Below are positions 1 to 64,000 of a DNA stretch of 64,000 nucleotides, piece after piece. The first letter of the stretch is position 1, and every line of letters starts with the position of its first letter. A program made the translations under genes and the position numbers. The stretch is taken from positions 1 to 64,000 of the forward strand of contig JAGQYM010000008.1 of assembly GCA_020436085.1 (NCBI GenBank). Direction: 5' to 3'. Under the pieces are notes generated by a model. The model ran no database searches, was not told the DNA's origin, and saw only the letters and a list, made by a program, of their open reading frames with translations. Source of the stretch: Cyclobacteriaceae bacterium. GTDB lineage: Bacteria; Bacteroidota; Bacteroidia; Cytophagales; Cyclobacteriaceae.

Positions 1-377
1 TGCTTTTTTCCAAACCAAAAACGGATAAAAGATTTCGTTAAGGGATCATCATCAATCCAGGGCAGGGAGACCGAACTTAGTGTAAGTCTCGATACTTCAT
101 TTACAAGTTCTTGTCCTTTTTGCCTAACTTTTTCAGAATCCAAAGCTGTTGTCCAAGCTTTTGACATTAATACAGCTAATGGATCAATGTCGAAACCTAT
201 TCCATTATAGCCATAATTCGAAACCGTTCTCAGAGCTGTGCCAGATCCCACCATCGGATCTAAGATCGTAGCGGTTTTTCTTAAGCTTTTTAGAGCTTCG
301 AATGCAATTTCCGGTGCCATTCGTGCAGCAAAAGGGTGAATGGGCCGAATCTTTGAATTTTTTTTTGTAGAATCCAT
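1..377 (-). CDS. DNA methyltransferase, N-terminal part (cut by window edge)
   Basis: Reading the minus strand from an ATG at 377 gives an open frame to the window edge, about 125 residues. The segment IHPFAARMAPEIAFEAL is followed by ILDPMVGSGTALRT and then GIGFDIDPLA. DPMVGSGT matches the S-adenosylmethionine-binding motif I (DPF.GSGT) of N4/N6-type DNA methylases, and the acidic GFDIDP matches motif II. The catalytic motif IV would lie beyond the window, so target base and specificity cannot be read. No restriction partner is visible on this side. Start choice: the ATG at 377 is the first in frame, and a later Met lies just before APEIAFEAL. It could be a stand-alone methylase or part of a restriction system outside the window. 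Confidence 0.7.
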   Translation of the reverse strand, partial: MDSTKKNSKIRPIHPFAARMAPEIAFEALKSLRKTATILDPMVGSGTALRTVSNYGYNGIGFDIDPLAVLMSKAWTTALDSEKVRQKGQELVNEVSRLTLSSVSLPWIDDDPLTKSFIRFWFGKK

Positions 378-474
378 CCAATTTTCAAGAGACTTACTAA
401 AATAGCCAAAGCATTCCTAAAAATGGTATTTATTAAATGCTTCCTGTTTGTGATAGGTCTATTTCTGTACGACA

Positions 475-500
475 AAAAACCCGCCTTTTGAGCGGGTTTT
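475..500 (-). terminator. Rho-independent terminator of the M20 peptidase gene
   Basis: AACCCGCC, a TTTTGA loop and GGCGGGTT-type pairing form a perfect GC-rich hairpin. On the minus strand the right arm runs directly into TTTTTT. It sits 22 bp after the stop codon of the minus-strand peptidase gene. Confidence 0.85.
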
Positions 501-522
501 ACCTAATTGGAGAAGTCTTAGA

Positions 523-1923
523 CTATTTTTTCCGGTCCACTTTTACGGGCTGAGTCAGCTCCTTGGTCAGTTGATACAAAAACTCCTGGCCTTCGTAGTA
601 GGACTTCACCTGTATCTTTTCGTTCATACCGTGCGCGTTGCTTTCTCCCGGTTCTGAGAAAAGGCCTGACACTCCGAATGTAGGTATTCCCGCTCTTCGG
701 GTGTGGGCTCCATCCGTTGCTCCGGTAGACATCACGGGCACCACTGACACGCCAGGCCACATCTTTGCCGTTACTTTTTCAATACCACCAAACACAATCG
801 GGTCGAGTGGTGAAGGTGGACTTGGTGCAGCGGGATTGACCGCGGTCACTTTTATTTTGTCGTCATTAAATACTTTGACCAATTGCGCCTTGATCTGTTC
901 GGGATCGTCATTGGGTAAAATTCTGCAGTTCACCACTGCGGTAGCTGTTTGAGGCAAAGCGTTCTCTGCATGACCACCGCTGAGCATCGTGGCTACACAA
1001 GTGGTGCGAAGCAATGCATTGTAATAGGGATCAGCAGAGAGATTTTTTACTGCCGAAGCCACAGGAGGGTTTTGAATGACTCCCATCATGTCAGCAGAAA
1101 GCTGTCCTTCTTCCAGTTTTGCTGAGCGCTCAAAGAACACATGCGTACCATCGTTCAGGTTCACAGGGAAATCATAATGCGCGAGGTTGTCCAGTGCCTT
1201 CGCCACATGATAGATGGGATTGTCTTTTCTTGGTCGCGAACTGTGACCACCCGGGTCGGTTGCCTCCAGTTTAAAACTTTGATACACTTTTTCACTCAGC
1301 TGTACGCCATTGAGTATTTTCTTTCCGTCTTTCAGTTGGCCGCCACCGCCTTCGTTTAGGGCAAACTCTGCATTCACGAGATCGGGATGATTTTCCAACA
1401 GCCAGGCCACACCATTGTGTGGGCCACCTTCTTCATCGGCCGTCAATGCTACGATGATGTCGCGCTCGCCATTGTATTTTTCTTTTTTCAGGCGTATCAG
1501 GTTGGCAACAAAAATAGATGCCATCGCTTTGTCGTCTGCAATGCCACGTGCGTAGAAGTAACCGTTTTCTTCACGGAAGGTAAAAGGATCAAAAGTCCAG
1601 TCTTCGGGCTTGGCTTCTACTACGTCAAGGTGTGCCATCAGCAGCACTGGTTTCTTTTTGCCCGTGCCGCGTAGTCGCGCTACCAGGTTTCCTTTTTTAG
1701 GGTGGGCACCACCGATAAAAAGATCTTTGTCTTCAAAGCCTGCTGCTTTCAGTCGGGCGGCCATGGCTTCAGCGGCCTCTGTTGTATTGCCGGCAGAATG
1801 TGTGGTGTTGATTTCCGCCAGTTCTTTAAAAATCTCACGAGTGAGTGGTTGATCGGGCTGGGCCATTACACTCATTGCCGCCATCACGCACCACCCGATA
1901 CATATTGTCTTTAGTGATTTCAT
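523..1923 (-). CDS. Secreted M20-family metallopeptidase
   Basis: A 466-residue zinc peptidase of the ArgE/DapE/carboxypeptidase G2 family. The N-terminus (about residues 1-21, ending MAQ) is a signal peptide, so it probably acts in the periplasm or outside the cell. Metal-site signatures are visible: MAHLDVV (H98, D100), GIADDK (bridging D130/131) and TADEEGG (catalytic E164 followed by ligand E165), then GGHSSRP in the dimerisation domain and a late His in the ESNAHGMNE segment. All key residues are present. It likely hydrolyses peptides or acylated amino acids; substrate cannot be told. It is monocistronic, with a clear terminator downstream and a non-coding gap of about 150 bp upstream. 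Confidence 0.9.
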   Translation of the reverse strand: MKSLKTICIGWCVMAAMSVMAQPDQPLTREIFKELAEINTTHSAGNTTEAAEAMAARLKAAGFEDKDLFIGGAHPKKGNLVARLRGTGKKKPVLLMAHLDVVEAKPEDWTFDPFTFREENGYFYARGIADDKAMASIFVANLIRLKKEKYNGERDIIVALTADEEGGPHNGVAWLLENHPDLVNAEFALNEGGGGQLKDGKKILNGVQLSEKVYQSFKLEATDPGGHSSRPRKDNPIYHVAKALDNLAHYDFPVNLNDGTHVFFERSAKLEEGQLSADMMGVIQNPPVASAVKNLSADPYYNALLRTTCVATMLSGGHAENALPQTATAVVNCRILPNDDPEQIKAQLVKVFNDDKIKVTAVNPAAPSPPSPLDPIVFGGIEKVTAKMWPGVSVVPVMSTGATDGAHTRRAGIPTFGVSGLFSEPGESNAHGMNEKIQVKSYYEGQEFLYQLTKELTQPVKVDRKK

Positions 1924-1992
1924 TTGACTTGGTTTTAGTGATCATAATTTACGCAAATGGGGTTCTGGTGCAAACGGAAGTTACACCAGCAA

Positions 1993-2039
1993 CTTAGCGG
2001 TCTTTGCGACCTCTGCGGTTGATGTTTTTAACCACTAAG
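1993..2039. repeat. Possible dispersed intergenic repeat
   Basis: The gap between the peptidase and the Ada-like gene holds CTTAGCGGTCTTTGCGACC and CTCTGCGGTT, closing with CTAAG. The stretch resembles the short AACCGCAGAGG/TTTGCG repeats scattered in many bacterial genomes, and its ends (CTTAG/CTAAG) are complementary. Only one copy is seen in this window, so the call rests on resemblance. Confidence 0.3.
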
Positions 2040-2071
2040 TATGCAGCGCACAAAAAGAGTTGAAGAGAAGA

Positions 2072-2323
2072 CTATTTACTTTGGTGGCGTTCCTTCCACA
2101 GTTGATAAGCCTCCCTCATGCAATGTCCGCAGGGTCGGAATCCGTATTTAGTGGCTTCGAGATAATCGCTAAAGAAAACGCGATTGGTTTTGAGCATTCG
2201 TTTGCCGGAAGCGCACTGAAGCGTTCCAAAGATTTTTAGCCTGGCATTGCCGGCCAGTTGTATTTCTCCTGTTCTGATCTTTTTGATCAGCTCCTTGTTT
2301 GTGATATCGTCATGCCGCGTCAT
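2072..2323 (-). CDS. Ada-like metal-binding domain protein
   Basis: A small protein of 83 residues if started at the ATG at 2323 (MTRHDD); a longer frame opens at 2377 but runs deeper into the upstream gene. The pattern TLQCASGK, then NRVFF, then EATKYGFRPCGHC matches the zinc-binding N-terminal domain of the alkyl-transfer protein Ada (GFRPCkrC end). Three cysteines are visible, while Ada uses four, so one ligand seems replaced. No methyltransferase or AraC domain is attached. The start overlaps the 3' end of the 2OG-oxygenase gene by 14 bp, implying translational coupling. Together with the divergent alkA this suggests a role in DNA alkylation damage, as sensor or accessory protein; that role is inferred. 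Confidence 0.7.
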   Translation of the reverse strand: MTRHDDITNKELIKKIRTGEIQLAGNARLKIFGTLQCASGKRMLKTNRVFFSDYLEATKYGFRPCGHCMREAYQLWKERHQSK

Positions 2324-2999
2324 GAAAAACGATGCCCAGTGTGAACCGCCTTCCGGTCGTGACCTCACTGACCCCATGTCTCACGTTGGCCCTATAATAC
2401 CCTTTCGTTCCCAACACCGGCCTGAAGTTCGTGGTGACGATCACTGCATCACCCTGGTTTGGCTTCAGCACCATTGCCTTCGATTGCGCTCTCGGCACCT
2501 GCTCTGTCAGGACCAATTCACCACCCTCGTGGTCACGCCCTTGTTGCGTAAGAATAAAGATAACCTGAAAAGGGAAATAGACTGCTCCATATAAATCCTG
2601 ATGAAGCGTGTTGTAGTCGCCAGTCTCGTATTTTAAGATTAGTGGAGTAGGTCGAAGTTGATTTTGTTGGTGACATTTTTCAATGAACGCCTCATGAGAT
2701 AGTGGAAAGGCGTCCGGTATCTTTAAGTTTCTCATCCACTCATTGGCAATCGGAGCCAAGGGTTTGTAAAGTTCCTGTCTTAATGTTTGTACCGTTTCCG
2801 GCAACGGATATTTGAAATACTTGTATTCACCTCTGCCGAAGCGATATCGTTGCATGTTGATCACTGTGCGATATAAATCAGACTGATAATTTTCAATGAG
2901 AGATTGACATTCCAATGCACTTAAAACGGATGGCACAATGGCATATCCCTTTGTGTTGAGACTTTCGGAGATGATAGTGGATTCAAGGTTCAAATTCAT
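2310..2999 (-). CDS. 2OG-Fe(II) oxygenase, putative alkylated-DNA repair type
   Basis: A 229-residue protein with the jelly-roll oxygenase signature: HQDLYG (iron ligands H and D), a later RHGVSEV (second His) and TGRRFTLGIVFHD (the Arg that binds 2-oxoglutarate). The overall pattern, including LKYETGDYNTLHQD and GGELVL, resembles the COG3826/PF09859 family, annotated as oxygenases acting on damaged DNA. It is predicted to be soluble and cytoplasmic. It is co-transcribed with the Ada-like gene (14-bp overlap) and divergent from alkA across a gap of about 100 bp, a context consistent with oxidative dealkylation. The family name is from pattern memory; a general prolyl-hydroxylase-like role is the alternative. 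Confidence 0.78.
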   Translation of the reverse strand: MNLNLESTIISESLNTKGYAIVPSVLSALECQSLIENYQSDLYRTVINMQRYRFGRGEYKYFKYPLPETVQTLRQELYKPLAPIANEWMRNLKIPDAFPLSHEAFIEKCHQQNQLRPTPLILKYETGDYNTLHQDLYGAVYFPFQVIFILTQQGRDHEGGELVLTEQVPRAQSKAMVLKPNQGDAVIVTTNFRPVLGTKGYYRANVRHGVSEVTTGRRFTLGIVFHDAA

Positions 3000-3103
3000 A
3001 AATCAAAGATTGTAGAAGGGACACTCTTAGGTAACCCGTTTCTTGCTGAATATCGTTTTGAGTAGTTGAGTTTTCTTGCTCTTTCTGTAGACTTGCATTT
3101 CGC

Positions 3104-3977
3104 ATGATTATCGCTACGCCAACAGAATTTAGATTTAACGAGATCCTTCATTTTCTGACGCGGTCCCCGAAAGAACTTTTGCATACCGTGGATGATGAGC
3201 GCGTGTACAAGTTGCTCGAAGTAAATGGTAAACCTTATCTGCTTCGACTTTCAGCAAAGGGCAACGACCTTAAGGTTGAATTTCTCATGGGCAAGGCGGA
3301 CGCAGCGGTAAAGAAACAAGTGACAAAATATATCTTCGATTGGTTTGATCTAGATTAAAGATCTTACACCATTCTATAAACTGGCAAAGACTGACACTTA
3401 TCTAAAGCCGCTCGTGAAAAGACATTTCGGTTATCGGATAGTGGGTCAGCCTGATTTATACGAATCATTGGTGTGGGCTGTGCTTGGTCAGCAGATCAAT
3501 TTACAATTTGCTTACACGCTGAAAGGGAGATTTGTGCAGGCGTACGGAACTGAAGTAAAATTCAAAGAGCGACCTTATTACCTGTTTCCCAATGCGGCAT
3601 CAATTGTCAATGTGAAGCCGGACGAACTTCTGGGTTTACAATTCAGCAATCAGAAAGCCCGGTATGTCATTGAAATATCTAAGGCGTTTGTTGACGGAGT
3701 AATTTCACAGGATAAGTTGGCAAGATTGTCTTTGGAGGAAGCTAAAGAGCAGTTGATACAAATCAAGGGTATTGGCAACTGGACGGCTAACTATGCTTTG
3801 ATGAAAACATTTCGATATGCGGATGCTTTTCCGCTAGAAGACGCGGGACTGAAAAATGCAGTTAAACAATGTCTCGGTCTCGACCGCGCACCTACGTGGA
3901 AGGAGATTGAGAAAGTGTTTGAGAAATACAAAGGGTGGGAGGCCTATGCCACGCTTTACCTCTGGCGGATGCTTTAA
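3104..3977 (+). pseudogene. alkA: DNA-3-methyladenine glycosylase II, split by a +1 frameshift
   Basis: Two adjacent frames together read as a normal AlkA of about 290 residues. The first (3104-3358) is the N-terminal domain, ending DWFDLD just before TAA at 3356-3358. The second frame continues KDLTPFYKLAK from 3357 and carries the catalytic half, LVWAVLGQQIN, IKGIGNWTANYALM (helix-hairpin-helix) and ADAFPLEDAGL with the catalytic Asp. Skipping the single T at 3356 restores the family-typical FDLD-x-DLTPFY junction. The second half alone could start at GTG 3414, giving 187 residues without the N-domain. This may be a real inactivating mutation, a sequencing error, or, less likely, a recoding site. 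The enzyme excises 3-alkylpurines; neighbours on the other strand are also alkylation-repair genes. Confidence 0.75.
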
Positions 3978-4423
3978 GCTTCAAATTGTTTTAAGTGATG
4001 ATCGAGGTGTTTGTACATTGACTTTCCCCATTGCTCTGGTGTCAGTTTTCCAAAAAACGAGTGTGGTTCTTTGGTGCAATTGGCCTCGCCTCCTTTACTA
4101 AATTCTCTGACAAGGTCTAATAGTCGAGTTTTCTCTGCGCCTAAATCTGTTCGCTGTGTGATTACAAATTCTTTCGCGGTGGGACTGTTTTTCGAAACGG
4201 GCGAGTCGTTGTAGTAGCTTGATTTGAATAGTGGACCAAGTACATACCCCAGAAAACTTCTTGGGATTCTTTTACGGTCCAATGCAACCAGCATGGTTTC
4301 AGCGCAGTGCGTCACCATTTGGTCCACTTCCATTTTACCCCATTGACGTTGGCTTTGTGGTGTGAGCGATTCAATTCTTTTTTCAAGCTCCTGCAGGGCT
4401 GGTGGTTCAAAAATGCTTTTCAT
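3974..4423 (-). CDS. DUF1569 (DinB-like fold) protein
   Basis: About 149 residues from the ATG at 4423 (MKSIFEPPALQELEKRI); the longer frame to 4465 adds an unlikely leader. Conserved family features are MVTHCAETM near the middle and KLTPEQWGKSMYKHLDHHLKQF at the end (written in two parts here only by position), the histidine-bearing pattern of DUF1569, which is related to the DinB four-helix fold. Function is unknown; DinB-fold relatives bind metals or act as thiol-dependent transferases. It converges on alkA with a 4-bp overlap at the stop codons. Confidence 0.75.
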   Translation of the reverse strand: MKSIFEPPALQELEKRIESLTPQSQRQWGKMEVDQMVTHCAETMLVALDRKRIPRSFLGYVLGPLFKSSYYNDSPVSKNSPTAKEFVITQRTDLGAEKTRLLDLVREFSKGGEANCTKEPHSFFGKLTPEQWGKSMYKHLDHHLKQFEA

Positions 4424-4498
4424 CGTGGTTGGGGTGATTTTGAAGTAAATTAACACAATGATCAAATACGAGGTTGTATTGTTTTATAAATTGCGAGA

Positions 4499-4936
4499 AT
4501 GAAATCTGTGTTAATTGTTGTTTTTGGTGTTGTATTGGCTTTCTCGGGCGGCCTTCAAGCGCAGGTGCTGGAGAACCCTGACGAGGCCTTCCGCCTTTCC
4601 CGCGAGTCGCAAAAACCTCTGCTGCTTGTATTTTCAGGTTCAGACTGGTGCGCACCCTGTATTCGGTTCAATAAAAATGTATTGAGCCAGGAAGATTTTA
4701 TCCACTTTGCGTCTGATCATTTCATTTTGCTCAAAGCTGATTTTCCGCAAAGGAAGAAGTTGCCTGATCTGATAAAACAGCAAAATGAAAAACTTGCCGA
4801 GAGATTTAATCCTTCGGGCCTGTTTCCTCACATTCTTTTACTGAATCCTGATGAGAGCAAAAAAGGCACCTTCACTTATCGCAATCAAAAATCGGGTGAG
4901 TTTATTACTGAGCTTAGTACCTATTTTTCCGAATAG
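4499..4936 (+). CDS. Periplasmic thioredoxin-like protein (WCAPC)
   Basis: A 145-residue protein with a signal peptide of about 22 residues (ending LQAQ) and a thioredoxin fold whose active site is GSDWCAPC. The cis-Pro region is seen as GLFPHILLL. It resembles the Thioredoxin_7/DUF255-like periplasmic reductases. It is the first gene of the set thioredoxin, DUF4266, DUF3570, thioesterase; the same first three families recur at 14878-17674 with an ApbE gene added. A job in keeping the cysteines of the DUF4266 lipoprotein reduced is plausible but inferred from neighbours only. Confidence 0.85.
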   Translation: MKSVLIVVFGVVLAFSGGLQAQVLENPDEAFRLSRESQKPLLLVFSGSDWCAPCIRFNKNVLSQEDFIHFASDHFILLKADFPQRKKLPDLIKQQNEKLAERFNPSGLFPHILLLNPDESKKGTFTYRNQKSGEFITELSTYFSE

Positions 4937-4993
4937 GTCAATGATGATACATGGGTCTTTAATTCGAAAAAATTAAGTCTTAAATTGGTTCTG

Positions 4994-5209
4994 ATGAGAG
5001 CACTCTTCATTTTGTTTTTGCTGGTGGGTATTACTTTGCTCACCTCTTGCGAGTCTGTGAAGCCGTATCAACGTGTTTACCTGAATGACTATGAGATGAA
5101 AATGGGCGCTCCAGGATCAAGAGGGTTTGAACAATATGTTTGTACCATTCGAGAAGGAGCATCTGGGGGAGGGAGTACAAAAACAAGCGGTGGATGCGGC
5201 TGTAATTGA
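4994..5209 (+). CDS. DUF4266 small lipoprotein, copy 1
   Basis: 71 residues from ATG 4994 (a TTG at 4985 is the other in-frame start). The signal peptide ends in the lipobox LTSC, so it should be a lipid-anchored periplasmic or outer-membrane protein. Then come the family block YQRVYLNDYEMKM and a Gly-rich tail, REGASGGGS followed by GGCGCN at the very end. The second copy at 16069-16293 keeps the same blocks. The EGAS segment resembles the [ST]GA[ST] site modified by ApbE flavin transferases, so it might carry covalent FMN; this is a hypothesis. The DUF3570 gene starts 11 bp later. Confidence 0.85.
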   Translation: MRALFILFLLVGITLLTSCESVKPYQRVYLNDYEMKMGAPGSRGFEQYVCTIREGASGGGSTKTSGGCGCN

Positions 5210-5220
5210 GTATAGGATAG

Positions 5221-6423
5221 GTGAAGAAAAGATATCTCTTGATCGGATTGATAGCCGCAACTTTAGGTGCTCGTAGTCAATCTCTAAATTCCAACTATAA
5301 AAAGAAGAAGCTTTCGCACAATGATGTGCAGATGGTGTATTCGTATTACAATCAGAACAACAATCACTCAGCCGTTACCGGTGGCATTGGCACCGAAGAT
5401 CTCCAGGTTTATTCAACACAATTCCTCGTAGATAACATTAAAGACTCCACGAGGACTCTGCATTTCGGTTTGGGACTTGATGTGATCAGTTCCGCCTCAA
5501 CCGACAACATTGATTTTGTTTTTTCTTCAGCATCACGTCACGATTCACGGATTTACACCTCGTTGGGATACAACAGAACGTCAAACCCAGATCTGAGTTG
5601 GGGCACGGCCTCTTCTTTTTCTATTGAGTCCGATTACTTGTCGTGGGGGCAAGCATTTTCATTGAATCACATCAACGCATCACAGACAAGAGAAATCTCT
5701 GCTTCGTTGCAAATGTATTTTGATGATCTGAGATGGGGACGATATCAAGGGCACAAGGTTTTGGAGTTGGTGTATCCATCGGAGTTGAGGGGAAGAAATT
5801 GGTTTGATAAGTATCGAAGGAATTCTTTCAACCTTTCATTGGGTTTGTACCAAACCATAAACCAACGGATGTCGTTGGGGGTGTATCCAGGATTGACTTA
5901 TCAATCTGGTCTTCTTTCTACTCCGTTTCATCGTGTCTACTTTACTGATGGAGGCAAAAAAGTAGAAAGTCTTCCTTTTCATCGCGTGAAGATTCCTTTG
6001 GGCGTACAATTGAATTCGTTCGTAGGCACAAGATGGATACTTCGGTCTTACTACAGAATTTATTGGGACGATTTCGGAATTACAGCGCACACTTTCAATC
6101 AGGAAGCGGCCGTGAAAGTTTCCAGAGTAATTACATTAACTCCATTCGTTCGACTTTATGTTCAGCAAGGCACTGAGTTTTTTAAGCCTTACAGTGAACA
6201 CGATCCTAATGCACGATATTACACTTCTGATTATGACCTATCGGACTTCAATAGTATGGACGTTGGGATGGGTTTTCGATATGCACCTTATTCTGTAAAA
6301 GGCAGGTCGACTTTTAAGGCAGTTGAGTTTAGGTTTTCACACTATCAACGTTCGGACGGACTTCATGCTAACGTAGTATCCATGTCTATAAACTATGACA
6401 GAGAAAGCAAAAAGAGTGAATAG
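5221..6423 (+). CDS. DUF3570 outer-membrane beta-barrel protein, copy 1
   Basis: 400 residues, GTG start, signal peptide ending ARSQ. After it the frame shows HNDVQMVYSYYNQNNNHSAV and TGGIGTEDLQVYS, the DUF3570 opening, then alternating aromatic beta-strands and the closing pattern YYTSDYDLSDFNS...GMGFRY. It should be an outer-membrane barrel of unknown function. The second copy at 14878-16053 shares the NHSAVTGG-type block, the SSAS segment, FHRVYF/FNRVYF, and the SDYDLS block. It is always downstream of the DUF4266 lipoprotein here, so the two are probably partners. Confidence 0.85.
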   Translation: MKKRYLLIGLIAATLGARSQSLNSNYKKKKLSHNDVQMVYSYYNQNNNHSAVTGGIGTEDLQVYSTQFLVDNIKDSTRTLHFGLGLDVISSASTDNIDFVFSSASRHDSRIYTSLGYNRTSNPDLSWGTASSFSIESDYLSWGQAFSLNHINASQTREISASLQMYFDDLRWGRYQGHKVLELVYPSELRGRNWFDKYRRNSFNLSLGLYQTINQRMSLGVYPGLTYQSGLLSTPFHRVYFTDGGKKVESLPFHRVKIPLGVQLNSFVGTRWILRSYYRIYWDDFGITAHTFNQEAAVKVSRVITLTPFVRLYVQQGTEFFKPYSEHDPNARYYTSDYDLSDFNSMDVGMGFRYAPYSVKGRSTFKAVEFRFSHYQRSDGLHANVVSMSINYDRESKKSE

Positions 6424-6425
6424 CT

Positions 6426-6857
6426 ATGGCGCGTTTGGAACTTGAGTTACCAGATAAGTTCATGTTCAGTTGTGAGATTTCAGTGCGTGCAAGCGACCTG
6501 AACTATGGGGGACATGTCGGCAATGATAATGTACTCACATTGATGCAAGAGGCCCGCATTTTGTTTTATAATCACATAGGGTTCAAAGACGAAATCCATT
6601 TCGAGGGCAACGTGGGCCAGATTATCTCCGATGCACTGGTAATTTATAAGTCGGAATCATTTCTTGGCGATCGCCTGACGATTCAGATTGGCGTCACTGA
6701 TTTCAATAAATATGGATTTGACTTGATCTATCTCATTAGCAACCAGACCACAGGCAAAGAAGCTGCGCGAGGGAAGACCGGAATAGTATGTTTTGACTAC
6801 ATAAGAAAGAAGGTTGCGTCAGTGCCTCAGCGTCTACTGGCACAGTTGCAACAGTAG
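6426..6857 (+). CDS. Acyl-CoA thioesterase, 4HBT/hotdog family
   Basis: 143 residues starting 2 bp after the DUF3570 stop codon, so probably the last gene of that operon. The stretch RASDLNYGGHVGNDNVLTLM is the hotdog-fold active-site region (Asp and Asn/His near the N-terminus), and YKSESFLGDRLTIQIGV matches the central strand of YbgC/FadM-type thioesterases. It is cytoplasmic, with no signal peptide. It should hydrolyse acyl-CoA or acyl-ACP; substrate is unknown. Its link to the envelope genes upstream may be only positional. Confidence 0.8.
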   Translation: MARLELELPDKFMFSCEISVRASDLNYGGHVGNDNVLTLMQEARILFYNHIGFKDEIHFEGNVGQIISDALVIYKSESFLGDRLTIQIGVTDFNKYGFDLIYLISNQTTGKEAARGKTGIVCFDYIRKKVASVPQRLLAQLQQ

Positions 6858-6990
6858 CAATCGATTTCTTTTACCTCCTGTATCGGATTACAACCGGCTA
6901 TTTCACAGATTATATTTTGGTCGTCATTTGGCATGGAGTGCCATCGCTCAATACTTAAATTGAAGAGTGAAATAACCTTAACCAAATACG

Positions 6991-8574
6991 ATGAGACAAC
7001 GACTACTCTTGTTCTTGTTCCTGGTATCGCTGGCCGCGTTTGGCCAGAAACCAAAACTATCAACCAAGAAAATTGATGCGCTGAAAAAGGAAGCTGCCGA
7101 CAAAGTACAGGCTAACGAAAAGCTGGTGCAAGTGATGGTAGATAAGATTTTCAGTTTTGCTGAATTGGGATTTCAGGAATATGAATCCAGCAAATACCTC
7201 ACGGAGTTGCTGAAGAAAAATGGATTTAAAATTGAGATGGGTATTGCGGGTATTCCAACAGCCTGGACTGCAAGCTGGGGAAGTGGCAAACCGGTGATAG
7301 CGCTGGGTAGTGATGTGGACTGTATTCCAAAGGCTTCACAGAAACCCGGTGTTGCTTACCACGATCCGATTGTAGAAGGAGCACCTGGTCATGGAGAAGG
7401 ACATAACTCGGGTATTCCTTTGAATATTGCAGCAGCATTAGCCGCCAAAGAAATCATGGAACGTGAAGGCCTTTCGGGTACATTGGTATTGTGGCCAGGT
7501 ATTGCGGAAGAGCTCGTAGGCACAAAAGCGTACTACACACGAGATGGCTATTTTGATAATGTCGATATGTGCTTGTTCACACACGTAGGCTCCAACCTCG
7601 GTGTGTCGTACGGTGCAGCATCAGGTACAGGACTTATTTCCGTGGAATACACATTTAGCGGTGAGTCTGCTCACTCGGCTGGGGCACCATGGAGAGGAAG
7701 AAGTGCTGCCGATGCAGTGGAGCTGATGAACATTGGATGGCAATATCAGCGCGAGCACCTTGAGCCACTGCAACGTTCTCACTCTGTGATCACCAATGGC
7801 GGAGACCAACCTAACGTTGTTCCACAAAAGGCTTCCATCTGGTACTATTTCAGAGAGATTACCTACCCTAACATCATGGAGCTGTACGGTCATGGTAATC
7901 GCATCGCGGAAGCATCGGCCAAGATGACACAGACAACTGTAACCAAGAGAACTCTAGGATCCGCGTGGCCTCGTCACTTCAATAAGCCAATTGCGGAGAC
8001 GATGAATGAAAATATAAAAGTGGTAGGACTGCCAACCTGGAGCCAGGACGATCAGGTATTTGCGCGAGCGGTGCAAAAGGAAGTGAAGTCAAGAAGAGAC
8101 ACTACAGGTATGCCAACCAAGCTTGACGAATTCAAAGCGCCAGATCCAGAGCCTCGCAGTGGTGGATCGGATGATATTGGAGACATCTCATGGAAAGTAC
8201 CAACCGTGACGATGCGTTTTCCTGCAAACATCCCAGGTCTTCCTGGCCATAATTGGGCGAACGCTATTGCTATGGCAACACCTATTGCACATAAAGGTGT
8301 GACTGCTGGTGCCAAGGTACAGGCGATGACCATCATTGACATTCTTACCAAACCGGAGATTACTACGAAGGCGTGGGATTATTTTAAGAATGAGCAATTG
8401 GCAAAACAGCAATACAAGCCCATGATCACGGCTGAGGATGAGCCTGCAACTTATCTGAACACAGAGATCATGAAGGAATTTCGTCCACAGTTGGAGAAGT
8501 ACTATTACGATGAAACGAAGTATGATAGCTATCTCCAGCAGCTGGGAATCAAGTACCCGACTTTGAGAAAATAG
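6991..8574 (+). CDS. Secreted M20 amidohydrolase, AbgB-like
   Basis: 527 residues with a signal peptide (ending AAFGQ). The fold is that of M20D amidohydrolases such as aminobenzoyl-glutamate hydrolase subunit B: FAELGFQEYESS near residue 60, GSDVDCIP near 107, GHGEGHNSG at 133-141, a catalytic Glu pair in GIAEELVG, and SAHSAGAPWRGRSA in the dimerisation domain. C-terminal SGGSDDIGDISW and GLPGHNW complete the metal site. Unlike the bacterial cytoplasmic AbgB it is exported, so it probably trims N-acyl or amide-linked compounds outside the membrane. It stands alone, followed by a strong terminator. Confidence 0.88.
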   Translation: MRQRLLLFLFLVSLAAFGQKPKLSTKKIDALKKEAADKVQANEKLVQVMVDKIFSFAELGFQEYESSKYLTELLKKNGFKIEMGIAGIPTAWTASWGSGKPVIALGSDVDCIPKASQKPGVAYHDPIVEGAPGHGEGHNSGIPLNIAAALAAKEIMEREGLSGTLVLWPGIAEELVGTKAYYTRDGYFDNVDMCLFTHVGSNLGVSYGAASGTGLISVEYTFSGESAHSAGAPWRGRSAADAVELMNIGWQYQREHLEPLQRSHSVITNGGDQPNVVPQKASIWYYFREITYPNIMELYGHGNRIAEASAKMTQTTVTKRTLGSAWPRHFNKPIAETMNENIKVVGLPTWSQDDQVFARAVQKEVKSRRDTTGMPTKLDEFKAPDPEPRSGGSDDIGDISWKVPTVTMRFPANIPGLPGHNWANAIAMATPIAHKGVTAGAKVQAMTIIDILTKPEITTKAWDYFKNEQLAKQQYKPMITAEDEPATYLNTEIMKEFRPQLEKYYYDETKYDSYLQQLGIKYPTLRK

Positions 8575-8595
8575 TGAGATCTGAGGGCCTTTAAT

Positions 8596-8626
8596 AAGGC
8601 TGTCAAATTTTTGACGGCCTTTTTTA
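8596..8626 (+). terminator. Rho-independent terminator after the amidohydrolase gene
   Basis: AAGGCTGTCAAA pairs over 12 positions (one G-U) with TTTGACGGCCTT, and the right arm runs into TTTTTT. It begins 21 bp after the stop codon. Confidence 0.9.
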
Positions 8627-8674
8627 TTATGCAGAAGTTTTTTATAAATTTCCTAGTTAATAAGTAATTCCCCT

Positions 8675-10399
8675 ATGTGGCCTAAGAAAATAGTACTTTC
8701 GATTTTGATCTCATCCGGACTTGGGTTTGTCTATGGCCAGACTTTGGAGGATGATAAAACTGCGTTGATTGCTCTGTATAATGCCACCGATGGTGACAAT
8801 TGGTCAAACAACACAAATTGGATAACGAATCCAGATGTTTCTACCTGGTTTGGTGTGACAGTATTTGGTGACAGGGTGCGTTTTTTAAAACTTATAACTA
8901 ACAATCTTACTGGGACACTTCCAACAGAACTTGGTGATCTGGATGCATTATTTGTCTTGGATATTTCGAATAATAACCTGTCCGGCTCAATTCCTGAATC
9001 AATTGGAAATCTGGAGGAGCTCGCTACTTTGGCTCTTCGACAAAACGGTTTATTTAGTGGCACAAGCCTAACCGGGCAGATACCAGAAAGCATTGGAAAT
9101 TTGACAAATTTGACGCAATTGGATTTGGGACAAAATGATTTATCAGGTGAAATACCGAGTACTTTGCTTAACCTTACTCAGCTAGAGAGTTTAGATATCA
9201 GTGGGAACGGTTTTAGTGGAACGATATCGTTAGTCTTAACTGACCTTACCCAGCTAACGTATTTGAATATTGGAGATAACGAATTTAGTGGACCTGTTCC
9301 AACAGATATTTCAAAACTAAATCAGTTGAGGACACTAATTTTGATAGCCAATGAACTATCCGGTTCACTTCCAATGGAGATGTTTGAATTGGTTGATCTA
9401 GAGTGGCTAGCAGTTGGCAACAACTCTCTAAATGGCAACATTCCGTCCCAAATAGGTCTTCTCAGCAATCTTGAATATCTGGATCTTAGTAAGAACCAGT
9501 TCACTGGGGAGATACCAACAGAAGTTGGGCAATTGAATGATCTCCGAGAATTATTTTTTCTGGACAATCAATTATCGGGTTCAATACCCGATGAGGTTGG
9601 TAATTTGTTGAACCTTGAGATTTTTAATGCCCGAAATAATTTGCTAACCGGTTCCTTGCCGGAAGAGTTTAGTCAACTTGAGAAATTGAACTTTTTAATA
9701 GTGTCAGGCAATTTGCTAAATGAAATCCCTGATTACTCGGACACCCCGATGACAAACTCAGGCTTACTGGAAGGCTTTCGAGTGAGTGACAATCTTTTGA
9801 CTTTTGAAGACTTGGAACCCAACATCGATTTTATCACAGAAAACACGGAGCAAAAACCTTTTGGTCAAGAAAATACTTTTGAAATTGAAGAAGGAGCAAG
9901 TAAAGTGATAGAATTTGTAGTCGGGGGCAGTCACAATATCTATCAATGGGAGAAGGATAATGTCGAGATTGATGGTGCGAACTCGAATTCGTTAGCTATT
10001 TCAAATGCGCAACAGTCAGATGCGGGGGTCTATATTTTGAAAGTTACCAACTCGCTGGTAAATGACTTGACGTTGTCCAGCGAACCCTTGACGATCGTAA
10101 TTACAGAACCCGCAACTCCAGACCCAGTCACATCTTTGGAGGACAAAATTCAGATTGATTTTGGAATGTTTCCAAACCCAACCTCTGACGTGCTTTGGGT
10201 ACCTTTTGCGAGTTTAAACAATGAACAACCTGAGATCAAAGTTTTTGACAACAATGGAACTCCAATCTCTGTCAAACACAAGGCTGACGTACATGAGAGA
10301 TTGATTACTGTAGATGTTAGTGACCTTTCTTCCGGAATCTATATAATTAAGATAGTGTCGGACAACGGTCTAGGAGTAAGAAAATTTGTTAAGAACTAG
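8675..10399 (+). CDS. Secreted plant-type LRR protein with Ig-like and T9SS type A domains
   Basis: 574 residues. Signal peptide (to about residue 22, ending VYGQ), then a capping segment with DNWSNNTNW and STWFGVTV, then roughly a dozen 24-residue leucine-rich repeats of the plant-receptor type, such as LTQLDLGQNDLSGEIPSTL. Around residues 405-480 an Ig-like domain follows (YQWEKDN...SDAGVYILKVTN). The end is a type IX sorting tail (FGMFPNPTSDVLWV...LSSGIYIIKI). It should be exported by T9SS and surface-attached or released. A role in adhesion or polymer binding is possible but not shown. It is convergent with leuA, with 2 bp between stop codons. Confidence 0.9.
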   Translation: MWPKKIVLSILISSGLGFVYGQTLEDDKTALIALYNATDGDNWSNNTNWITNPDVSTWFGVTVFGDRVRFLKLITNNLTGTLPTELGDLDALFVLDISNNNLSGSIPESIGNLEELATLALRQNGLFSGTSLTGQIPESIGNLTNLTQLDLGQNDLSGEIPSTLLNLTQLESLDISGNGFSGTISLVLTDLTQLTYLNIGDNEFSGPVPTDISKLNQLRTLILIANELSGSLPMEMFELVDLEWLAVGNNSLNGNIPSQIGLLSNLEYLDLSKNQFTGEIPTEVGQLNDLRELFFLDNQLSGSIPDEVGNLLNLEIFNARNNLLTGSLPEEFSQLEKLNFLIVSGNLLNEIPDYSDTPMTNSGLLEGFRVSDNLLTFEDLEPNIDFITENTEQKPFGQENTFEIEEGASKVIEFVVGGSHNIYQWEKDNVEIDGANSNSLAISNAQQSDAGVYILKVTNSLVNDLTLSSEPLTIVITEPATPDPVTSLEDKIQIDFGMFPNPTSDVLWVPFASLNNEQPEIKVFDNNGTPISVKHKADVHERLITVDVSDLSSGIYIIKIVSDNGLGVRKFVKN

Positions 10400-10401
10400 A
10401 A

Positions 10402-11562
10402 TTATCTTTCCAATACCGGCATATTCGCTGCCAATACCACAAGATCCTCATCCTGCACCATCTTCTTCTCATCTGCTACCATCAGGAAGTTTTCATAAAC
10501 CGTGTTGAGGTCTTCACCTTCGAAGTGATATCCAAGCAAATCCATTCTGTGCTTCAAAGCGGCTCTTCCGCTTCGCGCAGTAAGCACAATTGATGATGAG
10601 GGAACTCCGACAGTTTCAGGGCTAATGATTTCGTAGTTCTCAGCATGCTTCAAAAAACCATCCTGATGAATACCTGAGCTGTGTGCAAATGCATTCGCAC
10701 CCACGATTGCTTTGTTGGCTTGCACTGGCATGCGCATCATTCCAGAAACCAGCTTGCTTAATGCATAGATTTTATCTGACTTAATGTTGGTAGAGAGACC
10801 GAGGTCTTTGTGTGTCTCTAGAATCATTGCAACTTCCTCAAGCGAAGTGTTTCCTGCACGTTCACCAATTCCATTCATCGTCACCTCAGCCTGACGTGCT
10901 CCGTTGATTAGACCTGAAACAGTGTTGGCAGTAGCCATGCCGAGGTCGTTGTGACAGTGAACGGAAATAATGGCTTTGTCAATGTCTTTCACATTTTCGA
11001 CAAGATATTTTATTCTCTTGCCGTACAATTCAGGAAGGCAATAGCCTGTGGTGTCTGGAATGTTAACCACATCAGCGCCTGCTGCGATCACTGCTTCTAT
11101 CATCTTTGCCAGAAATTCGAGATCAGCGCGACCAGCATCTTCTGCATAAAATTCCACTTCGTAGCCTTTTGTTTTTGCATACGATACGGCCCATGCGGCC
11201 TGCTCTAATACCTGCTCACGGGTACTCTTGAATTTGTGTTGAATATGTACATCAGACGAGCCGATACCAGTATGAATCCGTCCTCTTTTTGCATGGTTGA
11301 GTGCTTCAGCAGCCACGTCAATGTCTTCCTTTTTAGAACGAGTGAGTGCACACACTACTGGTTCTTTAAGATTTTTTGATAGCTCGACTACAGATAGAAA
11401 GTCACCCGGGCTTGAGATCGGGAAGCCGGCTTCAATCACGTCTACACCTAGTGCCTCCAGTTCCCTCGCAATGACAATTTTCTCTTCCGTCTTCAACTGA
11501 CATCCCGGCACTTGTTCGCCATCGCGCAGTGTGGTGTCAAAGATTTGAATTTTGTTGCTCAT
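10402..11562 (-). CDS. leuA: 2-isopropylmalate synthase (short form)
   Basis: 386 residues. It condenses acetyl-CoA with 2-oxoisovalerate, the first step of leucine synthesis. [13 protein letters not shown] holds the metal and substrate Arg/Asp, [13 protein letters not shown] supplies the His ligands, and [11 protein letters not shown] and SGIHQDG follow. The usual enterobacterial enzyme is near 520 residues with a C-terminal leucine-binding regulatory domain; here the protein ends soon after the catalytic and linker parts, so allosteric feedback seems absent. A homocitrate or citramalate synthase has similar length, but the place at the end of leuCDB makes LeuA the best call. It starts 12 bp after leuB. 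Confidence 0.9.
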
Positions 11563-11574
11563 CGTCCTCTGTGA

Positions 11575-12669
11575 TTAATTGGTAATAGTTTCGTTGACAG
11601 CAATTCGTTGCGCAACCATGTCGCCCATTGCTGAAGTGTTTAATACTTTAATCTTTTCGGTTTTGCTATCTGCAATGTCGATCGTGCGATAGCCTTCTTT
11701 CAGCGTCTGCGACACTGCGTTGATGATTGCCTGCGATTCGTCTTTTAGTCCGAATGATATGTCCAACATCAATGCTGCTGACAGGATAGAAGCCAGCGGG
11801 TTGGCGATACCTTTTCCGGTGATGTCATGTGCGCTGCCGTGTATGGGTTCATATAAACCAACACGGTCTCCAATAGATGCGGATGCCAACATCCCCATTG
11901 ATCCAGCAATTTGTGAGGCCTCATCTGTGAGAATATCTCCAAAGAGATTTCCGGTGAGTACCACATCAAAACTTCTTGGATCTTGGATCAGCTTCATCGC
12001 GGCAGCGTCTACGAACATGTGTGTCAAATTCACATCCGGATATTCTTTGCTCACCTCCTGTACAACTGCTCTCCACAGCCTTGAGCTTTCAAGCACGTTC
12101 GCTTTATCAACTGATGTTACTTTCTTATTTCTGGATTGAGCTGCTGCGAATGCTTTGTGTGCAATACGCTCTACTTCGTATTTGGAGTAGACCATCAGAT
12201 CGTATGCAGTCTCGTCATTGTCTTTTCTTCCCTTCTCACCGAAGTAGACATCTCCAGTAAGTTCACGGAAGAAGAGTATATCAGCACCTTTTAATATCTC
12301 GGGCTTGATGCTTGATGCTTCGAGCAACTCGTCAAAAAGTTTTATCGGGCGCAGGTTTGCATATAAGCCCAATTCTTTTCGCATTTTCAACAGACCCTGC
12401 TCTGGCCGTACTTTGAGATTCGGATTGTTGTCGTAGTGCGGATGACCAACAGCACCAAATAAGATGGCATCTGCTTTTCTTAAGGTTGCAAGTGTTTCAT
12501 CAGGTAGTGCGGTTCCGGTGGCTTCAATCGCATCGTGGCCGATCAGTGCTTCATTGAAATCAAACTGATGTCCAAAGTATTCTGCGATCTTAACCAAGAC
12601 CTTTTGCCCTTCGGCTGTCACTTCCTTACCAATTCCATCACCCGGTAATATGGTTATCAACTTCTTCAT
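11575..12669 (-). CDS. leuB: 3-isopropylmalate dehydrogenase
   Basis: 364 residues, the normal size. It oxidatively decarboxylates 3-isopropylmalate with NAD. Visible signatures are [13 protein letters not shown] at the start, [27 protein letters not shown] (substrate-binding), a Lys in [14 protein letters not shown], and [21 protein letters not shown], the NAD site. The ATG overlaps the leuD stop codon by 4 bp (ATGA), a coupling arrangement. Third gene in leuCDBA. Confidence 0.96.
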
Positions 12670-13259
12670 GCGTGCTGCTTATCAAATTCTTTGATTTCCT
12701 CGTTGAGGCTGAGTAAATAATCGATGTCATCATATCCATTGATCAGACAAGACTTCTTGTATGGATTGATTTCGAATGATTCTTTATTGCCACCAAACTC
12801 AATAGATTGATTTTCAAGATCCACCACTACCTCGAGAGATGGATTTTTTTGTATGGCTTCCAACAATGATTTCAAATAGGCATCCGAAACGACCACTGGA
12901 AGCAGACTATTATTAAGTGCATTGTTTTTAAAGATGTCCGCAAAGAAACTGGACACGACCACACGGAACCCGTAATCATAAATTGCCCAAGCGGCATGCT
13001 CTCGACTGCTGCCACATCCGAAATTTTTTCCTGCCACAAGGATTTTTCCAGTGAAGGAGGGATCGTTGAGTATAAAATTGGAAACCGGCTGATTGTTCGA
13101 ATCAAATCGCCAGTCTCTGAAAAGATTTTCTCCAAAGCCTTCACGTGTGGTTGCTTTCAAAAACCTTGCGGGAATGATCTGATCCGTGTCCACATTTTCA
13201 TTTGGAAGCGGAACAGCTGTACTCTTCAATGTGCTAAATTTCTCCTTGCTCATATCCAT
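12666..13259 (-). CDS. leuD: 3-isopropylmalate dehydratase small subunit
   Basis: 197 residues, the swivel subunit of isopropylmalate isomerase. The sequence shows [17 protein letters not shown] at the N-terminus and [17 protein letters not shown], the substrate-recognition loop, both typical of LeuD. Its ATG at 13259 overlaps the end of leuC by 10 bp; a second Met two codons later would also work. It pairs with LeuC made from the gene directly upstream. Confidence 0.95.
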
Positions 13260-14650
13260 TCTCTAACGTCTGTCACTTTTCCTGTAATGGCTGCGGCAGC
13301 CGCACTTAGTGGGCTTGCCAAAAATGTTCTTGATTTCGGCCCTTGTCTTCCTTCGAAATTTCTATTCGAAGTAGACACACAATATTTGCCTGCCGGGATT
13401 TTGTCTTCGTTCATACCCAAACAAGCTGAGCATCCCGGGCTCCTTAATTCAAAGCCAGCGGCTTCAAAAATTTTATCCAGCCCTTCCTTGCGCGCCTGAT
13501 CTTCTACTTGCTTTGAGCCTGGCACAATCCACACTTCTACACCGTCTGCTTTTTTCTTTCCTTCTACAATTGATGCTACCATGCGTAGATCTTCTATGCG
13601 TGCATTAGTGCAACTACCAATGAACACATAGTCAATATTTTTACCGAGCAGCTGTGACCCAGGTTCCAAGCCCATGTAGTCGAGCGACTTAATAAATGAA
13701 GGTTTCTCGCTGATGTCTTTTAGTTCTTCTGGAGTAGGAATGCGATCAGTGACGCGAATACCCATTCCCGGGTTGGTGCCGTAAGTGATCATCGGTGCAA
13801 TGTCAGCAGCATCGAACGCCAGTACTTTATCGAATTCAGCATCTTCATCCGACTTCAATTGTTCCCATTGAACAACAGCTCTATCAAAAGCTTCTCCCTG
13901 GGGAGCAAACTTTCTTCCTTTAATATATTTGAATGTCGTTTCATCTGGTGCGATCATTCCACCACGTGCGCCCATCTCAATGCTCATGTTGCAAATCGTC
14001 ATGCGTGCCTCCATGCTCAGTGACTCAATTGTTGAGCCTGCGTATTCTACAAAGTAGCCCGTGGCACCGCTCGCTGATATTTTTGAAATGATGTAGAGAA
14101 TAATGTCTTTGGCGACAACACCCTTGCCCAGCGCTCCATTGATTTCTATCCTCATACGTTTGGGCTTGTGCTGAAGGATGCATTGGGTTGCCAGCACTTG
14201 TTCTACTTCGCTGGTTCCTATTCCAAATGCGATGGTGCCGAATGCACCGTGTGTTGATGTGTGACTGTCACCGCACACGATTGTCATTCCCGGTTGTGTG
14301 AAACCCAATTCAGGTCCAATGATGTGAACAATTCCCTGAAAAGGGTGGCCGAGGTCGTAGAGTTCTACTCCAAATTCCTTGCAATTTTTTCGAAGAGTTT
14401 CGACCTGGTGGCGGGAGAGGGCTTCTTTGATGGGGAGGTGTTGGTCTTTGGTGGGAACGTTGTGGTCGGCTGTGGCGGTGGTTCTTGATGTGTTGAAAAC
14501 GCCAATCCCTCTTTTCTTTAATCCGTCAAAGGCTTGCGGACTGGTGACTTCGTGAATGTAATGTCGGTCGATAAAGAGAGCGTCAGGATAACCAGCCTGC
14601 TTACTGACGACATGTGCATCCCAAATCTTATCAAATAATGTCTTACCCAT
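13250..14650 (-). CDS. leuC: 3-isopropylmalate dehydratase large subunit
   Basis: 466 residues, the 4Fe-4S aconitase-like subunit. Signatures include [35 protein letters not shown] (cluster Cys), and [12 protein letters not shown] with the remaining two cluster cysteines, then [12 protein letters not shown]. It is the first gene of leuCDBA. The leader before it carries a GC-rich hairpin (14700-14739) and a 23-nt element (14656-14678) nearly identical to one before ilvE. Confidence 0.96.
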
Positions 14651-14655
14651 TTTTG

Positions 14656-14678
14656 CTTTATAACAAGCGTTAGTTTGT
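14656..14678 (-). promoter_or_regulatory. Leader element shared by leuC and ilvE
   Basis: On the plus strand the element contains TAACAAGCGTTAGTTTGT, preceded by CTTTA. It ends 5 bp before the leuC ATG. The same element lies at 30091-30113 before ilvE and differs at only 2 of 23 positions. On the transcript it reads ACAAACTAACG followed by CTTGTT, and the ends (ACAA and TTGT) can pair. It may be a ribosome-loading site or an operator; the sequence does not decide between them. Confidence 0.6.
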
Positions 14679-14699
14679 CCTAAACTCCGTATAACGAAC

Positions 14700-14739
14700 C
14701 CGCCCCGTGCTGTTCTGACAAGCAGACAACACGGGGCGG
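14700..14739 (-). promoter_or_regulatory. GC-rich hairpin in the leuC leader
   Basis: CCGCCCCGTG at 14700-14709 pairs perfectly with CACGGGGCGG at 14730-14739, with a partly self-complementary 20-nt loop. It occupies the same place relative to the shared leader element as the ilv terminator, and the arms (CCGCCCCG/CGGGGCGG) match it. After it the minus strand reads GTTCGTTATACGG, not a clean U-run, so termination would be weak. I found no Leu-rich leader ORF upstream of it. Confidence 0.6.
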
Positions 14740-14841
14740 ATTTGATTTTATACGGGAATACTTACTGTTGATTCATCAGTTAAATTCCAAAAACGAAGGT
14801 GTTAAAAGTTGACGAACGTTTCAACGAAATAGGTAAAAAGA

Positions 14842-14875
14842 TTTTACTCCTACCAAGTGTTTGGTAGGAGTAAAA
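14842..14875. terminator. Strong hairpin terminator after DUF3570 copy 2
   Basis: TTTTACTCCTACCAA and TTGGTAGGAGTAAAA form a perfect 15-bp stem with a 4-nt loop. On the minus strand it begins right after the DUF3570 stop codon and is followed by TCTTTTT. It should separate that operon from leuCDBA. Confidence 0.85.
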
Positions 14876-14877
14876 CG

Positions 14878-16053
14878 TTACTTAAACTTCGCATGAAGTG
14901 AAATAATATTGGACGTTAATCCGTTTGATCGCTCGTAGTGATCGAATCGAATTTCAATTGTGTTCCACCGTTTCACACCTAGCACTCCGTCAGGTGAAAC
15001 GTATCGAAATCCAAGACCACCGGATTGGCTACTCAACTCGGAAAGATCATAGTCGCTGCTGTAGAATTCATCAGAAGGATTGTGTTGACGAATAGGTGCA
15101 AAGTAGTCGATAGCGGTCTGCCGATGGTACCGATAAAACGGAGTAACTGAAATGAAAGGCGTGATCTTGACAGACGTTTCGAAGTTCATGGTATGCGCCT
15201 GCATTCCCCAATCATCTTGATAGTATCGATAGAAACCCCTGAGGATAAATCTGTCGCCAAGAAAGTAGTTGGCTCTGAATCCAATAGGTATTTTAAAACG
15301 GGTATCCGGTAGATTTTCTACCGCAACGGCATTGGTTACGAAGTATACTCTATTGAATGGTAGACTTAAAAATCCCTGCTGATAGGCGAGGTCTAAAATC
15401 ATCGCCACCTGCAATCTTCTGTTGATGATTTGTGAAAGCGTGAATGATGAACTAAAAGAATTTCGTGGCTTTGTTGAGTAGGGTGCCGGACGAAGTTCTA
15501 TGGGATAAATAATGGTGACCTGATCAAGATAGGCCTGGAGTTTTGCACTCAGTTGCCTGTTATTATCTTTTGAATTTTTTGAGACATTAACTCCGCCACC
15601 AAAAGAGAGGTAGTCATACTCAGCTGATATGGCTGCATTGGCTCCAAATGCCTGGCCCTTTTCCTCATTGGTCACTGACCACGCTACGGAGGGGTAGAAG
15701 CGCTGATCATTTGAGGACGCTGATGAAATGGTGTTGGGATCTACTTTGTCAGATGAGGCAGAAGTATAGGTGTCAAAACCCAACTCGAACGTGTAATTAT
15801 GAAGGCGACCTTTTACGTCATACTTCGAAAGATGTAAATCAATCGTGTTTGAAATGTCTGTCAGTCGCTCCGTGCCTACACCACCGGTAACCGCTGAGTT
15901 GTTGCCTTCCTGGTGATAGTAACTTGACACAAAATTAGCTTCGTCAAACTTCAACTTTCGGGCTTCGTAGAGCGAGTCTGTTTCATTGGTCTGAGCAAAC
16001 AAACCTGCAATGGACAAGTATAGTCCGATGAGTGTGAGGGGAATTCGAATCAT
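14878..16053 (-). CDS. DUF3570 outer-membrane beta-barrel protein, copy 2
   Basis: 391 residues with a signal peptide (ending GLFAQ). It shares the family blocks with the copy at 5221-6423: NFVSSYYHQEGNNSAVTGG, GTERLTDIS, the SSAS region, LPFNRVYFVT, RYYQDDWGMQAHTMNFE and YYSSDYDLSELSSQ. Most of the chain is predicted beta strands, so an outer-membrane barrel is likely. It is the last gene of thioredoxin, apbE, DUF4266, DUF3570 on this strand. Substrate or partner is unknown; a place in a flavin-linked envelope redox system is suggested by the ApbE gene only. Confidence 0.85.
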   Translation of the reverse strand: MIRIPLTLIGLYLSIAGLFAQTNETDSLYEARKLKFDEANFVSSYYHQEGNNSAVTGGVGTERLTDISNTIDLHLSKYDVKGRLHNYTFELGFDTYTSASSDKVDPNTISSASSNDQRFYPSVAWSVTNEEKGQAFGANAAISAEYDYLSFGGGVNVSKNSKDNNRQLSAKLQAYLDQVTIIYPIELRPAPYSTKPRNSFSSSFTLSQIINRRLQVAMILDLAYQQGFLSLPFNRVYFVTNAVAVENLPDTRFKIPIGFRANYFLGDRFILRGFYRYYQDDWGMQAHTMNFETSVKITPFISVTPFYRYHRQTAIDYFAPIRQHNPSDEFYSSDYDLSELSSQSGGLGFRYVSPDGVLGVKRWNTIEIRFDHYERSNGLTSNIISLHAKFK

Positions 16054-16068
16054 GGTAGTTGCTAAGCG

Positions 16069-16293
16069 TTAGTTACAACCACAACCACCACCTGTCTTGC
16101 CTCCGTTTGCTCCGGAGGCGCCTTCGCGATAAAGTTGAAAATTCATTTCAAACTTTTCGCACTTTCTCATAGCGAGCTCCATCTCTGCATCGTTGAGATA
16201 CATTTTTTGATACTCCTTTACTGGAGCACAGGATGAACTCCAACCCAAAAGTCCTGAGAATAATAGCAATAGACCAATTCGATTCTTCATCAT
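16069..16293 (-). CDS. DUF4266 small lipoprotein, copy 2
   Basis: 74 residues with a hydrophobic leader ending in SSSC, a weak lipobox, then the family block YQKMYLNDAEMEL. The tail reads YREGASGANGGK then GGGCGCN at the C-terminus. Compared with copy 1, the YLND, REGAS and GCGCN blocks are fixed while the rest varies, which points to them as the working parts. It lies 3 bp after apbE and 15 bp before DUF3570, so it is the best candidate substrate for that flavin transferase. The two tail cysteines could instead bind metal or form a disulfide handled by the thioredoxin. Confidence 0.85.
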   Translation of the reverse strand: MMKNRIGLLLLFSGLLGWSSSCAPVKEYQKMYLNDAEMELAMRKCEKFEMNFQLYREGASGANGGKTGGGCGCN

Positions 16294-16296
16294 ATT

Positions 16297-17247
16297 TTAA
16301 TTCAATCTGATATTCTTTGAAGTGTACACTTTATTATTGTCGTCAACGATGATGCATGCAATTCCTTTCATTTGATTGATCATGTGCAGTCCCGTATCAA
16401 TCCCCATCACCGTTACTGGTGTTGCCATCGCGTCCGACAGTTCTGCGCTTGGACTTATGATTGTCACACTTTTAATTCCTGAAACCGGAAAGCCTGTTTT
16501 AGGATCAATGGTATGTGAATACTTTTTTCCATCGATTAAGGCAAACTTCTCATAGCTACCTGAGGTTGCTACCGCCAGCCCTGAAATCTTCAAATAGGAG
16601 AATGCATGATCCTTGAAATCAGGATGTGCGATGCCGATGGTCCATGGTGAACCATTAGGTTGATCGCCCCACGCTGAGAGATCACCAGATGCATTTACGA
16701 ATCCGCTCTCCACGCCATTTTGTTGCATCAGGTCTCTTGCCTTATCAGCAGCGTATCCTTTACCAATCCCACCAAACCCGATTCGCATACCCTGCTCCTT
16801 GAGGAAAACAGTTTGACGTTCGGCATCGAGGATCACGTTTTTATAATTTATCAACTTCACCGATGCTTTAGCTGTTTCGTGATCGGGGAGCGAAGTCATG
16901 TGGGTGTCGAAGTTCCAGAATTTTTTATCCAACGAACCGTAAGTGATATCAAATGCCCCCTGCGTGATCTCTGATATTTTCTTTGATCTGAAGATGAGAT
17001 CATAAACTTCTTTATCGACATGAACAGGAGAAATGCCAGCCATTGCGTTGATTTGATTTGTTTGGCTATCATCCTTGAACGTAGTGAGAAGTCGCTCGAT
17101 CCGTTGAATCTCTTTGATGGCCATTTCAATCTGCTCCATGGCCCACTGTTCGTCATCACTCACCACGCAAAATTCAAAGTGATTACCCATCAGTTTCGCA
17201 GCCTTTTTATGGGCTACCATCTTACTCGTCAAGTTGCTAACGGGCAT
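16297..17247 (-). CDS. apbE: FAD:protein FMN transferase (ApbE family)
   Basis: About 316 residues from ATG 17247, which overlaps the thioredoxin gene by 11 bp (the frame opens at 17304, and ATG 17220 is another choice). ApbE moves FMN from FAD onto a Ser/Thr of an extracytoplasmic protein. Signatures are LMGNHFEFCVVS, GAFDITYGSLDKKFW, RIGFGGIGKGYAADKA, NASGDLSAWG and SHTIDPKTGFPV, and then LSDAMATPVTVMG with the Mg-binding Asp and Thr. The family usually has a signal peptide or lipobox; none is clear here, which is odd for an enzyme with an exported target. Nearest candidate target: DUF4266 copy 2. Confidence 0.88.
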   Translation of the reverse strand: MPVSNLTSKMVAHKKAAKLMGNHFEFCVVSDDEQWAMEQIEMAIKEIQRIERLLTTFKDDSQTNQINAMAGISPVHVDKEVYDLIFRSKKISEITQGAFDITYGSLDKKFWNFDTHMTSLPDHETAKASVKLINYKNVILDAERQTVFLKEQGMRIGFGGIGKGYAADKARDLMQQNGVESGFVNASGDLSAWGDQPNGSPWTIGIAHPDFKDHAFSYLKISGLAVATSGSYEKFALIDGKKYSHTIDPKTGFPVSGIKSVTIISPSAELSDAMATPVTVMGIDTGLHMINQMKGIACIIVDDNNKVYTSKNIRLN

Positions 17248-17674
17248 CAAGAGCTTGTTCGATTTGTTGGATGAATTCTTCAGGAGTGCCGGATTTGAAT
17301 CCATCCCAGCTCTTTAGAATTTTTCCGTTTTCGTCTAACAAAAGTGTCAGCGGAAATTTTCCCTGAGGGTTATATTTTTCAGCCAACGCTTCGTTGTGTT
17401 TTATCTGCTTTGGCTCAAGTTGATTTTTCTTTGAACGGGGGAAGTCTGCGCGCACCAGCACCAGGTTTTTGTCTGAGTAAGCGATAAAGGTTTCCTTTTC
17501 AAAAATATCCCGGGTCATCTTAATGCAAGGACCACACCAATCTGATCCGGCAAAATTCAGGATAATTGTTTTATGCTCTTTTTGTGCCTGTGCCTTGGCC
17601 TGGTCAAAATTATAGTGCCAGTCAGGGCCAGGGGCTGCCATCAGCAAGGTGGAGAAAAGAATTGATAATATCAT
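17237..17674 (-). CDS. Periplasmic thioredoxin-like protein (WCGPC)
   Basis: 145 residues with a short signal peptide (ending MAAPG or nearby) and a thioredoxin domain with active site GSDWCGPCIKM, followed by KYNPQGKFPLTLLLDENGK around the cis-Pro. It is the paralogue of the protein at 4499-4936; both have the GSDWC.PC site and the RADFP/KADFP segment. First gene of the ApbE operon. It could reduce the cysteines of the small lipoprotein downstream. Confidence 0.87.
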   Translation of the reverse strand: MILSILFSTLLMAAPGPDWHYNFDQAKAQAQKEHKTIILNFAGSDWCGPCIKMTRDIFEKETFIAYSDKNLVLVRADFPRSKKNQLEPKQIKHNEALAEKYNPQGKFPLTLLLDENGKILKSWDGFKSGTPEEFIQQIEQALDAR

Positions 17675-17920
17675 GTAATTAAGGGTTGGCGCTGATACGA
17701 AACGTCAAAATTACGCTGGTAGTTCTCGCAGCCTATGATTGATATCAGTTTTTACTGCTGACGTTAGCGTAACGCAATTGTGTAGGGTCAATTGCATGGA
17801 ATCTCGTAATAAATTAGACGTAAATCTGTCGATTTAATTTTAAGACATTTTTCAGAATTAATTCAGATTTTGATTCGCTCACCTCTTCCCGTGCGGCCTT
17901 AGGACATCGCGGATATAAAA

Positions 17921-17938
17921 ATACCCATTGGTACGGAT
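17921..17938 (+). promoter_or_regulatory. Operator-like motif upstream of the NarL-type regulator
   Basis: ATACCCATTGGTACGGAT contains the palindrome TACC-CATT-GGTA. A near-copy lies at 19235-19252 in the other orientation; 16 of 18 bases agree. The 350-bp gap 17675-18024 otherwise holds nothing I can name. TACCCAT resembles the NarL half-site TACYYMT, and the next gene is a NarL-type regulator, so autoregulation is possible. Confidence 0.45.
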
Positions 17939-18024
17939 GGTTTAGGCTTAACGATGCCTGTAATCTTGTTCCTATGCACAAGGGGGGTATCTTTGGGTTC
18001 TGGAAACGGAAACCATCAGCATTA

Positions 18025-18639
18025 ATGAGAATTCTTCTGGTAGATGATCATGCCATTCTTCTGGATGGCGTAAAAAGCCTTCTGGAAAATGACGGACGAA
18101 AAGTGGAGTTTCAGGCGAATAGTGCCGAGGAGGCACTCTCTCTATTGAAGAAAAATCCGGTGGACTTAATGATCACTGACTTTAACATGCCGGGAATGGA
18201 TGGTCTGTCATTGATTCATGCAGTGAAACGACTGGACGGAAACATCAAAATAATCGTGCTTAGTATGCATGAAGAGGTGCATCTGGTAAAGGAGATTTTG
18301 AAAGCAGGCGTGAACGGTTATGTGCTAAAGAAAGATACCCGCAGCGAATTGCTTAAGGCGGTGAGCGAAGTAGAAGAGGGCAATGTCTTTCTGAGCAACG
18401 ACATTAATAAAATGTTGATCGTAAATCTTCAGAATCCCGATGAAGGTAGACTGCTGACTGACCGTGAGAGAGAGATTGTGAAACTAATCGCCAAAGAATA
18501 CACGAATAAACAAATCGCTGAAGAACTCTTCATCAGTGAGAGAACGGTCGAAACACACCGAAAGAATATTTTTAAAAAGACCGGAACAAATTCTCTGGTA
18601 GGTCTGATCAAGTTCGCATATGCTAATAATCTCATCTGA
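18025..18639 (+). CDS. NarL/FixJ-type response regulator
   Basis: About 204 residues from ATG 18025 (MRILLVDDHAI); the frame extends back to 17974 but the added residues do not fit a receiver domain. The receiver domain has D7/D8 and the phosphoacceptor D52 in LMITDFNMPGMDG, then Lys in YVLKKD. The C-terminal LuxR-type helix-turn-helix reads LLTDREREIVKLIAKEYTNK and IAEELFISERTVETHRKNIF. No kinase is next to it, so it is an orphan here. A motif upstream (17921-17938) recurs before the gene at 19324, which could be a target. Confidence 0.92.
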   Translation: MRILLVDDHAILLDGVKSLLENDGRKVEFQANSAEEALSLLKKNPVDLMITDFNMPGMDGLSLIHAVKRLDGNIKIIVLSMHEEVHLVKEILKAGVNGYVLKKDTRSELLKAVSEVEEGNVFLSNDINKMLIVNLQNPDEGRLLTDREREIVKLIAKEYTNKQIAEELFISERTVETHRKNIFKKTGTNSLVGLIKFAYANNLI

Positions 18640-18642
18640 TCG

Positions 18643-18671
18643 AAAAGGCTTACCTGTCGATAAGCCCTTTT
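18643..18671. terminator. Convergent terminator between regulator and lipoprotein
   Basis: AAAAGGCTTA pairs with TAAGCCCTTTT around an 8-nt loop. U-rich tracts follow on both strands, so it can serve the regulator gene (plus) and the lipoprotein gene (minus). Confidence 0.65.
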
Positions 18672-18690
18672 CCTTCTCAAAATCACAACC

Positions 18691-19137
18691 TTAGTCTACA
18701 TACGGTACGTCTGTAAAAGCACCATCAGAGTTAAACTCTACTGCTGTTGAATTTGAATCCCTCTCTGCTTCAAATACGAACGTTCCGGAAATGATATTTG
18801 CCTCCCGATCAAATTTCGTGAGTGTGATCTTCAAGGAGAAGGTCTGATTGTGACCTGGGCCAGTAATCGATGCATTCTCAGGATAGGTGTATTCTTTATT
18901 CGGCACCAGGTCTTCATCATCGAACAGGGTAAGCTTGAAATTTGTGAACCTGTTGGTGAATGCGATTACGAATGACTCACCACCGGTTGTGAAGTTCTCG
19001 CTGTAGACGTCCACAGAGGCATGGGCACATTCCGTTCCTCCGTTGTAAACAAATCGCGCATTTTGTTCGCATGTAAAATCATCGTCACTGCCGCAGGCCA
19101 TGAGCAAGGGTAGTGCAATAAAAAGTAGTCGTTTCAT
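18691..19137 (-). CDS. Small lipoprotein of unknown function
   Basis: 148 residues starting MKRLLFIALPLLMACGSDDD. LMAC is a lipobox and the acidic SDDD that follows fits surface-exposed lipoproteins of Bacteroidetes. The rest is a single beta-rich domain (FVIAFTNRFTNFKLTLFDDE, later IISGTFVFEAERDSN) like small DUF6252-type lipoproteins; I cannot assign a function. It is divergent from the gene at 19324, with an operator-like motif in the shared gap. Confidence 0.75.
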   Translation of the reverse strand: MKRLLFIALPLLMACGSDDDFTCEQNARFVYNGGTECAHASVDVYSENFTTGGESFVIAFTNRFTNFKLTLFDDEDLVPNKEYTYPENASITGPGHNQTFSLKITLTKFDREANIISGTFVFEAERDSNSTAVEFNSDGAFTDVPYVD

Positions 19138-19234
19138 TGGGGTTTATGTTTTTGGCAAGTAACGTGCAGGACAGTGAGGCCAAAATACCCTTGTCCCCTG
19201 ATTTTCGAATACCGTGGAGTCCCCGGTAGGGGAT

Positions 19235-19252
19235 ATCCGTGCCAGTGGGTAT
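19235..19252 (-). promoter_or_regulatory. Second copy of the operator-like motif
   Basis: On the minus strand it reads ATACCCACTGGCACGGAT, with 16 of 18 bases matching 17921-17938. It lies in the divergent gap between the lipoprotein (19137) and the gene at 19324, next to a CCCCGGTAGGGG palindrome-like stretch at 19221-19232. Confidence 0.45.
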
Positions 19253-19323
19253 ATGAAAATGCGTACTGTACCGGATTTCACTCACCCAAACCCGCAGCGA
19301 CCTTAGCAGGAAATATTTAAACC

Positions 19324-20250
19324 ATGAAAAACATCTTATTTATCTCTCTGTTTAGCCTTGTCTTTGCTGCCCAAGCGCAGAAAGACTGGTCGACCGTTGA
19401 TTTTATAAAGGAGGGAAAAGTGGACACTAAGGGTCTTGGTAAGTCCTTTAAGTCGAACCCGGTCTTTGTAAACGACTATTATATTATGCAAGCTTCCATG
19501 ATGAAGGGCTCATCGCAAGCCGGAGTTATGCAGAAGCAAGGTGTAGGATCTGTATTTTCTGAGGCTTCCCTGGCAGGCGTCAGCAAGGAGGCATTGCAAT
19601 CATTGATCGAAGAAATACACGGACAATTGATTCAGGAGTTGAAGAATGCCGGTCTGGATGTCGTTGATGGTGAGGCTTTGTTGCAAACCGATTATGCGCA
19701 AAGTAAAAAAGATGATAAGAAAGTATTTGCCGGTAAGACTGATGGTACAGTGATCTATGACAAACTCAATTCGATGGACGCAAATGGCTACGATATTAAA
19801 GAAGTGAATTACTTCAGGCCAAAGGATAAAAATGCATTTTACACGAGCGCGACCATCCCCGGTAATTTTTACGCGAAGATGGCTTCGAAAGAGAAGGTAA
19901 CATTGATGAGTATTGGCTACATCATTCGATTCGCCAGTTTTGAGGGTTCAAAGACCGTGTCCAAAAATAAATTGACGACCACAGCTGGCCTTGCAATTAC
20001 GCCCGTTATTATGATTAGTAATCCAAGTGGGGCTTTCTCGTGGATCGCTTTCAAAAAGCCAATTGAAGGCAACAATGACTGGAGCAACGGTTTGGTGAAG
20101 ATTGATTCACGTGATGGATCCTATTGGGGACTTTCATCAAAGGGTGAATATGCCATTGAGGCAAACGAAGCCAAGTATGTTGCCGAACTGAAAGACCTGA
20201 TTACCAATCTTCAGAAGGACATAGTGGAATTGATCAAGTCGGAGATTTGA
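19324..20250 (+). CDS. Secreted protein of unknown function
   Basis: 308 residues with a signal peptide ending AAQAQ. The mature chain begins KDWSTVDFIKEGKVDTKGLG, has a Gly/Ser/Met-rich stretch, and carries no cysteine, metal motif or transmembrane segment that I can see. A helical Lys-rich end (VAELKDLITNLQKDIVELIK) closes it. I do not recognise the family. The upstream operator-like motif links it to the NarL-type regulator at 18025 as a possible target. Confidence 0.7.
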   Translation: MKNILFISLFSLVFAAQAQKDWSTVDFIKEGKVDTKGLGKSFKSNPVFVNDYYIMQASMMKGSSQAGVMQKQGVGSVFSEASLAGVSKEALQSLIEEIHGQLIQELKNAGLDVVDGEALLQTDYAQSKKDDKKVFAGKTDGTVIYDKLNSMDANGYDIKEVNYFRPKDKNAFYTSATIPGNFYAKMASKEKVTLMSIGYIIRFASFEGSKTVSKNKLTTTAGLAITPVIMISNPSGAFSWIAFKKPIEGNNDWSNGLVKIDSRDGSYWGLSSKGEYAIEANEAKYVAELKDLITNLQKDIVELIKSEI

Positions 20251-20266
20251 TAGGAGATAATTCAAA

Positions 20267-20391
20267 GGCTGACTCAAAAGTTATAAAGTAACCGTCATCG
20301 CGAGTGAAACGTGGCGATCCCATTTAGGTAGACCATATTCGGAGGGATTGCTTCATTGGGTTCGCAATGACGATTAGACTTTGAGTCAGCC
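20267..20391. repeat. MITE-like palindromic repeat
   Basis: The 125-bp element starts GGCTGACTCAAAAGT and ends ACTTTGAGTCAGCC, inverted ends that match apart from one extra base. Inside, CGTCATCGCGAGTGAAACG and TTCGCAATGACG are also inverted, the CGTCATTGCGAG-type motif found dispersed in many bacterial genomes. It fills the convergent gap between the gene ending at 20250 and thrA ending at 20394, where its fold could also act as a two-way terminator. Confidence 0.65.
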
Positions 20392-20393
20392 AC

Positions 20394-22841
20394 TTATTGG
20401 GTATAGTTTCCGATTCTGATAATATCTGCAAAGACTCCGGCAGCAGTGACTTCAGCGCCAGCACCTGGTCCGCGAATCACCATCGGGCGGTCATGGTACC
20501 TTTCTGTGGTCAGCAATATGATGTTGTCACTTCCAGACAATGCGTAGAATGGATGCTCTGGTCCAACCGCATTTAATTTCACGTTTACCTTCCCATTCTC
20601 TAACACAGCCTGATATCTTAGTTTTTTGTTTTCTGATTCAGCCAGTTTTCGCTTGACCTCAAATGACGGGTCAAAACAAATGAAGTCTTTCAAGAAAGCT
20701 TGAACATCGGTTCCACTTTGAAGTTTTGCAGGTACAAGATTCTCTACCTCCACATCAATCAGTTCAAGGTCTAACCCGACTTCCCTGGAGAGGATGAGAA
20801 TTTTACGCGCTACATCCATTCCACTTAAGTCGTCACGGGGATCAGGTTCTGTGTAACCTTTTTCCTTTGCCTCAACAACTACCTCACTAAATGGTTTTGT
20901 CCCGTCAAATGAACTGAATATGTAATTGAGAGTACCGCTTAGTACTGCCTCAATGCGAATTACTTTATCGCCACTCAATAAAAGATCATTAAGTGTGTTG
21001 ATCACCGGCAGACCTGCACCAACATTCGTTTCATACAGAAACTTTACTCCACGTTTTCTGCAGATGTCTTTTAATTCCTGGTAATAACCGAAGTTCGAAG
21101 AGGCCGCTTTTTTGTTTGGCGTCACGATGGAAATATTTTCAGCGAGTATAGAGTGATAGCTTTTCGCAATTGTTTCATCAGACGTACAGTCCACAAAAAC
21201 GCTGTTGGAAAGATTCAGTTCATTCATCTTTGACAGGAATGAGTTCAAGTCCATGGTTTCGGCCTGCTTGTCAAGGTGGTCCATCAGCAAATCGGGATTA
21301 ATACCCTCAGGATTAAAGAACATTTTTCGGCTATTGGCAACTCCGGCTATTTTAATATCAAGGTGATGATCCTCAGATAGCTTGGAATACTGATCTCTCA
21401 CTTGACGGATCAATGCCTTTCCAATCAGGCCAGTGCCGGCAAGGAATAAATGGATTGTTTTCAGATGCGAAAGGAAGAAAGCGTCATGTAGTGTATTCAA
21501 TGCTTTGGCTACGTCCGCCTGTTGAATCACAGCAGAGATGTTGAGTTCAGAGGAGCCTTGCGCGATCGCACTTACGTTGATGCCATTTTTCCCGAGTGCA
21601 TTGAACATTCTTCCGCTGGTTCCGGAATGGTGTTGCATACCTTGGCCAACGGCAGCAATGATTGCAAGGTCTTGGGTCACCTTTACTTCATCCACCAATT
21701 CATCTTTGATTTCATATCTGAATTCGGTTTCAATCGCTGCCTTTGCTTTCACACTATCTCTGCTATCCACAGCAATGCAGACAGAGTGCTCGGAAGAGGC
21801 CTGACTGATAAGAATGACATTAATATGTTGATCAGCCAGTGCCCCGAAGAGTCTTTTTGAAAAACCAACCAATCCAAGCAAGCCACCTCCCTGCACATTG
21901 ATAAGCGATATTTTGTTGATTGAGGAGATGCCCTTGATGAGTTGTCCATTCCCAGACTTTGCTTGAATAAGGGTTCCAGATCCTTTTTGATTGAATGTAT
22001 TTTTTATTCGGATTGGAATCCTGTTCGCCATAGCGGGCAGCATGGTAGCGGGAAAGATAACCTTCGCGCCAAAGTGCGATAGCTCCATCGCTTCTTCATA
22101 ACTCATCTCGGGTACTGTGAAACTTTTCTTAACGAGGCGTGGATCAGCCGTCATCATTCCATCCACATCTGTCCAGATTTCCAATTCCTCCGCTTTTAGT
22201 GCTCCCGCAAAGATGGCTGCGGTATAGTCAGAACCACTTCTGCCTAGCGTTGTTGTCTCGCCTGTGTCAGCTGTAGCAATAAAGCCGGTGATTGCCTGAA
22301 GGTTTTCATTTTCATGGAAATAGGATCGAATATTTTCATTGGTCAAGTTGAAGTCAACCTTCGCATTTCCAAATTGATTGTTGGTACGGATAAGTTTTCG
22401 CGCATCGAGGTAGGCCGCTGATAAACCTTCAGCGTTTAGAACCTCGCTGATTATATAGGCAGACAATCGCTCGCCAAAACTCATGATGTAGTCCAGGGTT
22501 CTTGGAGTGCGTTCTCGTACGAGATAGATACCGTACACCACGTTCTCCAGTTTGGTAATTCGAAGTTTAACCTGGTGGATTACCGCGTCTTGTTGCTCAT
22601 TTGGAATCAGCGCCTTGACCGTATCAATATGTCTCGACTCGATCTGACTGAGAACATTTTTGTACGTACTATCTCCGTTCAGTGCCAGTTCGCTGGCGTG
22701 GATTAATTGATCGGTAACACCGCCAAATGCAGAGAACACAACCGCAATCTGGGCTGGAAGTTCATCGCGCAGAATTTCGACCACACTTTGGATTCTTTCT
22801 GGAGTGGCAACCGAAGAACCACCAAATTTTAGAATTTTCAT
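20394..22841 (-). CDS. thrA: Bifunctional aspartokinase / homoserine dehydrogenase
   Basis: 815 residues from ATG 22841 (MKILKFGGSSVATPERI); an in-frame upstream ATG at 22877 would add an untypical leader. The N-terminal aspartokinase (KFGGSS, then GRSGSDYTAAIFAGAL) is followed by two ACT domains around residues 310-460 and homoserine dehydrogenase from about 465 (HLFLAGTGLIGKALIRQV, GAGLPVINTLNDLL, GYTEPDPRDDLSGMDVARK). It catalyses the first and third steps toward threonine, methionine and, through IlvA, isoleucine. It follows ilvA on the same strand, with a leader-like region (22842-23029) between them. Confidence 0.96.
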   Translation of the reverse strand: MKILKFGGSSVATPERIQSVVEILRDELPAQIAVVFSAFGGVTDQLIHASELALNGDSTYKNVLSQIESRHIDTVKALIPNEQQDAVIHQVKLRITKLENVVYGIYLVRERTPRTLDYIMSFGERLSAYIISEVLNAEGLSAAYLDARKLIRTNNQFGNAKVDFNLTNENIRSYFHENENLQAITGFIATADTGETTTLGRSGSDYTAAIFAGALKAEELEIWTDVDGMMTADPRLVKKSFTVPEMSYEEAMELSHFGAKVIFPATMLPAMANRIPIRIKNTFNQKGSGTLIQAKSGNGQLIKGISSINKISLINVQGGGLLGLVGFSKRLFGALADQHINVILISQASSEHSVCIAVDSRDSVKAKAAIETEFRYEIKDELVDEVKVTQDLAIIAAVGQGMQHHSGTSGRMFNALGKNGINVSAIAQGSSELNISAVIQQADVAKALNTLHDAFFLSHLKTIHLFLAGTGLIGKALIRQVRDQYSKLSEDHHLDIKIAGVANSRKMFFNPEGINPDLLMDHLDKQAETMDLNSFLSKMNELNLSNSVFVDCTSDETIAKSYHSILAENISIVTPNKKAASSNFGYYQELKDICRKRGVKFLYETNVGAGLPVINTLNDLLLSGDKVIRIEAVLSGTLNYIFSSFDGTKPFSEVVVEAKEKGYTEPDPRDDLSGMDVARKILILSREVGLDLELIDVEVENLVPAKLQSGTDVQAFLKDFICFDPSFEVKRKLAESENKKLRYQAVLENGKVNVKLNAVGPEHPFYALSGSDNIILLTTERYHDRPMVIRGPGAGAEVTAAGVFADIIRIGNYTQ

Positions 22842-22922
22842 TTTTTTTAAAAAGTAAAGTAAAGACGTACGTCTCATGACGAACGCGATGTGACTAAAGG
22901 GTGATATGGTGTTGGCTACGGG

Positions 22923-23021
22923 TTACCCCGTAATAATGGTGGAAATAATACAGGCAGGAGAGTAGATATTACCTGTAGGCTGTGACGTTGTGAATTCGAT
23001 ATAAGCTGAATTGATAAACAC
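22923..23021 (-). CDS. Candidate Thr/Ile leader peptide before thrA
   Basis: A GTG at 23021 opens a 32-codon frame ending in TAA at 22925-22923. The C-terminal part reads CIISTIITG, so 6 of the last 8 codons before the stop are Ile or Thr; the whole peptide has 5 Thr and 7 Ile. The thr operon leader of enteric bacteria is also Thr/Ile-rich. It starts 8 bp after the ilvA stop. Against it, the following terminator is weak: ACGGG-GTAA-CCCGT overlaps the end of the ORF, and an AGACGTACGTCT palindrome at 22863-22874 is followed by a T-rich run on the minus strand. Confidence 0.45.
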   Translation of the reverse strand: MFINSAYIEFTTSQPTGNIYSPACIISTIITG

Positions 23022-23029
23022 GACTTTGG

Positions 23030-24280
23030 TTAGATCAGGTATTCAAATAAGTTTTCGTGTTGATTGACAAGGGTGTAATTAATTTCCCCATTGTCCATTC
23101 TTTCAATCAATGAATTAAAATCATCTTGTGACTTCACTTCTATTCCGATCAGTGCTGGACCAGTCTCTTTATTATGTTTCTGTATAAACTCAAAGCGAAC
23201 GATATCATCGTCAGGACCAAGAATGTTGTTGACGAACTCTTTTAATGCTCCAGGACGTTGTGCAAATCGAACAATAAAATAATGTTTCAGACCTTCATGA
23301 AGCAGAGAGCGCTCTTTGATCTCCTGCATTCTGTCAATGTCATTGTTGCCTCCGCTAACAATGCACACTACATTTTTTCCTTTTAAATCTTCAGTGTATA
23401 AATCAAGTGATGCAATCGTTAATGCACCTGCCGGCTCAGCTACGATCGCATCTTCATTGTAGAGTTGCAAAATCGTTGAACTCACTTTTCCTTCTGGCAC
23501 AAGGATCATTTCTTCTATCGCGTCCTTGCACACTTCGAATGTGATATCTCCTACTTTCTTGACAGACGCCCCGTCAACGAAATTTTGAATGCGCTCAAGG
23601 ATTACCGGTCGTCCGGCCTCCAGAGCCGACTTCATAGAGGGTGCTCCTTGTGGTTCTACGCCTACGATTTTAGTTTTTGGGCTGAATGTTTTTGTATAAT
23701 GTGACACGCCCGCACAAAGCCCACCTCCACCTATGGGAACAAAGATTACATCTACATTCGGTTGCTCCTGAAATATCTCCAACGCAACTGTCCCTTGGCC
23801 TTCAATTACTTTCTGGTGATCGAAAGGTGGTATAAATGCCTTGTTATGTTCTTTGGCATGAGCCACCGCCTGCTGTTGACATTCATCGAATGTGTCGCCA
23901 ACCAACACAATTTCAATGTTGCTACCTCCAAACATTTTTACCTGGTTGATCTTTTGCTTAGGCGTAATTGCCGGCATGTAGATCACTCCATGAATTGATA
24001 ACTCGCGGCACGCAAAAGCTACGCCTTGCGCGTGATTGCCAGCACTTGCACACACGATACCATTAGCTCGTTGATCAGCAGTGAGACTTTGAATCAGATT
24101 GTAAGCACCTCTAATTTTATAAGAGCGAACAACCTGTAGGTCTTCGCGCTTCAAATAAAGGTTACAGCCATACTTCTCTGACAGCTTCCGATGGAATTGC
24201 AATGGCGTTTTGATAACAACCTTTTGCAACACCTCGTGAGCCGCGTCAATATCGATGGTATACGGTTGGGTGGTTTTCAT
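23030..24280 (-). CDS. ilvA: Threonine ammonia-lyase (threonine deaminase)
   Basis: 416 residues. It makes 2-oxobutanoate from threonine for isoleucine synthesis. YLKREDLQVVRSYKIRGAYN holds the PLP lysine, CASAGNHAQGVAFACR follows, then IGGGGLCAGVSHY (phosphate loop) and VCIVSGGNNDIDRM. The C-terminal region from about 325 has one ACT-like segment (HYFIVRFAQRPGALKEFVNN), so it is the shorter regulatory form, versus two in the enteric enzyme near 514 residues. It is the last gene of ilvEDBNCA and sits next to thrA, which supplies its precursor. Confidence 0.95.
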   Translation of the reverse strand: MKTTQPYTIDIDAAHEVLQKVVIKTPLQFHRKLSEKYGCNLYLKREDLQVVRSYKIRGAYNLIQSLTADQRANGIVCASAGNHAQGVAFACRELSIHGVIYMPAITPKQKINQVKMFGGSNIEIVLVGDTFDECQQQAVAHAKEHNKAFIPPFDHQKVIEGQGTVALEIFQEQPNVDVIFVPIGGGGLCAGVSHYTKTFSPKTKIVGVEPQGAPSMKSALEAGRPVILERIQNFVDGASVKKVGDITFEVCKDAIEEMILVPEGKVSSTILQLYNEDAIVAEPAGALTIASLDLYTEDLKGKNVVCIVSGGNNDIDRMQEIKERSLLHEGLKHYFIVRFAQRPGALKEFVNNILGPDDDIVRFEFIQKHNKETGPALIGIEVKSQDDFNSLIERMDNGEINYTLVNQHENLFEYLI

Positions 24281-24362
24281 TACGGAATAAGGCTGGAGTA
24301 TCTATTGCACCGTTGTCAAATGAATATCAGATGACAACAGGCAACAGATGACAGCCAACTAT

Positions 24363-25433
24363 TTAATCAATCATACTTTCTTCTACTGTAGCCTTCTCAG
24401 GTCTTAGCTGACGAACAGCTGCTCCCGCCTGCCATAGTTCGCTTTCGCGAAGTTCTTTCAGTTCTTCCGAAAGTTTTTCTCTATAGTTAGGTTGACTGCA
24501 AGTATCGATCGTGCGCTTAGCTTCTTGTCCACTCGCAACACTCTCATAAAGTTCTTTGAACACCGGCAACGTAGCGGCTTTGAATTTTTTCTTCCAGTCC
24601 AATGCTCCACGCTGTGCTGTAGTTGAACAGTTCGCATACATCCAGTCCATGCCGTTTTCAGCAACGAGTGGCATGAGGCTTTGTGTAAGCTCTTCAACCG
24701 TTTCATTGAATGCTTCAGAAGGTGTGTGACCTTTCGAACGCAATACCTCATACTGCGCTTCAAATATTCCAGCGATTGCTCCCATCAAAGTGCCGCGCTC
24801 ACCAGTAAGGTCAGAATACACTTCTTTTTTGAAGTCAGTTTCGAACAGGTAGCCTGATCCTACTCCAATTCCCAAAGCGATCGCTTTGTCTTTGGCTTTG
24901 CCTGTTGCATCCTGAAATACAGCGTAGCTCGAGTTGATTCCTTTTCCTTGTTGAAATAATCTGCGCACGCTAGTACCTGAACCCTTTGGTGCAGCCAACA
25001 CAACGTCAATGTCTGCGGGAGGAACAATTCCGGTTTGTTCTTTAAATGTAATGCCGAATCCGTGCGAGAAGTAAAGTGTCTTTCCTGCCGTCATGTGAGG
25101 CTTAATGGTTGGCCACAATGCAATTTGTCCCGCATCGGAAAGCAAGAATTCAATAATCGTTCCCTGCTTTGCTGCTTCCTCAATGTCAAAAAGTGTCTCA
25201 CCAGGAATCCAGCCGTGAGCCACTGCTTTGTCCCATGTCTTCGAGCCTTTGCGTTGACCAACAATTACGTTGAATCCGTTGTCGCGGAGATTGAGTGCTT
25301 GCGCAGGTCCCTGAACACCGTAGCCTATGATAGCAATGGTTTCGTTGCGCAATACTTCCAACGCTTTATCCATCGGGAATTCTTCTCGCGTTACCACTTC
25401 CTCCATAACGCCTCCGAAGTTAATCTGTGCCAT
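24363..25433 (-). CDS. ilvC: Ketol-acid reductoisomerase
   Basis: 356 residues. It isomerises and reduces acetolactate and acetohydroxybutyrate. The nucleotide-binding loop is IIGYGVQGPAQALNLRDNG, then KGSGTSVRR, LTGERGTLMGAIAGIFEAQY (metal-binding Asp/Glu) and the Glu/Ser-containing C-terminal knot SLMPLVAENGMDWMYANCST. Length is a little above the 330-340 of class I enzymes. Part of ilvEDBNCA, between ilvN and ilvA. Confidence 0.95.
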   Translation of the reverse strand: MAQINFGGVMEEVVTREEFPMDKALEVLRNETIAIIGYGVQGPAQALNLRDNGFNVIVGQRKGSKTWDKAVAHGWIPGETLFDIEEAAKQGTIIEFLLSDAGQIALWPTIKPHMTAGKTLYFSHGFGITFKEQTGIVPPADIDVVLAAPKGSGTSVRRLFQQGKGINSSYAVFQDATGKAKDKAIALGIGVGSGYLFETDFKKEVYSDLTGERGTLMGAIAGIFEAQYEVLRSKGHTPSEAFNETVEELTQSLMPLVAENGMDWMYANCSTTAQRGALDWKKKFKAATLPVFKELYESVASGQEAKRTIDTCSQPNYREKLSEELKELRESELWQAGAAVRQLRPEKATVEESMID

Positions 25434-25462
25434 AATCTGGTTTTGTTTTTATTTGTCAATAG

Positions 25463-25765
25463 TTAGTTTAATACAACCTCTTTGTTATTCAGTTCGCTTA
25501 GTTCATAGTAGCGTTCGCAGCCGGCATGGTAGTTGGCATACTCTACTTCAATGAGTTTTTCCATTTGATGTTTTACTTTTTCCATCATCTCTGATGAAGT
25601 GTAAAGTAGAAGCGTAGCACCACCTTTGTGAAAATCTTCTGCAATCTCGTGTGCAATAAGCTTTTTTATCCTCACTCGTCTACGATTGAGCACGTTGACG
25701 ATACGATTAAGGATTGAGAAATTATTCTCAGCGGCAATCTCCAATGTAAAATCCTGTTTTATCAT
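25463..25765 (-). CDS. ilvN: Acetolactate synthase small (regulatory) subunit
   Basis: About 100 residues from ATG 25765 (MIKQDFTLEI); a TTG at 25786 would overlap ilvB by 4 bp. The single ACT domain is seen as FTLEIAAENNFSILNRIVN and VLNRRRVRIKKLIA. It binds the catalytic subunit encoded directly upstream and would give valine feedback. At 100 residues it matches the short IlvN/IlvM type, not the 160-residue IlvH. The order ilvB then ilvN is the normal one. Confidence 0.88.
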   Translation of the reverse strand: MIKQDFTLEIAAENNFSILNRIVNVLNRRRVRIKKLIAHEIAEDFHKGGATLLLYTSSEMMEKVKHQMEKLIEVEYANYHAGCERYYELSELNNKEVVLN

Positions 25766-25782
25766 GTTGGAATGATTTATTG

Positions 25783-27525
25783 TCAATTCTTCGGTTCGAG
25801 TAATACTTCCGAAACGCCTGCACCCGCAGGTACCATCGGGAATACGTTGTCTTCTTTGCCCACCACCACTTCAAGAAAACTTGAGGTAGCGCTTTCCAAA
25901 AATTCTTTTAGTGCAGGGACTAAGTCGGTTCTTTCTTCTATTCTGCGAGCAGGTATGTTGTAGGCTTGTGCCAGTTTCACAAAGTCGGGATTTGTCATCT
26001 CAGTGGCGGAATATCTCTTCTGGTGGAAGAGCTCCTGCCATTGTCTCACCATGCCAAGGAAGCTGTTGTTGAGTACGAGTATTTTCACCGGAATTTCGTA
26101 TTGCATAATAGTGCCCAGCTCCTGAGCAGTCATTTGAAAACCACCATCACCTATTACGGCTACAACCTGAGATTCGGGTTTTGCCAATTTTGCACCCATA
26201 GCTGCAGGTAATGCGAACCCCATAGTACCGGCACCACCTGATGTGATGTTTGTTCTGGGGTCCTTGTATTTAAAGTAGCGTGAAGTCACCATTTGATGCT
26301 GCCCCACATCAGTTACAACTACTGCTTTTCCTTTTGTGAGCTCAGAAATGTTTTTGATTACCTCCGCCATCCTGATCGATCCTGTGACATTGAACTCTCT
26401 TTGCTCTATTTTTTCTCTTTCTAATTTGTCGAGCTTGGCAAAGCTGTCGATCCAGGCCCAGTGTTTTTTTGGCGCACACATTTCGGTGAGAGCGGTCAGG
26501 GCTTCTTTAGCATCAGCATGCACCTCTACATCGGCTTTGATAATCTTGTTGATCTCGGCTTTGTCGATCTCGATGTGTATTACTTTAGCTTGTTTTGCGT
26601 ATTTGGCTACGTTGCCTGTCACGCGGTCATCGAAGCGCATTCCTAATCCGATCAATACGTCACATTCGTTAGTGTTTATGTTAGGGCTGTAATTGCCGTG
26701 CATTCCGAGGAATCCAACATAGTTTGGATGATCCGTTGGGAAACTTCCAAGACCAAGCAAAGTACATGCGACTGGAATTCCGGTTTTTTCGGAGAAGGCA
26801 ATTAACTCTTGTGTCGCGCCAGAAAGCAAAACGCCTTGACCCGCAAGAAGGTATGGTTTCTTGGCATTGTTGATGAGTTCAGCGGCCTCTTCAATTTGCG
26901 AAAGCTGTAGTTGAGGCTTTGGTTTGTATGTTCTTACACCTTCGCATTTTGTGTATTCGAATTCTTCGAGGATTTCGTTTTGCGCATTTTTGGTAATGTC
27001 AATTAACACAGGCCCTGGTCTTCCTGTTTTTGCAATGTAAAACGCTCGAGCAACTGACGAAGCGATATCTTTCGCTTCGGTGATTTGTACATTCCACTTT
27101 GTAACTGGGTTGGTGGTGTTCACTACATCAATCTCCTGAAATGCATCTGTGCCCAACAAGTGTGAAAAAACCTGACCGGTGATGCAAACGATTGGTGTAG
27201 AGTCGATCAATGCGTCAGCTAATCCTGTGATAAGATTAGTAGCGCCTGGACCGGACGTTGCCATGGCTACACCAACATCACCAGACACTCTCGCATAGCC
27301 CTGTGCTGCGTGCACTGCACCTTGTTCGTGACGAACAAGAATGTGATTTAGTTTGTCTCTATATCCGTAGAGTGCATCATAGACCGGCATGATAGCTCCA
27401 CCAGGGTAACCAAACAACGTAGTTACGCCTTCTGCTACAAGACATTGAAGCAGGGCTTCAGATCCTGTGATATTTTTTACTTTGGTAGTCTCCTTTTTTT
27501 CAGCCTTCGTCAGTAACGCATCCAT
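25783..27525 (-). CDS. ilvB: Acetolactate synthase large (catalytic) subunit
   Basis: 580 residues, thiamine-diphosphate enzyme. The N-terminal domain has [16 protein letters not shown] and [15 protein letters not shown] (catalytic Glu), the middle FAD-binding domain [20 protein letters not shown], and the C-terminal domain [16 protein letters not shown] and [12 protein letters not shown]. It condenses pyruvate with pyruvate or 2-oxobutanoate. The ATG lies inside the 3' end of ilvD (26-bp overlap), pointing to translational coupling. Confidence 0.96.
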
Positions 27526-29179
27526 CAGCCGCAGTTTTTACTTGTTTCGCATATTTGAAAAGCACTCCACTTTTCACTCTCAACTCTGGCGCTTTGTATT
27601 TTGATTTTCTTATTACAAGCGTCTTTTCGTCCACGAGTAAATTGAGCTGCTTTTTCTTTACATCGATTTCTATCCAGTCACCATCTTCAACCAAAGACAG
27701 AAGTCCGCCATCAAATGCTTCTGGTGTAATGTGGCCCACGACAAAACCGTGAGTTCCACCAGAGAATCTACCATCGGTTATCAACGCCACATTTTTGCCA
27801 AGACCTGCTCCCATAATCGCGCTTGTTGGCTTGAGCATCTCGGGCATTCCTGGCGCGCCTTTTGGTCCAACAAAACGAATCACGACCACGTCCCCTTCCT
27901 TTACTTTTCCCGAACGAATTCCATCGATGAGTTCAAACTCGCCATTGAACACGCGAGCTGTGCCTTTAAACTTTTCACCTTCTTTGCCGGTGATCTTTGC
28001 TACAGATCCTTTCTCCGCCAGGTTGCCATAAAGAATTTGGATGTGACCAGTTTTTTTTATGGCCTTGTCGAGAGGTACGATGATGTCTTGCTTTTCAAAG
28101 TCAATTGCTGGAACGTCTTTTAAATTCTCAGCGAGTGTTTTTCCGGTCACAGTAAGGCAGTCACCGTGAAGAAGTCCCTGTTCAAGCAGGTACTTCAATA
28201 CAAGAGGTGTTCCTCCGATTTTGTGAAGGTCTTCCATCAGGTACTTACCGCTTGGCTTGAGATCTGCAATAAGCGGTGTAGCATCGGATATGCGCTGAAA
28301 GTCCTCTTGTGTTAGTTTGAGTCCAACCGATTTCGCCATCGCTATCAGGTGAAGCACTGCGTTTGTCGATCCTCCAAGAGCCATCACGATGGTCAAAGCA
28401 TTTTCAAATGCCTTTGCCGTCATGATGTCAGAAGGCTTGATATCTTTTTCTAATAGATGTCTGATGGCCTCGCTTGCTTTGCGACACTCTTCTGATTTTT
28501 CTTTACTCAATGCAGGATTTGAAGAAGAGTAGGGCAACGCCATCCCTAGTGCTTCGATCGCAGAGGCCATTGTGTTTGCGGTATACATGCCACCACAGGC
28601 ACCGGCCCCCGGACAAGCGTTTTGAATAATGCCTTTGTAGTCTTCATCCGACAGCTTGTCGGCCATCTTTTCACCGAGCGCTTCGAAAGCTGACACTATA
28701 TTTAATGACTTCCCCTTCCAGTGCCCGCCAGCGATAGTTCCTCCGTACACCATAATGGCAGGTCGGTTCAACCTTCCCATAGCGATAAGGGAGCCTGGCA
28801 TATTCTTGTCGCATCCTACTACCGCGATGAGTCCATCATAGTACTGCGCATTACAAACTGTTTCTATGGAGTCAGCAATCACCTCGCGGCTTACCAAAGA
28901 ATAACGCATGCCCTCGGTACCGTTAGAGATACCATCACTCACACCGATAGTATGGAAAACCAAACCCACAAGTTCCTGATCCCAAACTGCCTGCTTTACT
29001 TCTTGCGCGAGCGCGTTGAGGTGCATATTGCAAGTGTTGCCATCGAAGCCGGTGCTCACGATTCCTACTTGCGCCTTCGTGAGGTCGTGTTCTGTAAGGC
29101 CAATCCCGTATAGCATTGCCTGTGACGCGGGCAGTGTCGAATCTTGCGTGATGGTTTTGCTGTACTTGTTTAGCGCCAT
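27500..29179 (-). CDS. ilvD: Dihydroxy-acid dehydratase
   Basis: 559 residues, iron-sulfur enzyme that makes the 2-oxo acids of valine and isoleucine. Cluster and metal signatures are [32 protein letters not shown] and [18 protein letters not shown], and near the end [17 protein letters not shown]. Three cysteines are placed as expected. It starts 19 bp after ilvE and overlaps ilvB. Confidence 0.96.
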
Positions 29180-29198
29180 GCTTTTAATTGTTCGGAAA

Positions 29199-30086
29199 CT
29201 AAACGATTACGTAACTGTAGCTCTTGTCCATTACAAGGCAGCGGTATGCTTCCTGAATGATTGCACCGAGTGATTCCTTCCAGGGCTTCACAAACTTTTG
29301 TCCTTCTATGGATTCAATTCCAATTACTTCAGCAGCCGTACCACAGAAGAAAGCGCTGTCGGCTTCGAAGAAATCTTCAGGTTTGAATTTCTTTTCTTCT
29401 ACCCGAAGGTCAAGCTCAGCGCAGATTTCCAGAACTGTTTGTCTCGTGATTCCAGGTAGAATGCTGCCACGAGGAGGGGTGTATAGAACACCGTCTTTCT
29501 CATAGAAGAAATTTGCGCCTGGTCCTTCCGCCACAAATCCCTCCATGTCCAACATCAAGCCCTCATCGAAACCCCTCTGCTTTGCTTCGGTGGTTGCCAA
29601 TATCGAGTTGACATAGTGACCGCATGCCTTGGCTTCTACTTTTACTGACCTGGGATTTGGTCTTTGATAGGAAGACACACACACTTTTAATAATTGATCG
29701 CCCAGATATTTTCCCCACTCCCAAGTGGCAATCATAAGAGAAACTTTGCTAGGTGCCGTCAACGACATGTTTGGCGCGCAAAACACCAACGGACGGATGT
29801 AGGCGTTAGCCTGATTGTTCTTTGCGAGTACTTGATAAGTGATCTGTGTTAGTTCTTCCGGACTATAGTCGAAGGGTATCCCAATGAGTGAAGCACTGCT
29901 CTTTAGTCGCTCGTAGTGCTCATGGGCTTTGAATATTTTAACTCCGTTTACCGTTTGATAAGCGCGGATTCCTTCGAACACGCCATAGCCATAGTGAAGA
30001 GATTGGCTATATAAATCTGTCTTTGCCTCAGCGGCCTTCACAAAATTTCCATCCAGGAAAATCACTGTGTCATCGTTGTAATACAT
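29199..30086 (-). CDS. ilvE: Branched-chain amino-acid aminotransferase
   Basis: 295 residues, class IV PLP fold. [13 protein letters not shown] near the N-terminus, the PLP lysine in [37 protein letters not shown], and [13 protein letters not shown] identify it. It performs the last step to Val, Leu and Ile. It is the first gene of ilvEDBNCA, so the leader peptide and terminator at 30123-30290 would control the whole operon. Confidence 0.95.
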
Positions 30087-30090
30087 ACTT

Positions 30091-30113
30091 CTTTAGAACA
30101 ATCGTTAGTTTGT
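30091..30113 (-). promoter_or_regulatory. Leader element shared by ilvE and leuC
   Basis: On the plus strand it contains GAACAATCGTTAGTTTGT, preceded by CTTTA. It ends 4 bp before the ilvE ATG and downstream of the terminator, so it is only transcribed in read-through RNA. 21 of 23 bases match 14656-14678 before leuC. Confidence 0.6.
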
Positions 30114-30122
30114 AAATCCCAT

Positions 30123-30156
30123 ATAAAACAAAACCGCCCCGGTTATCGGGGCGGTT
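30123..30156 (-). terminator. Attenuator terminator of the ilv operon
   Basis: On the minus strand AACCGCCCCG, a short loop and CGGGGCGGTT form a 10-bp GC-rich stem followed by TTGTTTT. It lies between the leader peptide stop (30183) and ilvE (30086). Its left arm CCGCCCCG can pair instead with CGGGGTGG at 30186-30193, which overlaps the last leader codons (Pro-Gly-Trp). This is the terminator/antiterminator switch expected for ribosome-controlled attenuation. Confidence 0.88.
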
Positions 30157-30182
30157 CACTATTTCTTTTCAAGACTATAGTA

Positions 30183-30290
30183 TCACCACCCCGGTTTTCG
30201 AAGAATAATGACACTAATAATGACAAGCACACCCGTAATCGAATTGATTACAGAGTTGTTAGTTTCAAAAATGTTCGCTGCTTTCTTCAC
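30183..30290 (-). CDS. Val/Leu/Ile leader peptide of ilvEDBNCA
   Basis: A 35-codon frame on the minus strand from GTG 30290 to TGA at 30185-30183; an in-frame stop lies shortly upstream. It begins MKKAANIFE and has the run GVLVIISVIIL (codons 20-30), where 9 of 10 codons after the Gly are Val, Leu or Ile. It ends RKPGW. Starved ribosomes stalling in this run would leave the GGGGTGG of the last codons free to pair with the terminator's left arm and so prevent termination. When all three amino acids are plentiful the ribosome reaches the stop, covers that stretch, and the terminator forms. The peptide itself needs no function. No Shine-Dalgarno sequence is evident, as usual in this phylum. Confidence 0.85.
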   Translation of the reverse strand: MKKAANIFETNNSVINSITGVLVIISVIILRKPGW

Positions 30291-30616
30291 ATTGTTGTGC
30301 TTGCATTACAAGATTGGATTTTTTTTCTCTGTGATTCAACAAATTCCTTTAAAAAATTTTGTACTGACCTCTTAACGAATGTTAGGTAGAGTTTGAAAAT
30401 TGGGTTTTTCTTATCGTAAGAAATCTCAAATTACACCATTCTTCATACCTCGATAACGTTTGCGAGATCAACTTTTTGCCACCGAAACTCTCTGCTGATC
30501 ATTCAAGGCGCTCTGCCAATATCATCACCTCAAATTTATTGTAAACAGTTGATTATCAGTGCAAAATAGAATCTATGTAGATTAGCATTTACTAATTAAT
30601 TTAGTATTTTTACTAA
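30291..30616. other. Divergent control region of ilv operon and dinB
   Basis: 326 bp with no gene. It must hold the ilv promoter (minus) and the dinB promoter (plus). I could not place a clean TTG/TAnnTTTG pair for either. AT-rich; the palindrome at its right end (30600-30617) is listed separately. Confidence 0.5.
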
Positions 30617-30617
30617 A
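30600..30617. promoter_or_regulatory. Palindrome at the dinB start, candidate operator
   Basis: TTTAGTA-TTTT-TACTAAA is a perfect 7-bp inverted repeat ending on the A of the dinB ATG. A third half-site, TTTACTAA, lies just upstream, in alternating orientation. Placement over the start fits a repressor site, for example for DNA-damage control of the polymerase genes; I do not know the LexA box of this group. Confidence 0.45.
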
Positions 30618-31804
30618 TGAACGCCAGATCGGTTATCCATTTCGACCTCGATGCCTTTTTTGTGGGAGTGGAGTGTAAACTAAACCCTGCCCTTGAGGGT
30701 CGCCCCCTGATTATCGGAGGAATCAGCAGGAGAGGAGTGGTGGCCGCGTGCAGCTATGAGGCCCGAAAGTTTGGCGTGCACTCTGCAATGCCGATGTACC
30801 TGGCGCTTCAGCTTTGTCCTGATGCCAAGGTAATTTCTGGTGATATGGAGGCTTACAGTAAGCACTCACATTTGGTTACTGAGATTATTGCGGATTCTGC
30901 CCCGTCCTTTGAAAAATCTTCGATCGATGAGTTTTATGTAGACGCAACCGGGATGGACAGATTTTTTGGCGCGTTTAAGTGGGCGGTCGGACTTCGCAAA
31001 AAAATTAAAGACAACAGTGGCCTTACGATTTCTATGGGTATGTCCGTGAACAAGTTGGTATCGAAGGTTGCTACGGGAGAATTTAAACCTAACGCAGAAA
31101 AACTTGTGCCCGCTGGAGAAGAGCGGGATTTTCTGGCGCCTCTCTCGGTTGACAAAATTCCCATGATCGGAAAACAAACTGCTTCATTCCTCTATGATAT
31201 GGGCGTGCGTAAGGTTGCAACATTGCGCGAGATGCCTGTGAAGTTTTTGATAAGCGCCTTTGGAAAGAACGGCATCAGTCTGTGGAACAAAGCGCATGGC
31301 ATCGACAATGCACCAGTTGTTCCTTACAGTGAACAAAAATCAATCTCTACGGAATGCACATTTGATCAGGATAGCATTGACGTGAAAGGAATGAAGTCCA
31401 TACTTATCGCCATGGTGGAAAAGGTCGCGTTCAATTTGCGTGAACAACAAAAACTTGCGTCTTGTATTACGGTGAAGATCCGATATTCAAACTTTGACAC
31501 GGAGACAAAACAAATTCACGTTCCTTATACCTCATCCGACCACACGATACTTCGAACCGTGATGGAGCTTTTCGATCGACTGTACACGCGGAGGATGTTG
31601 GTCCGTTTGGTTGGTGTAAGACTCAGCGGATTGGTTCATGGTAATCACCAAATCAGTTTGTTTGATGATACTGAGGAAAGCATCAACCTGTATGAGGCCA
31701 TCGACAGGATGAAACACAAACATGGCGTGGAGAAACTTATCAGGGCCTCCACCTTGAACGTCAACAAGCGGGTGAGGATGGAGATGAATGCGTTTAAGGG
31801 ATAG
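30617..31804 (+). CDS. dinB: Y-family DNA polymerase (DNA polymerase IV)
   Basis: 395 residues. The palm has HFDLDAFFVGVE (first catalytic Asp pair) and SSIDEFYVD (third Asp and Glu), GRPLIIGG and the SYEARKFGVHSAMP fingers segment. The helix-hairpin-helix region KIPMIGKQTASFLYDMGV and a little-finger domain follow. The tail QISLFDD is a sliding-clamp binding motif. It performs error-prone lesion bypass. It is in the same direction as the dnaE-type polymerase at 32388, with a toxin-antitoxin pair on the other strand between them. Confidence 0.93.
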   Translation: MNARSVIHFDLDAFFVGVECKLNPALEGRPLIIGGISRRGVVAACSYEARKFGVHSAMPMYLALQLCPDAKVISGDMEAYSKHSHLVTEIIADSAPSFEKSSIDEFYVDATGMDRFFGAFKWAVGLRKKIKDNSGLTISMGMSVNKLVSKVATGEFKPNAEKLVPAGEERDFLAPLSVDKIPMIGKQTASFLYDMGVRKVATLREMPVKFLISAFGKNGISLWNKAHGIDNAPVVPYSEQKSISTECTFDQDSIDVKGMKSILIAMVEKVAFNLREQQKLASCITVKIRYSNFDTETKQIHVPYTSSDHTILRTVMELFDRLYTRRMLVRLVGVRLSGLVHGNHQISLFDDTEESINLYEAIDRMKHKHGVEKLIRASTLNVNKRVRMEMNAFKG

Positions 31805-31838
31805 ATTTTTAGATCGATAAGGTTTGACACCCATCAGT

Positions 31839-32201
31839 TTACTCAATCAGCAAAAGGTGGATAGAAGGTATTTTAGAAAAGCCTTTGTCAAACGTGAGAA
31901 TTGGAAGTTCATAATGCAAACCTGTGGCCGCTATGAGTGAGTCAGGTAATGATATTTTTCTCTCTTGTCTTAATTTAATAGCAATTTCTTTGATTTCATT
32001 GCTGTACGGAAGCAAAATGCAATCATCAAGAAGAGCTTGGGATATCACAATTTCGTTTTTGGATATACCTTTCATTCCGAGTAGTTCTATTTCGCTAACA
32101 AAAGATACCGCCAGTAACTTTTCCGTATATACCGCTAGCCTTCGGTCGCCCTCAAGAAGATTGATCAAGATGTTAGTGTCAGCAAGAAAATCAATCTTCA
32201 C
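31839..32201 (-). CDS. PIN-domain ribonuclease toxin (VapC type)
   Basis: 120 residues from GTG 32201, MKIDFLADTNILINLLEGD. The PIN acidic residues are visible: D8 in LADTN, E in SEIELLG, D in SLPDSLIAATG and D in LTFDKGF. PIN toxins cut tRNA or other RNA when not held by their antitoxin. The start overlaps the stop of the small gene 32191-32352 by 11 bp, the typical antitoxin-toxin arrangement. The pair sits between dinB and dnaE on the opposite strand and so probably arrived on its own. Confidence 0.88.
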   Translation of the reverse strand: MKIDFLADTNILINLLEGDRRLAVYTEKLLAVSFVSEIELLGMKGISKNEIVISQALLDDCILLPYSNEIKEIAIKLRQERKISLPDSLIAATGLHYELPILTFDKGFSKIPSIHLLLIE

Positions 32202-32352
32202 GTCTTGCCTCCTTCTGATAGGTCAGCCCATCAAGCCCACGTTTAAGAGACCCGAAGTATTTTTTGAGCGAGACCTTTCTTCTCGAGTCAAGCTTGGCAA
32301 GCGCCTTTTCGATTTCCGCCTTTGTGGCTCCTTTCTTTATCGTGATTACCAT
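32191..32352 (-). CDS. Antitoxin of the PIN toxin
   Basis: A 53-residue frame, short and easily missed, from ATG 32352 to TGA 32193-32191. It begins MVITIKKGATKAEIEKAL, then has KKYFGSLKRGLDGLTYQK and ends in charged residues. It matches the general form of small antitoxins (beta-strand plus Lys-rich helix, GxLKRGLDGL) paired with PIN toxins in Bacteroidetes. Its stop codon lies inside the toxin start. Confidence 0.75.
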   Translation of the reverse strand: MVITIKKGATKAEIEKALAKLDSRRKVSLKKYFGSLKRGLDGLTYQKEARRED

Positions 32353-32387
32353 AGGCAAATATAAAATAAAACCTGCTCGATAACCCG

Positions 32388-35300
32388 ATGTTCCTCAATT
32401 GCCATACCGCTTTTAGTTTTAAATATGGTACTCTTCAGGTAGAGGACCTTTTTAATGAAGCTCAGCGGTGTGGGGTCAAAAAACTTGTCCTTACCGAAAT
32501 CAATAACACTGCTTCATACATAGAACTGCTCAGACTTTGTAAAGAAAAACAACCAATCGATGAAAGCGGCCTGAACAGATTTGGCAAGCCTGGCTATGCG
32601 CTTGACATCGCGCTGGGTATCGAGTTCCGAAAGGAGGATAAGCTACTTTACGTTGCTATCGCCAGAAACAACGCAGGGTTTGAGGAAATGAACCGCTTCC
32701 TCTCTTTTCATAATATCAGGGGCACCGCGCTGCCCGAACAGGCTCCGGAGTGGAAGAATGTTTTCGTTATCTATCCGTTTGGAAAAAGGGAATCGCAACA
32801 TCTAAGAACGTACGAGTTCATTGGAATAAAAAAACATGAATTAAATCGTTTTGTCCTTTCGTCCTTTGCCAAGAGTTTACCGGGGAAGTTTGTCGCTCTG
32901 CATCCGGTAACGTTTGCCAAGAAGCGTGATTTTAATGTGCATCGGCTATTGCGGGCCATCCATCACAATACATTATTGAGTAAGCTGCCAGAGCATTTGC
33001 AAGCCCGTGAGGATGAGATGATGATGCCCGAGCGTGAGTTCGAATTAAGTTTTGCCGGTTTCCCACAGCTGACTGCGAACGCAAAGAAAATTCTTGACGC
33101 TTGTAACATTCACTTTGATTTGGGTGTCGATAAAAACAAACAATCTTTTTCCGGGGATCACGATGTGGACTGGGAACAGTTGGTGACCGATGCCTGGAAC
33201 GGATTTCAGCAACGATATGAAGCGGTCAACGAAAAGCTAAGAGAAAGATTTCAGCGGGAACTCAATATTATTAAGGAGAAAAAATTCTGTACCTACTATC
33301 TCATTGCCTATGACCTGATTAAGCATGCAAAGGAAAAAGGATATGACTTTGTAGGACGCGGTAGCGGAGCGAACAGTATGGTTGCCTACTGCCTGGGCAT
33401 TACCAACGTAGATCCAATTGAACTCGATTTATATTTTGAAAGATTTCTCAACCCTGAGCGGACTTCTCCCCCGGACTTTGATCTTGATTTTTCCTGGGAT
33501 AACAGGGACGCGAGCTATGAGTATTTGTTTTCGAAATATGGCCCCGAGCACATCTGTCTGTTAGGTACTCATGTCACCTATCAAAACCGCTCTGTATTGA
33601 GAGAGCTTGGTAAGGTTTTTGGATTGCCGAAAGAAGAGATCAACCAAATCGTTGAGGAGCCGGAACGACATCGATCAAGAGACCACATTACCGAATTGAT
33701 TTTTAAATATGCATCATATATTCAGGATCTACCTTCAAACATGTCCATTCATGCGGGCGGAGTATTGATCACGGAGAAGCCAATTTACGCCTACACCGCA
33801 ATTCATTTTCCGCCCAAGGGTTATCCGGTTTCTCATTTTGAGATGAACAACGCGGAGGATCTTGGCATTTTCAAATTTGATATCTTAAGTCAACGTGGCC
33901 TCGGACATCTGAAGGAAACGGTGAAGCATGTAAAACGAAATCAAAACATTGATGTGGATATCCACCGGTTTCGTGATTTCAAAAAAGATGAAAAAATAAA
34001 GTCCCTGTTGCGAGACAGTCATGCCATGGGGTGTTTTTATGTTGAGTCCCCCGCCATGCGAATGCTCTTGGGAAAATTAAAATGTGAAGACTATCTCACA
34101 CTCGTGGCAGCCAGTTCGATCATTCGACCAGGTGTCGCTCGATCCGGCATGATGCGCGCTTACATCGAGCGATTTCATAAAGTGCGAAATGGTGAATCCT
34201 ACGATCCCATTCATCCCAAGATTGATGAATTGATGAAAGAGACATTTGGCGTGATGGTGTATCAGGAGGATGTGATCAAGGTGGCGCATCACTTTGCAGA
34301 TATGTCATTATCGGAAGCTGATGTGCTTAGACGAAGTATGTCAGGTAAAATGAGATCACGGGAGAGTTTTAAAAAAGTGGAACAGAAATTTTTCGATAAC
34401 TGTGCTAGACTGGGCTACACCAAAGAAGTGACCGATCGTGTTTGGTATGAAATAGAAAGTTTTGCGGGATACTCATTTGCCAAAGGGCACTCAGCAAGTT
34501 ATGCGGTGGAGAGTTACCAAAGTCTCTATTTGAAAGCACACTACCCCCTTGAGTTCATGGTTGGAGTGATCAACAACTTTGGGGGTTTTTATAGCACGGA
34601 GTTTTATTTTCATGAGGCGAGAAGAAGCGGGGGCAAAATCAATGCACCTTGCGTAAATAGGAGTGAGCGTCTGACAACTATTTATGGTGATGAGATATTC
34701 ATAGGGTTCATTCACCTAAAGAGCCTTGAGTCAAAAGTGGTGGAGGCTATTATGGTGGATCGAGAAAGACAAGGACCGTTTACCGGTCTTGATAATTTTT
34801 TAAACCGAATATCCACCACGCTGGAGCAGGTCAGAATTCTTATTCGTTTGGGAGCTTTTCGCTTTACAGGTAAGTCAAAGCAAAGACTCTTGTGGGAGGC
34901 AATGCTTTACCTAAGTAATAGGGCTGCTAATAAATCAAGAACTCAGTCGACAGTATTATTTGACACTGAGCCTGGCGAATATCCGCTTCCTGTGCTTCAA
35001 AGACAGCCGCTCGAGGACGCCTTTGACGAGATTGAGCTGTTGGGATTTCCGCTTTGCGATCCCTTCATTTTGTTAGAGGCTCCCTGTCAAGGTGACACTA
35101 CCGAAAAAGAAATGGCAAGCTGCATACGGAAAACAGTGTCAATGGTGGGATATCTAGTCACTACAAAAAATACACGCACCCTAAAAGGTGAGTCGATGCA
35201 TTTTGGTACGTTTTACGATCGCAATGGAGATTTTTTTGACACGGTACATTTTCCAAATGTGGCGCGCGGGTTTCCGTTTAGAGGTAGGGGCTTTTATGAA

Positions 35301-35453
35301 ATGCGCGGAAAGGTGGTCGAAGATTTTGGTGTTCTATCTCTGGAGGTTGATTCAATGAAAAAACTTCCGATGATCAGCAAACGCATTGAACAAACGAAGG
35401 AATTTATAGAGATGCCGCGCGAGTCCAGGCATTCAGTTCAATCACATGAGTGA
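32388..35453 (+). CDS. dnaE2: DNA polymerase III alpha subunit, error-prone (DnaE2-like)
   Basis: 1021 residues, the length of DnaE2-type enzymes, versus about 1160 or more for replicative DnaE. The PHP domain begins FLNCHTAFSFKYGTLQVEDL; the palm shows VGRGSGANSMVAYCLGI and SPPDFDLDFSWD, with the catalytic Asp pair; FAKGHSASYAVESYQSLYLK lies in the fingers; an OB-like region is at the C-terminus. With dinB upstream it likely forms a damage-induced mutagenic synthesis set. A replicative role is unlikely given the size and context. It overlaps rlmD tail-to-tail by 12 bp. Confidence 0.88.
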   Translation: MFLNCHTAFSFKYGTLQVEDLFNEAQRCGVKKLVLTEINNTASYIELLRLCKEKQPIDESGLNRFGKPGYALDIALGIEFRKEDKLLYVAIARNNAGFEEMNRFLSFHNIRGTALPEQAPEWKNVFVIYPFGKRESQHLRTYEFIGIKKHELNRFVLSSFAKSLPGKFVALHPVTFAKKRDFNVHRLLRAIHHNTLLSKLPEHLQAREDEMMMPEREFELSFAGFPQLTANAKKILDACNIHFDLGVDKNKQSFSGDHDVDWEQLVTDAWNGFQQRYEAVNEKLRERFQRELNIIKEKKFCTYYLIAYDLIKHAKEKGYDFVGRGSGANSMVAYCLGITNVDPIELDLYFERFLNPERTSPPDFDLDFSWDNRDASYEYLFSKYGPEHICLLGTHVTYQNRSVLRELGKVFGLPKEEINQIVEEPERHRSRDHITELIFKYASYIQDLPSNMSIHAGGVLITEKPIYAYTAIHFPPKGYPVSHFEMNNAEDLGIFKFDILSQRGLGHLKETVKHVKRNQNIDVDIHRFRDFKKDEKIKSLLRDSHAMGCFYVESPAMRMLLGKLKCEDYLTLVAASSIIRPGVARSGMMRAYIERFHKVRNGESYDPIHPKIDELMKETFGVMVYQEDVIKVAHHFADMSLSEADVLRRSMSGKMRSRESFKKVEQKFFDNCARLGYTKEVTDRVWYEIESFAGYSFAKGHSASYAVESYQSLYLKAHYPLEFMVGVINNFGGFYSTEFYFHEARRSGGKINAPCVNRSERLTTIYGDEIFIGFIHLKSLESKVVEAIMVDRERQGPFTGLDNFLNRISTTLEQVRILIRLGAFRFTGKSKQRLLWEAMLYLSNRAANKSRTQSTVLFDTEPGEYPLPVLQRQPLEDAFDEIELLGFPLCDPFILLEAPCQGDTTEKEMASCIRKTVSMVGYLVTTKNTRTLKGESMHFGTFYDRNGDFFDTVHFPNVARGFPFRGRGFYEMRGKVVEDFGVLSLEVDSMKKLPMISKRIEQTKEFIEMPRESRHSVQSHE

Positions 35454-36851
35454 CATGGCAACTACATTTTCCGCGTGCATCGTGTGAGGAAACATATCGA
35501 CCGGCTGAACCTGATCAATTGAATATTTTTCGGAGAGTAATTTAAGATCGCGTGCTTGGGTTGCTGGATTGCAGCTTACATACACTATTCGTTTTGGCTC
35601 TGCTCTTAAAATCATTTTGCAAACATCCTCATGCATGCCAGCGCGAGGTGGATCGGTAATGATCACATCTGGTCGGCCATGTTCAGATAAAAAGCTGTCA
35701 TCCAGCAAATCTTTAATGTCTCCAGAAAAGAATTCGGTGTTGGTAATGCCATTAATCTGTGAATTGACCTTTGCGTCTGCAATGGCATCAGCAACGTATT
35801 CAAGTCCAACGACTTTCCTGGCATCTGCTGCAACAAAATTGGCAATAGTGCCGGTACCAGTGTAAAGGTCGTAAACCAGCTCATTGCCGGTAAGGCCCGC
35901 GAACTGCCACGCGATCTTGTACAGATGAAATGCCTGCTCTGAGTTGGTTTGGTAAAAGGATTTTGGACCTACGCGAAAATGCAAATCTCGTGCTCCATCC
36001 GGGCTCGGCATTTTTTCCGTGATGTAAGGATTGCCGCGCCAGGTAATTACCTGAAGGTCATGGAACGTATCGTTTCTTTTGCCATTGACCACATAGTTTA
36101 TAGACGTGACTTGCGGAAACAACTCTGCAACGCTGGACAAAATCAGATCAATCCATTTCTTTTTGTGTTCAGTTACCTGGAGTATAACCATCACCTCACC
36201 AGTAGAGGCAGTGCGTATCGTCAGTGTTCTAAGAAACCCGGTTTGTGATCTTAGGTTAAAAAAGGGAATATCAAGATCAAGTGACAGCTTTTTGATGTGT
36301 TGCCTTATTTCATTGGAGGGTGACGGCTGTAAGTGGCACTTGTCAAGGTCAAAAACCTTGTCGAACATTTTGGGAATGTGGTAGCCGAGGCCGGGACCTT
36401 TTATCTTATCCGTTTTCAGTTCTTCCCATGTCAACCATTGACTATCTGTAAATGTGAAGTCAAGTTTGTTTCGGTATTCTTTAATGTGCTGAGATCCCTT
36501 TATGGGAAATAATTCAGGTAATGTTAGTCCTCCAATGTGTTCGAGGTTGTCGCGAACTTGTTTCTTCTTGTAAAAAAGCTGAGTCTCATAATTGATGTGT
36601 TGCCATGTGCAGCCACCACAGATACCAAAGTGATCACAAAAAGGAGTTGCTCTCTTTTCAGAGTGCTGAGTGATGTTCGTTACGCGGGCTTCAAGAAAGC
36701 TCTTTTTCGATTTAGTAATTATTGCTTCAACGGTGTCTCCCGGTGCACCGCCCTTGAGAAAAACAACCAGCCCATCAATTTTGGCCACGCATTTCCCTTC
36801 GGCAGCCATTTCTTCAATCACGAGATTTTCAAGCTTGTCGCCTTTTTTCAC
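35442..36851 (-). CDS. rlmD: 23S rRNA uracil-C5-methyltransferase (RlmD/RumA type)
   Basis: 469 residues. An N-terminal TRAM domain (KLENLVIEEMAAEGKCVAKI) is followed by the iron-sulfur motif CDHFGICGGCTWQHI with a fourth Cys in DKCHLQPS, then the SAM site LVYDLYTGTGTIANFV, DPPRAGMHEDV and the catalytic Cys in YVSCNPATQARDL. RlmD methylates U1939 of 23S rRNA; RlmC or a tRNA enzyme is possible, since Bacteroidetes may carry several copies. Confidence 0.9.
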   Translation of the reverse strand: MKKGDKLENLVIEEMAAEGKCVAKIDGLVVFLKGGAPGDTVEAIITKSKKSFLEARVTNITQHSEKRATPFCDHFGICGGCTWQHINYETQLFYKKKQVRDNLEHIGGLTLPELFPIKGSQHIKEYRNKLDFTFTDSQWLTWEELKTDKIKGPGLGYHIPKMFDKVFDLDKCHLQPSPSNEIRQHIKKLSLDLDIPFFNLRSQTGFLRTLTIRTASTGEVMVILQVTEHKKKWIDLILSSVAELFPQVTSINYVVNGKRNDTFHDLQVITWRGNPYITEKMPSPDGARDLHFRVGPKSFYQTNSEQAFHLYKIAWQFAGLTGNELVYDLYTGTGTIANFVAADARKVVGLEYVADAIADAKVNSQINGITNTEFFSGDIKDLLDDSFLSEHGRPDVIITDPPRAGMHEDVCKMILRAEPKRIVYVSCNPATQARDLKLLSEKYSIDQVQPVDMFPHTMHAENVVAMSLM

Positions 36852-36989
36852 CTTTGGGTATATATAACTTTATTGTTGTGATTGTGCGCAAATTGCTGAT
36901 CAAGCGCGTCCATTGAGGTGGCGAAAATACACAATAATGGGGGTTTTGGTCGTGTGGCACTGTTCCTATATTTCGAATCAGACCAACCT

Positions 36990-39689
36990 ATGAGAAGAGT
37001 CTTCATCTTGTTTTTGTGCTTCTGCGGTATTCAGGCAGGTGCTTCTCATATTGTGGGTGGCGAATTTGAACTAATCCACATCAGTGGATCGTCTTATAGA
37101 CTCAATCTGATCATCTACTTCGACAAGTTGAATGGCGCTGTGGGGGCTAAGGATCCAAATGCTACGGTCGCTATTTTCAGAAAAAGTAACGATACATTCA
37201 TTACCAACGTGGTGCTTCCGCTCGACATGGAAAGCAGCGTGTCCTATACCCAGCCTGAGTGCTCCAATGGTGAAATTGTCACCGATAAACTTATTTATAC
37301 AACTATTATCACTCTCGATCCGGAAATTTTCAATGAGGAGGAGGGATATTACGTAGCGTGGGAACGTTGTTGCCGAAATTACACCATCACAAATATCTTT
37401 AGTGAAGACCCTGCCCCACAAAATGGTGGCATAGCTGCAGGTCAGACCTTCCTTCTGGAGTTTCCAGCCGTGGTGAAGAATGGTCAGCCATTTATTAATT
37501 CATCGCCACGCCTGTTTCCTCCTCTCAATGACTATGCCTGCCCAAACAGACCTTACTATGTTGATTTTGCAGGTATTGATGACGATGGTGATTCGTTGGT
37601 GTATTCACTCACCACGCCACTCAACACGCACTCAGCAGTGGCTTTACCTGCATTGCAACCGAGACCCTATCCAGTGGTAGAATGGCGTGATGGGTTTAAC
37701 ATCAATCACATCATTGGGGGAAACCCAGATCTCAAAATCAGCAAGGACGGTTTGCTTACAGCCACGCCATTGATCCAGGGGCTTTTTGTTTTTGCAGTCA
37801 AAGTGCAGGAGTATCGAAACAAGGAATTGATTGGTGTGTCGAGAAGGGACTTTCAGATGTTGGTAGTGGATGGTTGCGCAGATGCAGTACCGCCTGAAAT
37901 TACAGGACCTACAAATGTTAATCTCTCCTATACAATGACGGGTGATGACCGATGCATAACAGTAACTGTTTCTGATGCCGATTCGCAAAAATCAAATCAC
38001 AACTTTACAGAAAAGGTGAAGATCAGAGCGGTGGGTCTCAATTTTGCCAACAAGAACCTCACCGAAATATTACCTGCAGATGTGACGGAGATGTTGACCA
38101 ATGGCAGTACTGCCGACTTCAAAATTTGTTTTCCAGTTTGCCCTTTTTTCATTGGTGGACCGTATCAGGTAGGCATTATTGCCATGGACGATGCTTGCAG
38201 TCTCCCGCTGCTGGACACTTTAAAGATTACTGTCAACGTTGAGCCACCACCAAATACAGATCCTTACTTTACCGACCCTGGTCCGGTTCAGCTAACTTTA
38301 GATGAAGGGAAATCATCCGATGAGCCTGGCTTGCTGCCTCCCGATTTTCTAGCCTTCGAAGTGCGAGACGATGAGGCGGACAATCTCCTGGTGTCTGTAC
38401 TCACAGATGGGTTTGTGCTAAACGATGCAGGTATTTCTTATACTGTTGATCCTGAACAGCCAGGCTTGGTGAAGGGTCGATTAAAATGGGATGCGTTTTG
38501 TGATATTTACGACTTCACGAAGCGAACGACTTTCAATGTTACAATTCAGGTGGATGATTTGGACGAGTGCCAGCTAAATGATCCAATTAAAAAGGAGTAC
38601 AGTTTCACAGTCAAGCTTCCGGAAAACGCCCCTCCAATAATTGATACGAACCTCACTGCAAATCCAAGTGAGCGGATTGTTTCTGGAGTTCAGCGTAGGG
38701 TGTACGAGACCTTGACTTTTGATGTATTCGGGGAGGATATTGTTGATCATGACTATTTGGTGCTGGATCTTGTTGGAACGGAGACCCAGAGTGTTGAGTC
38801 ACTCAATTCACTAGGTGTTTCATTTCAAAAGGTTGAAGGTACGTCTTCCGTTCAATCTAAGCTGACCTGGGATATTACTTGCAATGGCTCTTTGGATTTA
38901 GATAGTGTTGACAGTTATGACTTACAGTTCTTAGTTGTGGATGACAAGAACAAATGCAGGATCTACAAAGCGGACACTGTTGAGGTTGAAGTTAAAATTC
39001 TACCTCCGCCTAATATCGGTCCGCAGCTAGTAGTCAATAGCCTTAATACTGATGTTGCCCTTGTAAACAATGAAATTGAAATATTCAGAGGTAATCAGAT
39101 CATTCTGGGATTACAGGGTGCTGATTTTGATAATGACCCAAAAGACTTGCTTAAACTGGAATTGATTGATGCCAAGGGTATTGTGCCGCCCAGTGGATTC
39201 GTGTTTGAGTCGGCTGAAGGAGAGGGCTCGGTATCAACAACTTTTAGTTGGAATCCTGACTGTTCCATATTTGAAAATGGGGTTTATGAAAATGACTACG
39301 TATTTACATTTAGTGTGAATGACCAGCGCTGCTTCAATACCAAAGCGGATACTGTTGAAGTAGTGATGAAAATCAAAGACATTGATGGGAGCGATAGTGG
39401 ATTTGACCCTATCAATTTCTTTACTCCCAATGATGATGGATTCAACGATTATTACTCGATGGAGAAATTTAACGAAGACACTGAATTGTTGGAAAACATT
39501 CTACCACTTGACAATTGCATTTCCCAGTTTCAAGCCATCCGAATTTATAACCGCTGGGGTAAGGAAGTTTTCAAGAGTACCGATCGTGACTTCAAGTGGT
39601 ATGGTAAGGGCGAAGCCGCAGGTGTTTATTATTACCTGATCAAGTATTCCAACAAGGAGTACAAGGGAGCATTGTCTGTCCGCTATTAA
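36990..39689 (+). CDS. Large secreted protein with T9SS type B (CHU_C) sorting domain
   Basis: About 899 residues from ATG 36990 (MRRVFILFLCFC); the frame continues to 36918 but those residues precede the signal peptide. The signal peptide ends around GASH. The chain is a row of beta-sandwich domains with repeated cysteines and Ig-like/cadherin-like patterns. Its end is the gliding-motility C-terminal domain: PINFFTPNDDGFNDYYSM, AIRIYNRWGKEVFKS, AAGVYYYLIKYS. It would be exported by T9SS to the cell surface; function may be adhesion. It overlaps the next gene (convergent) by 4 bp. Confidence 0.9.
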   Translation: MRRVFILFLCFCGIQAGASHIVGGEFELIHISGSSYRLNLIIYFDKLNGAVGAKDPNATVAIFRKSNDTFITNVVLPLDMESSVSYTQPECSNGEIVTDKLIYTTIITLDPEIFNEEEGYYVAWERCCRNYTITNIFSEDPAPQNGGIAAGQTFLLEFPAVVKNGQPFINSSPRLFPPLNDYACPNRPYYVDFAGIDDDGDSLVYSLTTPLNTHSAVALPALQPRPYPVVEWRDGFNINHIIGGNPDLKISKDGLLTATPLIQGLFVFAVKVQEYRNKELIGVSRRDFQMLVVDGCADAVPPEITGPTNVNLSYTMTGDDRCITVTVSDADSQKSNHNFTEKVKIRAVGLNFANKNLTEILPADVTEMLTNGSTADFKICFPVCPFFIGGPYQVGIIAMDDACSLPLLDTLKITVNVEPPPNTDPYFTDPGPVQLTLDEGKSSDEPGLLPPDFLAFEVRDDEADNLLVSVLTDGFVLNDAGISYTVDPEQPGLVKGRLKWDAFCDIYDFTKRTTFNVTIQVDDLDECQLNDPIKKEYSFTVKLPENAPPIIDTNLTANPSERIVSGVQRRVYETLTFDVFGEDIVDHDYLVLDLVGTETQSVESLNSLGVSFQKVEGTSSVQSKLTWDITCNGSLDLDSVDSYDLQFLVVDDKNKCRIYKADTVEVEVKILPPPNIGPQLVVNSLNTDVALVNNEIEIFRGNQIILGLQGADFDNDPKDLLKLELIDAKGIVPPSGFVFESAEGEGSVSTTFSWNPDCSIFENGVYENDYVFTFSVNDQRCFNTKADTVEVVMKIKDIDGSDSGFDPINFFTPNDDGFNDYYSMEKFNEDTELLENILPLDNCISQFQAIRIYNRWGKEVFKSTDRDFKWYGKGEAAGVYYYLIKYSNKEYKGALSVRY

Positions 39690-40423
39690 AGCTCTATCCT
39701 AAGAATCTGATCTTCGCGGATATACGCGTCCTCATTCATCCACTTCACGTGAACCCAAACGTCTTTTTTATCTTCCAGGTCAAGAAGGTGTCCCTCGTTG
39801 AGAATGCCAATGACAGAAGCCCCGGCAGATGGCCCGCTCATTAAATAAGTTGAGTTGCGATGCACGATTCCCAGATGCGGATCAAGGCTATAGTTGATGT
39901 GTGAAAATATAATTGCCAACATAAATAGCATCATAATGGCTAACGGCATGGTGCTTTTCTCACGCTTTCTATTGTAGATCATAAGACCGAATATAAGTGC
40001 AGCTATGCCCGACAATAATCCGGTGATGGTGCTGTGATATTCTCGCAGCAGAGAGAAAGCTTGTCTGGTTTGTGTAGTCTTGTAACCGATGAGGTGATGC
40101 TTGTCAGCCATCTCATTCATTTTAACTAACGCAGTCTCGTCATTGGAAGCCAGGTAATAGAGATTGAGGTAATAAAGTGACTCGCTTATGTTGCCTAGTC
40201 CCTCATGGATGAAGGCCATTTTCAAAAGGATCGACTGCGAGTAAAGCCCCTTACTTAAAAGGTCACCGTAAATTTCAAGTGATTGCGTATACTGCTTTTG
40301 ATTGTAAAGTGAGTCCGCTTTTTTTAGAGATCGATCGGGAGTTTGCGCTTCCGTGGAGATGCCGGTGAAGAGCAACAGCAGAGCGAAGAGAAAATTTAAA
40401 ACTGCTTTTTGCTTATTTTTCAT
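39686..40423 (-). CDS. TPR and SH3-domain membrane protein (BatE-like)
   Basis: 245 residues. Signal sequence to about 26 (STEAQ), TPR-like helices at roughly 30-110 (ADSLYNQKQYTQSLEIYGDL), two membrane segments near 133-150 and 158-175, then a bacterial SH3-like domain (TYLMSGPSAGASVIGILNEGH...VWVHVKW). This layout is that of BatE from the aerotolerance operon, but the other bat genes are not here. Its promoter region is shared, divergent, with the tRNA-Lys promoter. Confidence 0.7.
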   Translation of the reverse strand: MKNKQKAVLNFLFALLLLFTGISTEAQTPDRSLKKADSLYNQKQYTQSLEIYGDLLSKGLYSQSILLKMAFIHEGLGNISESLYYLNLYYLASNDETALVKMNEMADKHHLIGYKTTQTRQAFSLLREYHSTITGLLSGIAALIFGLMIYNRKREKSTMPLAIMMLFMLAIIFSHINYSLDPHLGIVHRNSTYLMSGPSAGASVIGILNEGHLLDLEDKKDVWVHVKWMNEDAYIREDQILRIEL

Positions 40424-40438
40424 AACCTGCTACCTTTG
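40409..40438 (+). promoter_or_regulatory. Promoter of tRNA-Lys
   Basis: TTG at 40409-40411, a 19-bp spacer, and TACCTTTG at 40431-40438 match the Bacteroidetes consensus TTG...TAnnTTTG. It reads toward the tRNA. Confidence 0.7.
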
Positions 40439-40474
40439 TGCCCTCAATTAAAGAAAAGCCTCAAATTTAGGCAA

Positions 40475-40506
40475 GATTCCGTAGCTCATCCCGATAGCTA
40501 TCGGGA
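40475..40506 (+). repeat. tRNA-Lys 5' fragment joined to a palindrome
   Basis: GATTCCGTAGCTCA at 40475-40488 equals the first 14 bases of tRNA-Lys (40534-40547). It is followed directly by the perfect 18-bp palindrome TCCCGATAGCTATCGGGA (40489-40506), a type of repeat common in Bacteroidetes genomes. The junction falls in what would be the D-loop. Confidence 0.7.
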
Positions 40507-40533
40507 GGTTGAGTAAAAAAATTGTCGGGAAAG

Positions 40534-40606
40534 GATTCCGTAGCTCAGTTGGTAGAGCATAACACTTTTAATGTTAGGGTCCTGGGTTCGAATCCCAGCG
40601 GGATCA
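40534..40606 (+). tRNA. tRNA-Lys (anticodon TTT)
   Basis: 73 nt. Acceptor stem GATTCCG with CGGGATC, D-arm TAGCTCAGTTGGTAGAGC, anticodon arm TAACA-CTTTTAA-TGTTA with TTT in the centre, and T-arm CTGGGTTCGAATCCCAG. CCA is not encoded. A terminator follows at 40620-40651. Confidence 0.97.
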
Positions 40607-40619
40607 CAAAAAATAGAAA

Positions 40620-40651
40620 GGCCAGGAAGTATTCCTGGCCATTTTGTTTTT
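40620..40651. terminator. Terminator after tRNA-Lys
   Basis: GGCCAGGAA, a 3-nt loop and TTCCTGGCC form a perfect 9-bp stem followed by ATTTTGTTTTT. It ends 2 bp before the stop codon of the convergent DUF1275 gene. Confidence 0.85.
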
Positions 40652-40653
40652 AG

Positions 40654-41421
40654 CTACTCCCTTCGGATAACCTCTCGTTCAAAATAGCTCTTTCTGATGA
40701 AGGGCTGATTTCCGGAGATGTATTTGGCAATGGATATCTTAAAGAGGTCATATAGTATGACCAGTGCCAAAAGTCCTGATACCACGAAAAATACCCCGTT
40801 GCGCAACTCCAGGTAAACGACACCCGCAACGATTCCACCCACCATATATGAGGTCAGTACCGCTCCCAGAAGCCAGGCTTTCTCTACCACCTTAGGATCT
40901 TGACGATGTTCCTTCTTGGTTAACATCGAAAAGGAGATTGCAAGGTCTGTCGTAAGGCCAGTAAGGTGTGTGGTTTTGAGCGACATGTTGGAAACGCTGG
41001 CGGTCAACCCGTTTTGCAGACCCATGGCAAAAAGCATGATGGCTACCATGAGTTCAGTTTCCCATAGTCGTGAGGCGTAGAATTCCTGCAAATAGATGCC
41101 AATGAAAATCATGCAGGCGATTTCGAATATCAAAGGCATGGCGTGTGATAGGTACTGAGATCTGCTGTTCACGACAAATAAATTGGCAACAAAATTTCCA
41201 AGGAAGAAAAGGCTAATCCATCCCAGCACAATCCCAGCCTCTAGCCAATTGCCTCTGGCTATCTCTTGTGCGAGAATTGCATAATGACCTGTAACATTTG
41301 AAGTGAAAGCAAGAAAAATAATTAATGATGTAACGTTCACCATGCCTGCTGAGAACGCGGTAAGCGTTCCCAACATTACGTTGTCTCGAAGAGATCTATT
41401 GCTATAAAGCCTACGCAGCAT
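40654..41421 (-). CDS. YoaK/DUF1275 family membrane protein
   Basis: 255 residues with about six to seven membrane helices. The start RDNVMLGTLTAFSAGMVNVTS, SNVTGHYAILAQ, and GLQNGLTASVSNMSLKTTHLTG match the DUF1275 (YoaK) pattern, whose central segment has polar residues in helices. Function is unknown; a transporter is often guessed. Next to it on the same strand is the Usp-like gene, 17 bp upstream. Confidence 0.85.
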   Translation of the reverse strand: MLRRLYSNRSLRDNVMLGTLTAFSAGMVNVTSLIIFLAFTSNVTGHYAILAQEIARGNWLEAGIVLGWISLFFLGNFVANLFVVNSRSQYLSHAMPLIFEIACMIFIGIYLQEFYASRLWETELMVAIMLFAMGLQNGLTASVSNMSLKTTHLTGLTTDLAISFSMLTKKEHRQDPKVVEKAWLLGAVLTSYMVGGIVAGVVYLELRNGVFFVVSGLLALVILYDLFKISIAKYISGNQPFIRKSYFEREVIRRE

Positions 41422-41438
41422 CGTATTGTATTACCCGA

Positions 41439-41945
41439 CTATCCTCTGGCGTGACTCTTGTTGAAGAATAATGCAGCCAACTGTTCTGTTTCAATCCAGG
41501 TTGGTTCAATAAATTCCTCAGATTGAATCTCTGTAGCAGTGAGTGAACTCTTTTTGATGAAAGGCACCAAATCAAAGCTCCTTTTATGTCTGCGTATGAA
41601 CTTATAACTCACAGGAACAAATGCCTCATCTACTTTATTGGCTTCGATATATTGATTGAATGCAGCGACATTGAAACCGGTGAAGATGTCTACATGAAGT
41701 GATTCAATTCTCGACCGGAACCGGTTTTGCATCAGCCAACAAGAGGATACGAATTCTTCAGTCTCCAGTTTTTCAATGAGCTGACTCTTCGAAAAAAACA
41801 GGAGGTCTGAAATTGAATCAGATAGTGAAATGCCGTGAACCAGCAAGACTTTGGCTTTTGTCTCACCCAACTGGGTCATGGCATCTTTGAAAACATTAAG
41901 TGATTGAACTGAAAAATCAGTGGGGATTAGGATCGTCTTTGTCAT
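41439..41945 (-). CDS. Universal stress protein-like protein
   Basis: 168 residues beginning MTKTILIPTDFSVQSLNVFKDA, the standard opening of UspA domains, then VLLVHGIS. The rest is diverged, and the ATP-binding G-2x-G-9x-G(S/T) motif of UspA is not seen at the C-terminus, so ATP binding is doubtful. It probably forms an operon with the DUF1275 gene. Gap 41946-42050 upstream holds nothing recognisable. Confidence 0.65.
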   Translation of the reverse strand: MTKTILIPTDFSVQSLNVFKDAMTQLGETKAKVLLVHGISLSDSISDLLFFSKSQLIEKLETEEFVSSCWLMQNRFRSRIESLHVDIFTGFNVAAFNQYIEANKVDEAFVPVSYKFIRRHKRSFDLVPFIKKSSLTATEIQSEEFIEPTWIETEQLAALFFNKSHARG

Positions 41946-42050
41946 AACTGCCTGCTTTTGTTTGAAGCAAAACTATGGTTGCGGCATTAGACGGTGCTAA
42001 GAGCCCGATTAGGAAGACATTAGAATATAAATCCCAACATTAGAATGACA

Positions 42051-43421
42051 TTAGAGCGTGTAATTTCCCAATGGCAGGTTGATTCTGACGGTTGTCCCTT
42101 CGTTGAGCGTGGAAGCAACGATCAGTTCTCCATTGTGCATTTTCACAATATTTCTGGCAAGCGGCAGCCCGATTCCATATCCTTCAAAACTTTTTGCGTT
42201 GGACGCCCTGAAATACGGATCGAAAATATACGCAAGGTCGCTTTCCGGAATGCCGATACCGGAGTCCTTTATGATCACGATCACTGACTTGTCGGACGCC
42301 CCAACTGCAACTTGAACTACATTGTTATCTGAGTATTTACATCCGTTCAGTATCACATTGGATAAGGCCAGATGAAGTAATTGGTCATTGCCTTTTATCT
42401 TCAACATTTCTGGACTCTCCGGAAGCAAGCTGAAATCAATGCTAATTTTTGCTTTAGGATTAATTTTTTCGACTGTACTTGTTACATCAAGCACCAGTTG
42501 ATCGACACGGATTTTATTAAACTTTTGAGATTTCCCATCAAAACCAGTTTCTGCCAGAAAGAGTAGTGCTTTTGTTTTTTTGTCAAGCTTTTCAGCCTCT
42601 TTCAACATTGTGTTTAAGGATTCCCTGTACTCCTCCGGTTTTCTATCCCTCGAAAGAGCAAGGTCAGCCTCCCCGATTATGGAAGTAAGGGGTGTGTTAA
42701 GTTCGTGAGAAGCATTGCTGATAAAGTTCTTCTGGGTTTCGAAAGACGTTTCCAGTCTGTTGAGCATATCGTTGAATGTGGTCACCAGTCGTCCAAGTGA
42801 GTCTTCGTGTTGGGGAATAGGCAGGCGGAGGTGAAGATTTTGAGAGCTGATCTCCTGCACCGCACTGATAATTTTATTTACTGGCTGAACCAGGGTTTGA
42901 GAGAAAATGAACGAAACCATTACAATCAAAAGCAGTGCGAAGGCAAGTGAGGTGAGTAGCAAATTGCGCAGATAAGCAATATGGTGGGTGTTGAAATAGT
43001 TTTCAGCTGAGATAATAACTATATAATCTTCATTAGAAGAGTTACGATATTTTATCCCAGAATAATAGATGTTTTTGTTACTGTAGCTGGCGGCATCGTT
43101 ACTGATGATTTCACTCACAAATGACATAGGAACGTCTTTCGGGATATTTGATTCTGACGCTTCTTCATTCAGTTTAATCACAAACTCTCGTTGATTGGGA
43201 AGTTTTTCGAGATACTCTTGCCGAATCTCTCTCACGCTACTCACCTCATTGTGTGGTTCCAGTTGGATTTTTGCTGTTGTGGCAGCTCTGATTTCAAGGC
43301 GCTTGTAGAAATCGGTAAATGCGTAGTTGGAAATAGAATAGTAAATGAACCCACTGAACAAGAGGGAATAGGTGAAGAAGATGCCGATAAGAATGAATAT
43401 TAGCTTTGTCTGTAATTTCAT
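42051..43421 (-). CDS. Sensor histidine kinase
   Basis: 456 residues. Membrane helices near 7-29 and 152-174 flank a periplasmic sensor part; HAMP about 175-227; phosphoacceptor H239 in FISNASHELNTPLTSIIGEA; ATP-binding domain with NVILNGCKYSDNN (N box), IKDSGIGIP (G1) and GYGIGLPLARNI (G2). It phosphorylates the OmpR-type regulator encoded upstream, which it overlaps by 4 bp. Signal sensed is unknown; the layout resembles CusS/ArlS-type kinases. Confidence 0.93.
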   Translation of the reverse strand: MKLQTKLIFILIGIFFTYSLLFSGFIYYSISNYAFTDFYKRLEIRAATTAKIQLEPHNEVSSVREIRQEYLEKLPNQREFVIKLNEEASESNIPKDVPMSFVSEIISNDAASYSNKNIYYSGIKYRNSSNEDYIVIISAENYFNTHHIAYLRNLLLTSLAFALLLIVMVSFIFSQTLVQPVNKIISAVQEISSQNLHLRLPIPQHEDSLGRLVTTFNDMLNRLETSFETQKNFISNASHELNTPLTSIIGEADLALSRDRKPEEYRESLNTMLKEAEKLDKKTKALLFLAETGFDGKSQKFNKIRVDQLVLDVTSTVEKINPKAKISIDFSLLPESPEMLKIKGNDQLLHLALSNVILNGCKYSDNNVVQVAVGASDKSVIVIIKDSGIGIPESDLAYIFDPYFRASNAKSFEGYGIGLPLARNIVKMHNGELIVASTLNEGTTVRINLPLGNYTL

Positions 43422-44134
43422 TCTGACTCTTTTAAGACATACCCCATTCCAATCACGGTGTGAATCAATTTCTCAGCACCAATCACATCAAGTTTTTTTC
43501 TCAGGTAGTTGACGTAAACATCCACCACGTTGGTGCCAATGTCAAAGTTTATGCCCCACACTTCGTCCAGCATTTCTTTTCGCGATAAAACTTTCATTGG
43601 GTTCTTCATGAACAGAAGTAGCAGTCGGTATTCGGTAGATGTGAGGGAAAGTTCCTTACCAGCTCTGCTAACTGTTTTTCTTTCATCGTTCAGTTCCAAG
43701 TCAGAGAAGCGATAAACCGTTTCGTCTTTCACTGGTGCACCGAAAGTTTCTGATCGCCTCAACAAAGTCCTGATTCTGGCGAGCAACTCAATGAGTTTAA
43801 AAGGTTTTACCAGGTAGTCGTCAGCCCCTGTATCGAGTCCTATTACCACATTCTCTGTACTGCCAAGTGCTGTTAACATTAGAATGGGAATGTCTTTTTG
43901 TTCCGCACGGACCTGACGGCATACTTCGAGTCCGTTAATCGTTGGCAGCATGATGTCGAGTATGAGTATGTCGTAGTTTCCCTGACGCACCATCTGCAGC
44001 CCGGTCTGCCCATCCATTGCGATGCTCACATTGAAGCCTTCTTCTGTGAGCCCCCGATTAATGAACGAACACACGTTTACATCATCTTCTACCAGGAGAA
44101 TTTTTTTCAAGTGCTTCTGATTTTGTGGAGTCAA
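43418..44134 (-). CDS. OmpR/PhoB-family response regulator
   Basis: 238 residues. Receiver domain with KILLVEDDVNV, phosphoacceptor D60 in YDILILDIMLPTINGLE, and Lys in DDYLVKPFKLIELLAR. The C-terminal winged helix has ELSLTSTEYRLLLLFMKNP, VLSRKEMLDEVWG and the recognition segment NVVDVYVNYLRKKLD. Cognate kinase follows directly (4-bp overlap). Confidence 0.94.
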   Translation of the reverse strand: MTPQNQKHLKKILLVEDDVNVCSFINRGLTEEGFNVSIAMDGQTGLQMVRQGNYDILILDIMLPTINGLEVCRQVRAEQKDIPILMLTALGSTENVVIGLDTGADDYLVKPFKLIELLARIRTLLRRSETFGAPVKDETVYRFSDLELNDERKTVSRAGKELSLTSTEYRLLLLFMKNPMKVLSRKEMLDEVWGINFDIGTNVVDVYVNYLRKKLDVIGAEKLIHTVIGMGYVLKESE

Positions 44135-44223
44135 ACAGGTTTATCCGCCTGTTTTATTTTTGTTAATCAAAGATATTAATCCACTTGATATAATTTACAG
44201 ATGATTTTGGATGAGTGGGTGGA

Positions 44224-44252
44224 AAAGCAAAAGGCCAAATTCAATTGGCCTA
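44224..44252 (-). terminator. Terminator after doxX-like gene
   Basis: On the minus strand AGGCCAA, a short AT loop and TTGGCCT run into TTTGCTTTT. It lies about 30 bp after the DoxX gene stop codon. Confidence 0.75.
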
Positions 44253-44283
44253 TGTCAGAAATCATCTACGAAAATGCAATTTC

Positions 44284-44688
44284 CTACTGTAACAGATGAT
44301 TGTCATTTCTAAAAATTACTCTTCCCAAACTGTACTTGCCCGCCCCTGTGAATAGCAAGCAGGCTCCAATCACCAGAAAGAGTAAGGCTTTTTCCTTTGT
44401 GCCATAGGGGTCATCTGCATGTCGAATAAAAGCCGCTGTGGACATGGTGAGGACCCAAAACAACGCGGCCGGTCTCGTGAACAAACCGACCCCGATTAAT
44501 AACCCGCCACCAAATTCTGATAATGCTGCCGCCCACGCAAAAAGTGCCGGCAAGGGAAAGCCCATTTCACCAACACCTTTTATCAGACCTTCGGAGGGAG
44601 GCGTCTTTCCAAGACCGTGGCCGAACGCCATAAAAAATCCCGCAATTCGTAGTAGTAGCAGTCCAACATCTGCGTTAATCGGTTTCAT
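44284..44688 (-). CDS. DoxX family membrane protein
   Basis: 134 residues with four membrane helices. LLLLRIAGFFMAFGHGLGK at the start, AWAAALSEFGGGLLIGVGLFTR and a last helix LLFLVIGACLLFTGAGKYSL are typical of DoxX. The family takes part in thiol/oxidative stress complexes or quinone redox chemistry; the precise role is unknown. It starts one base after the stop codon of the lipoprotein gene upstream, so the two are co-transcribed. Confidence 0.87.
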   Translation of the reverse strand: MKPINADVGLLLLRIAGFFMAFGHGLGKTPPSEGLIKGVGEMGFPLPALFAWAAALSEFGGGLLIGVGLFTRPAALFWVLTMSTAAFIRHADDPYGTKEKALLFLVIGACLLFTGAGKYSLGRVIFRNDNHLLQ

Positions 44689-44689
44689 T

Positions 44690-45301
44690 TTATTGAGTTG
44701 ATTTCATAGAATTCTTAAAACGTTGATAGTTACGCAAGAGTGCCTTCCATCTCACGGCATTTTCCGCAGACGGTTCTATTTCTTCATTTTTGTAGAGTTC
44801 AGCTATTTCTGTTGAGTCGTGGGTACGAGCCCACTCGATTATAGGTTGAAGTAATATATCGGCTGAGATATTTTTATCTGGCAGCCAATAAATCAGACTC
44901 TCATGAATTTCTCCCGTGTGGTTGATCCAGAAAGACTGCTCGGTAACTGACGCTGGCTTCCCAATGAGATCATAAAAGTCATTTGTTTCTGTAAACAGCG
45001 TCTTTACCGCTTGTGTTTTTGCATCAAACCAGATGGAGTCTAAAATCGTGCGCCCATTCATTACGCTGTCCCATGCCGCCCATGGCCCTTTTGATTGATT
45101 CGATTTGAGCCTGATGGTAGGCCTTCCTTCTTTTGACTCAAACCAAACTTTCATCGTGTCTGCCACAAATAGCTGAAAGGCAGAATCTTTTTGTTTTCGT
45201 AGCGAGAGATATTGGTTCACTCGCCTAACCTGATCTTGATGTGAAATTTCTGTAGTGCATCCAATCAATCCACCAATTAGAAAAATAATTAGACATCTCA
45301 T
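44690..45301 (-). CDS. Lipoprotein of unknown function
   Basis: 203 residues. MRCLIIFLIGGLIGCTTEIS shows a lipobox, LIGC. The mature part is a single alpha/beta domain with many aromatic residues (GPWAAWDSVMNGRTILDSIWFD, HESLIYWLPDKNIS). I do not recognise the family. It precedes the DoxX gene in an operon and follows the subtilase gene (45359-47032) after 57 bp. Confidence 0.65.
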   Translation of the reverse strand: MRCLIIFLIGGLIGCTTEISHQDQVRRVNQYLSLRKQKDSAFQLFVADTMKVWFESKEGRPTIRLKSNQSKGPWAAWDSVMNGRTILDSIWFDAKTQAVKTLFTETNDFYDLIGKPASVTEQSFWINHTGEIHESLIYWLPDKNISADILLQPIIEWARTHDSTEIAELYKNEEIEPSAENAVRWKALLRNYQRFKNSMKSTQ

Positions 45302-45358
45302 CGGATCAATATCCGTGAGAAAGCTTAATCAGCGTGTTAATGGGATGTTAAATGGGAC

Positions 45359-47032
45359 TTATTTAACAATCTTCTTTGATCGAAGTTCTTTCGCCATTTT
45401 GAGTGCTTCGTAGGCATTGATCAACCCGCCTGTGCTACTCAGGTCGCTGAACTTAACTTCATCGTCACCGCCTGGACGTGTAATCATGAGGTTGTCAAAT
45501 TTTCGGGTTGACCTTCTCAAAATGTCTTTTACCTCAAGTGCTGAAAGCTCAGGGAAGTAAGACATGACGAGAGCTGCGACTCCAGTAGCTACTGGACTTG
45601 CCATGCTGGTTCCATCAAGATCTTTGTAATTGTTTTCCGGAGTGGTGGAGTATATTCTTACACCAGGAGCAAATAGGTCGACCGACTTTTTGCCGTAGTT
45701 CGAAAAACTTCCAACAAAATCTTTATCGGTGCCCCACGATGACGCGCCTATCTCCATCCAGTATTTGGATTCTGATCCGTCATCAAAGTATCTGGTTGGA
45801 AAATTTTTTTCTTTGTCGATGTCATCCGAATCATTTCCAGCTGCGTGGATAAGAAGTACTCCCTTGCTCTCTGCATACTTCACAGCCTTGTCCACTACTT
45901 CTTTTTGAGGAGAGATTGATTTGCCAAAACTCATATTAATAATGTGTGCGCCATTGTCAGCAGCATACCGGATAGCATTGGCTACGTCCTTGTCACGTTC
46001 ATCGCCATTAGGTACTGCCCGCACAGACATGATTTTTACATTGTCCGCTATTCCCTTTACACCAATGTTATTTTTTCGATTGGCTGCAACAATTCCCGCC
46101 ACGTGTGTGCCGTGCATAGCATCAGGGCCTTTCACATCATTGTTGCCATAGCCTTTTTCATAAGGGTCGGAATAGTTGTCACCAATAATTTCGCGCGGGT
46201 TAAAGTCCTCATTGTAGCCATAGGAAATAATTTGATTGAAATGGTCTGCGGCTGACTTTACTTCGTCAAGGAATTCATCAATATCGGTTTCCGGCCCGAT
46301 GTTTCTAAAAATATTTAGCACGAATCCTTTGGCAAATAGAAGTGAGGGCTCGGATGTGGTAAATTTTTCCACAGCCTCTGGAGTCAGTTTATCAACCTCC
46401 AGCAGTGTTTTTAAAGTGTCAATACTTACCTGGACATTTTCATACAAGTTGTTATAGAGTTCGAATTGCTCAGTATTGCGCGTAACCAACTTTTCGAATT
46501 TTGTTTTTACCCTTTGGTATTCATCAAATTCAGATTTGTCTTTTTTGGAGATTTTCTTCTCGTCCACTCCATCGAATTTCTTTTTTAAGCGAATATACTC
46601 TCTGGTTAGTTCGTCCGTGTCCTGATTTACATTCCCGTCCTTTCCACCGATGAAATTCCAGCCATGTACGTCATCAATGTAGCCGTTATGATCATCATCA
46701 ATTCCGTTACCTTCGATTTCATCCGTGTTGGTCCAGATTACATCTTTAAGATCTTCGTGCTCGATGTCCACACCTGAATCAATGATAGCTACAACTACCG
46801 TTCTTGATGGCTGATCTTTCAGGATTGTAGCATATGCTTTTTCGACACTGACTCCCTGCAAGCTGTCCTCTTGCGGATCTCTTAGATGCCAGTCCTTGGG
46901 GACGGCCGAGTGTCCGCTCAGTTGGGTAAACCCGGGAATTGTGATGACAAGGAAAAAAAGAGTGATGATCAGGTGGTTTCTCACGTTGTAATATGGGTGT
47001 AATGTTTGTCGAATATAGTGCGTTAGGGCCAA
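45359..47032 (-). CDS. Secreted subtilisin-like serine protease (S8)
   Basis: 557 residues from ATG 47032, or about 540 from GTG 46981, which gives a neater signal peptide (RNHLIITLFFLVITIPGFTQ). Catalytic triad: D85 in VVAIIDSGVDIEH, H in MHGTHVAGIVAANR, S in DGTSMASPVATGVAALV, with the oxyanion Asn in IHAAGNDSDD. Between Asp and His there is an insert of about 150 residues, charged and helical (KKKFDGVDEKKISKKDKS), found in a Bacteroidetes subfamily. No T9SS tail is present, so it should stay periplasmic. It probably degrades envelope or imported proteins. Confidence 0.92.
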   Translation of the reverse strand: MALTHYIRQTLHPYYNVRNHLIITLFFLVITIPGFTQLSGHSAVPKDWHLRDPQEDSLQGVSVEKAYATILKDQPSRTVVVAIIDSGVDIEHEDLKDVIWTNTDEIEGNGIDDDHNGYIDDVHGWNFIGGKDGNVNQDTDELTREYIRLKKKFDGVDEKKISKKDKSEFDEYQRVKTKFEKLVTRNTEQFELYNNLYENVQVSIDTLKTLLEVDKLTPEAVEKFTTSEPSLLFAKGFVLNIFRNIGPETDIDEFLDEVKSAADHFNQIISYGYNEDFNPREIIGDNYSDPYEKGYGNNDVKGPDAMHGTHVAGIVAANRKNNIGVKGIADNVKIMSVRAVPNGDERDKDVANAIRYAADNGAHIINMSFGKSISPQKEVVDKAVKYAESKGVLLIHAAGNDSDDIDKEKNFPTRYFDDGSESKYWMEIGASSWGTDKDFVGSFSNYGKKSVDLFAPGVRIYSTTPENNYKDLDGTSMASPVATGVAALVMSYFPELSALEVKDILRRSTRKFDNLMITRPGGDDEVKFSDLSSTGGLINAYEALKMAKELRSKKIVK

Positions 47033-47193
47033 GATGATGCCAATTTTAGGGTTCTTGCTTCAAAATCTCCAGCATTGGGTTAGCTGTTTTTATCAAAAAC
47101 GGAAAAGATATTACTTCTGTTATCTGGTCCAATTAGTAATCGTTAGGGGGTAGGAAGGAATGCTGAATTTTGAATCGTAATAATAGCTCTAAT

Positions 47194-47340
47194 ATGTTCC
47201 ATTTCTTCCTTCTGTCGGTTGTGCTTTTTTTCGCTTTATTCTTTTCGTTGGCTGCAAAATACGTTAAGCAGTTTGAGCAAGAGCATATGCCACACGAGGC
47301 TTCCTTGCAATGGACAAATGCCGTTCACCAGCGTGTATAA
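47194..47340 (+). CDS. Possible small membrane protein (48 aa)
   Basis: A short frame from ATG 47194 to TAA 47338-47340. It begins MFHFFLLSVVLFFALFFSLA, one membrane helix, then a charged stretch KYVKQFEQEH and a soluble tail. A single-helix protein of this shape is plausible, but there is no homology to support it. It lies in the otherwise empty 400-bp gap between the subtilase and the tRNA-Leu genes. Confidence 0.4.
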   Translation: MFHFFLLSVVLFFALFFSLAAKYVKQFEQEHMPHEASLQWTNAVHQRV

Positions 47341-47380
47341 CTTGGGTTAATTCCGAAGAATTTCTGGGATAACACCCCCA

Positions 47381-47411
47381 TTGGTAATTTTTTAAATCCT
47401 TTTTACTTTTG
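47381..47411 (+). promoter_or_regulatory. Promoter of the tRNA-Leu genes
   Basis: TTG at 47381-47383, a 20-bp spacer and TACTTTTG at 47404-47411 match the Bacteroidetes promoter. The first tRNA starts 40 bp downstream. Confidence 0.7.
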
Positions 47412-47451
47412 CCACCCTGCCAAGCGAGGCAGATCCCTTATTTTGTTAAAG

Positions 47452-47536
47452 GCCCAGGTGGTGAAATTGGTAGACACGCTACTTTGAGGGGGTAGTGCCG
47501 CAAGGTGTGCTGGTTCGAATCCAGTCCTGGGCACCA
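47452..47536 (+). tRNA. tRNA-Leu (anticodon GAG)
   Basis: 85 nt including an encoded CCA. Acceptor GCCCAGG with CCTGGGC, anticodon arm CTACT-TTGAGGG-GGTAG with GAG in the centre, a long variable arm (TGCCGCAAGGT) as in class II tRNAs, and T-arm CTGGTTCGAATCCAG. Confidence 0.95.
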
Positions 47537-47547
47537 ATTAAAAAGAT

Positions 47548-47629
47548 GCCGAAGTGGTGAAACTGGTAGACACGCACGTTTCAGGGGCGTGTGTCGCAAG
47601 ACATGTGGGTTCGAGTCCCACCTTCGGCA
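47548..47629 (+). tRNA. tRNA-Leu (anticodon CAG)
   Basis: 82 nt, 11 bp after the first tRNA-Leu. Acceptor GCCGAAG with CTTCGGC, anticodon loop TTCAGGG with CAG, variable arm TGTCGCAAGAC, T-arm GTGGGTTCGAGTCCCAC. CCA is not encoded. Its 3' end is partly copied at 47906-47950. Confidence 0.95.
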
Positions 47630-47652
47630 CTTACTTACACTCATCTTTACCT

Positions 47653-47889
47653 ATGTTTTTTGTCTATGCGATCAGGAGTACCGTTCGGCAATATGTCTAC
47701 GTTGGGATGACAAGCAACATTGATAAGAGACTCCAATATCACAACCATGGATATGAACGAACGACCAAACCCTATAGCCCCTTCGAGTTGATTCTAAAAG
47801 AGTCTTACCCATCGAGACAACTTGCGCGTCAGAGGGAGAAATATCTAAAATCAGGAGTTGGGCGGGAGTTTCTAGCCGGCATAATTTAA
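47653..47889 (+). CDS. GIY-YIG domain endonuclease
   Basis: 78 residues from ATG 47653 (MFFVYAIRSTVRQYVYVGMT); the open frame extends back into the tRNA but that part is not protein-coding. The family pattern is YVYVGMTSNIDKRLQYHNHG, the Arg and His of the active site, then a conserved Glu region, LILKESYPSRQLARQREKYLKS. These stand-alone UPF0213-type nucleases are common near tRNA genes in Bacteroidetes. A partial copy of the tRNA-Leu 3' end follows (47906-47950), so the gene lies between two tRNA end repeats and may have come in with them. Confidence 0.85.
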   Translation: MFFVYAIRSTVRQYVYVGMTSNIDKRLQYHNHGYERTTKPYSPFELILKESYPSRQLARQREKYLKSGVGREFLAGII

Positions 47890-47905
47890 GTAGGTGAAGA
47901 GTTAA

Positions 47906-47950
47906 GGTTCGAGCCTGCCTGTCGGCAGACAGGTCCCACCTTCGGCACTT
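47906..47950 (+). repeat. Partial tRNA-Leu 3' copy split by a palindromic repeat
   Basis: GGTTCGAG, then CCTGCCTGTCGGCAGACAGG (47914-47933), then TCCCACCTTCGGCACTT. Removing the 20-nt near-palindrome restores the 3' end of tRNA-Leu(CAG) at 47608-47632. The insertion point is in the T-loop. Confidence 0.75.
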
Positions 47951-47969
47951 TATTTTTTAGTCAGAGCTA

Positions 47970-48419
47970 TTATTCTACTACTTTCTTTCCACCAACCTTC
48001 TTGGTCAGATAATTGAGGATTTCGCGGTAGTGGGTAAACTCTTTATGTCCAAATGTCAGTTTGAATTGATCATCATAGCGAATCTCCAATTCGCGAAAGG
48101 TTGAATTTTTTCCAGTCTTCACCACTGATTCCCTCCATGATTCTATTCTCTTAAGCTCATATTTTTTTTTCACTCTCCTAACCGGAAAGTGAACTTCGAT
48201 CATATTATTGCCTACCAGGATTCGTTTATAGTTGATAAAAATTTTGATCGTAATAAATACTGCCACGGGCACCATCACAACTAGCACCAGATAAGTGTAC
48301 CATGGAGGGTTACCGTCTGACACAAGTTGCAACACGCTCATCCCGATAATGACATAGGTGATTATCAAAAAAAGCGAGAATGAAACAAGTGTGTTCGATG
48401 TTGGTTTAGAAACGATCAA
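47970..48419 (-). CDS. Membrane protein with PH-like domain
   Basis: 149 residues. Two membrane helices (about 12-33 and 42-64) are followed by a beta-rich domain (KRILVGNNMIEVHFPVRRV...LEIRYDDQFKLTFGH) that looks like a bacterial pleckstrin-like domain. Function is unknown. Gap to the Rrf2 gene upstream, divergent, is 84 bp. Confidence 0.6.
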   Translation of the reverse strand: MIVSKPTSNTLVSFSLFLIITYVIIGMSVLQLVSDGNPPWYTYLVLVVMVPVAVFITIKIFINYKRILVGNNMIEVHFPVRRVKKKYELKRIESWRESVVKTGKNSTFRELEIRYDDQFKLTFGHKEFTHYREILNYLTKKVGGKKVVE

Positions 48420-48503
48420 AGATTGATTTTTTAGGATTCAATGGTTACAAAAAACAAACATTGACCCCAAGAATCAAACTAAATCTTCTAAATTGAATTT
48501 TAG

Positions 48504-48935
48504 ATGCTCTCGAAGAAATGTAAGTACGCCATTCACGCCTTGGTTCACCTTGCCAAGAAGTATCAGCAAGGACCAGTGCATATTCAGGAGATTGCCGACC
48601 AGGAACGAATTCCTAAAAAATTTTTGGAGGCGATACTACTTGAATTGAGAAAAGCCAAAATTCTTCAAAGCAAAAAGGGGAAGGGCGGTGGTTACTACCT
48701 TCAAAAGAAACCAGAAGAAGTCAACCTTATCGAAATTATCCGATTGATGGATGGTGCCATTGCAATGTTGCCGTGCGTGTCCCTCAATTATTATGAACCT
48801 TGCGAAGAATGTAAAGATGAACGGATCTGTAGTATTCGCACAGCGTTTATTGGTGTTCGTGATGAAACGTTGCGCATTCTTGCAGAGAGTACTCTTGCTC
48901 GCATGGTTAAGAACGAGCTTCCACCAGGAGTCTAG
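48504..48935 (+). CDS. Rrf2-family transcriptional regulator
   Basis: 143 residues. Begins MLSKKCKYAIHALVHLAKKY, the Rrf2 winged helix, with ADQERIPKKFLEAILLELRK as recognition helix and KGKGGGYYL as wing. Cysteines in CVSLNYYEPCEECKD and ERICSIR could bind an iron-sulfur cluster, with four Cys visible. The regulator may sense redox or Fe-S state; targets are not identifiable. Convergent with the sigma factor gene. Confidence 0.88.
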   Translation: MLSKKCKYAIHALVHLAKKYQQGPVHIQEIADQERIPKKFLEAILLELRKAKILQSKKGKGGGYYLQKKPEEVNLIEIIRLMDGAIAMLPCVSLNYYEPCEECKDERICSIRTAFIGVRDETLRILAESTLARMVKNELPPGV

Positions 48936-48936
48936 T

Positions 48937-50151
48937 TTATCGTCCAAGCTTTTCTATTAGCCCGCTGATGTAATTCCTTTCGGCAAGGTGTGATGCCAAA
49001 TCTTTCGCCTTTTCTAAGTAATCAATTCCTTTCTCTATATCCGTTTCAGAAAGTATTTTTCCCATTGTCACGTGAAACAGATGATAGTTATTAATAAAAG
49101 CCACTTTTTCGAGTTTTCGAAGATGATCGATTGCTGCCAATCTTTCACCCGAGTAATATTTGGCTATCGCCCAGTTCAATTCCACAAAAGGTGAAGGGTT
49201 GATGGCCATTAATTTTGCGTAGAGACTTTCGATTTTTGGCCAGTCAGTAGTTTTGAAATCAGATGCTGTGCAATGCAAGTATGCAATCATGGCTTCTATG
49301 TGATATGCCGATGGATTCTCAGTTTTACAATTGGCCAACTGGCTTGTTGCCACCGCAATCATATCCGTATTCCATTTCGAGCGATCTTGCGACTCGAGGT
49401 CAAAAAGATTGCCGTCTTCGCCAAAGCGCGCGTCAAAACGAGAAAGGTTGAATAGCATTAAGGAATATAGTGCTTGAGCCTCTGGGATAACAAAGTCCTT
49501 ATTCCTTACTATCTCCTGAGTCATCGATAGTGCATCTTCACAAAGGGTAGTGTTAAGAATTGATTTTCCGAAGGAGGTCTTGTATCCTTCATTGAACATC
49601 AGATAAAGAATTTTGAGAAGGACCAACTTAGTGGTGTGCGAGATATGGTCTTGGTCAAAACGAAGTTGAATATTTTCATCAGCTAAGATTGCTCTCAGTC
49701 GTTGCAGTGTTTTTACAATCGTTTCATAAGGAGAACCAAGAACAGTCGCAATCTGATCTACACGAAAACCTGCAGCATAACGCAATGCAAAAATAACCTG
49801 TTGCCTTGGCGAGAATCGCGAATGAGTGCAAGCGATCAAAATATTTAGTGTATCACTTTCAGAGAAATCCGCCTCGTTCGAATTGTCCAGGTACTCAGGC
49901 TCAGAATCAAAGTTGATTTCTTTTCTGTCTCTTATGTTTTTAAGAGCGATATTTTTGCAGACTTTGAACAACCACGCTTCCGGATTTTGTGGCCGCTCAT
50001 GTTGCCAACTTTGCTGCGCGACCACGAATGTTTCCTGCACGATGTCTTCAGCAGTCGCAATTTCCCCTACGCCAAGGTGTCTGATCAGCCCGGATACCAA
50101 CTTTGAAAAATTCCTTTTATATAAAGTATCCAGGCTATCTGCGTGAGCCAT
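48937..50151 (-). CDS. ECF42-type RNA polymerase sigma factor
   Basis: 404 residues. Sigma region 2 is at the N-terminus (GEIATAEDIVQETFVVAQQS, RPQNPEAWLFKVCKNIA) and region 4 follows (FSPRQQVIFALRYAAGFRVD, GSPYETIVKTLQRLRAIL). The remaining 200 residues form the long helical C-terminal domain (DUF6596/TPR-like) that marks ECF42 and replaces an anti-sigma factor. It starts 3 bp after the YCII gene, its characteristic partner. Confidence 0.9.
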   Translation of the reverse strand: MAHADSLDTLYKRNFSKLVSGLIRHLGVGEIATAEDIVQETFVVAQQSWQHERPQNPEAWLFKVCKNIALKNIRDRKEINFDSEPEYLDNSNEADFSESDTLNILIACTHSRFSPRQQVIFALRYAAGFRVDQIATVLGSPYETIVKTLQRLRAILADENIQLRFDQDHISHTTKLVLLKILYLMFNEGYKTSFGKSILNTTLCEDALSMTQEIVRNKDFVIPEAQALYSLMLFNLSRFDARFGEDGNLFDLESQDRSKWNTDMIAVATSQLANCKTENPSAYHIEAMIAYLHCTASDFKTTDWPKIESLYAKLMAINPSPFVELNWAIAKYYSGERLAAIDHLRKLEKVAFINNYHLFHVTMGKILSETDIEKGIDYLEKAKDLASHLAERNYISGLIEKLGR

Positions 50152-50154
50152 GAT

Positions 50155-50496
50155 TTAGTATTCCAGTATCGGCCTTACTTCAATTTTGATTTGACCAGTT
50201 TGAACGAGTGGACATCCGGCAGCGATCTCCGCGGCCTGCGTTAAGGAATTGGCCTTAATAATTGTGAAACCACTGATTACTTCCTTTGCCTCAATAAACG
50301 GCCCGTCTGTATGAATAGCATCCTTGGCGGCCACCGCGATATCGTTTTCAAGAGGGTCGCCCTGCACGAAGTGTCCAGCCTGTGTGATTTCTTCAACCCA
50401 TTTCACCATCGTCTGGATGTCAGCCTGAGATTGTTCAGGCGTCATTTCTTTTAGTAAACGTAGATCTTCGCGAATAAGTAGAATGAATTTTTTCAT
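50155..50496 (-). CDS. YCII/DGPF-domain protein, partner of ECF42
   Basis: 113 residues. Starts MKKFILLIREDLRL and carries the DGPFIEAKEVISGFTII motif that names the DGPF family. It shares an operon with the ECF42 factor, with 3 bp between them. The family is predicted to be a ferredoxin-like dimer; its link with ECF42 is known from genomic context, but its biochemical role is not clear. Confidence 0.9.
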   Translation of the reverse strand: MKKFILLIREDLRLLKEMTPEQSQADIQTMVKWVEEITQAGHFVQGDPLENDIAVAAKDAIHTDGPFIEAKEVISGFTIIKANSLTQAAEIAAGCPLVQTGQIKIEVRPILEY

Positions 50497-50525
50497 GGTA
50501 TTAAATTTAGTAAATGGTTACGATG

Positions 50526-51041
50526 TCAGTTTAGGTTTGCGCGTGTATATGGAAAGCTTAGTTCCTTTAGGGTTTCTTTTCTTGATCCTATTACCACGTA
50601 TGAATTCATTTGATTTGCCGAAACTTTTTCAAACGTAAATCCTTCGAAGTAAATACGGTCAGGTGTCATCTTCACAAGTCTAAAATCTTGAGTTACATTT
50701 TTCTCCTCCCAACCTTTAAGGTCGGCATGAAAATGTTTCAACCTTAGAACGAGGGTTTCATTCTCTTCTACGATCGTAACGATTTCGTAAAAATTGACCT
50801 TGCCATTAACAACTGATCTGAACACACTCATCATTGACTTGCCATCTGGAGGAGACCAAAGTTCTTCGGTAGTACCGCCAAATGCTTCGCCAACCCAACG
50901 GCCAGCTAGCCACTCGATATTTTTAAGACTAGCTTTTGGTGAGGCGCTACCTTCGGGAAGCGTGAGCGTGTTTGGAAATTCAGTCTGCGCGCTGAGTGTC
51001 AGGCATTGCAGTGCAAACGCCATGGTTAAAATAGTTTTCAT
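50526..51041 (-). CDS. DUF6265-type secreted protein
   Basis: 171 residues with a signal peptide (ending TLSAQ). The mature protein shows IEWLAGRWVGEAFGGTTEELWS and SMMSVFRSVVNGKVNFYEI, a lipocalin-like beta barrel pattern (DUF6265). It may bind a small ligand. Probably first gene of the operon with YCII and ECF42 (29 bp gap). Confidence 0.75.
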   Translation of the reverse strand: MKTILTMAFALQCLTLSAQTEFPNTLTLPEGSASPKASLKNIEWLAGRWVGEAFGGTTEELWSPPDGKSMMSVFRSVVNGKVNFYEIVTIVEENETLVLRLKHFHADLKGWEEKNVTQDFRLVKMTPDRIYFEGFTFEKVSANQMNSYVVIGSRKETLKELSFPYTRANLN

Positions 51042-51163
51042 ACGCCATCTTTTTAGGCAGGGTACCTAAGAAGGCAGAAATATGGACAGCAGTGGGTAAT
51101 TTTTTTCTAGATAAAGGGTGTGCTTTGAATACGCAGCCTTCTTGGCCCCTTAATCAGGGCAGC

Positions 51164-52066
51164 CTAGTTTCTGTTTCTTCCCCAGATTACCATTGACACA
51201 CCAGCAATGATGACCGCAGAGCTTAAAATCTGAATTGGTAGCACCGATTCTTTTAAAATAGCTGCAGCAAGAATGGCGCTGAAAATCGGTAGTGTATTAT
51301 ATATAGTCGCGGCCTTGGTGGACCCGATACCGACAATCGCTTTATTCCACAGGTAAAAAGAAATAACTGACGGACCAATACCAATATATAAGAGCTGAAG
51401 TGTCGACTGTAGAGTGAAGTTGACTTCGGGACTATATAAAAATTGCTCGGTGAGAAAAAATGGAATGAGCATGAGTTCACCGATGAGAAATGTCGAGGAC
51501 ACAAAGGAGAGGTTGCCTATGGCTGGATTCTTCTTTCGCACTAATGTGGTGTAGGTGGCAAACACAGAGGCAGCAGCACCCATTAAGAGATCGCCTTTGT
51601 TTAGCTGAAGAGTAGTAAATACCGATAGGTCGCCTTTCGATAATAGCGTCAACAAGCCCGTTGCAAGAATTAGAAATCCTACAATTTGCCTTTTCGTTAG
51701 GTGTTCTTTAAAAATTATCCTATTGAGGATGACTACGTAGAAGGGAGCTGTGATTGCAAATAAGGATAAATTGAGCGCGGTGGTGCTATGAGCCGCCTTA
51801 TAAATCAACATATTAAATATGGTGACGCCCAAAAAGGATAAGAGCACCATTAGTTTCCATTGCCCGACCAGCAGCTTAAAGTCCTTTTTAATATAAGGAA
51901 GAGCAATTGGTAGTATCACTATGCACGCAATCAGCCAGCGTAAAAAAGAAATAGTAATAGGTGTATAAATGGCATTGAGCCCTCTGGCCACGATGAAATT
52001 ACCAGACCAGACAATAGTGGCTGCGAACGCGAGCAAATAGCTTATACGATTGTTTCCGCCTTCCAT
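51164..52066 (-). CDS. EamA/DMT family transporter
   Basis: 300 residues with ten membrane helices in two EamA repeats: the first from IVWSGNFIVARGLNAIYTPI, the second from LLMGAAASVFATYTTLVRKK. It is an inner-membrane exporter or permease of the drug/metabolite superfamily, substrate unknown. It stands alone. Confidence 0.9.
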   Translation of the reverse strand: MEGGNNRISYLLAFAATIVWSGNFIVARGLNAIYTPITISFLRWLIACIVILPIALPYIKKDFKLLVGQWKLMVLLSFLGVTIFNMLIYKAAHSTTALNLSLFAITAPFYVVILNRIIFKEHLTKRQIVGFLILATGLLTLLSKGDLSVFTTLQLNKGDLLMGAAASVFATYTTLVRKKNPAIGNLSFVSSTFLIGELMLIPFFLTEQFLYSPEVNFTLQSTLQLLYIGIGPSVISFYLWNKAIVGIGSTKAATIYNTLPIFSAILAAAILKESVLPIQILSSAVIIAGVSMVIWGRNRN

Positions 52067-52335
52067 ATATAATAGGTGTTAAAGATGAGGATTATCGAGG
52101 GCTTGATTGGATTGCCAGGCTAAAAAATGCCCAAACGAGATGAAATTCGGTAAATTTCATGTGTTAACAATTGATTTAAAGTGGTCACATGGAATTCGCA
52201 AAAGAGGATACCCAGCTAATCTGTATTCTATATCAACACCTTTGGATACAAGATTCTTTTATGCTCATTTCATTTGTAACCTTTTATACCCTTCTGGGTA
52301 ACTAACCCGAATAATTGACCCGATCTCAGGACTTG

Positions 52336-52875
52336 ATGACAGACGAGCAGTTGATGGAGGCCGTAAAACACGGTGATCTTCAAAAGGCCTCCGTGCTATA
52401 CGACAGGTATCAAAAGCGCATTTTCAATTTTTTGGCTCGCCTCACCATGGACAGGGAACAAGGTCAGGATCTCACGCAGAATGTGTTCTTGCGATTGCTG
52501 AAATATCGCCAGTCTTACAAGGATGGAATGAGATTCCAGTCCTGGATATATCAGATGGCACGCAATGCATTTGCTGATCACTATCAGGCGCATAAGAATA
52601 AGTTCAACCAGTTTGTGGAGGTGGAGAAGATAGGAAACAAGGCAACAACTGCGCAAGAGGATATGGAGCAGGAGGAGAAAGAGGAACTTCTCCATCGGTC
52701 AATGGCTCGGTTGTCGGATGAGCAAAGAGAACTGTTGGTGCTTACCAGATATCAACATATGAAGTATGAAGAGGTCGCAGTGATAATGGATACAACAGTG
52801 GCCAATATTAAAGTGAAAGTGCATCGCGCAATCGCAAAATTAAGAGAACATTATTTCGAACTAGAAAATGTATAG
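52336..52875 (+). CDS. ECF RNA polymerase sigma factor
   Basis: 179 residues from ATG 52336 (MTDEQLMEAVKHGDLQKA); a TTG 21 bp earlier is less likely. Region 2: LYDRYQKRIFNFLARLTMD, QGQDLTQNVFLRLLKY, FQSWIYQMARNAFADHY. Region 4: LSDEQRELLVLTRYQHMKYE, VAVIMDTTVANIKVKVHRAI. The anti-sigma gene follows after 2 bp, then three paralogous secreted proteins, so it likely controls its own envelope regulon. Confidence 0.93.
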   Translation: MTDEQLMEAVKHGDLQKASVLYDRYQKRIFNFLARLTMDREQGQDLTQNVFLRLLKYRQSYKDGMRFQSWIYQMARNAFADHYQAHKNKFNQFVEVEKIGNKATTAQEDMEQEEKEELLHRSMARLSDEQRELLVLTRYQHMKYEEVAVIMDTTVANIKVKVHRAIAKLREHYFELENV

Positions 52876-52877
52876 AT

Positions 52878-53651
52878 ATGGAAAAGGAGAAGCTGGAAAG
52901 TCTACTGATTGACTATATCGACAATAATCTGGACGAAGGTCAGAGGTTAGAAGTTGAGAAAATTCTGGAAGCTGCGGAGAATGCACGTGAGCTCTATCGT
53001 CAGTTAAAACAGGTGTTGAATGTGATGGAAAGCGTGTCCGATCTCGAGCCGAGACAAGATCATAGGGGTGAATTCGAAAGGACACTCGAAACGGAGAGCA
53101 CGACTTCGGCCCAAGGTCGAACTGTATTTTTCCAGCCCGTATTTTATCGAGCTGCAGCTGGTATTGCATTACTCATTGCCGGAGTTGCTGTAGGATACTG
53201 GCTGAATGCTAACAATCAAAGAGAGAATGAGCTTGCTTCACTGAAACAAGAGATGGCAGAGACCAAGAGCATGATGATGGCCATGTTGCAAAATGATTTG
53301 TCGGCAAGCAAACGGATGCAAGGCGTAAATGTGGCCTTTGAAATGAAGGAAGCAGATGATGACATACTAAAAGCCCTTGCTCACACCATGGAGAACGATC
53401 CAAACACCAACGTGCGACTGGCAGCGCTTGAGGCGCTGAGTAAGTTCATCGGTGAAGCAAGAGTGAAAAAGATTTTGGTCTCGTCCTTGACGGTTCAGAA
53501 AGATCCAGTAGTGCAGATTGCATTAATACAGTTACTGGTAAAAATTAAAGAGAAGGGTGTTGTTCAAGATCTCGAAAAAATCATCGAGGATGAAAAAAAT
53601 ATTCAAGCTGTGAAGGACGAAGCCTACACAGGAATTTTGACACTGTCATAG
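52878..53651 (+). CDS. Anti-sigma factor with HEAT-like C-terminal domain
   Basis: 257 residues. An N-terminal zinc-finger-like anti-sigma part (LLIDYIDNNLDEGQRLEVEK) lacks clear Cys/His ligands; one membrane helix lies at about 96-113 (AAAGIALLIAGVAVGYWL); a coiled part precedes HEAT-type repeats (NVRLAALEALSKFIGEARVK, DPVVQIALIQLLVKIKEKG) outside the membrane. The helix repeats could sense a protein partner. The order sigma, anti-sigma fits membrane-held control of the sigma factor. Confidence 0.8.
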   Translation: MEKEKLESLLIDYIDNNLDEGQRLEVEKILEAAENARELYRQLKQVLNVMESVSDLEPRQDHRGEFERTLETESTTSAQGRTVFFQPVFYRAAAGIALLIAGVAVGYWLNANNQRENELASLKQEMAETKSMMMAMLQNDLSASKRMQGVNVAFEMKEADDDILKALAHTMENDPNTNVRLAALEALSKFIGEARVKKILVSSLTVQKDPVVQIALIQLLVKIKEKGVVQDLEKIIEDEKNIQAVKDEAYTGILTLS

Positions 53652-53694
53652 TAACCTTTAGTTGTGTGACAGGTAAATCAAACAAAAACAAAAA

Positions 53695-54456
53695 ATGAAA
53701 AAGTTAATTGTGGGAATGGTGTTGGGATTAGTGATTTCCTCAGCACACGCGCAGGAGTACAAAGTGAACAAAAACAGTGGAAGACTTGAAGTTCATTTAG
53801 GTAAAGCACGAATTGAAGGGTACGATGGCAATGCAATAGTATTTTCTTCAACTGATCATCGTGACAAGACGGACGAACGTGCCAAGGGATTAAAGGCCAT
53901 TAATGGCCTTGGTCTTGAAGACAATACTGGGTTGGGCATTAATGTGTCGGAAAGTGGCGGTGCGGTTGTGGTTCAGCAATTGAAAAGAACTGACTCGCCT
54001 GATATCAGAATTCAAGTGCCCAAAGGAGTGATCGTTGCATTTCAGCATGATTCGCAATACGGTGGCAAGGTAAGATTTGAGAACATGGAGAATGAGATTG
54101 AAGTGTCAGCTCAATATAACAGTGTAGAGATGCGCAATGTGACGGGACCAATGACTGTGAAATCTATCTATGGACATGTGGAGGCTGACTTCAACTCAAC
54201 AATAAAAAACCCGATCTCGATTGTTTCAGTGTATGGCTATGTAGATGTCGCGTTACCGTCAGCCACGAAAGCGAACCTGCGTCTCGATACTTCTTACGGA
54301 GAAATATTTGTGGCGCCTGAGTTTAAGATTGAAGTAACTCCACAGGGCAACATGATCAAGTATAGTGACCGGGTTCAAGGCAAAATAAATGGAGGAGGAG
54401 ATTTGAATATTGATCTAAGCAGCAACTATGGAAAGATTTATCTCAGAAAAAAATAA
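53695..54456 (+). CDS. DUF4097-like secreted beta-helix protein, copy 1
   Basis: 253 residues with a signal peptide (ending AHAQE). The body consists of short beta-turn repeats (VRFENMENEIEVSAQYNSVE, MRNVTGPMTVKSIYGHVEAD) like the DUF4097/DUF2807 head-domain fold, and it ends YGKIYLRKK. It is about half identical by eye with the next gene, sharing GLEDNTG, PKG and ATKANLR blocks. Part of the sigma/anti-sigma operon, so it may be a periplasmic stress reporter or surface protein; function is unknown. Confidence 0.8.
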   Translation: MKKLIVGMVLGLVISSAHAQEYKVNKNSGRLEVHLGKARIEGYDGNAIVFSSTDHRDKTDERAKGLKAINGLGLEDNTGLGINVSESGGAVVVQQLKRTDSPDIRIQVPKGVIVAFQHDSQYGGKVRFENMENEIEVSAQYNSVEMRNVTGPMTVKSIYGHVEADFNSTIKNPISIVSVYGYVDVALPSATKANLRLDTSYGEIFVAPEFKIEVTPQGNMIKYSDRVQGKINGGGDLNIDLSSNYGKIYLRKK

Positions 54457-54481
54457 CGTGAATTATTTAAAGAAAGATTTT

Positions 54482-55243
54482 ATGAAAAGGAGTTTGATGT
54501 TAGTCGTTAGTCTTCTCTCTGTACTTACACTAAGTGCACAAGAGTACAAGCTAGCGAAGTCGAGTGGAAAGCTGGATATCCGCGAGGTGAATGAAGTTAA
54601 GATAGAAGGATATAGCGGCAGCGAAATTATCTTCATCTCAAAAGATTATCGCAGCGACAAGGATGATCGCGCGGCTGGATTGCGAGCTATCAGTAACCTT
54701 GGCCTCGAAGACAACACCGGTATTGGATTATCAGTGGTTGAAACTAATGGCGTCATTGAAGTGAGGCAACTGAAGAAAATGGATGGCCCTGACGTGCTGA
54801 TCAGAATACCAAAGGGTATTAGCGTCAACTATTCGCACACATCTCCTCATGGAAGTGATGTAAGCCTGAGGAATGTGGAAAGCGATATCGATGTTTCCAC
54901 TGTACACAACGATGTTACACTGGAGAATGTAACGGGGGCTGTGAGGGTGAGGACTGTACATGGAGATATCGATGCGATATTCCCTGCGGAAGTCAAGAAT
55001 CAATTGTCTCTCAATTCCACTCATGGTCATGTGGATGTGGCATTGCCCGCATCAACAAAGGCGAACCTGAGAATGTCAACGTCATGGGGCGAGATCTTCG
55101 TGGACCCTTCTTTGAAACTGGAACTTGACAAGACAGGTGACTTCGTAAAATACAGTGACAGACTCAATGCTAAAATGAATGGAGGAGGAACAGAAATAAA
55201 CTTAACATCTACCCATGACAACGTTTACCTTCGCAAAAAATAG
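54482..55243 (+). CDS. DUF4097-like secreted beta-helix protein, copy 2
   Basis: About 253 residues from ATG 54482 (MKRSLMLVVSLLSV); the frame opens earlier at 54428, inside copy 1. Signal peptide ends LSAQ. Closely paralogous to copy 1 along its length (EYKLAKSSGKLDI, GLEDNTGIG, LPASTKANLRMSTSWGEIF), ending NVYLRKK. A recent tandem duplication is the simplest explanation. Confidence 0.8.
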   Translation: MKRSLMLVVSLLSVLTLSAQEYKLAKSSGKLDIREVNEVKIEGYSGSEIIFISKDYRSDKDDRAAGLRAISNLGLEDNTGIGLSVVETNGVIEVRQLKKMDGPDVLIRIPKGISVNYSHTSPHGSDVSLRNVESDIDVSTVHNDVTLENVTGAVRVRTVHGDIDAIFPAEVKNQLSLNSTHGHVDVALPASTKANLRMSTSWGEIFVDPSLKLELDKTGDFVKYSDRLNAKMNGGGTEINLTSTHDNVYLRKK

Positions 55244-55979
55244 GTCCGCAAGAATTTTAGTACTTACGCTAACTTTAGTCAGCTCGTACGTCTTTGGCCA
55301 GCGGCAGATCGATGAAACGATAGCTGTGAAAAGTGGACAAACACTGAATATGAGATTTGATTATCCTGAGTTGATTCGAATCTCTACCTGGGACAAAAAC
55401 GAGATATCAATCAAAGGTACAGTTACCATAAACTTTGGTGCTAATGACGATGCTTTCGAACTCGATATTTCAAACCAGGGAAATGTAATTAGTGTGGAGA
55501 ATCACATCAAGAATATGAAAAGCCTTCCGCAAATAGTCACAATAGTTGATAACGGCAAGAAGATGATATTCAGAACCAAAGAGGAGTATCGGAAGTACAA
55601 AGCAGAGAACGGATCATCCTACGATGTGATGTCATGGGGAGTGGATATGGATATTTTACTTGATATCAAGATTCCTAAGACCATGAAGACTTCTGTTGAG
55701 TCAGTATATGGTATGGTTGAGATCAAGGACTTCTCAGCGCCATTGTCTGTTGTGGCGAAATATGGGGGAGTAGATGCTGCGTTGAATGAGACAATGGTAG
55801 GCGAGCTTAATGCAGAAACAAACTATGGGCAGATTTATTCAAACCTTGATGTGAAGTTTGGAGGGGAGGGGCTCAGAGAGAGAGATTTCTACACGCATGT
55901 ATCGGCAAAGCCTGGAAGAGGGCCTCGCTTTGACTTCGAATCAGAATATGGGAACGTTTACCTGAGGAAGTCGAACTAG
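55215..55979 (+). CDS. DUF4097-like secreted beta-helix protein, copy 3 (diverged)
   Basis: 254 residues. Signal peptide ends VFGQ. Less like the other two but shares their layout and tail, YGMVEIKDFSAPLSVVAKYG and EYGNVYLRKS. The ATG lies 29 bp inside copy 2, which implies coupled translation. A terminator follows at 56000-56037. Confidence 0.78.
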   Translation: MTTFTFAKNRSARILVLTLTLVSSYVFGQRQIDETIAVKSGQTLNMRFDYPELIRISTWDKNEISIKGTVTINFGANDDAFELDISNQGNVISVENHIKNMKSLPQIVTIVDNGKKMIFRTKEEYRKYKAENGSSYDVMSWGVDMDILLDIKIPKTMKTSVESVYGMVEIKDFSAPLSVVAKYGGVDAALNETMVGELNAETNYGQIYSNLDVKFGGEGLRERDFYTHVSAKPGRGPRFDFESEYGNVYLRKSN

Positions 55980-55999
55980 AACCTCAAGGATAATACTGA

Positions 56000-56037
56000 A
56001 TACCTCCAGTGTGACTTTCACTTGGAGGTATTTTTTT
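56000..56037 (+). terminator. Terminator of the ECF sigma operon
   Basis: ATACCTCCA pairs with TGGAGGTAT across a loop with an inner GTG/CAC pair, followed by TTTTTTT. It starts 21 bp after the stop codon of the third paralogue. Confidence 0.88.
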
Positions 56038-56080
56038 GCATCTTGCCGCGCAAAAATTTTTACAACCACAGATAATTGGG

Positions 56081-56575
56081 ATGGCGTTACTAGAGAAGCA
56101 ACTGTATATCAAAAAGTCTACACTACCAGATTCAGGCAAAGGATTATTCACAAAGAAGTTTATCAAGAAAGGTACACGCATTGTTGAGTACAAAGGCGAG
56201 ATCATGACCTGGAAAGAGGTGCAGAAGCTGGCTGACGACAGGAATGGGTATGTTTTCTATGTCAGCCGCAAGCACTGTATCGATGCTTTTAACTACAAGA
56301 AAGCACTGGGTCGATACGCTAATGATGCAAAAGGCCTCAGCCGAATCAAAGGCATCAAGACGAATGCTGAGTATGTGGTTGATAAAAAGAAGTGCTTCAT
56401 TGAAGCGCTCAAAGACATTCCAGCTAAGTCAGAAATTTTTGTAGAGTATGGGGCTGACTATTGGAAGGTGGTCAGAGATAATCTCAAAATTGACCAAGAG
56501 TGGGAAAAGAAGAACAACAAGAAGGGGAAAAAAGCAAAGTTGCCTCATCACAAGGCAACTAAGCGTATCGGTTAA
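56081..56575 (+). CDS. SET-domain protein (putative lysine methyltransferase)
   Basis: About 164 residues from ATG 56081 (MALLEKQLYIKKSTLPDSGK). SET features: SGKGLFTKKFIKKGTRIVEY (first SAM loop), YVFYVSRKHCIDAF, GRYANDAKG (in place of the usual RFxNHSC), and SEIFVEYGADYW (EYG near the end). A Lys-rich tail follows. The Asn-His of the canonical NHSC is replaced by NDAKG, so catalysis may be altered. SET proteins of this type occur in scattered bacteria; the target is unknown. Confidence 0.83.
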   Translation: MALLEKQLYIKKSTLPDSGKGLFTKKFIKKGTRIVEYKGEIMTWKEVQKLADDRNGYVFYVSRKHCIDAFNYKKALGRYANDAKGLSRIKGIKTNAEYVVDKKKCFIEALKDIPAKSEIFVEYGADYWKVVRDNLKIDQEWEKKNNKKGKKAKLPHHKATKRIG

Positions 56576-57018
56576 TTACTGGCTTGCCCTTTGGCCTGCT
56601 CGATGGCGGCCTCCATTTCTTCCTTCACTTTCTTAATTTTCTCCATCTGCGACTCAAGATAAGCCCGTGCTTCCTCCGCGTCAGATGAGTCAGGGAGCGG
56701 ATCAAACTGATGCATCCAATCCATCATCAGGTTGCTGGCAGAGTCGAGTTGAAGAATGGTGTTCTCAACCGATTCTTTTTTCTCCATCACCATGTCCGGG
56801 GTATTCGCTACCATCTCCTGCAGTTGAGACTTGAGTTTATAAATGTCTTCCATCTTGGGCATTACCTCATCGTGAACGTTCATCACCTGATCGTACAATG
56901 CCTGGTTAGGGTTTTCTTCCGCATCCTCTTCTGTATTAGTTTCGGATTGACTCGTAGGTTGTCCGCATCCGATTGCAAACAACAGAACCAGCAGAAATAG
57001 CTTATCAAATACTTTCAT
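56572..57018 (-). CDS. Coiled-coil lipoprotein of unknown function
   Basis: About 148 residues from ATG 57018 (MKVFDKLFLLVLLFAIGCGQ). IGC is a lipobox; after an acidic linker the chain is helical with heptad patterns (VMPKMEDIYKLKSQLQEMV, ESQMEKIKKVKEEMEAAIEQ). Function is unknown. It overlaps the SET gene tail-to-tail by 4 bp. Confidence 0.72.
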   Translation of the reverse strand: MKVFDKLFLLVLLFAIGCGQPTSQSETNTEEDAEENPNQALYDQVMNVHDEVMPKMEDIYKLKSQLQEMVANTPDMVMEKKESVENTILQLDSASNLMMDWMHQFDPLPDSSDAEEARAYLESQMEKIKKVKEEMEAAIEQAKGQASN

Positions 57019-57196
57019 AATACTCTCCTTAATATTGGTTTTCAGTGGACACAAAGGTAAGTGTCATCGCCTTAATTCCTGTTAAAATTCCTTCCAAACG
57101 CCAGTTAGGACGATGAATTTTTTTAAAAATTTACATGACGAACGCGGCTCACAAAGAATATTTCACTTTCTTAGCACTGCGAAAGCGAGAAATAAC

Positions 57197-57274
57197 ATGC
57201 TCAACAAGCGATTTTATTTTCACTATTTTTTCTTTCAAACCCGCACGGGACTTGATCGAGTAGCGCTTTGTTGA
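57197..57274 (+). CDS. Phe/Tyr leader peptide of the pheA operon
   Basis: A 25-codon frame from ATG 57197 to TGA 57272-57274. After MLNKR come FYFHYFFF: 5 Phe and 2 Tyr in 8 codons, as in the pheA leader of enteric bacteria. Then QTRTGLDRVALC. Within these later codons CGGGACTT (57246-57253) can pair with AAGTCCCG (57303-57310), the left arm of the terminator. Stalling at Phe/Tyr codons would free it to do so. The ATG lies about 180 bp downstream of the preceding, divergent gene. Confidence 0.85.
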   Translation: MLNKRFYFHYFFFQTRTGLDRVALC

Positions 57275-57299
57275 CAGAAACGATAACAAAAAGAAACTC

Positions 57300-57334
57300 A
57301 GAAAGTCCCGGGAAGCCGGGACTTTCTGCTTTTA
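57300..57334 (+). terminator. Attenuator terminator of the pheA operon
   Basis: AGAAAGTCCCGG, a GAAG loop and CCGGGACTTTCT form a perfect 12-bp stem followed by GCTTTT. It lies between the leader peptide stop and the pheA ATG at 57343. Its left arm can pair with the leader ORF (57246-57253). Confidence 0.9.
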
Positions 57335-57342
57335 GAGGGTTT

Positions 57343-58182
57343 ATGAATAAGAAGCAAAAAGTAAGAGTAGCTATTCAAGGCATCGCCACCAGTTTTCACG
57401 AAGTGGCTGCCATGCAATACTTCGGAACAGATATTCAGACTATTGAATGCCTTAGCTTTCACGCCTTGTGTGAGTCTTTGAATGATAACACTGCAGACTA
57501 TGCAGTAATGGCGATTGAAAACTCAATAGCGGGTAGCATTCTCCCAAACTACTTTCTTTTACAACAAAATCATTTCAATATCCTGGGTGAAGTGTATCAG
57601 CCCATTCACATGCATCTGTTGGCGCTGCCTGGTGTGAAGTTGAAGGACATCAAAACGATTGAATCTCATCCGATGGCTATTCGCCAGTGCTCGGATTTCC
57701 TGTATCGACTGCCCAATGTTGAGATTCGTGAAAGTGACGACACCGCTTTGTCAGCAAAAAAAGTTAGAGTCGAAAGTTTGAAAGACACCGCTGCCATTGC
57801 CAACGAGCAAGCAGCCAAAAAATACAAACTGAATATTCTTGAGAAAAGAATTGAAACACACAAAAAGAACTTCACCCGTTTTCTCATTCTTTCTAAAAAG
57901 GATGCAGTTCAAAAAACACCCAACAAAGCCTCATTGTCATTCGAAGTGGCTAATGAAGTAGGTAGCCTGGCCGATGCCCTGATGACTTTCAAGAATGAAG
58001 GCATCAACCTTACGAAGATTCAGTCGGTACCCATCATTGGCAAACCAAGTGAATACACGATTCACATAGATGTGGAATGGAAGAAGAGGAAAAGTTATGA
58101 TGACGCCATTCGATTGGTATTGCGACAGGTGCGAAATCTGAATGTGATGGGCGAATACAAAAAGGCAGCGATTAAATTTTAA
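57343..58182 (+). CDS. pheA: Prephenate dehydratase
   Basis: 279 residues from ATG 57343 (MNKKQKVRVAIQGI); the open frame reaches back to 57268, over the terminator, which cannot be coding. The catalytic domain shows YAVMAIENSIAGSI, ESHPMAIRQCSDFL and KKNFTRFLIL (the TRF motif), and an ACT domain follows from about 200 (SLSFEVANEVGSLADALMTF). No chorismate mutase is fused; that activity is on the DAHP synthase at 60288. First gene of the aromatic operon. Confidence 0.93.
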   Translation: MNKKQKVRVAIQGIATSFHEVAAMQYFGTDIQTIECLSFHALCESLNDNTADYAVMAIENSIAGSILPNYFLLQQNHFNILGEVYQPIHMHLLALPGVKLKDIKTIESHPMAIRQCSDFLYRLPNVEIRESDDTALSAKKVRVESLKDTAAIANEQAAKKYKLNILEKRIETHKKNFTRFLILSKKDAVQKTPNKASLSFEVANEVGSLADALMTFKNEGINLTKIQSVPIIGKPSEYTIHIDVEWKKRKSYDDAIRLVLRQVRNLNVMGEYKKAAIKF

Positions 58183-58186
58183 AGAG

Positions 58187-59383
58187 ATGATTAAAACAGC
58201 AAAACGGATAGCGCAGGTTGAGGAATACTACTTCTCGAAAAAACTTCAAGAAGTTAGAAGTCTTGATTCTCCCGATTTTCCCGTAATCAATTTGGGGATC
58301 GGAAGTCCAGACCTTATGCCAGGCGAAGAGACTATTGCTGCACTTTCTAAAACAGCATCGCAGTCCACAAGTCACGGCTATCAAAACTATAAAGGTGTGC
58401 CAGCACTGCGTCAAGCAATTGCTGATTTTTCAAAACGTATTTATGGTGTTGATCTAAATCACAATGATGAGATACTTCCGTTGATGGGATCAAAGGAAGG
58501 TATCATGCACATCTCGATGGCCTTTGTAGATGAAGGAGACAGAGTGCTCATTCCTGATCCTGGTTATCCCACCTATGCTTCGGTTTCGAAACTGGTAGGA
58601 GCAAACATTGAAACCTACAAGCTAAGGGCTGATCGCGGATGGCAGGTTGATATCGAAGACCTTGAGTCTCGTGATCTCTCACAAGTTAAGATCATGTGGC
58701 TTAACAGTCCTCACATGCCAACCGGCAGTGTGATGGACAAAATCATTATGGAGAGAATTATTTCCCTGGCGAAGAAGAATAAGTTTTTGGTGGTAAATGA
58801 TAATCCTTACAGTTTAATTCTTAATAACCGCCCGGAAAGCCTGCTGTCAATTGAAGGTGTAGAGGACGTTGCGTTGGAGCTAAACTCTCTAAGCAAATCA
58901 CACAACATGGCAGGTTGGCGAGTTGGCTGGGTTGCGGGAAAGAAGGAGTTGATTGACGCTGTTTTGAAAGTGAAAAGCAATATGGACTCCGGTATGTTTC
59001 TCGGACTTCAAAATGCCGCAGTTGAAGCTCTCGGTCAAACAAAGCAGTGGTTTGACAATCTTAACGCCACATACAAAAAGCGAAGAAAACTTGCGTTCGA
59101 AATATTAGATGAGTTGGAGTGCGTGTATGATGAAAATCAAGTAGGGCTATTTGTTTGGGCAAAAGCGCCCGAGCATGTGCGTAGTGTTGAGAAGTGGATT
59201 GATGAAATTCTCTATGGCTCAAAGGTTTTCATTACGCCTGGGTTCATTTTTGGTGATGCTGGAAAAGAGTTTGTTCGGATTTCATTGTGCGCCAATGAAG
59301 ACAATTTGCGAAAAGCAAAGGAGCGAATTGAGAAATTAAAAATTGAAGGTAAGTCAAAACAAAGAATGAAGGCGGCATCATGA
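58187..59383 (+). CDS. PLP-dependent aminotransferase (aromatic amino acids)
   Basis: 398 residues, fold type I class I/II. GSKEGIMHISMAFVDEGD, PDPGYPTYASVSKLVG, and NSLSKSHNMAGWRVGWVAG, with the PLP Lys in SLSKSH, are visible. In this operon it probably transfers amino groups to phenylpyruvate and hydroxyphenylpyruvate, or to prephenate. It starts 4 bp after pheA and overlaps tyrA by 4 bp. Confidence 0.9.
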   Translation: MIKTAKRIAQVEEYYFSKKLQEVRSLDSPDFPVINLGIGSPDLMPGEETIAALSKTASQSTSHGYQNYKGVPALRQAIADFSKRIYGVDLNHNDEILPLMGSKEGIMHISMAFVDEGDRVLIPDPGYPTYASVSKLVGANIETYKLRADRGWQVDIEDLESRDLSQVKIMWLNSPHMPTGSVMDKIIMERIISLAKKNKFLVVNDNPYSLILNNRPESLLSIEGVEDVALELNSLSKSHNMAGWRVGWVAGKKELIDAVLKVKSNMDSGMFLGLQNAAVEALGQTKQWFDNLNATYKKRRKLAFEILDELECVYDENQVGLFVWAKAPEHVRSVEKWIDEILYGSKVFITPGFIFGDAGKEFVRISLCANEDNLRKAKERIEKLKIEGKSKQRMKAAS

Positions 59384-60276
59384 AAGTAACTGTTGTTGGA
59401 CTAGGATTAATTGGCGGATCAATAGCGCGCGACTTGCGAAAGAACGGTCTCACATCTGAGATTATTGGCGTTGATCAAAATGAGGCTCATGGCGATTTGG
59501 CTGTGCGACTAGGAATTGTTGACAAGGTTTCAACACTCGAAGCTGCATTGAGTGAATCGAACGTTTGCATTTTGTCGATACCTGTCAATGCTGTAACAAA
59601 GGTATTGCCATTGATTCTTGATCAGGTGAAAGACTCAACCATTGTAATTGACACAGGCTCTACCAAGGCAGCTATTTGCAAGGCCGTAAGTCATCATAAG
59701 AACAGAAGCCAATTTGTTGCAGCACATCCGATAGCGGGAACGGAGAATTCTGGACCCGAAGCCGCACTCAACGGATTGTTTGAAAACAAGACGATGATTA
59801 TTTGCGAAAAGCAAAAATCGTCAGATCATGCATTGCATGTAGCTGATCAGATTTTTAGAGCACTCAAGGTGAGAACAATCTTTATGGAGCCGGTAGAACA
59901 TGACAAGCACGTTGCGTACGTTTCACATCTCTCCCACGTGAGTTCATTTTTACTTGGACAAACCGTAATGGATATAGAAAAAGATGAGAGAAATATTTTT
60001 GCGCTGGCGGGAAGCGGTTTCGCATCGACCGTTCGACTTGCAAAAAGTTCTCCAGATATGTGGGCTCCCATTTTTGAACAAAATGTAGAGTATCTCAGCC
60101 AGGCACTACTGGAATATATCATGCACTTGCAACGATTTCACTATCATCTCATGAAGAAAGACACAGCTGAAGTGCACAGAATAATGAGTCAAGCCAACGA
60201 TATCAGACGTGTCTTGAGCGGTATAGAACTAAACGAACAAAAGAACAATAAAGTAGAATCATTAATTGAAGATTAA
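59380..60276 (+). CDS. tyrA: Prephenate dehydrogenase
   Basis: 298 residues. NAD-binding loop VTVVGLGLIGGSIARDLRKN, then VIDTGSTKAAI and FVAAHPIAGTENSGPEAA, catalytic His in HVAYVSHLSHVSSFLL. It converts prephenate to 4-hydroxyphenylpyruvate for tyrosine. The frame lacks a fused chorismate mutase or ACT domain. Confidence 0.93.
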   Translation: MKVTVVGLGLIGGSIARDLRKNGLTSEIIGVDQNEAHGDLAVRLGIVDKVSTLEAALSESNVCILSIPVNAVTKVLPLILDQVKDSTIVIDTGSTKAAICKAVSHHKNRSQFVAAHPIAGTENSGPEAALNGLFENKTMIICEKQKSSDHALHVADQIFRALKVRTIFMEPVEHDKHVAYVSHLSHVSSFLLGQTVMDIEKDERNIFALAGSGFASTVRLAKSSPDMWAPIFEQNVEYLSQALLEYIMHLQRFHYHLMKKDTAEVHRIMSQANDIRRVLSGIELNEQKNNKVESLIED

Positions 60277-60287
60277 ATAGAGCCAAA

Positions 60288-61388
60288 ATGAAAAAGGAAT
60301 TGAACATATCACCATTGCAGAGCTGGACGAAAGCAGACCGCCCATTGATCATCAGTGGTCCATGTAGTGCAGAGAGTGAAAATCAAATGGTGAGCACTGC
60401 AAAGCTGTTAGCAGCATTGGGGAAAGTGAACGTATTGCGAGCAGGAATTTGGAAACCTCGCACTCGCCCTGGCCAATATGAAGGAGCAGGAAGCGAAGGA
60501 CTGAATTGGTTGATCAAAGCGAAACAGGAGACTGGTCTTCCGGTAGCTACCGAAGTAGCCACTGCGGCTCATGTGGAAGAATGTCTCAGGGCCGGTGTCG
60601 ATATCCTTTGGGTAGGCGCGCGTACTACCGTCAATCCATTTTCAGTTCAGGAAGTTGCGAATGCTCTGCAAGGAGTTGATGTGCCTGTGTTGGTGAAGAA
60701 CCCAGTCAACCCTGATCTTGAGTTGTGGATTGGAGCACTCGAAAGATTGAATCGTGCTGGAATTAAGAAATTGGCAGCGATCCATCGTGGTTTTTCATCC
60801 TTCGAAAAAGGTCCATTTAGAAATGCGCCCATGTGGGATATTGCAATTGAACTGAAAACCAGATTCCCTGAGCTGGATATCATCTGTGATCCTAGCCACA
60901 TTGCTGGCCAACGTGAGTTGATTCCATTTATAGCTCAAAAAGCACTGGATCTTGATATGGCAGGTTTGATGATTGAGAGTCACATTGAACCGTCAGTCGC
61001 GCTTAGCGATGCCAAGCAACAAGTGACACCGTCTGCGTTAGGCAAAATCCTTGATGATTTGGTTGTGAGGACGCCTTCAACGGCCAATAAAGAATTCAAA
61101 AGCACACTTACAATACTTCGCGAGCAGATTGATCAATTGGATGACAAGATTATGCAAACGATGGCAGCCCGTATGAAAATCTCTGAGCAAATCGGAAATT
61201 ACAAGAGAGACAACAACGTGACTATCCTTCAGGTAAACCGCTGGGAAGAAATCATTGAAACCAGAATTTCTCAAGGTAATGCGATGGGATTGACTAGTGA
61301 GTTTGTTAACAATTTATTAAAGCTGGTTCATAACGAATCTATTCAGGTACAACAGAAAGTAATGAATACCGCTGGACAGAACGTCTGA
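60288..61388 (+). CDS. DAHP synthase / chorismate mutase fusion
   Basis: 366 residues. The first 265 form a type I-beta DAHP synthase (IISGPCSAESENQMV, RAGIWKPRTRPGQYEGAG, AIHRGFSS, DPSHIAGQRELIP). From about 275 an AroQ-type chorismate mutase follows (LREQIDQLDDKIMQTMAARM, KISEQIGNYKRDNNVTI). The fusion covers the first committed and a branch step of aromatic synthesis; in such fusions the mutase part also carries feedback control. It ends the pheA operon. Confidence 0.94.
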   Translation: MKKELNISPLQSWTKADRPLIISGPCSAESENQMVSTAKLLAALGKVNVLRAGIWKPRTRPGQYEGAGSEGLNWLIKAKQETGLPVATEVATAAHVEECLRAGVDILWVGARTTVNPFSVQEVANALQGVDVPVLVKNPVNPDLELWIGALERLNRAGIKKLAAIHRGFSSFEKGPFRNAPMWDIAIELKTRFPELDIICDPSHIAGQRELIPFIAQKALDLDMAGLMIESHIEPSVALSDAKQQVTPSALGKILDDLVVRTPSTANKEFKSTLTILREQIDQLDDKIMQTMAARMKISEQIGNYKRDNNVTILQVNRWEEIIETRISQGNAMGLTSEFVNNLLKLVHNESIQVQQKVMNTAGQNV

Positions 61389-61483
61389 TCTGGTTTTTCC
61401 GCCACCGGCACCACACATGTAGTTTGTGAGTTGAAACTTACTGCAGCCGCTGACTTTGGCTTTTTTTAGATTAAATTCGACTT

Positions 61484-63625
61484 GTGTCAAGTCGGATAAT
61501 TACTCTTTGTTTGGTTATGGCTTCTATTGGAGTGCGCGCGCAGTCCACTGAGCCACTCGACAGTGCCACTTTGTGGAGTAGAATCACCGTAATAGAGGAT
61601 CGGTATCTGGCCGATTTTCCAAAGACCTTCAGGGAAGTTGAAAATCTTTTTCTCCAAGCACTAACTTCAACCTGTGAAAGCTGCAAGGGAAGAGCGTACA
61701 TGATGTACGGAAAATTCTTTTGGGCCAATGGCCAATATCCGGAGGGCCTGGTCAATTTTAGAAAGGCTGCTAAGATATCCAGCCAACTAACGGACTACGA
61801 TACATGGATAAAATCAATCGACCTTATCGGTAACACCTATTATTACCAGGCGTACTACGATTCAGCTGAGTATTATTTTAAGCAAGCTTATTCTATTGCT
61901 GAGGAGACTGATGACCGGGAGGCTATGATCATGATTCTTCACGACCTGTCATTGATGTACCACAGAAAAGGCGACTTTAAGAAAACGGTTGAGTATATTT
62001 TTAAAGGAGAAAAACTAAGAGATGAATTACCAGAAGCTAAACATTACATAGAGGCGATGGGCGCTATGGGGCCTCTGATGATTGATTCAATCTACTATAA
62101 GGGAGAAATAGAGGTTGAGCTCAGAAATTTAAAGCACCATATGGCCAATGGAGATACCATGCTGATGTATCACACGTATCAAAATCTTGGTAAGGCACAT
62201 CGCCAGCTGAACGACTACAAAAGTGCAGCACGATATTTTATTAAAGCCTGTGAGGTGATGAGTACGATCAATTTACTACCCGAATGGGATTTGGTTGCCA
62301 TCGACTATCAAAGCGCAGGAATGAAAGATTCATGCTTCTATTATCATTACAAAGCCAAAGAGGATTTTCATCGCTACACCAGACCAAACGCCTCGTACAC
62401 TATGGAGTTATTGGGTGATGCCCATTCACATTTTGGGCAACTCGACTCTGCAGTTTTTTACTACGATTCAGCGCTGGCGATGAGTTATCGCATGAACAAT
62501 CGGATTACCTTCACAGGCATTCATCGGCATTTGGTAAGGGCCCATACCAGGCTCCGCAACTATGAGGAAGCAGAAAGACATTTAGAGACGGGCCTAAGGC
62601 TGGCCAAAGAGATTTCACTCATTCATGAGAAAAATTTGTTGGATGAGGGCCGAGTGCTTTATGAGCAAAAAGGAGAATATAAAAAGGCACTCTACTATTC
62701 AGAGAGATTCAAGGATTATCTGGATAGTATAAACAGACAAGAAACGGCAATTAACCTGACGCGCATGCAGGCAGATTTTGAAAATGCTAAAAAGGAATCT
62801 GAATTAGTTGAGCTTAAACAAATAAATCTACTTAATGAGCAGAAAATAAAAACCAGAAATCTTCAAATCACACTTGCTGTTGTGTCTGTACTGATGGTAG
62901 GGGCTGGCGGCTTATTTTTCTATTACGAATCAGACAAAAAGAAGAAGTCAAATCAATTGCTCGCTAAGCAAAACCAGATCATTGAGGAACAGTACAAATT
63001 TGTAAGCCAACAAAAGGAGGAAAAAGAGATACTTCTGCAGGAAATCCATCATCGCGTAAAAAACAATCTTCAGATTATCAGTAGTTTGATTAACCTCAAA
63101 GCACGTAATCAGAGCGCTGAGACAAGTAATATTCTCAAAGATGTTAATTCAAGAATTTACTCCCTGGGGTTGATACATGAGATGCTGTACAAAGCAGACA
63201 ACCTGGGCTCTGTAGACCTGAAGGAGTATGTTGGTGAGCAGTGTCAGCTTACTGTTCAGTCACTGGAAGCTGAAAATATAGAACTCTGTATGGATCTTCA
63301 ATCAGTTCATGCCAATGTGGACTCTGCACTGGCAATTGGATTAATCAGCAATGAACTGATTACGAATGCGATAAAATATGCATTTGACAAGACTCAGGCT
63401 GCGAAAAAAATTTACGTGAGCCTAAACCGCCAATTGGAGCACTGGGTTTTTAAAATTGCAGATAACGGAGAAGGAGAACCAGTTTCGAAAGGGCAATTAA
63501 ATAAATCATTTGGACTCCGTTTTGTCGATCAATTAGTGAGGTCCAAGTTAAATGGAGAGATGAATATTTTGTTTCAAGATGGATTTCAGATTGAAATGAA
63601 ACTCTCCCAACCCACATGGCGATGA
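61484..63625 (+). CDS. TPR sensor histidine kinase (HisKA_2 type)
   Basis: 713 residues from GTG 61484. Signal peptide (ending VRAQ), about eight TPR-like repeats to residue 450, one membrane helix near 463-484 (ITLAVVSVLMVGAGGLFFYY), a coiled coil, then the kinase: LLQEIHHRVKNNLQIISSLI with the phosphoacceptor His pair, and ATP site SNELITNAIKYAF, ADNGEGEP. This HisKA_2/HWE-like type is common in Bacteroidetes. Its partner is the response regulator that follows after 25 bp. Confidence 0.9.
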   Translation: MSSRIITLCLVMASIGVRAQSTEPLDSATLWSRITVIEDRYLADFPKTFREVENLFLQALTSTCESCKGRAYMMYGKFFWANGQYPEGLVNFRKAAKISSQLTDYDTWIKSIDLIGNTYYYQAYYDSAEYYFKQAYSIAEETDDREAMIMILHDLSLMYHRKGDFKKTVEYIFKGEKLRDELPEAKHYIEAMGAMGPLMIDSIYYKGEIEVELRNLKHHMANGDTMLMYHTYQNLGKAHRQLNDYKSAARYFIKACEVMSTINLLPEWDLVAIDYQSAGMKDSCFYYHYKAKEDFHRYTRPNASYTMELLGDAHSHFGQLDSAVFYYDSALAMSYRMNNRITFTGIHRHLVRAHTRLRNYEEAERHLETGLRLAKEISLIHEKNLLDEGRVLYEQKGEYKKALYYSERFKDYLDSINRQETAINLTRMQADFENAKKESELVELKQINLLNEQKIKTRNLQITLAVVSVLMVGAGGLFFYYESDKKKKSNQLLAKQNQIIEEQYKFVSQQKEEKEILLQEIHHRVKNNLQIISSLINLKARNQSAETSNILKDVNSRIYSLGLIHEMLYKADNLGSVDLKEYVGEQCQLTVQSLEAENIELCMDLQSVHANVDSALAIGLISNELITNAIKYAFDKTQAAKKIYVSLNRQLEHWVFKIADNGEGEPVSKGQLNKSFGLRFVDQLVRSKLNGEMNILFQDGFQIEMKLSQPTWR

Positions 63626-63650
63626 AGTTATTAATAATAAATTTGGAGAG

Positions 63651-64000
63651 ATGGCGATTTCTGTAGCGATAGTCGAAGATGAGTTTGCTATTGCCCAGGA
63701 CATTAGCACTTTTCTGGGAGACCATGGATATCAAGTCATCGGCATATATGAGTCTGGTGAAGATGCTTTGCAGGAGTTATCAATCACACCACCCGATTTG
63801 CTTCTGGTAGACATAAGACTACTTGGAGAGATGACTGGAATACAATTGGTCGAGAGAATAAAGGAATTGTATGAACTGCCCGTTATTTACATCACAGCCA
63901 ATTCTGACAGGGAAACCTACACAAAAGCTAAAGCTACCTTGCCGAATGCCTTTCTTGTAAAGCCGTTTACCCACTCGAATTTGTTGGCTGCTGTTGATCT
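63651..64000 (+). CDS. Response regulator, N-terminal part (cut by window edge)
   Basis: ATG 63651 opens MAISVAIVEDEFAIAQDIST, a receiver domain with the phosphoacceptor Asp in LLLVDIRLLGEMTG, Thr in YITANSD, and Lys in FLVKPF. The output domain lies beyond the window; a LytTR DNA-binding domain is common for partners of this kinase type but not shown here. Confidence 0.88.
   Translation, partial: MAISVAIVEDEFAIAQDISTFLGDHGYQVIGIYESGEDALQELSITPPDLLLVDIRLLGEMTGIQLVERIKELYELPVIYITANSDRETYTKAKATLPNAFLVKPFTHSNLLAAVD

Follow-up and report, generated by a model that had tools for sequence, protein, structure and literature searches.

A putative ribosome-mediated attenuator with phenylalanine and tyrosine control codons upstream of the pheA operon in Cyclobacteriaceae and other Bacteroidota

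The pheA operon and its leader region

The window analysed here comprises 64,000 nt of contig JAGQYM010000008.1 (GCA_020436085.1, Cyclobacteriaceae bacterium; positions 1-64,000, forward strand), from a source genome of 4.42 Mb in 191 contigs. Four tightly spaced genes on the + strand form an operon in the order pheA, aminotransferase, prephenate dehydrogenase and DAHP synthase/chorismate mutase, and the putative attenuator is located directly 5' of them. The first gene, pheA (57343..58182), encodes a prephenate dehydratase (PF00800 over cut-off), with an ACT domain match and a best NCBIfam model that are both below their cut-offs. It is followed by a class I/II aminotransferase (58187..59383; Pfam PF00155), for which no NCBIfam model over cut-off was found among the best 25 of 75 and which is probably aromatic on the basis of its operon membership, by a prephenate dehydrogenase of the TyrA type (59380..60276; NF006307 over cut-off, PF02153) and by a DAHP synthase-chorismate mutase fusion (60288..61388; PF00793 and PF01817 over cut-off). 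An earlier, sequence-only reading of this DNA described the operon as making both amino acids and the shared first enzyme, which agrees with this gene content; the first enzyme encoded here is one of three, since the genome (G000) has two further DAHP synthase-like genes (C108:40569-41342 and C125:88113-88883), of which one exceeds the I-beta model cut-off and the other scores like the operon enzyme. DAHP synthases of type II were found in none of 58 genomes, and the viral contigs scanned with pheA gave no match. Three tandem, slightly overlapping ORFs at 53695-55979 of the window share similar stretches and look like paralogues.

Directly before the operon, a frame of 25 codons on the + strand encodes the leader peptide MLNKRFYFHYFFFQTRTGLDRVALC (57197..57274; ATG at 57197, TGA at 57272-57274), and its control codons, FYFHYFFF (57212..57235), are as the sequence-only reading had them. 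No other ATG-started frame of 8-45 codons on either strand of the 64 kb window was found to have as many as six F/Y in eight residues, and when the 300 nt preceding pheA were dinucleotide-shuffled 5000 times, the density of 7/8 seen in this frame was reached once. An intrinsic terminator with the tail CTTTTAG is predicted between the leader and pheA (57299..57335, + strand; -24.0 kcal/mol). Its stem, with arms at 57299-57311 and 57316-57328 and the loop GAAG, lies 14 nt from the pheA ATG and is perfect over 13 bp; the hairpin had been recognised before as perfect, with a length of 12 bp that needs correction. The U-tract of the window is weak, consisting of CTTTTAG only, which is why the hairpin is absent from the + strand results of a simple terminator scan.

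Within the leader, CGGGACTT (57246-57253) is exactly complementary over 8 bp to AAGTCCCG (57303-57310) in the left terminator arm, which confirms the complement described earlier; a perfect 8-nt complement to that arm arose in 56 of 20,000 shuffles of the leader tail. The predicted antiterminator is longer than the 8 bp originally given to it, as the helix runs inward past this core through GAG/CTC and TTTGTT/AACAAA. Its 5' side, region 2 (CGGGACTT, GAG, TTTGTT), spans 57246..57272 and its 3' side, region 3 (AACAAA, CTC, AAGTCCCG), spans 57285..57310, both on the + strand, and the terminator corresponds to region 3 paired with region 4. The earlier picture of two structures was incomplete, having missed a competing upstream stem in which region 1 (TCAACAAGCG; 57201..57210, + strand) pairs with the leader end TTTGTTGA (57267-57274), with AGCG/CGCT at 57264-57267. 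The consensus fold of 30 sequences also contains a small CCC/GGG hairpin (57240..57249, + strand) just 5' of GGGACTT, which would hide the antiterminator arm; it is predicted from the alignment, and none of its pairs is changed on both sides. The fold energy of the leader RNA was equalled by none of 200 shuffles (z = -3.99).

Further upstream, at 57095..57108, lies a conserved palindrome, CTAAC-N4-GTTAG (CAAACGCCAGTTAG in the window), a possible operator that raises the question of a dedicated regulator acting at this putative site. It is present with at most one mismatch in 30/30 genus loci, window included, 97-114 nt before the RFYF codons. A U-rich tract with CTTTCTT (57160-57174 in the window) is conserved in the relatives shortly before the leader start and perhaps serves ribosome entry. 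The genus alignment displays conserved blocks 5' of the leader, and a sigma-70-type scan of the window, the consensus of which is not of the Bacteroidota type, found no promoter-like site on the + strand between the leader and pheA; these results thus give no sign that transcription begins 3' of the leader. No Bacteroidota-type promoter was recognised in the window by eye.

Conservation in the genus and distribution among Bacteroidota

The pheA gene was found in 47 of 58 genomes, including that of the window, and in 32 of the 36 genomes of its genus. Among named records, the nearest pheA genes (76-79% identity) belong to Cyclobacteriaceae and Flammeovirgaceae MAGs and to Chryseosolibacter indicus. 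The 30 best pheA loci, with the window among them, constitute our genus set, and a covariance model of 137 positions (R1) was built on these sequences. At E 0.001 or better, R1 gave one copy in 32 of the 36 genus genomes, always before pheA, and no further matches in them under strict filters with 56 candidates scored per genome, so that weak copies could be missed. The matches in two genomes outside the model set (G018 and G026) are directly before pheA pieces, and the four genus genomes without an R1 match are 76-79% complete and also have no pheA match. A match outside the genus (44.3 bits, in G044, a genome of another family) was discarded as an ordinary terminator between two genes.

All 30 pheA loci of the genus set, window included, have an RFYF-type leader with an F/Y run, and a single one of these leaders, L026, is frameshifted, by a 1-nt deletion. 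The pheA of its genome (G023) carries an in-frame stop; sequencing error and decay are both possible. This locus was left out of the codon tally and of the energy and probability, shuffle, permutation and tree sets, and was kept in the alignments, the complement survey, the upstream-block count and both covariation counts. Although the genus leaders differ in their C-terminal residues and in where they stop, GGGACTTGA and its partner are mostly retained; conservation thus seems to act on codons in the first half of the leader and on RNA in the second. The best complement between leader and terminator arm measures 6-9 bp in 30/30 genus loci, always at the same leader position, and it changes along with the arms (CGGGGCTT/AAGCCCCG in L011 and L016; GGGGGATT/AATCCCCC in L024/L025). 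The leader frame and the alternative pairing thus persist in the relatives, with pairing-preserving changes, and this comparison of upstream regions supports the original interpretation of a Phe/Tyr attenuator.

The stem between region 1 and the leader end occurs in 27 of the 30 genus loci, mostly as AGCGAT/ATCGCT or CCGAT/ATCGG; it is missing from L023 and L027 and displaced in L029. Covariation was detected at one of the seven pairs of this stem (counted in 11 of 29 distinct rows). For the seven-pair antiterminator, one of the two alternative stems whose covariance had been named as a check on the earlier reading, it was not above shuffles on a plain MAFFT alignment. We ascribe the latter result to terminator arms that are out of register in several rows of that alignment; register-free tests were positive.

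The distribution in and outside the genus was surveyed in 164 best-match pheA loci (30 from the genus, 54 from order and phylum searches and 80 named), in which several genomes occur twice. A frame with at least five F/Y in eight residues was found within 330 nt of pheA in 137 of them, and the 27 loci without one include L026, where the frame runs on. In family f16, 11 of 16 loci have no F/Y leader and the remaining five are doubtful; F/Y leaders are also absent from the four loci of family f20, from two loci of another genus of the window's own family (L081 and L082) and, among the named loci, from Draconibacterium, Prevotellaceae and two Flavobacteriales records.

In the codon tally and in the shuffle, permutation and tree tests, identical leader DNA was counted once. 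A terminator hairpin of at least five pairs with a T-rich tail precedes pheA in 119/119 distinct leaders, and in 117 its energy is -8 kcal/mol or better. For 102 of these 117, the pairing of the leader with its own terminator arm was matched by at most five of 100 shuffles of the leader tail (L057, where two candidate leaders tie, was left out); by set, 40 of 41 Cyclobacteriaceae-type leaders, 48 of 51 other named ones (mostly Sphingobacteriaceae) and 14 of 25 from the mixed order, class and phylum searches paired better than shuffles. When the partners were permuted, none of 10,000 permutations was as good on average, with either all 117 leaders or 36 variants, a result that is inflated by relatedness. 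These 36 variants are loci in which the detected arm lacks AGTCCC, and in just 12 of them did the locus's own partner outdo both consensus sets. Sphingobacteriaceae leaders mostly end in SKSRD before the stop, with CCGGGACT paired with AGTCCCGG, and family f26, which was taken for Flavobacteriaceae, displays pairs such as GGGATT/AATCCC and AGGATT/AATCCT. F/Y leaders with such pairing precede pheA in Sphingobacteriaceae and, less uniformly, elsewhere, and some families are without them. One F/Y leader (L103) comes from a record titled as a Legionellaceae MAG, probably a mislabelled bin; its pheA is 59% identical to that of the window and ranked among Sphingobacteriaceae.

The control stretches of 120 distinct leaders contain 474 F and 427 Y. 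The remaining residues are 57 G, 29 W, 20 N, 15 S, 6 A, 6 T, 2 H and a single V, R and L, and no I, M or C was found in these stretches.

Proposed attenuation mechanism and alternative explanations

These data indicate that the aromatic operon is very probably controlled by ribosome-mediated transcription attenuation, with an element that reads both Phe and Tyr. This element combines the features of a classical attenuator: an ORF rich in cognate codons, a terminator before the first gene, an overlapping and mutually exclusive antiterminator and a 1:2 stem. From the computed sequence features, conservation, mutually exclusive pairings and fold energies we infer leader translation, stalling, termination, the response to amino acids and the ribosome footprint.

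According to this model, RNA polymerase would transcribe the leader while a ribosome reads it. When charged tRNA-Phe or tRNA-Tyr runs low, the ribosome would pause within FYFHYFFF; a stall on the first control codons would cover region 1 (57201-57210), a stall on the last ones would cover the CCC arm (57240-57242), and either would free region 2 to form the long antiterminator with region 3, so that no terminator would form and pheA and the following genes would be transcribed. When Phe and Tyr are plentiful, the ribosome would reach the stop at 57272-57274 and cover about 57254-57272, leaving the CGGGACTT core uncovered; the inner antiterminator pairs would then be lost, region 3 would pair with region 4 and transcription would end before pheA.

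Energies were averaged over 29 genus loci (L026 dropped) with the core helix enforced and with an assumed ribosome footprint of 18 nt upstream and 14 nt downstream of the A-site codon. The mean values were -19.1 kcal/mol for the terminator, -18.0 for the antiterminator with its inner part free and -10.1 with a ribosome at the stop, a loss of about 8 kcal/mol; the corresponding values for the window are -24.0, -21.7 and -9.9 kcal/mol. A ribosome at the stop weakened the antiterminator by at least 3 kcal/mol or covered at least three core bases in 29/29 loci, and a ribosome placed on the first control codon left the antiterminator with a probability of at least 0.67 in 29/29. When the RNA ends at region 3 and carries no ribosome, the window's antiterminator is favoured at equilibrium (P 1.00), the region 1 stem there being too weak to displace it, and P was below 0.6 in just 9/29 loci. 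With the ribosome at the stop, the antiterminator core still had P of at least 0.9 in 18/29 loci, window included, so that termination in the model requires the terminator to outcompete a weakened antiterminator.

Another possibility is that control of initiation through the upstream palindrome dominates and that the attenuator is a minor fine-tuner. The presence of the palindrome in all genus loci is in keeping with this. An exact search of 23 genus genomes for the extended palindrome ACTAAC-N4-GTTAGT gave matches in five, each of which has it at pheA; one of the five, G009, has an extra site, and one site was also recorded in G045, of another family. We consider such a dominant role unlikely, since the whole attenuator is under constraint, and the two layers may coexist. 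It is less probable still, and in our view quite improbable, that the hairpin acts mainly on pheA translation, or that the leader serves translational coupling, with no part for termination: the short distance from hairpin to pheA in the window (57328 to 57343) and its weak U-tract would fit, but the hairpin is clearly farther from the pheA start in L013-L015 and many relatives have T-rich tails 3' of the stem. Finally, it is highly improbable that the F/Y run merely reflects a U-rich 5' leader, such as a ribosome-entry or protein-binding tract, without serving as codons: the F/Y tract is U-rich and another conserved U-rich tract lies just upstream, yet the control stretches of the 120 distinct leaders hold 29 W against one L, one V and no I, M or C, the sole frameshifted leader among 30 comes from a genome whose pheA has an in-frame stop, and third codon positions vary at 9/10 sites compared with 4/10 first positions (24 aligned genus rows, six dropped for gaps).

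Comparison with known leaders and gain of tryptophan codons

The enterobacterial pheL leader is known to read Phe only, whereas Tyr is nearly as frequent as Phe in the Bacteroidota leaders. The putative Phe/Tyr attenuator is otherwise like the Phe_leader family (RF01859), with a short Phe-rich ORF, alternative stems, a terminator before pheA and a similar length and layout. RF01859 matches the window end to end with 34.6 bits, below its curated gathering score of 55, and matches the same place in 8/8 relatives tested with 32.2-55.2 bits, one of them over 55 (L178, 55.2); at the cut-off, 0/39 genomes had a match. Many paired positions of RF01859 are unpaired in the window. The genome of the window gave 25 weak matches, the best of which lies at another place, so that the match in the window is no proof of common descent. 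Homology to RF01859 was set aside as an explanation, the window being under the curated threshold and weak matches being common. Many matches to this family around 28-40 bits occur elsewhere in these genomes, and weak ones therefore tell little. As to T-boxes, a cmscan of the whole window at gathering scores lists three tRNAs only, and no T-box is among the eight matches up to E 10 at 57050-57360. The enterobacterial ilvGMEDA and thr leaders are multivalent, one leader reading several related amino acids; the Bacteroidota aromatic leader resembles them in multivalency and differs in pathway and phylum.

In Bacteroides thetaiotaomicron, of the same phylum, a putative attenuator was listed in 2005 upstream of an orthologous operon with the same enzyme set, pheA > hisHb > aroAIbeta-aroQ > tyrA (Table 7 of PMC1173090); it comes from a database of predicted attenuators, and no leader peptide or structure is described in the accessible part of that paper, which also gives putative attenuators before tyrA operons of several phyla with the sensor not described there (PMC1173090). 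In Flavobacterium psychrophilum and other Flavobacteriaceae, a conserved structured 5' element of the same gene, with no Rfam match, was reported in 2021, together with hints of leader-peptide attenuation for amino-acid operons; its leader sequence, codons and switch are not given in the available sections (PMC9723704). Long 5' UTRs of B. thetaiotaomicron contain short ORFs reminiscent of leader peptides (PMC7366714, as far as its available text goes). According to the accessible parts of two older papers, leader-peptide systems had been described earlier only from Proteobacteria and Actinobacteria, the cases of that 2010 survey itself being from Firmicutes (PMC2965389), and tyrosine genes were described in 2005 as being controlled at the RNA level by T-boxes (PMC1262725). 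No description of a Phe/Tyr/Trp leader in Bacteroidota was found in the open-access literature, to the extent of the text available there. The predicted element is of a known kind, an unusual multivalent aromatic leader; what is new is its apparent anatomy, its breadth and the repeated gain of Trp codons suggested by the sequences. The Phe/Tyr (often Trp) leader in several Bacteroidota families represents a conserved, testable attenuator with Tyr codons, and its members, mostly below the curated Phe_leader cut-off, offer a natural series for the evolution of control codons alongside pathway genes.

Tryptophan codons are two base changes away from F/Y codons, and those of S, C, L, I, V and others are one. 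W was found in 37 of 114 leaders. On the pheA tree of these leaders, from which six doubtful ones (L079, L035-L038 and L054) were left out, W (37 rows) needs 19 changes, S/H (13 rows) seven and L/I/V/M/C (2 rows) two; W counts as a control residue in delimiting the stretch, which favours W at its edges. The repeated gain of Trp codons suggests that Phe, Tyr and Trp are all read by many forms of the leader.

In the Cyclobacteriaceae-type clade, W is present in 0/19 genomes with a type I-beta DAHP synthase versus 13/18 without one (Fisher 2.4e-6, without kinship correction), where absence of the I-beta enzyme from MAGs (several genomes) may be an assembly gap. The enzyme was typed by TIGR01361 for the relatives (G025 on a contig-end fragment) and by length and score of PF00793 for the rest, and four genomes under 90% complete that have no I-beta enzyme (G004, G006, G014 and G029) were left out of this table. 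On the tree, the Cyclobacteriaceae-type rows gave three supported pairs (on average 2.1 as predicted, 0.9 undecided and 0 against) and all 92 rows gave ten (1.7, 8.3 and 0, respectively); neither test can reach significance because the supported independent contrasts are too few. For L057, the first used the candidate leader without W and the second the candidate closer to pheA; the latter contains W although its genome has an I-beta enzyme, and is thus an exception. Most Sphingobacteriaceae genomes have two PF00793 matches, which we read as the operon enzyme and a KDO8P synthase, yet only some of them have W, so the link is one-sided at best.

We tentatively raise the possibility, which we regard as rather doubtful, that many Bacteroidota have a single sensor for three aromatic amino acids, with W where the DAHP synthase of the operon is not backed by a stand-alone I-beta enzyme and no W where it is so backed. 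If true, the codon content of the leader would report how the cell divides the shikimate pathway. The GG shared by W and G codons might instead have a reason at the RNA level. Two sister loci contrast in the predicted manner, L028 with an I-beta enzyme and no W and L030 with W and no I-beta enzyme, and the W-bearing genomes G058, G109, G513 and G516 encode a further DAHP synthase of the type found in the operon.
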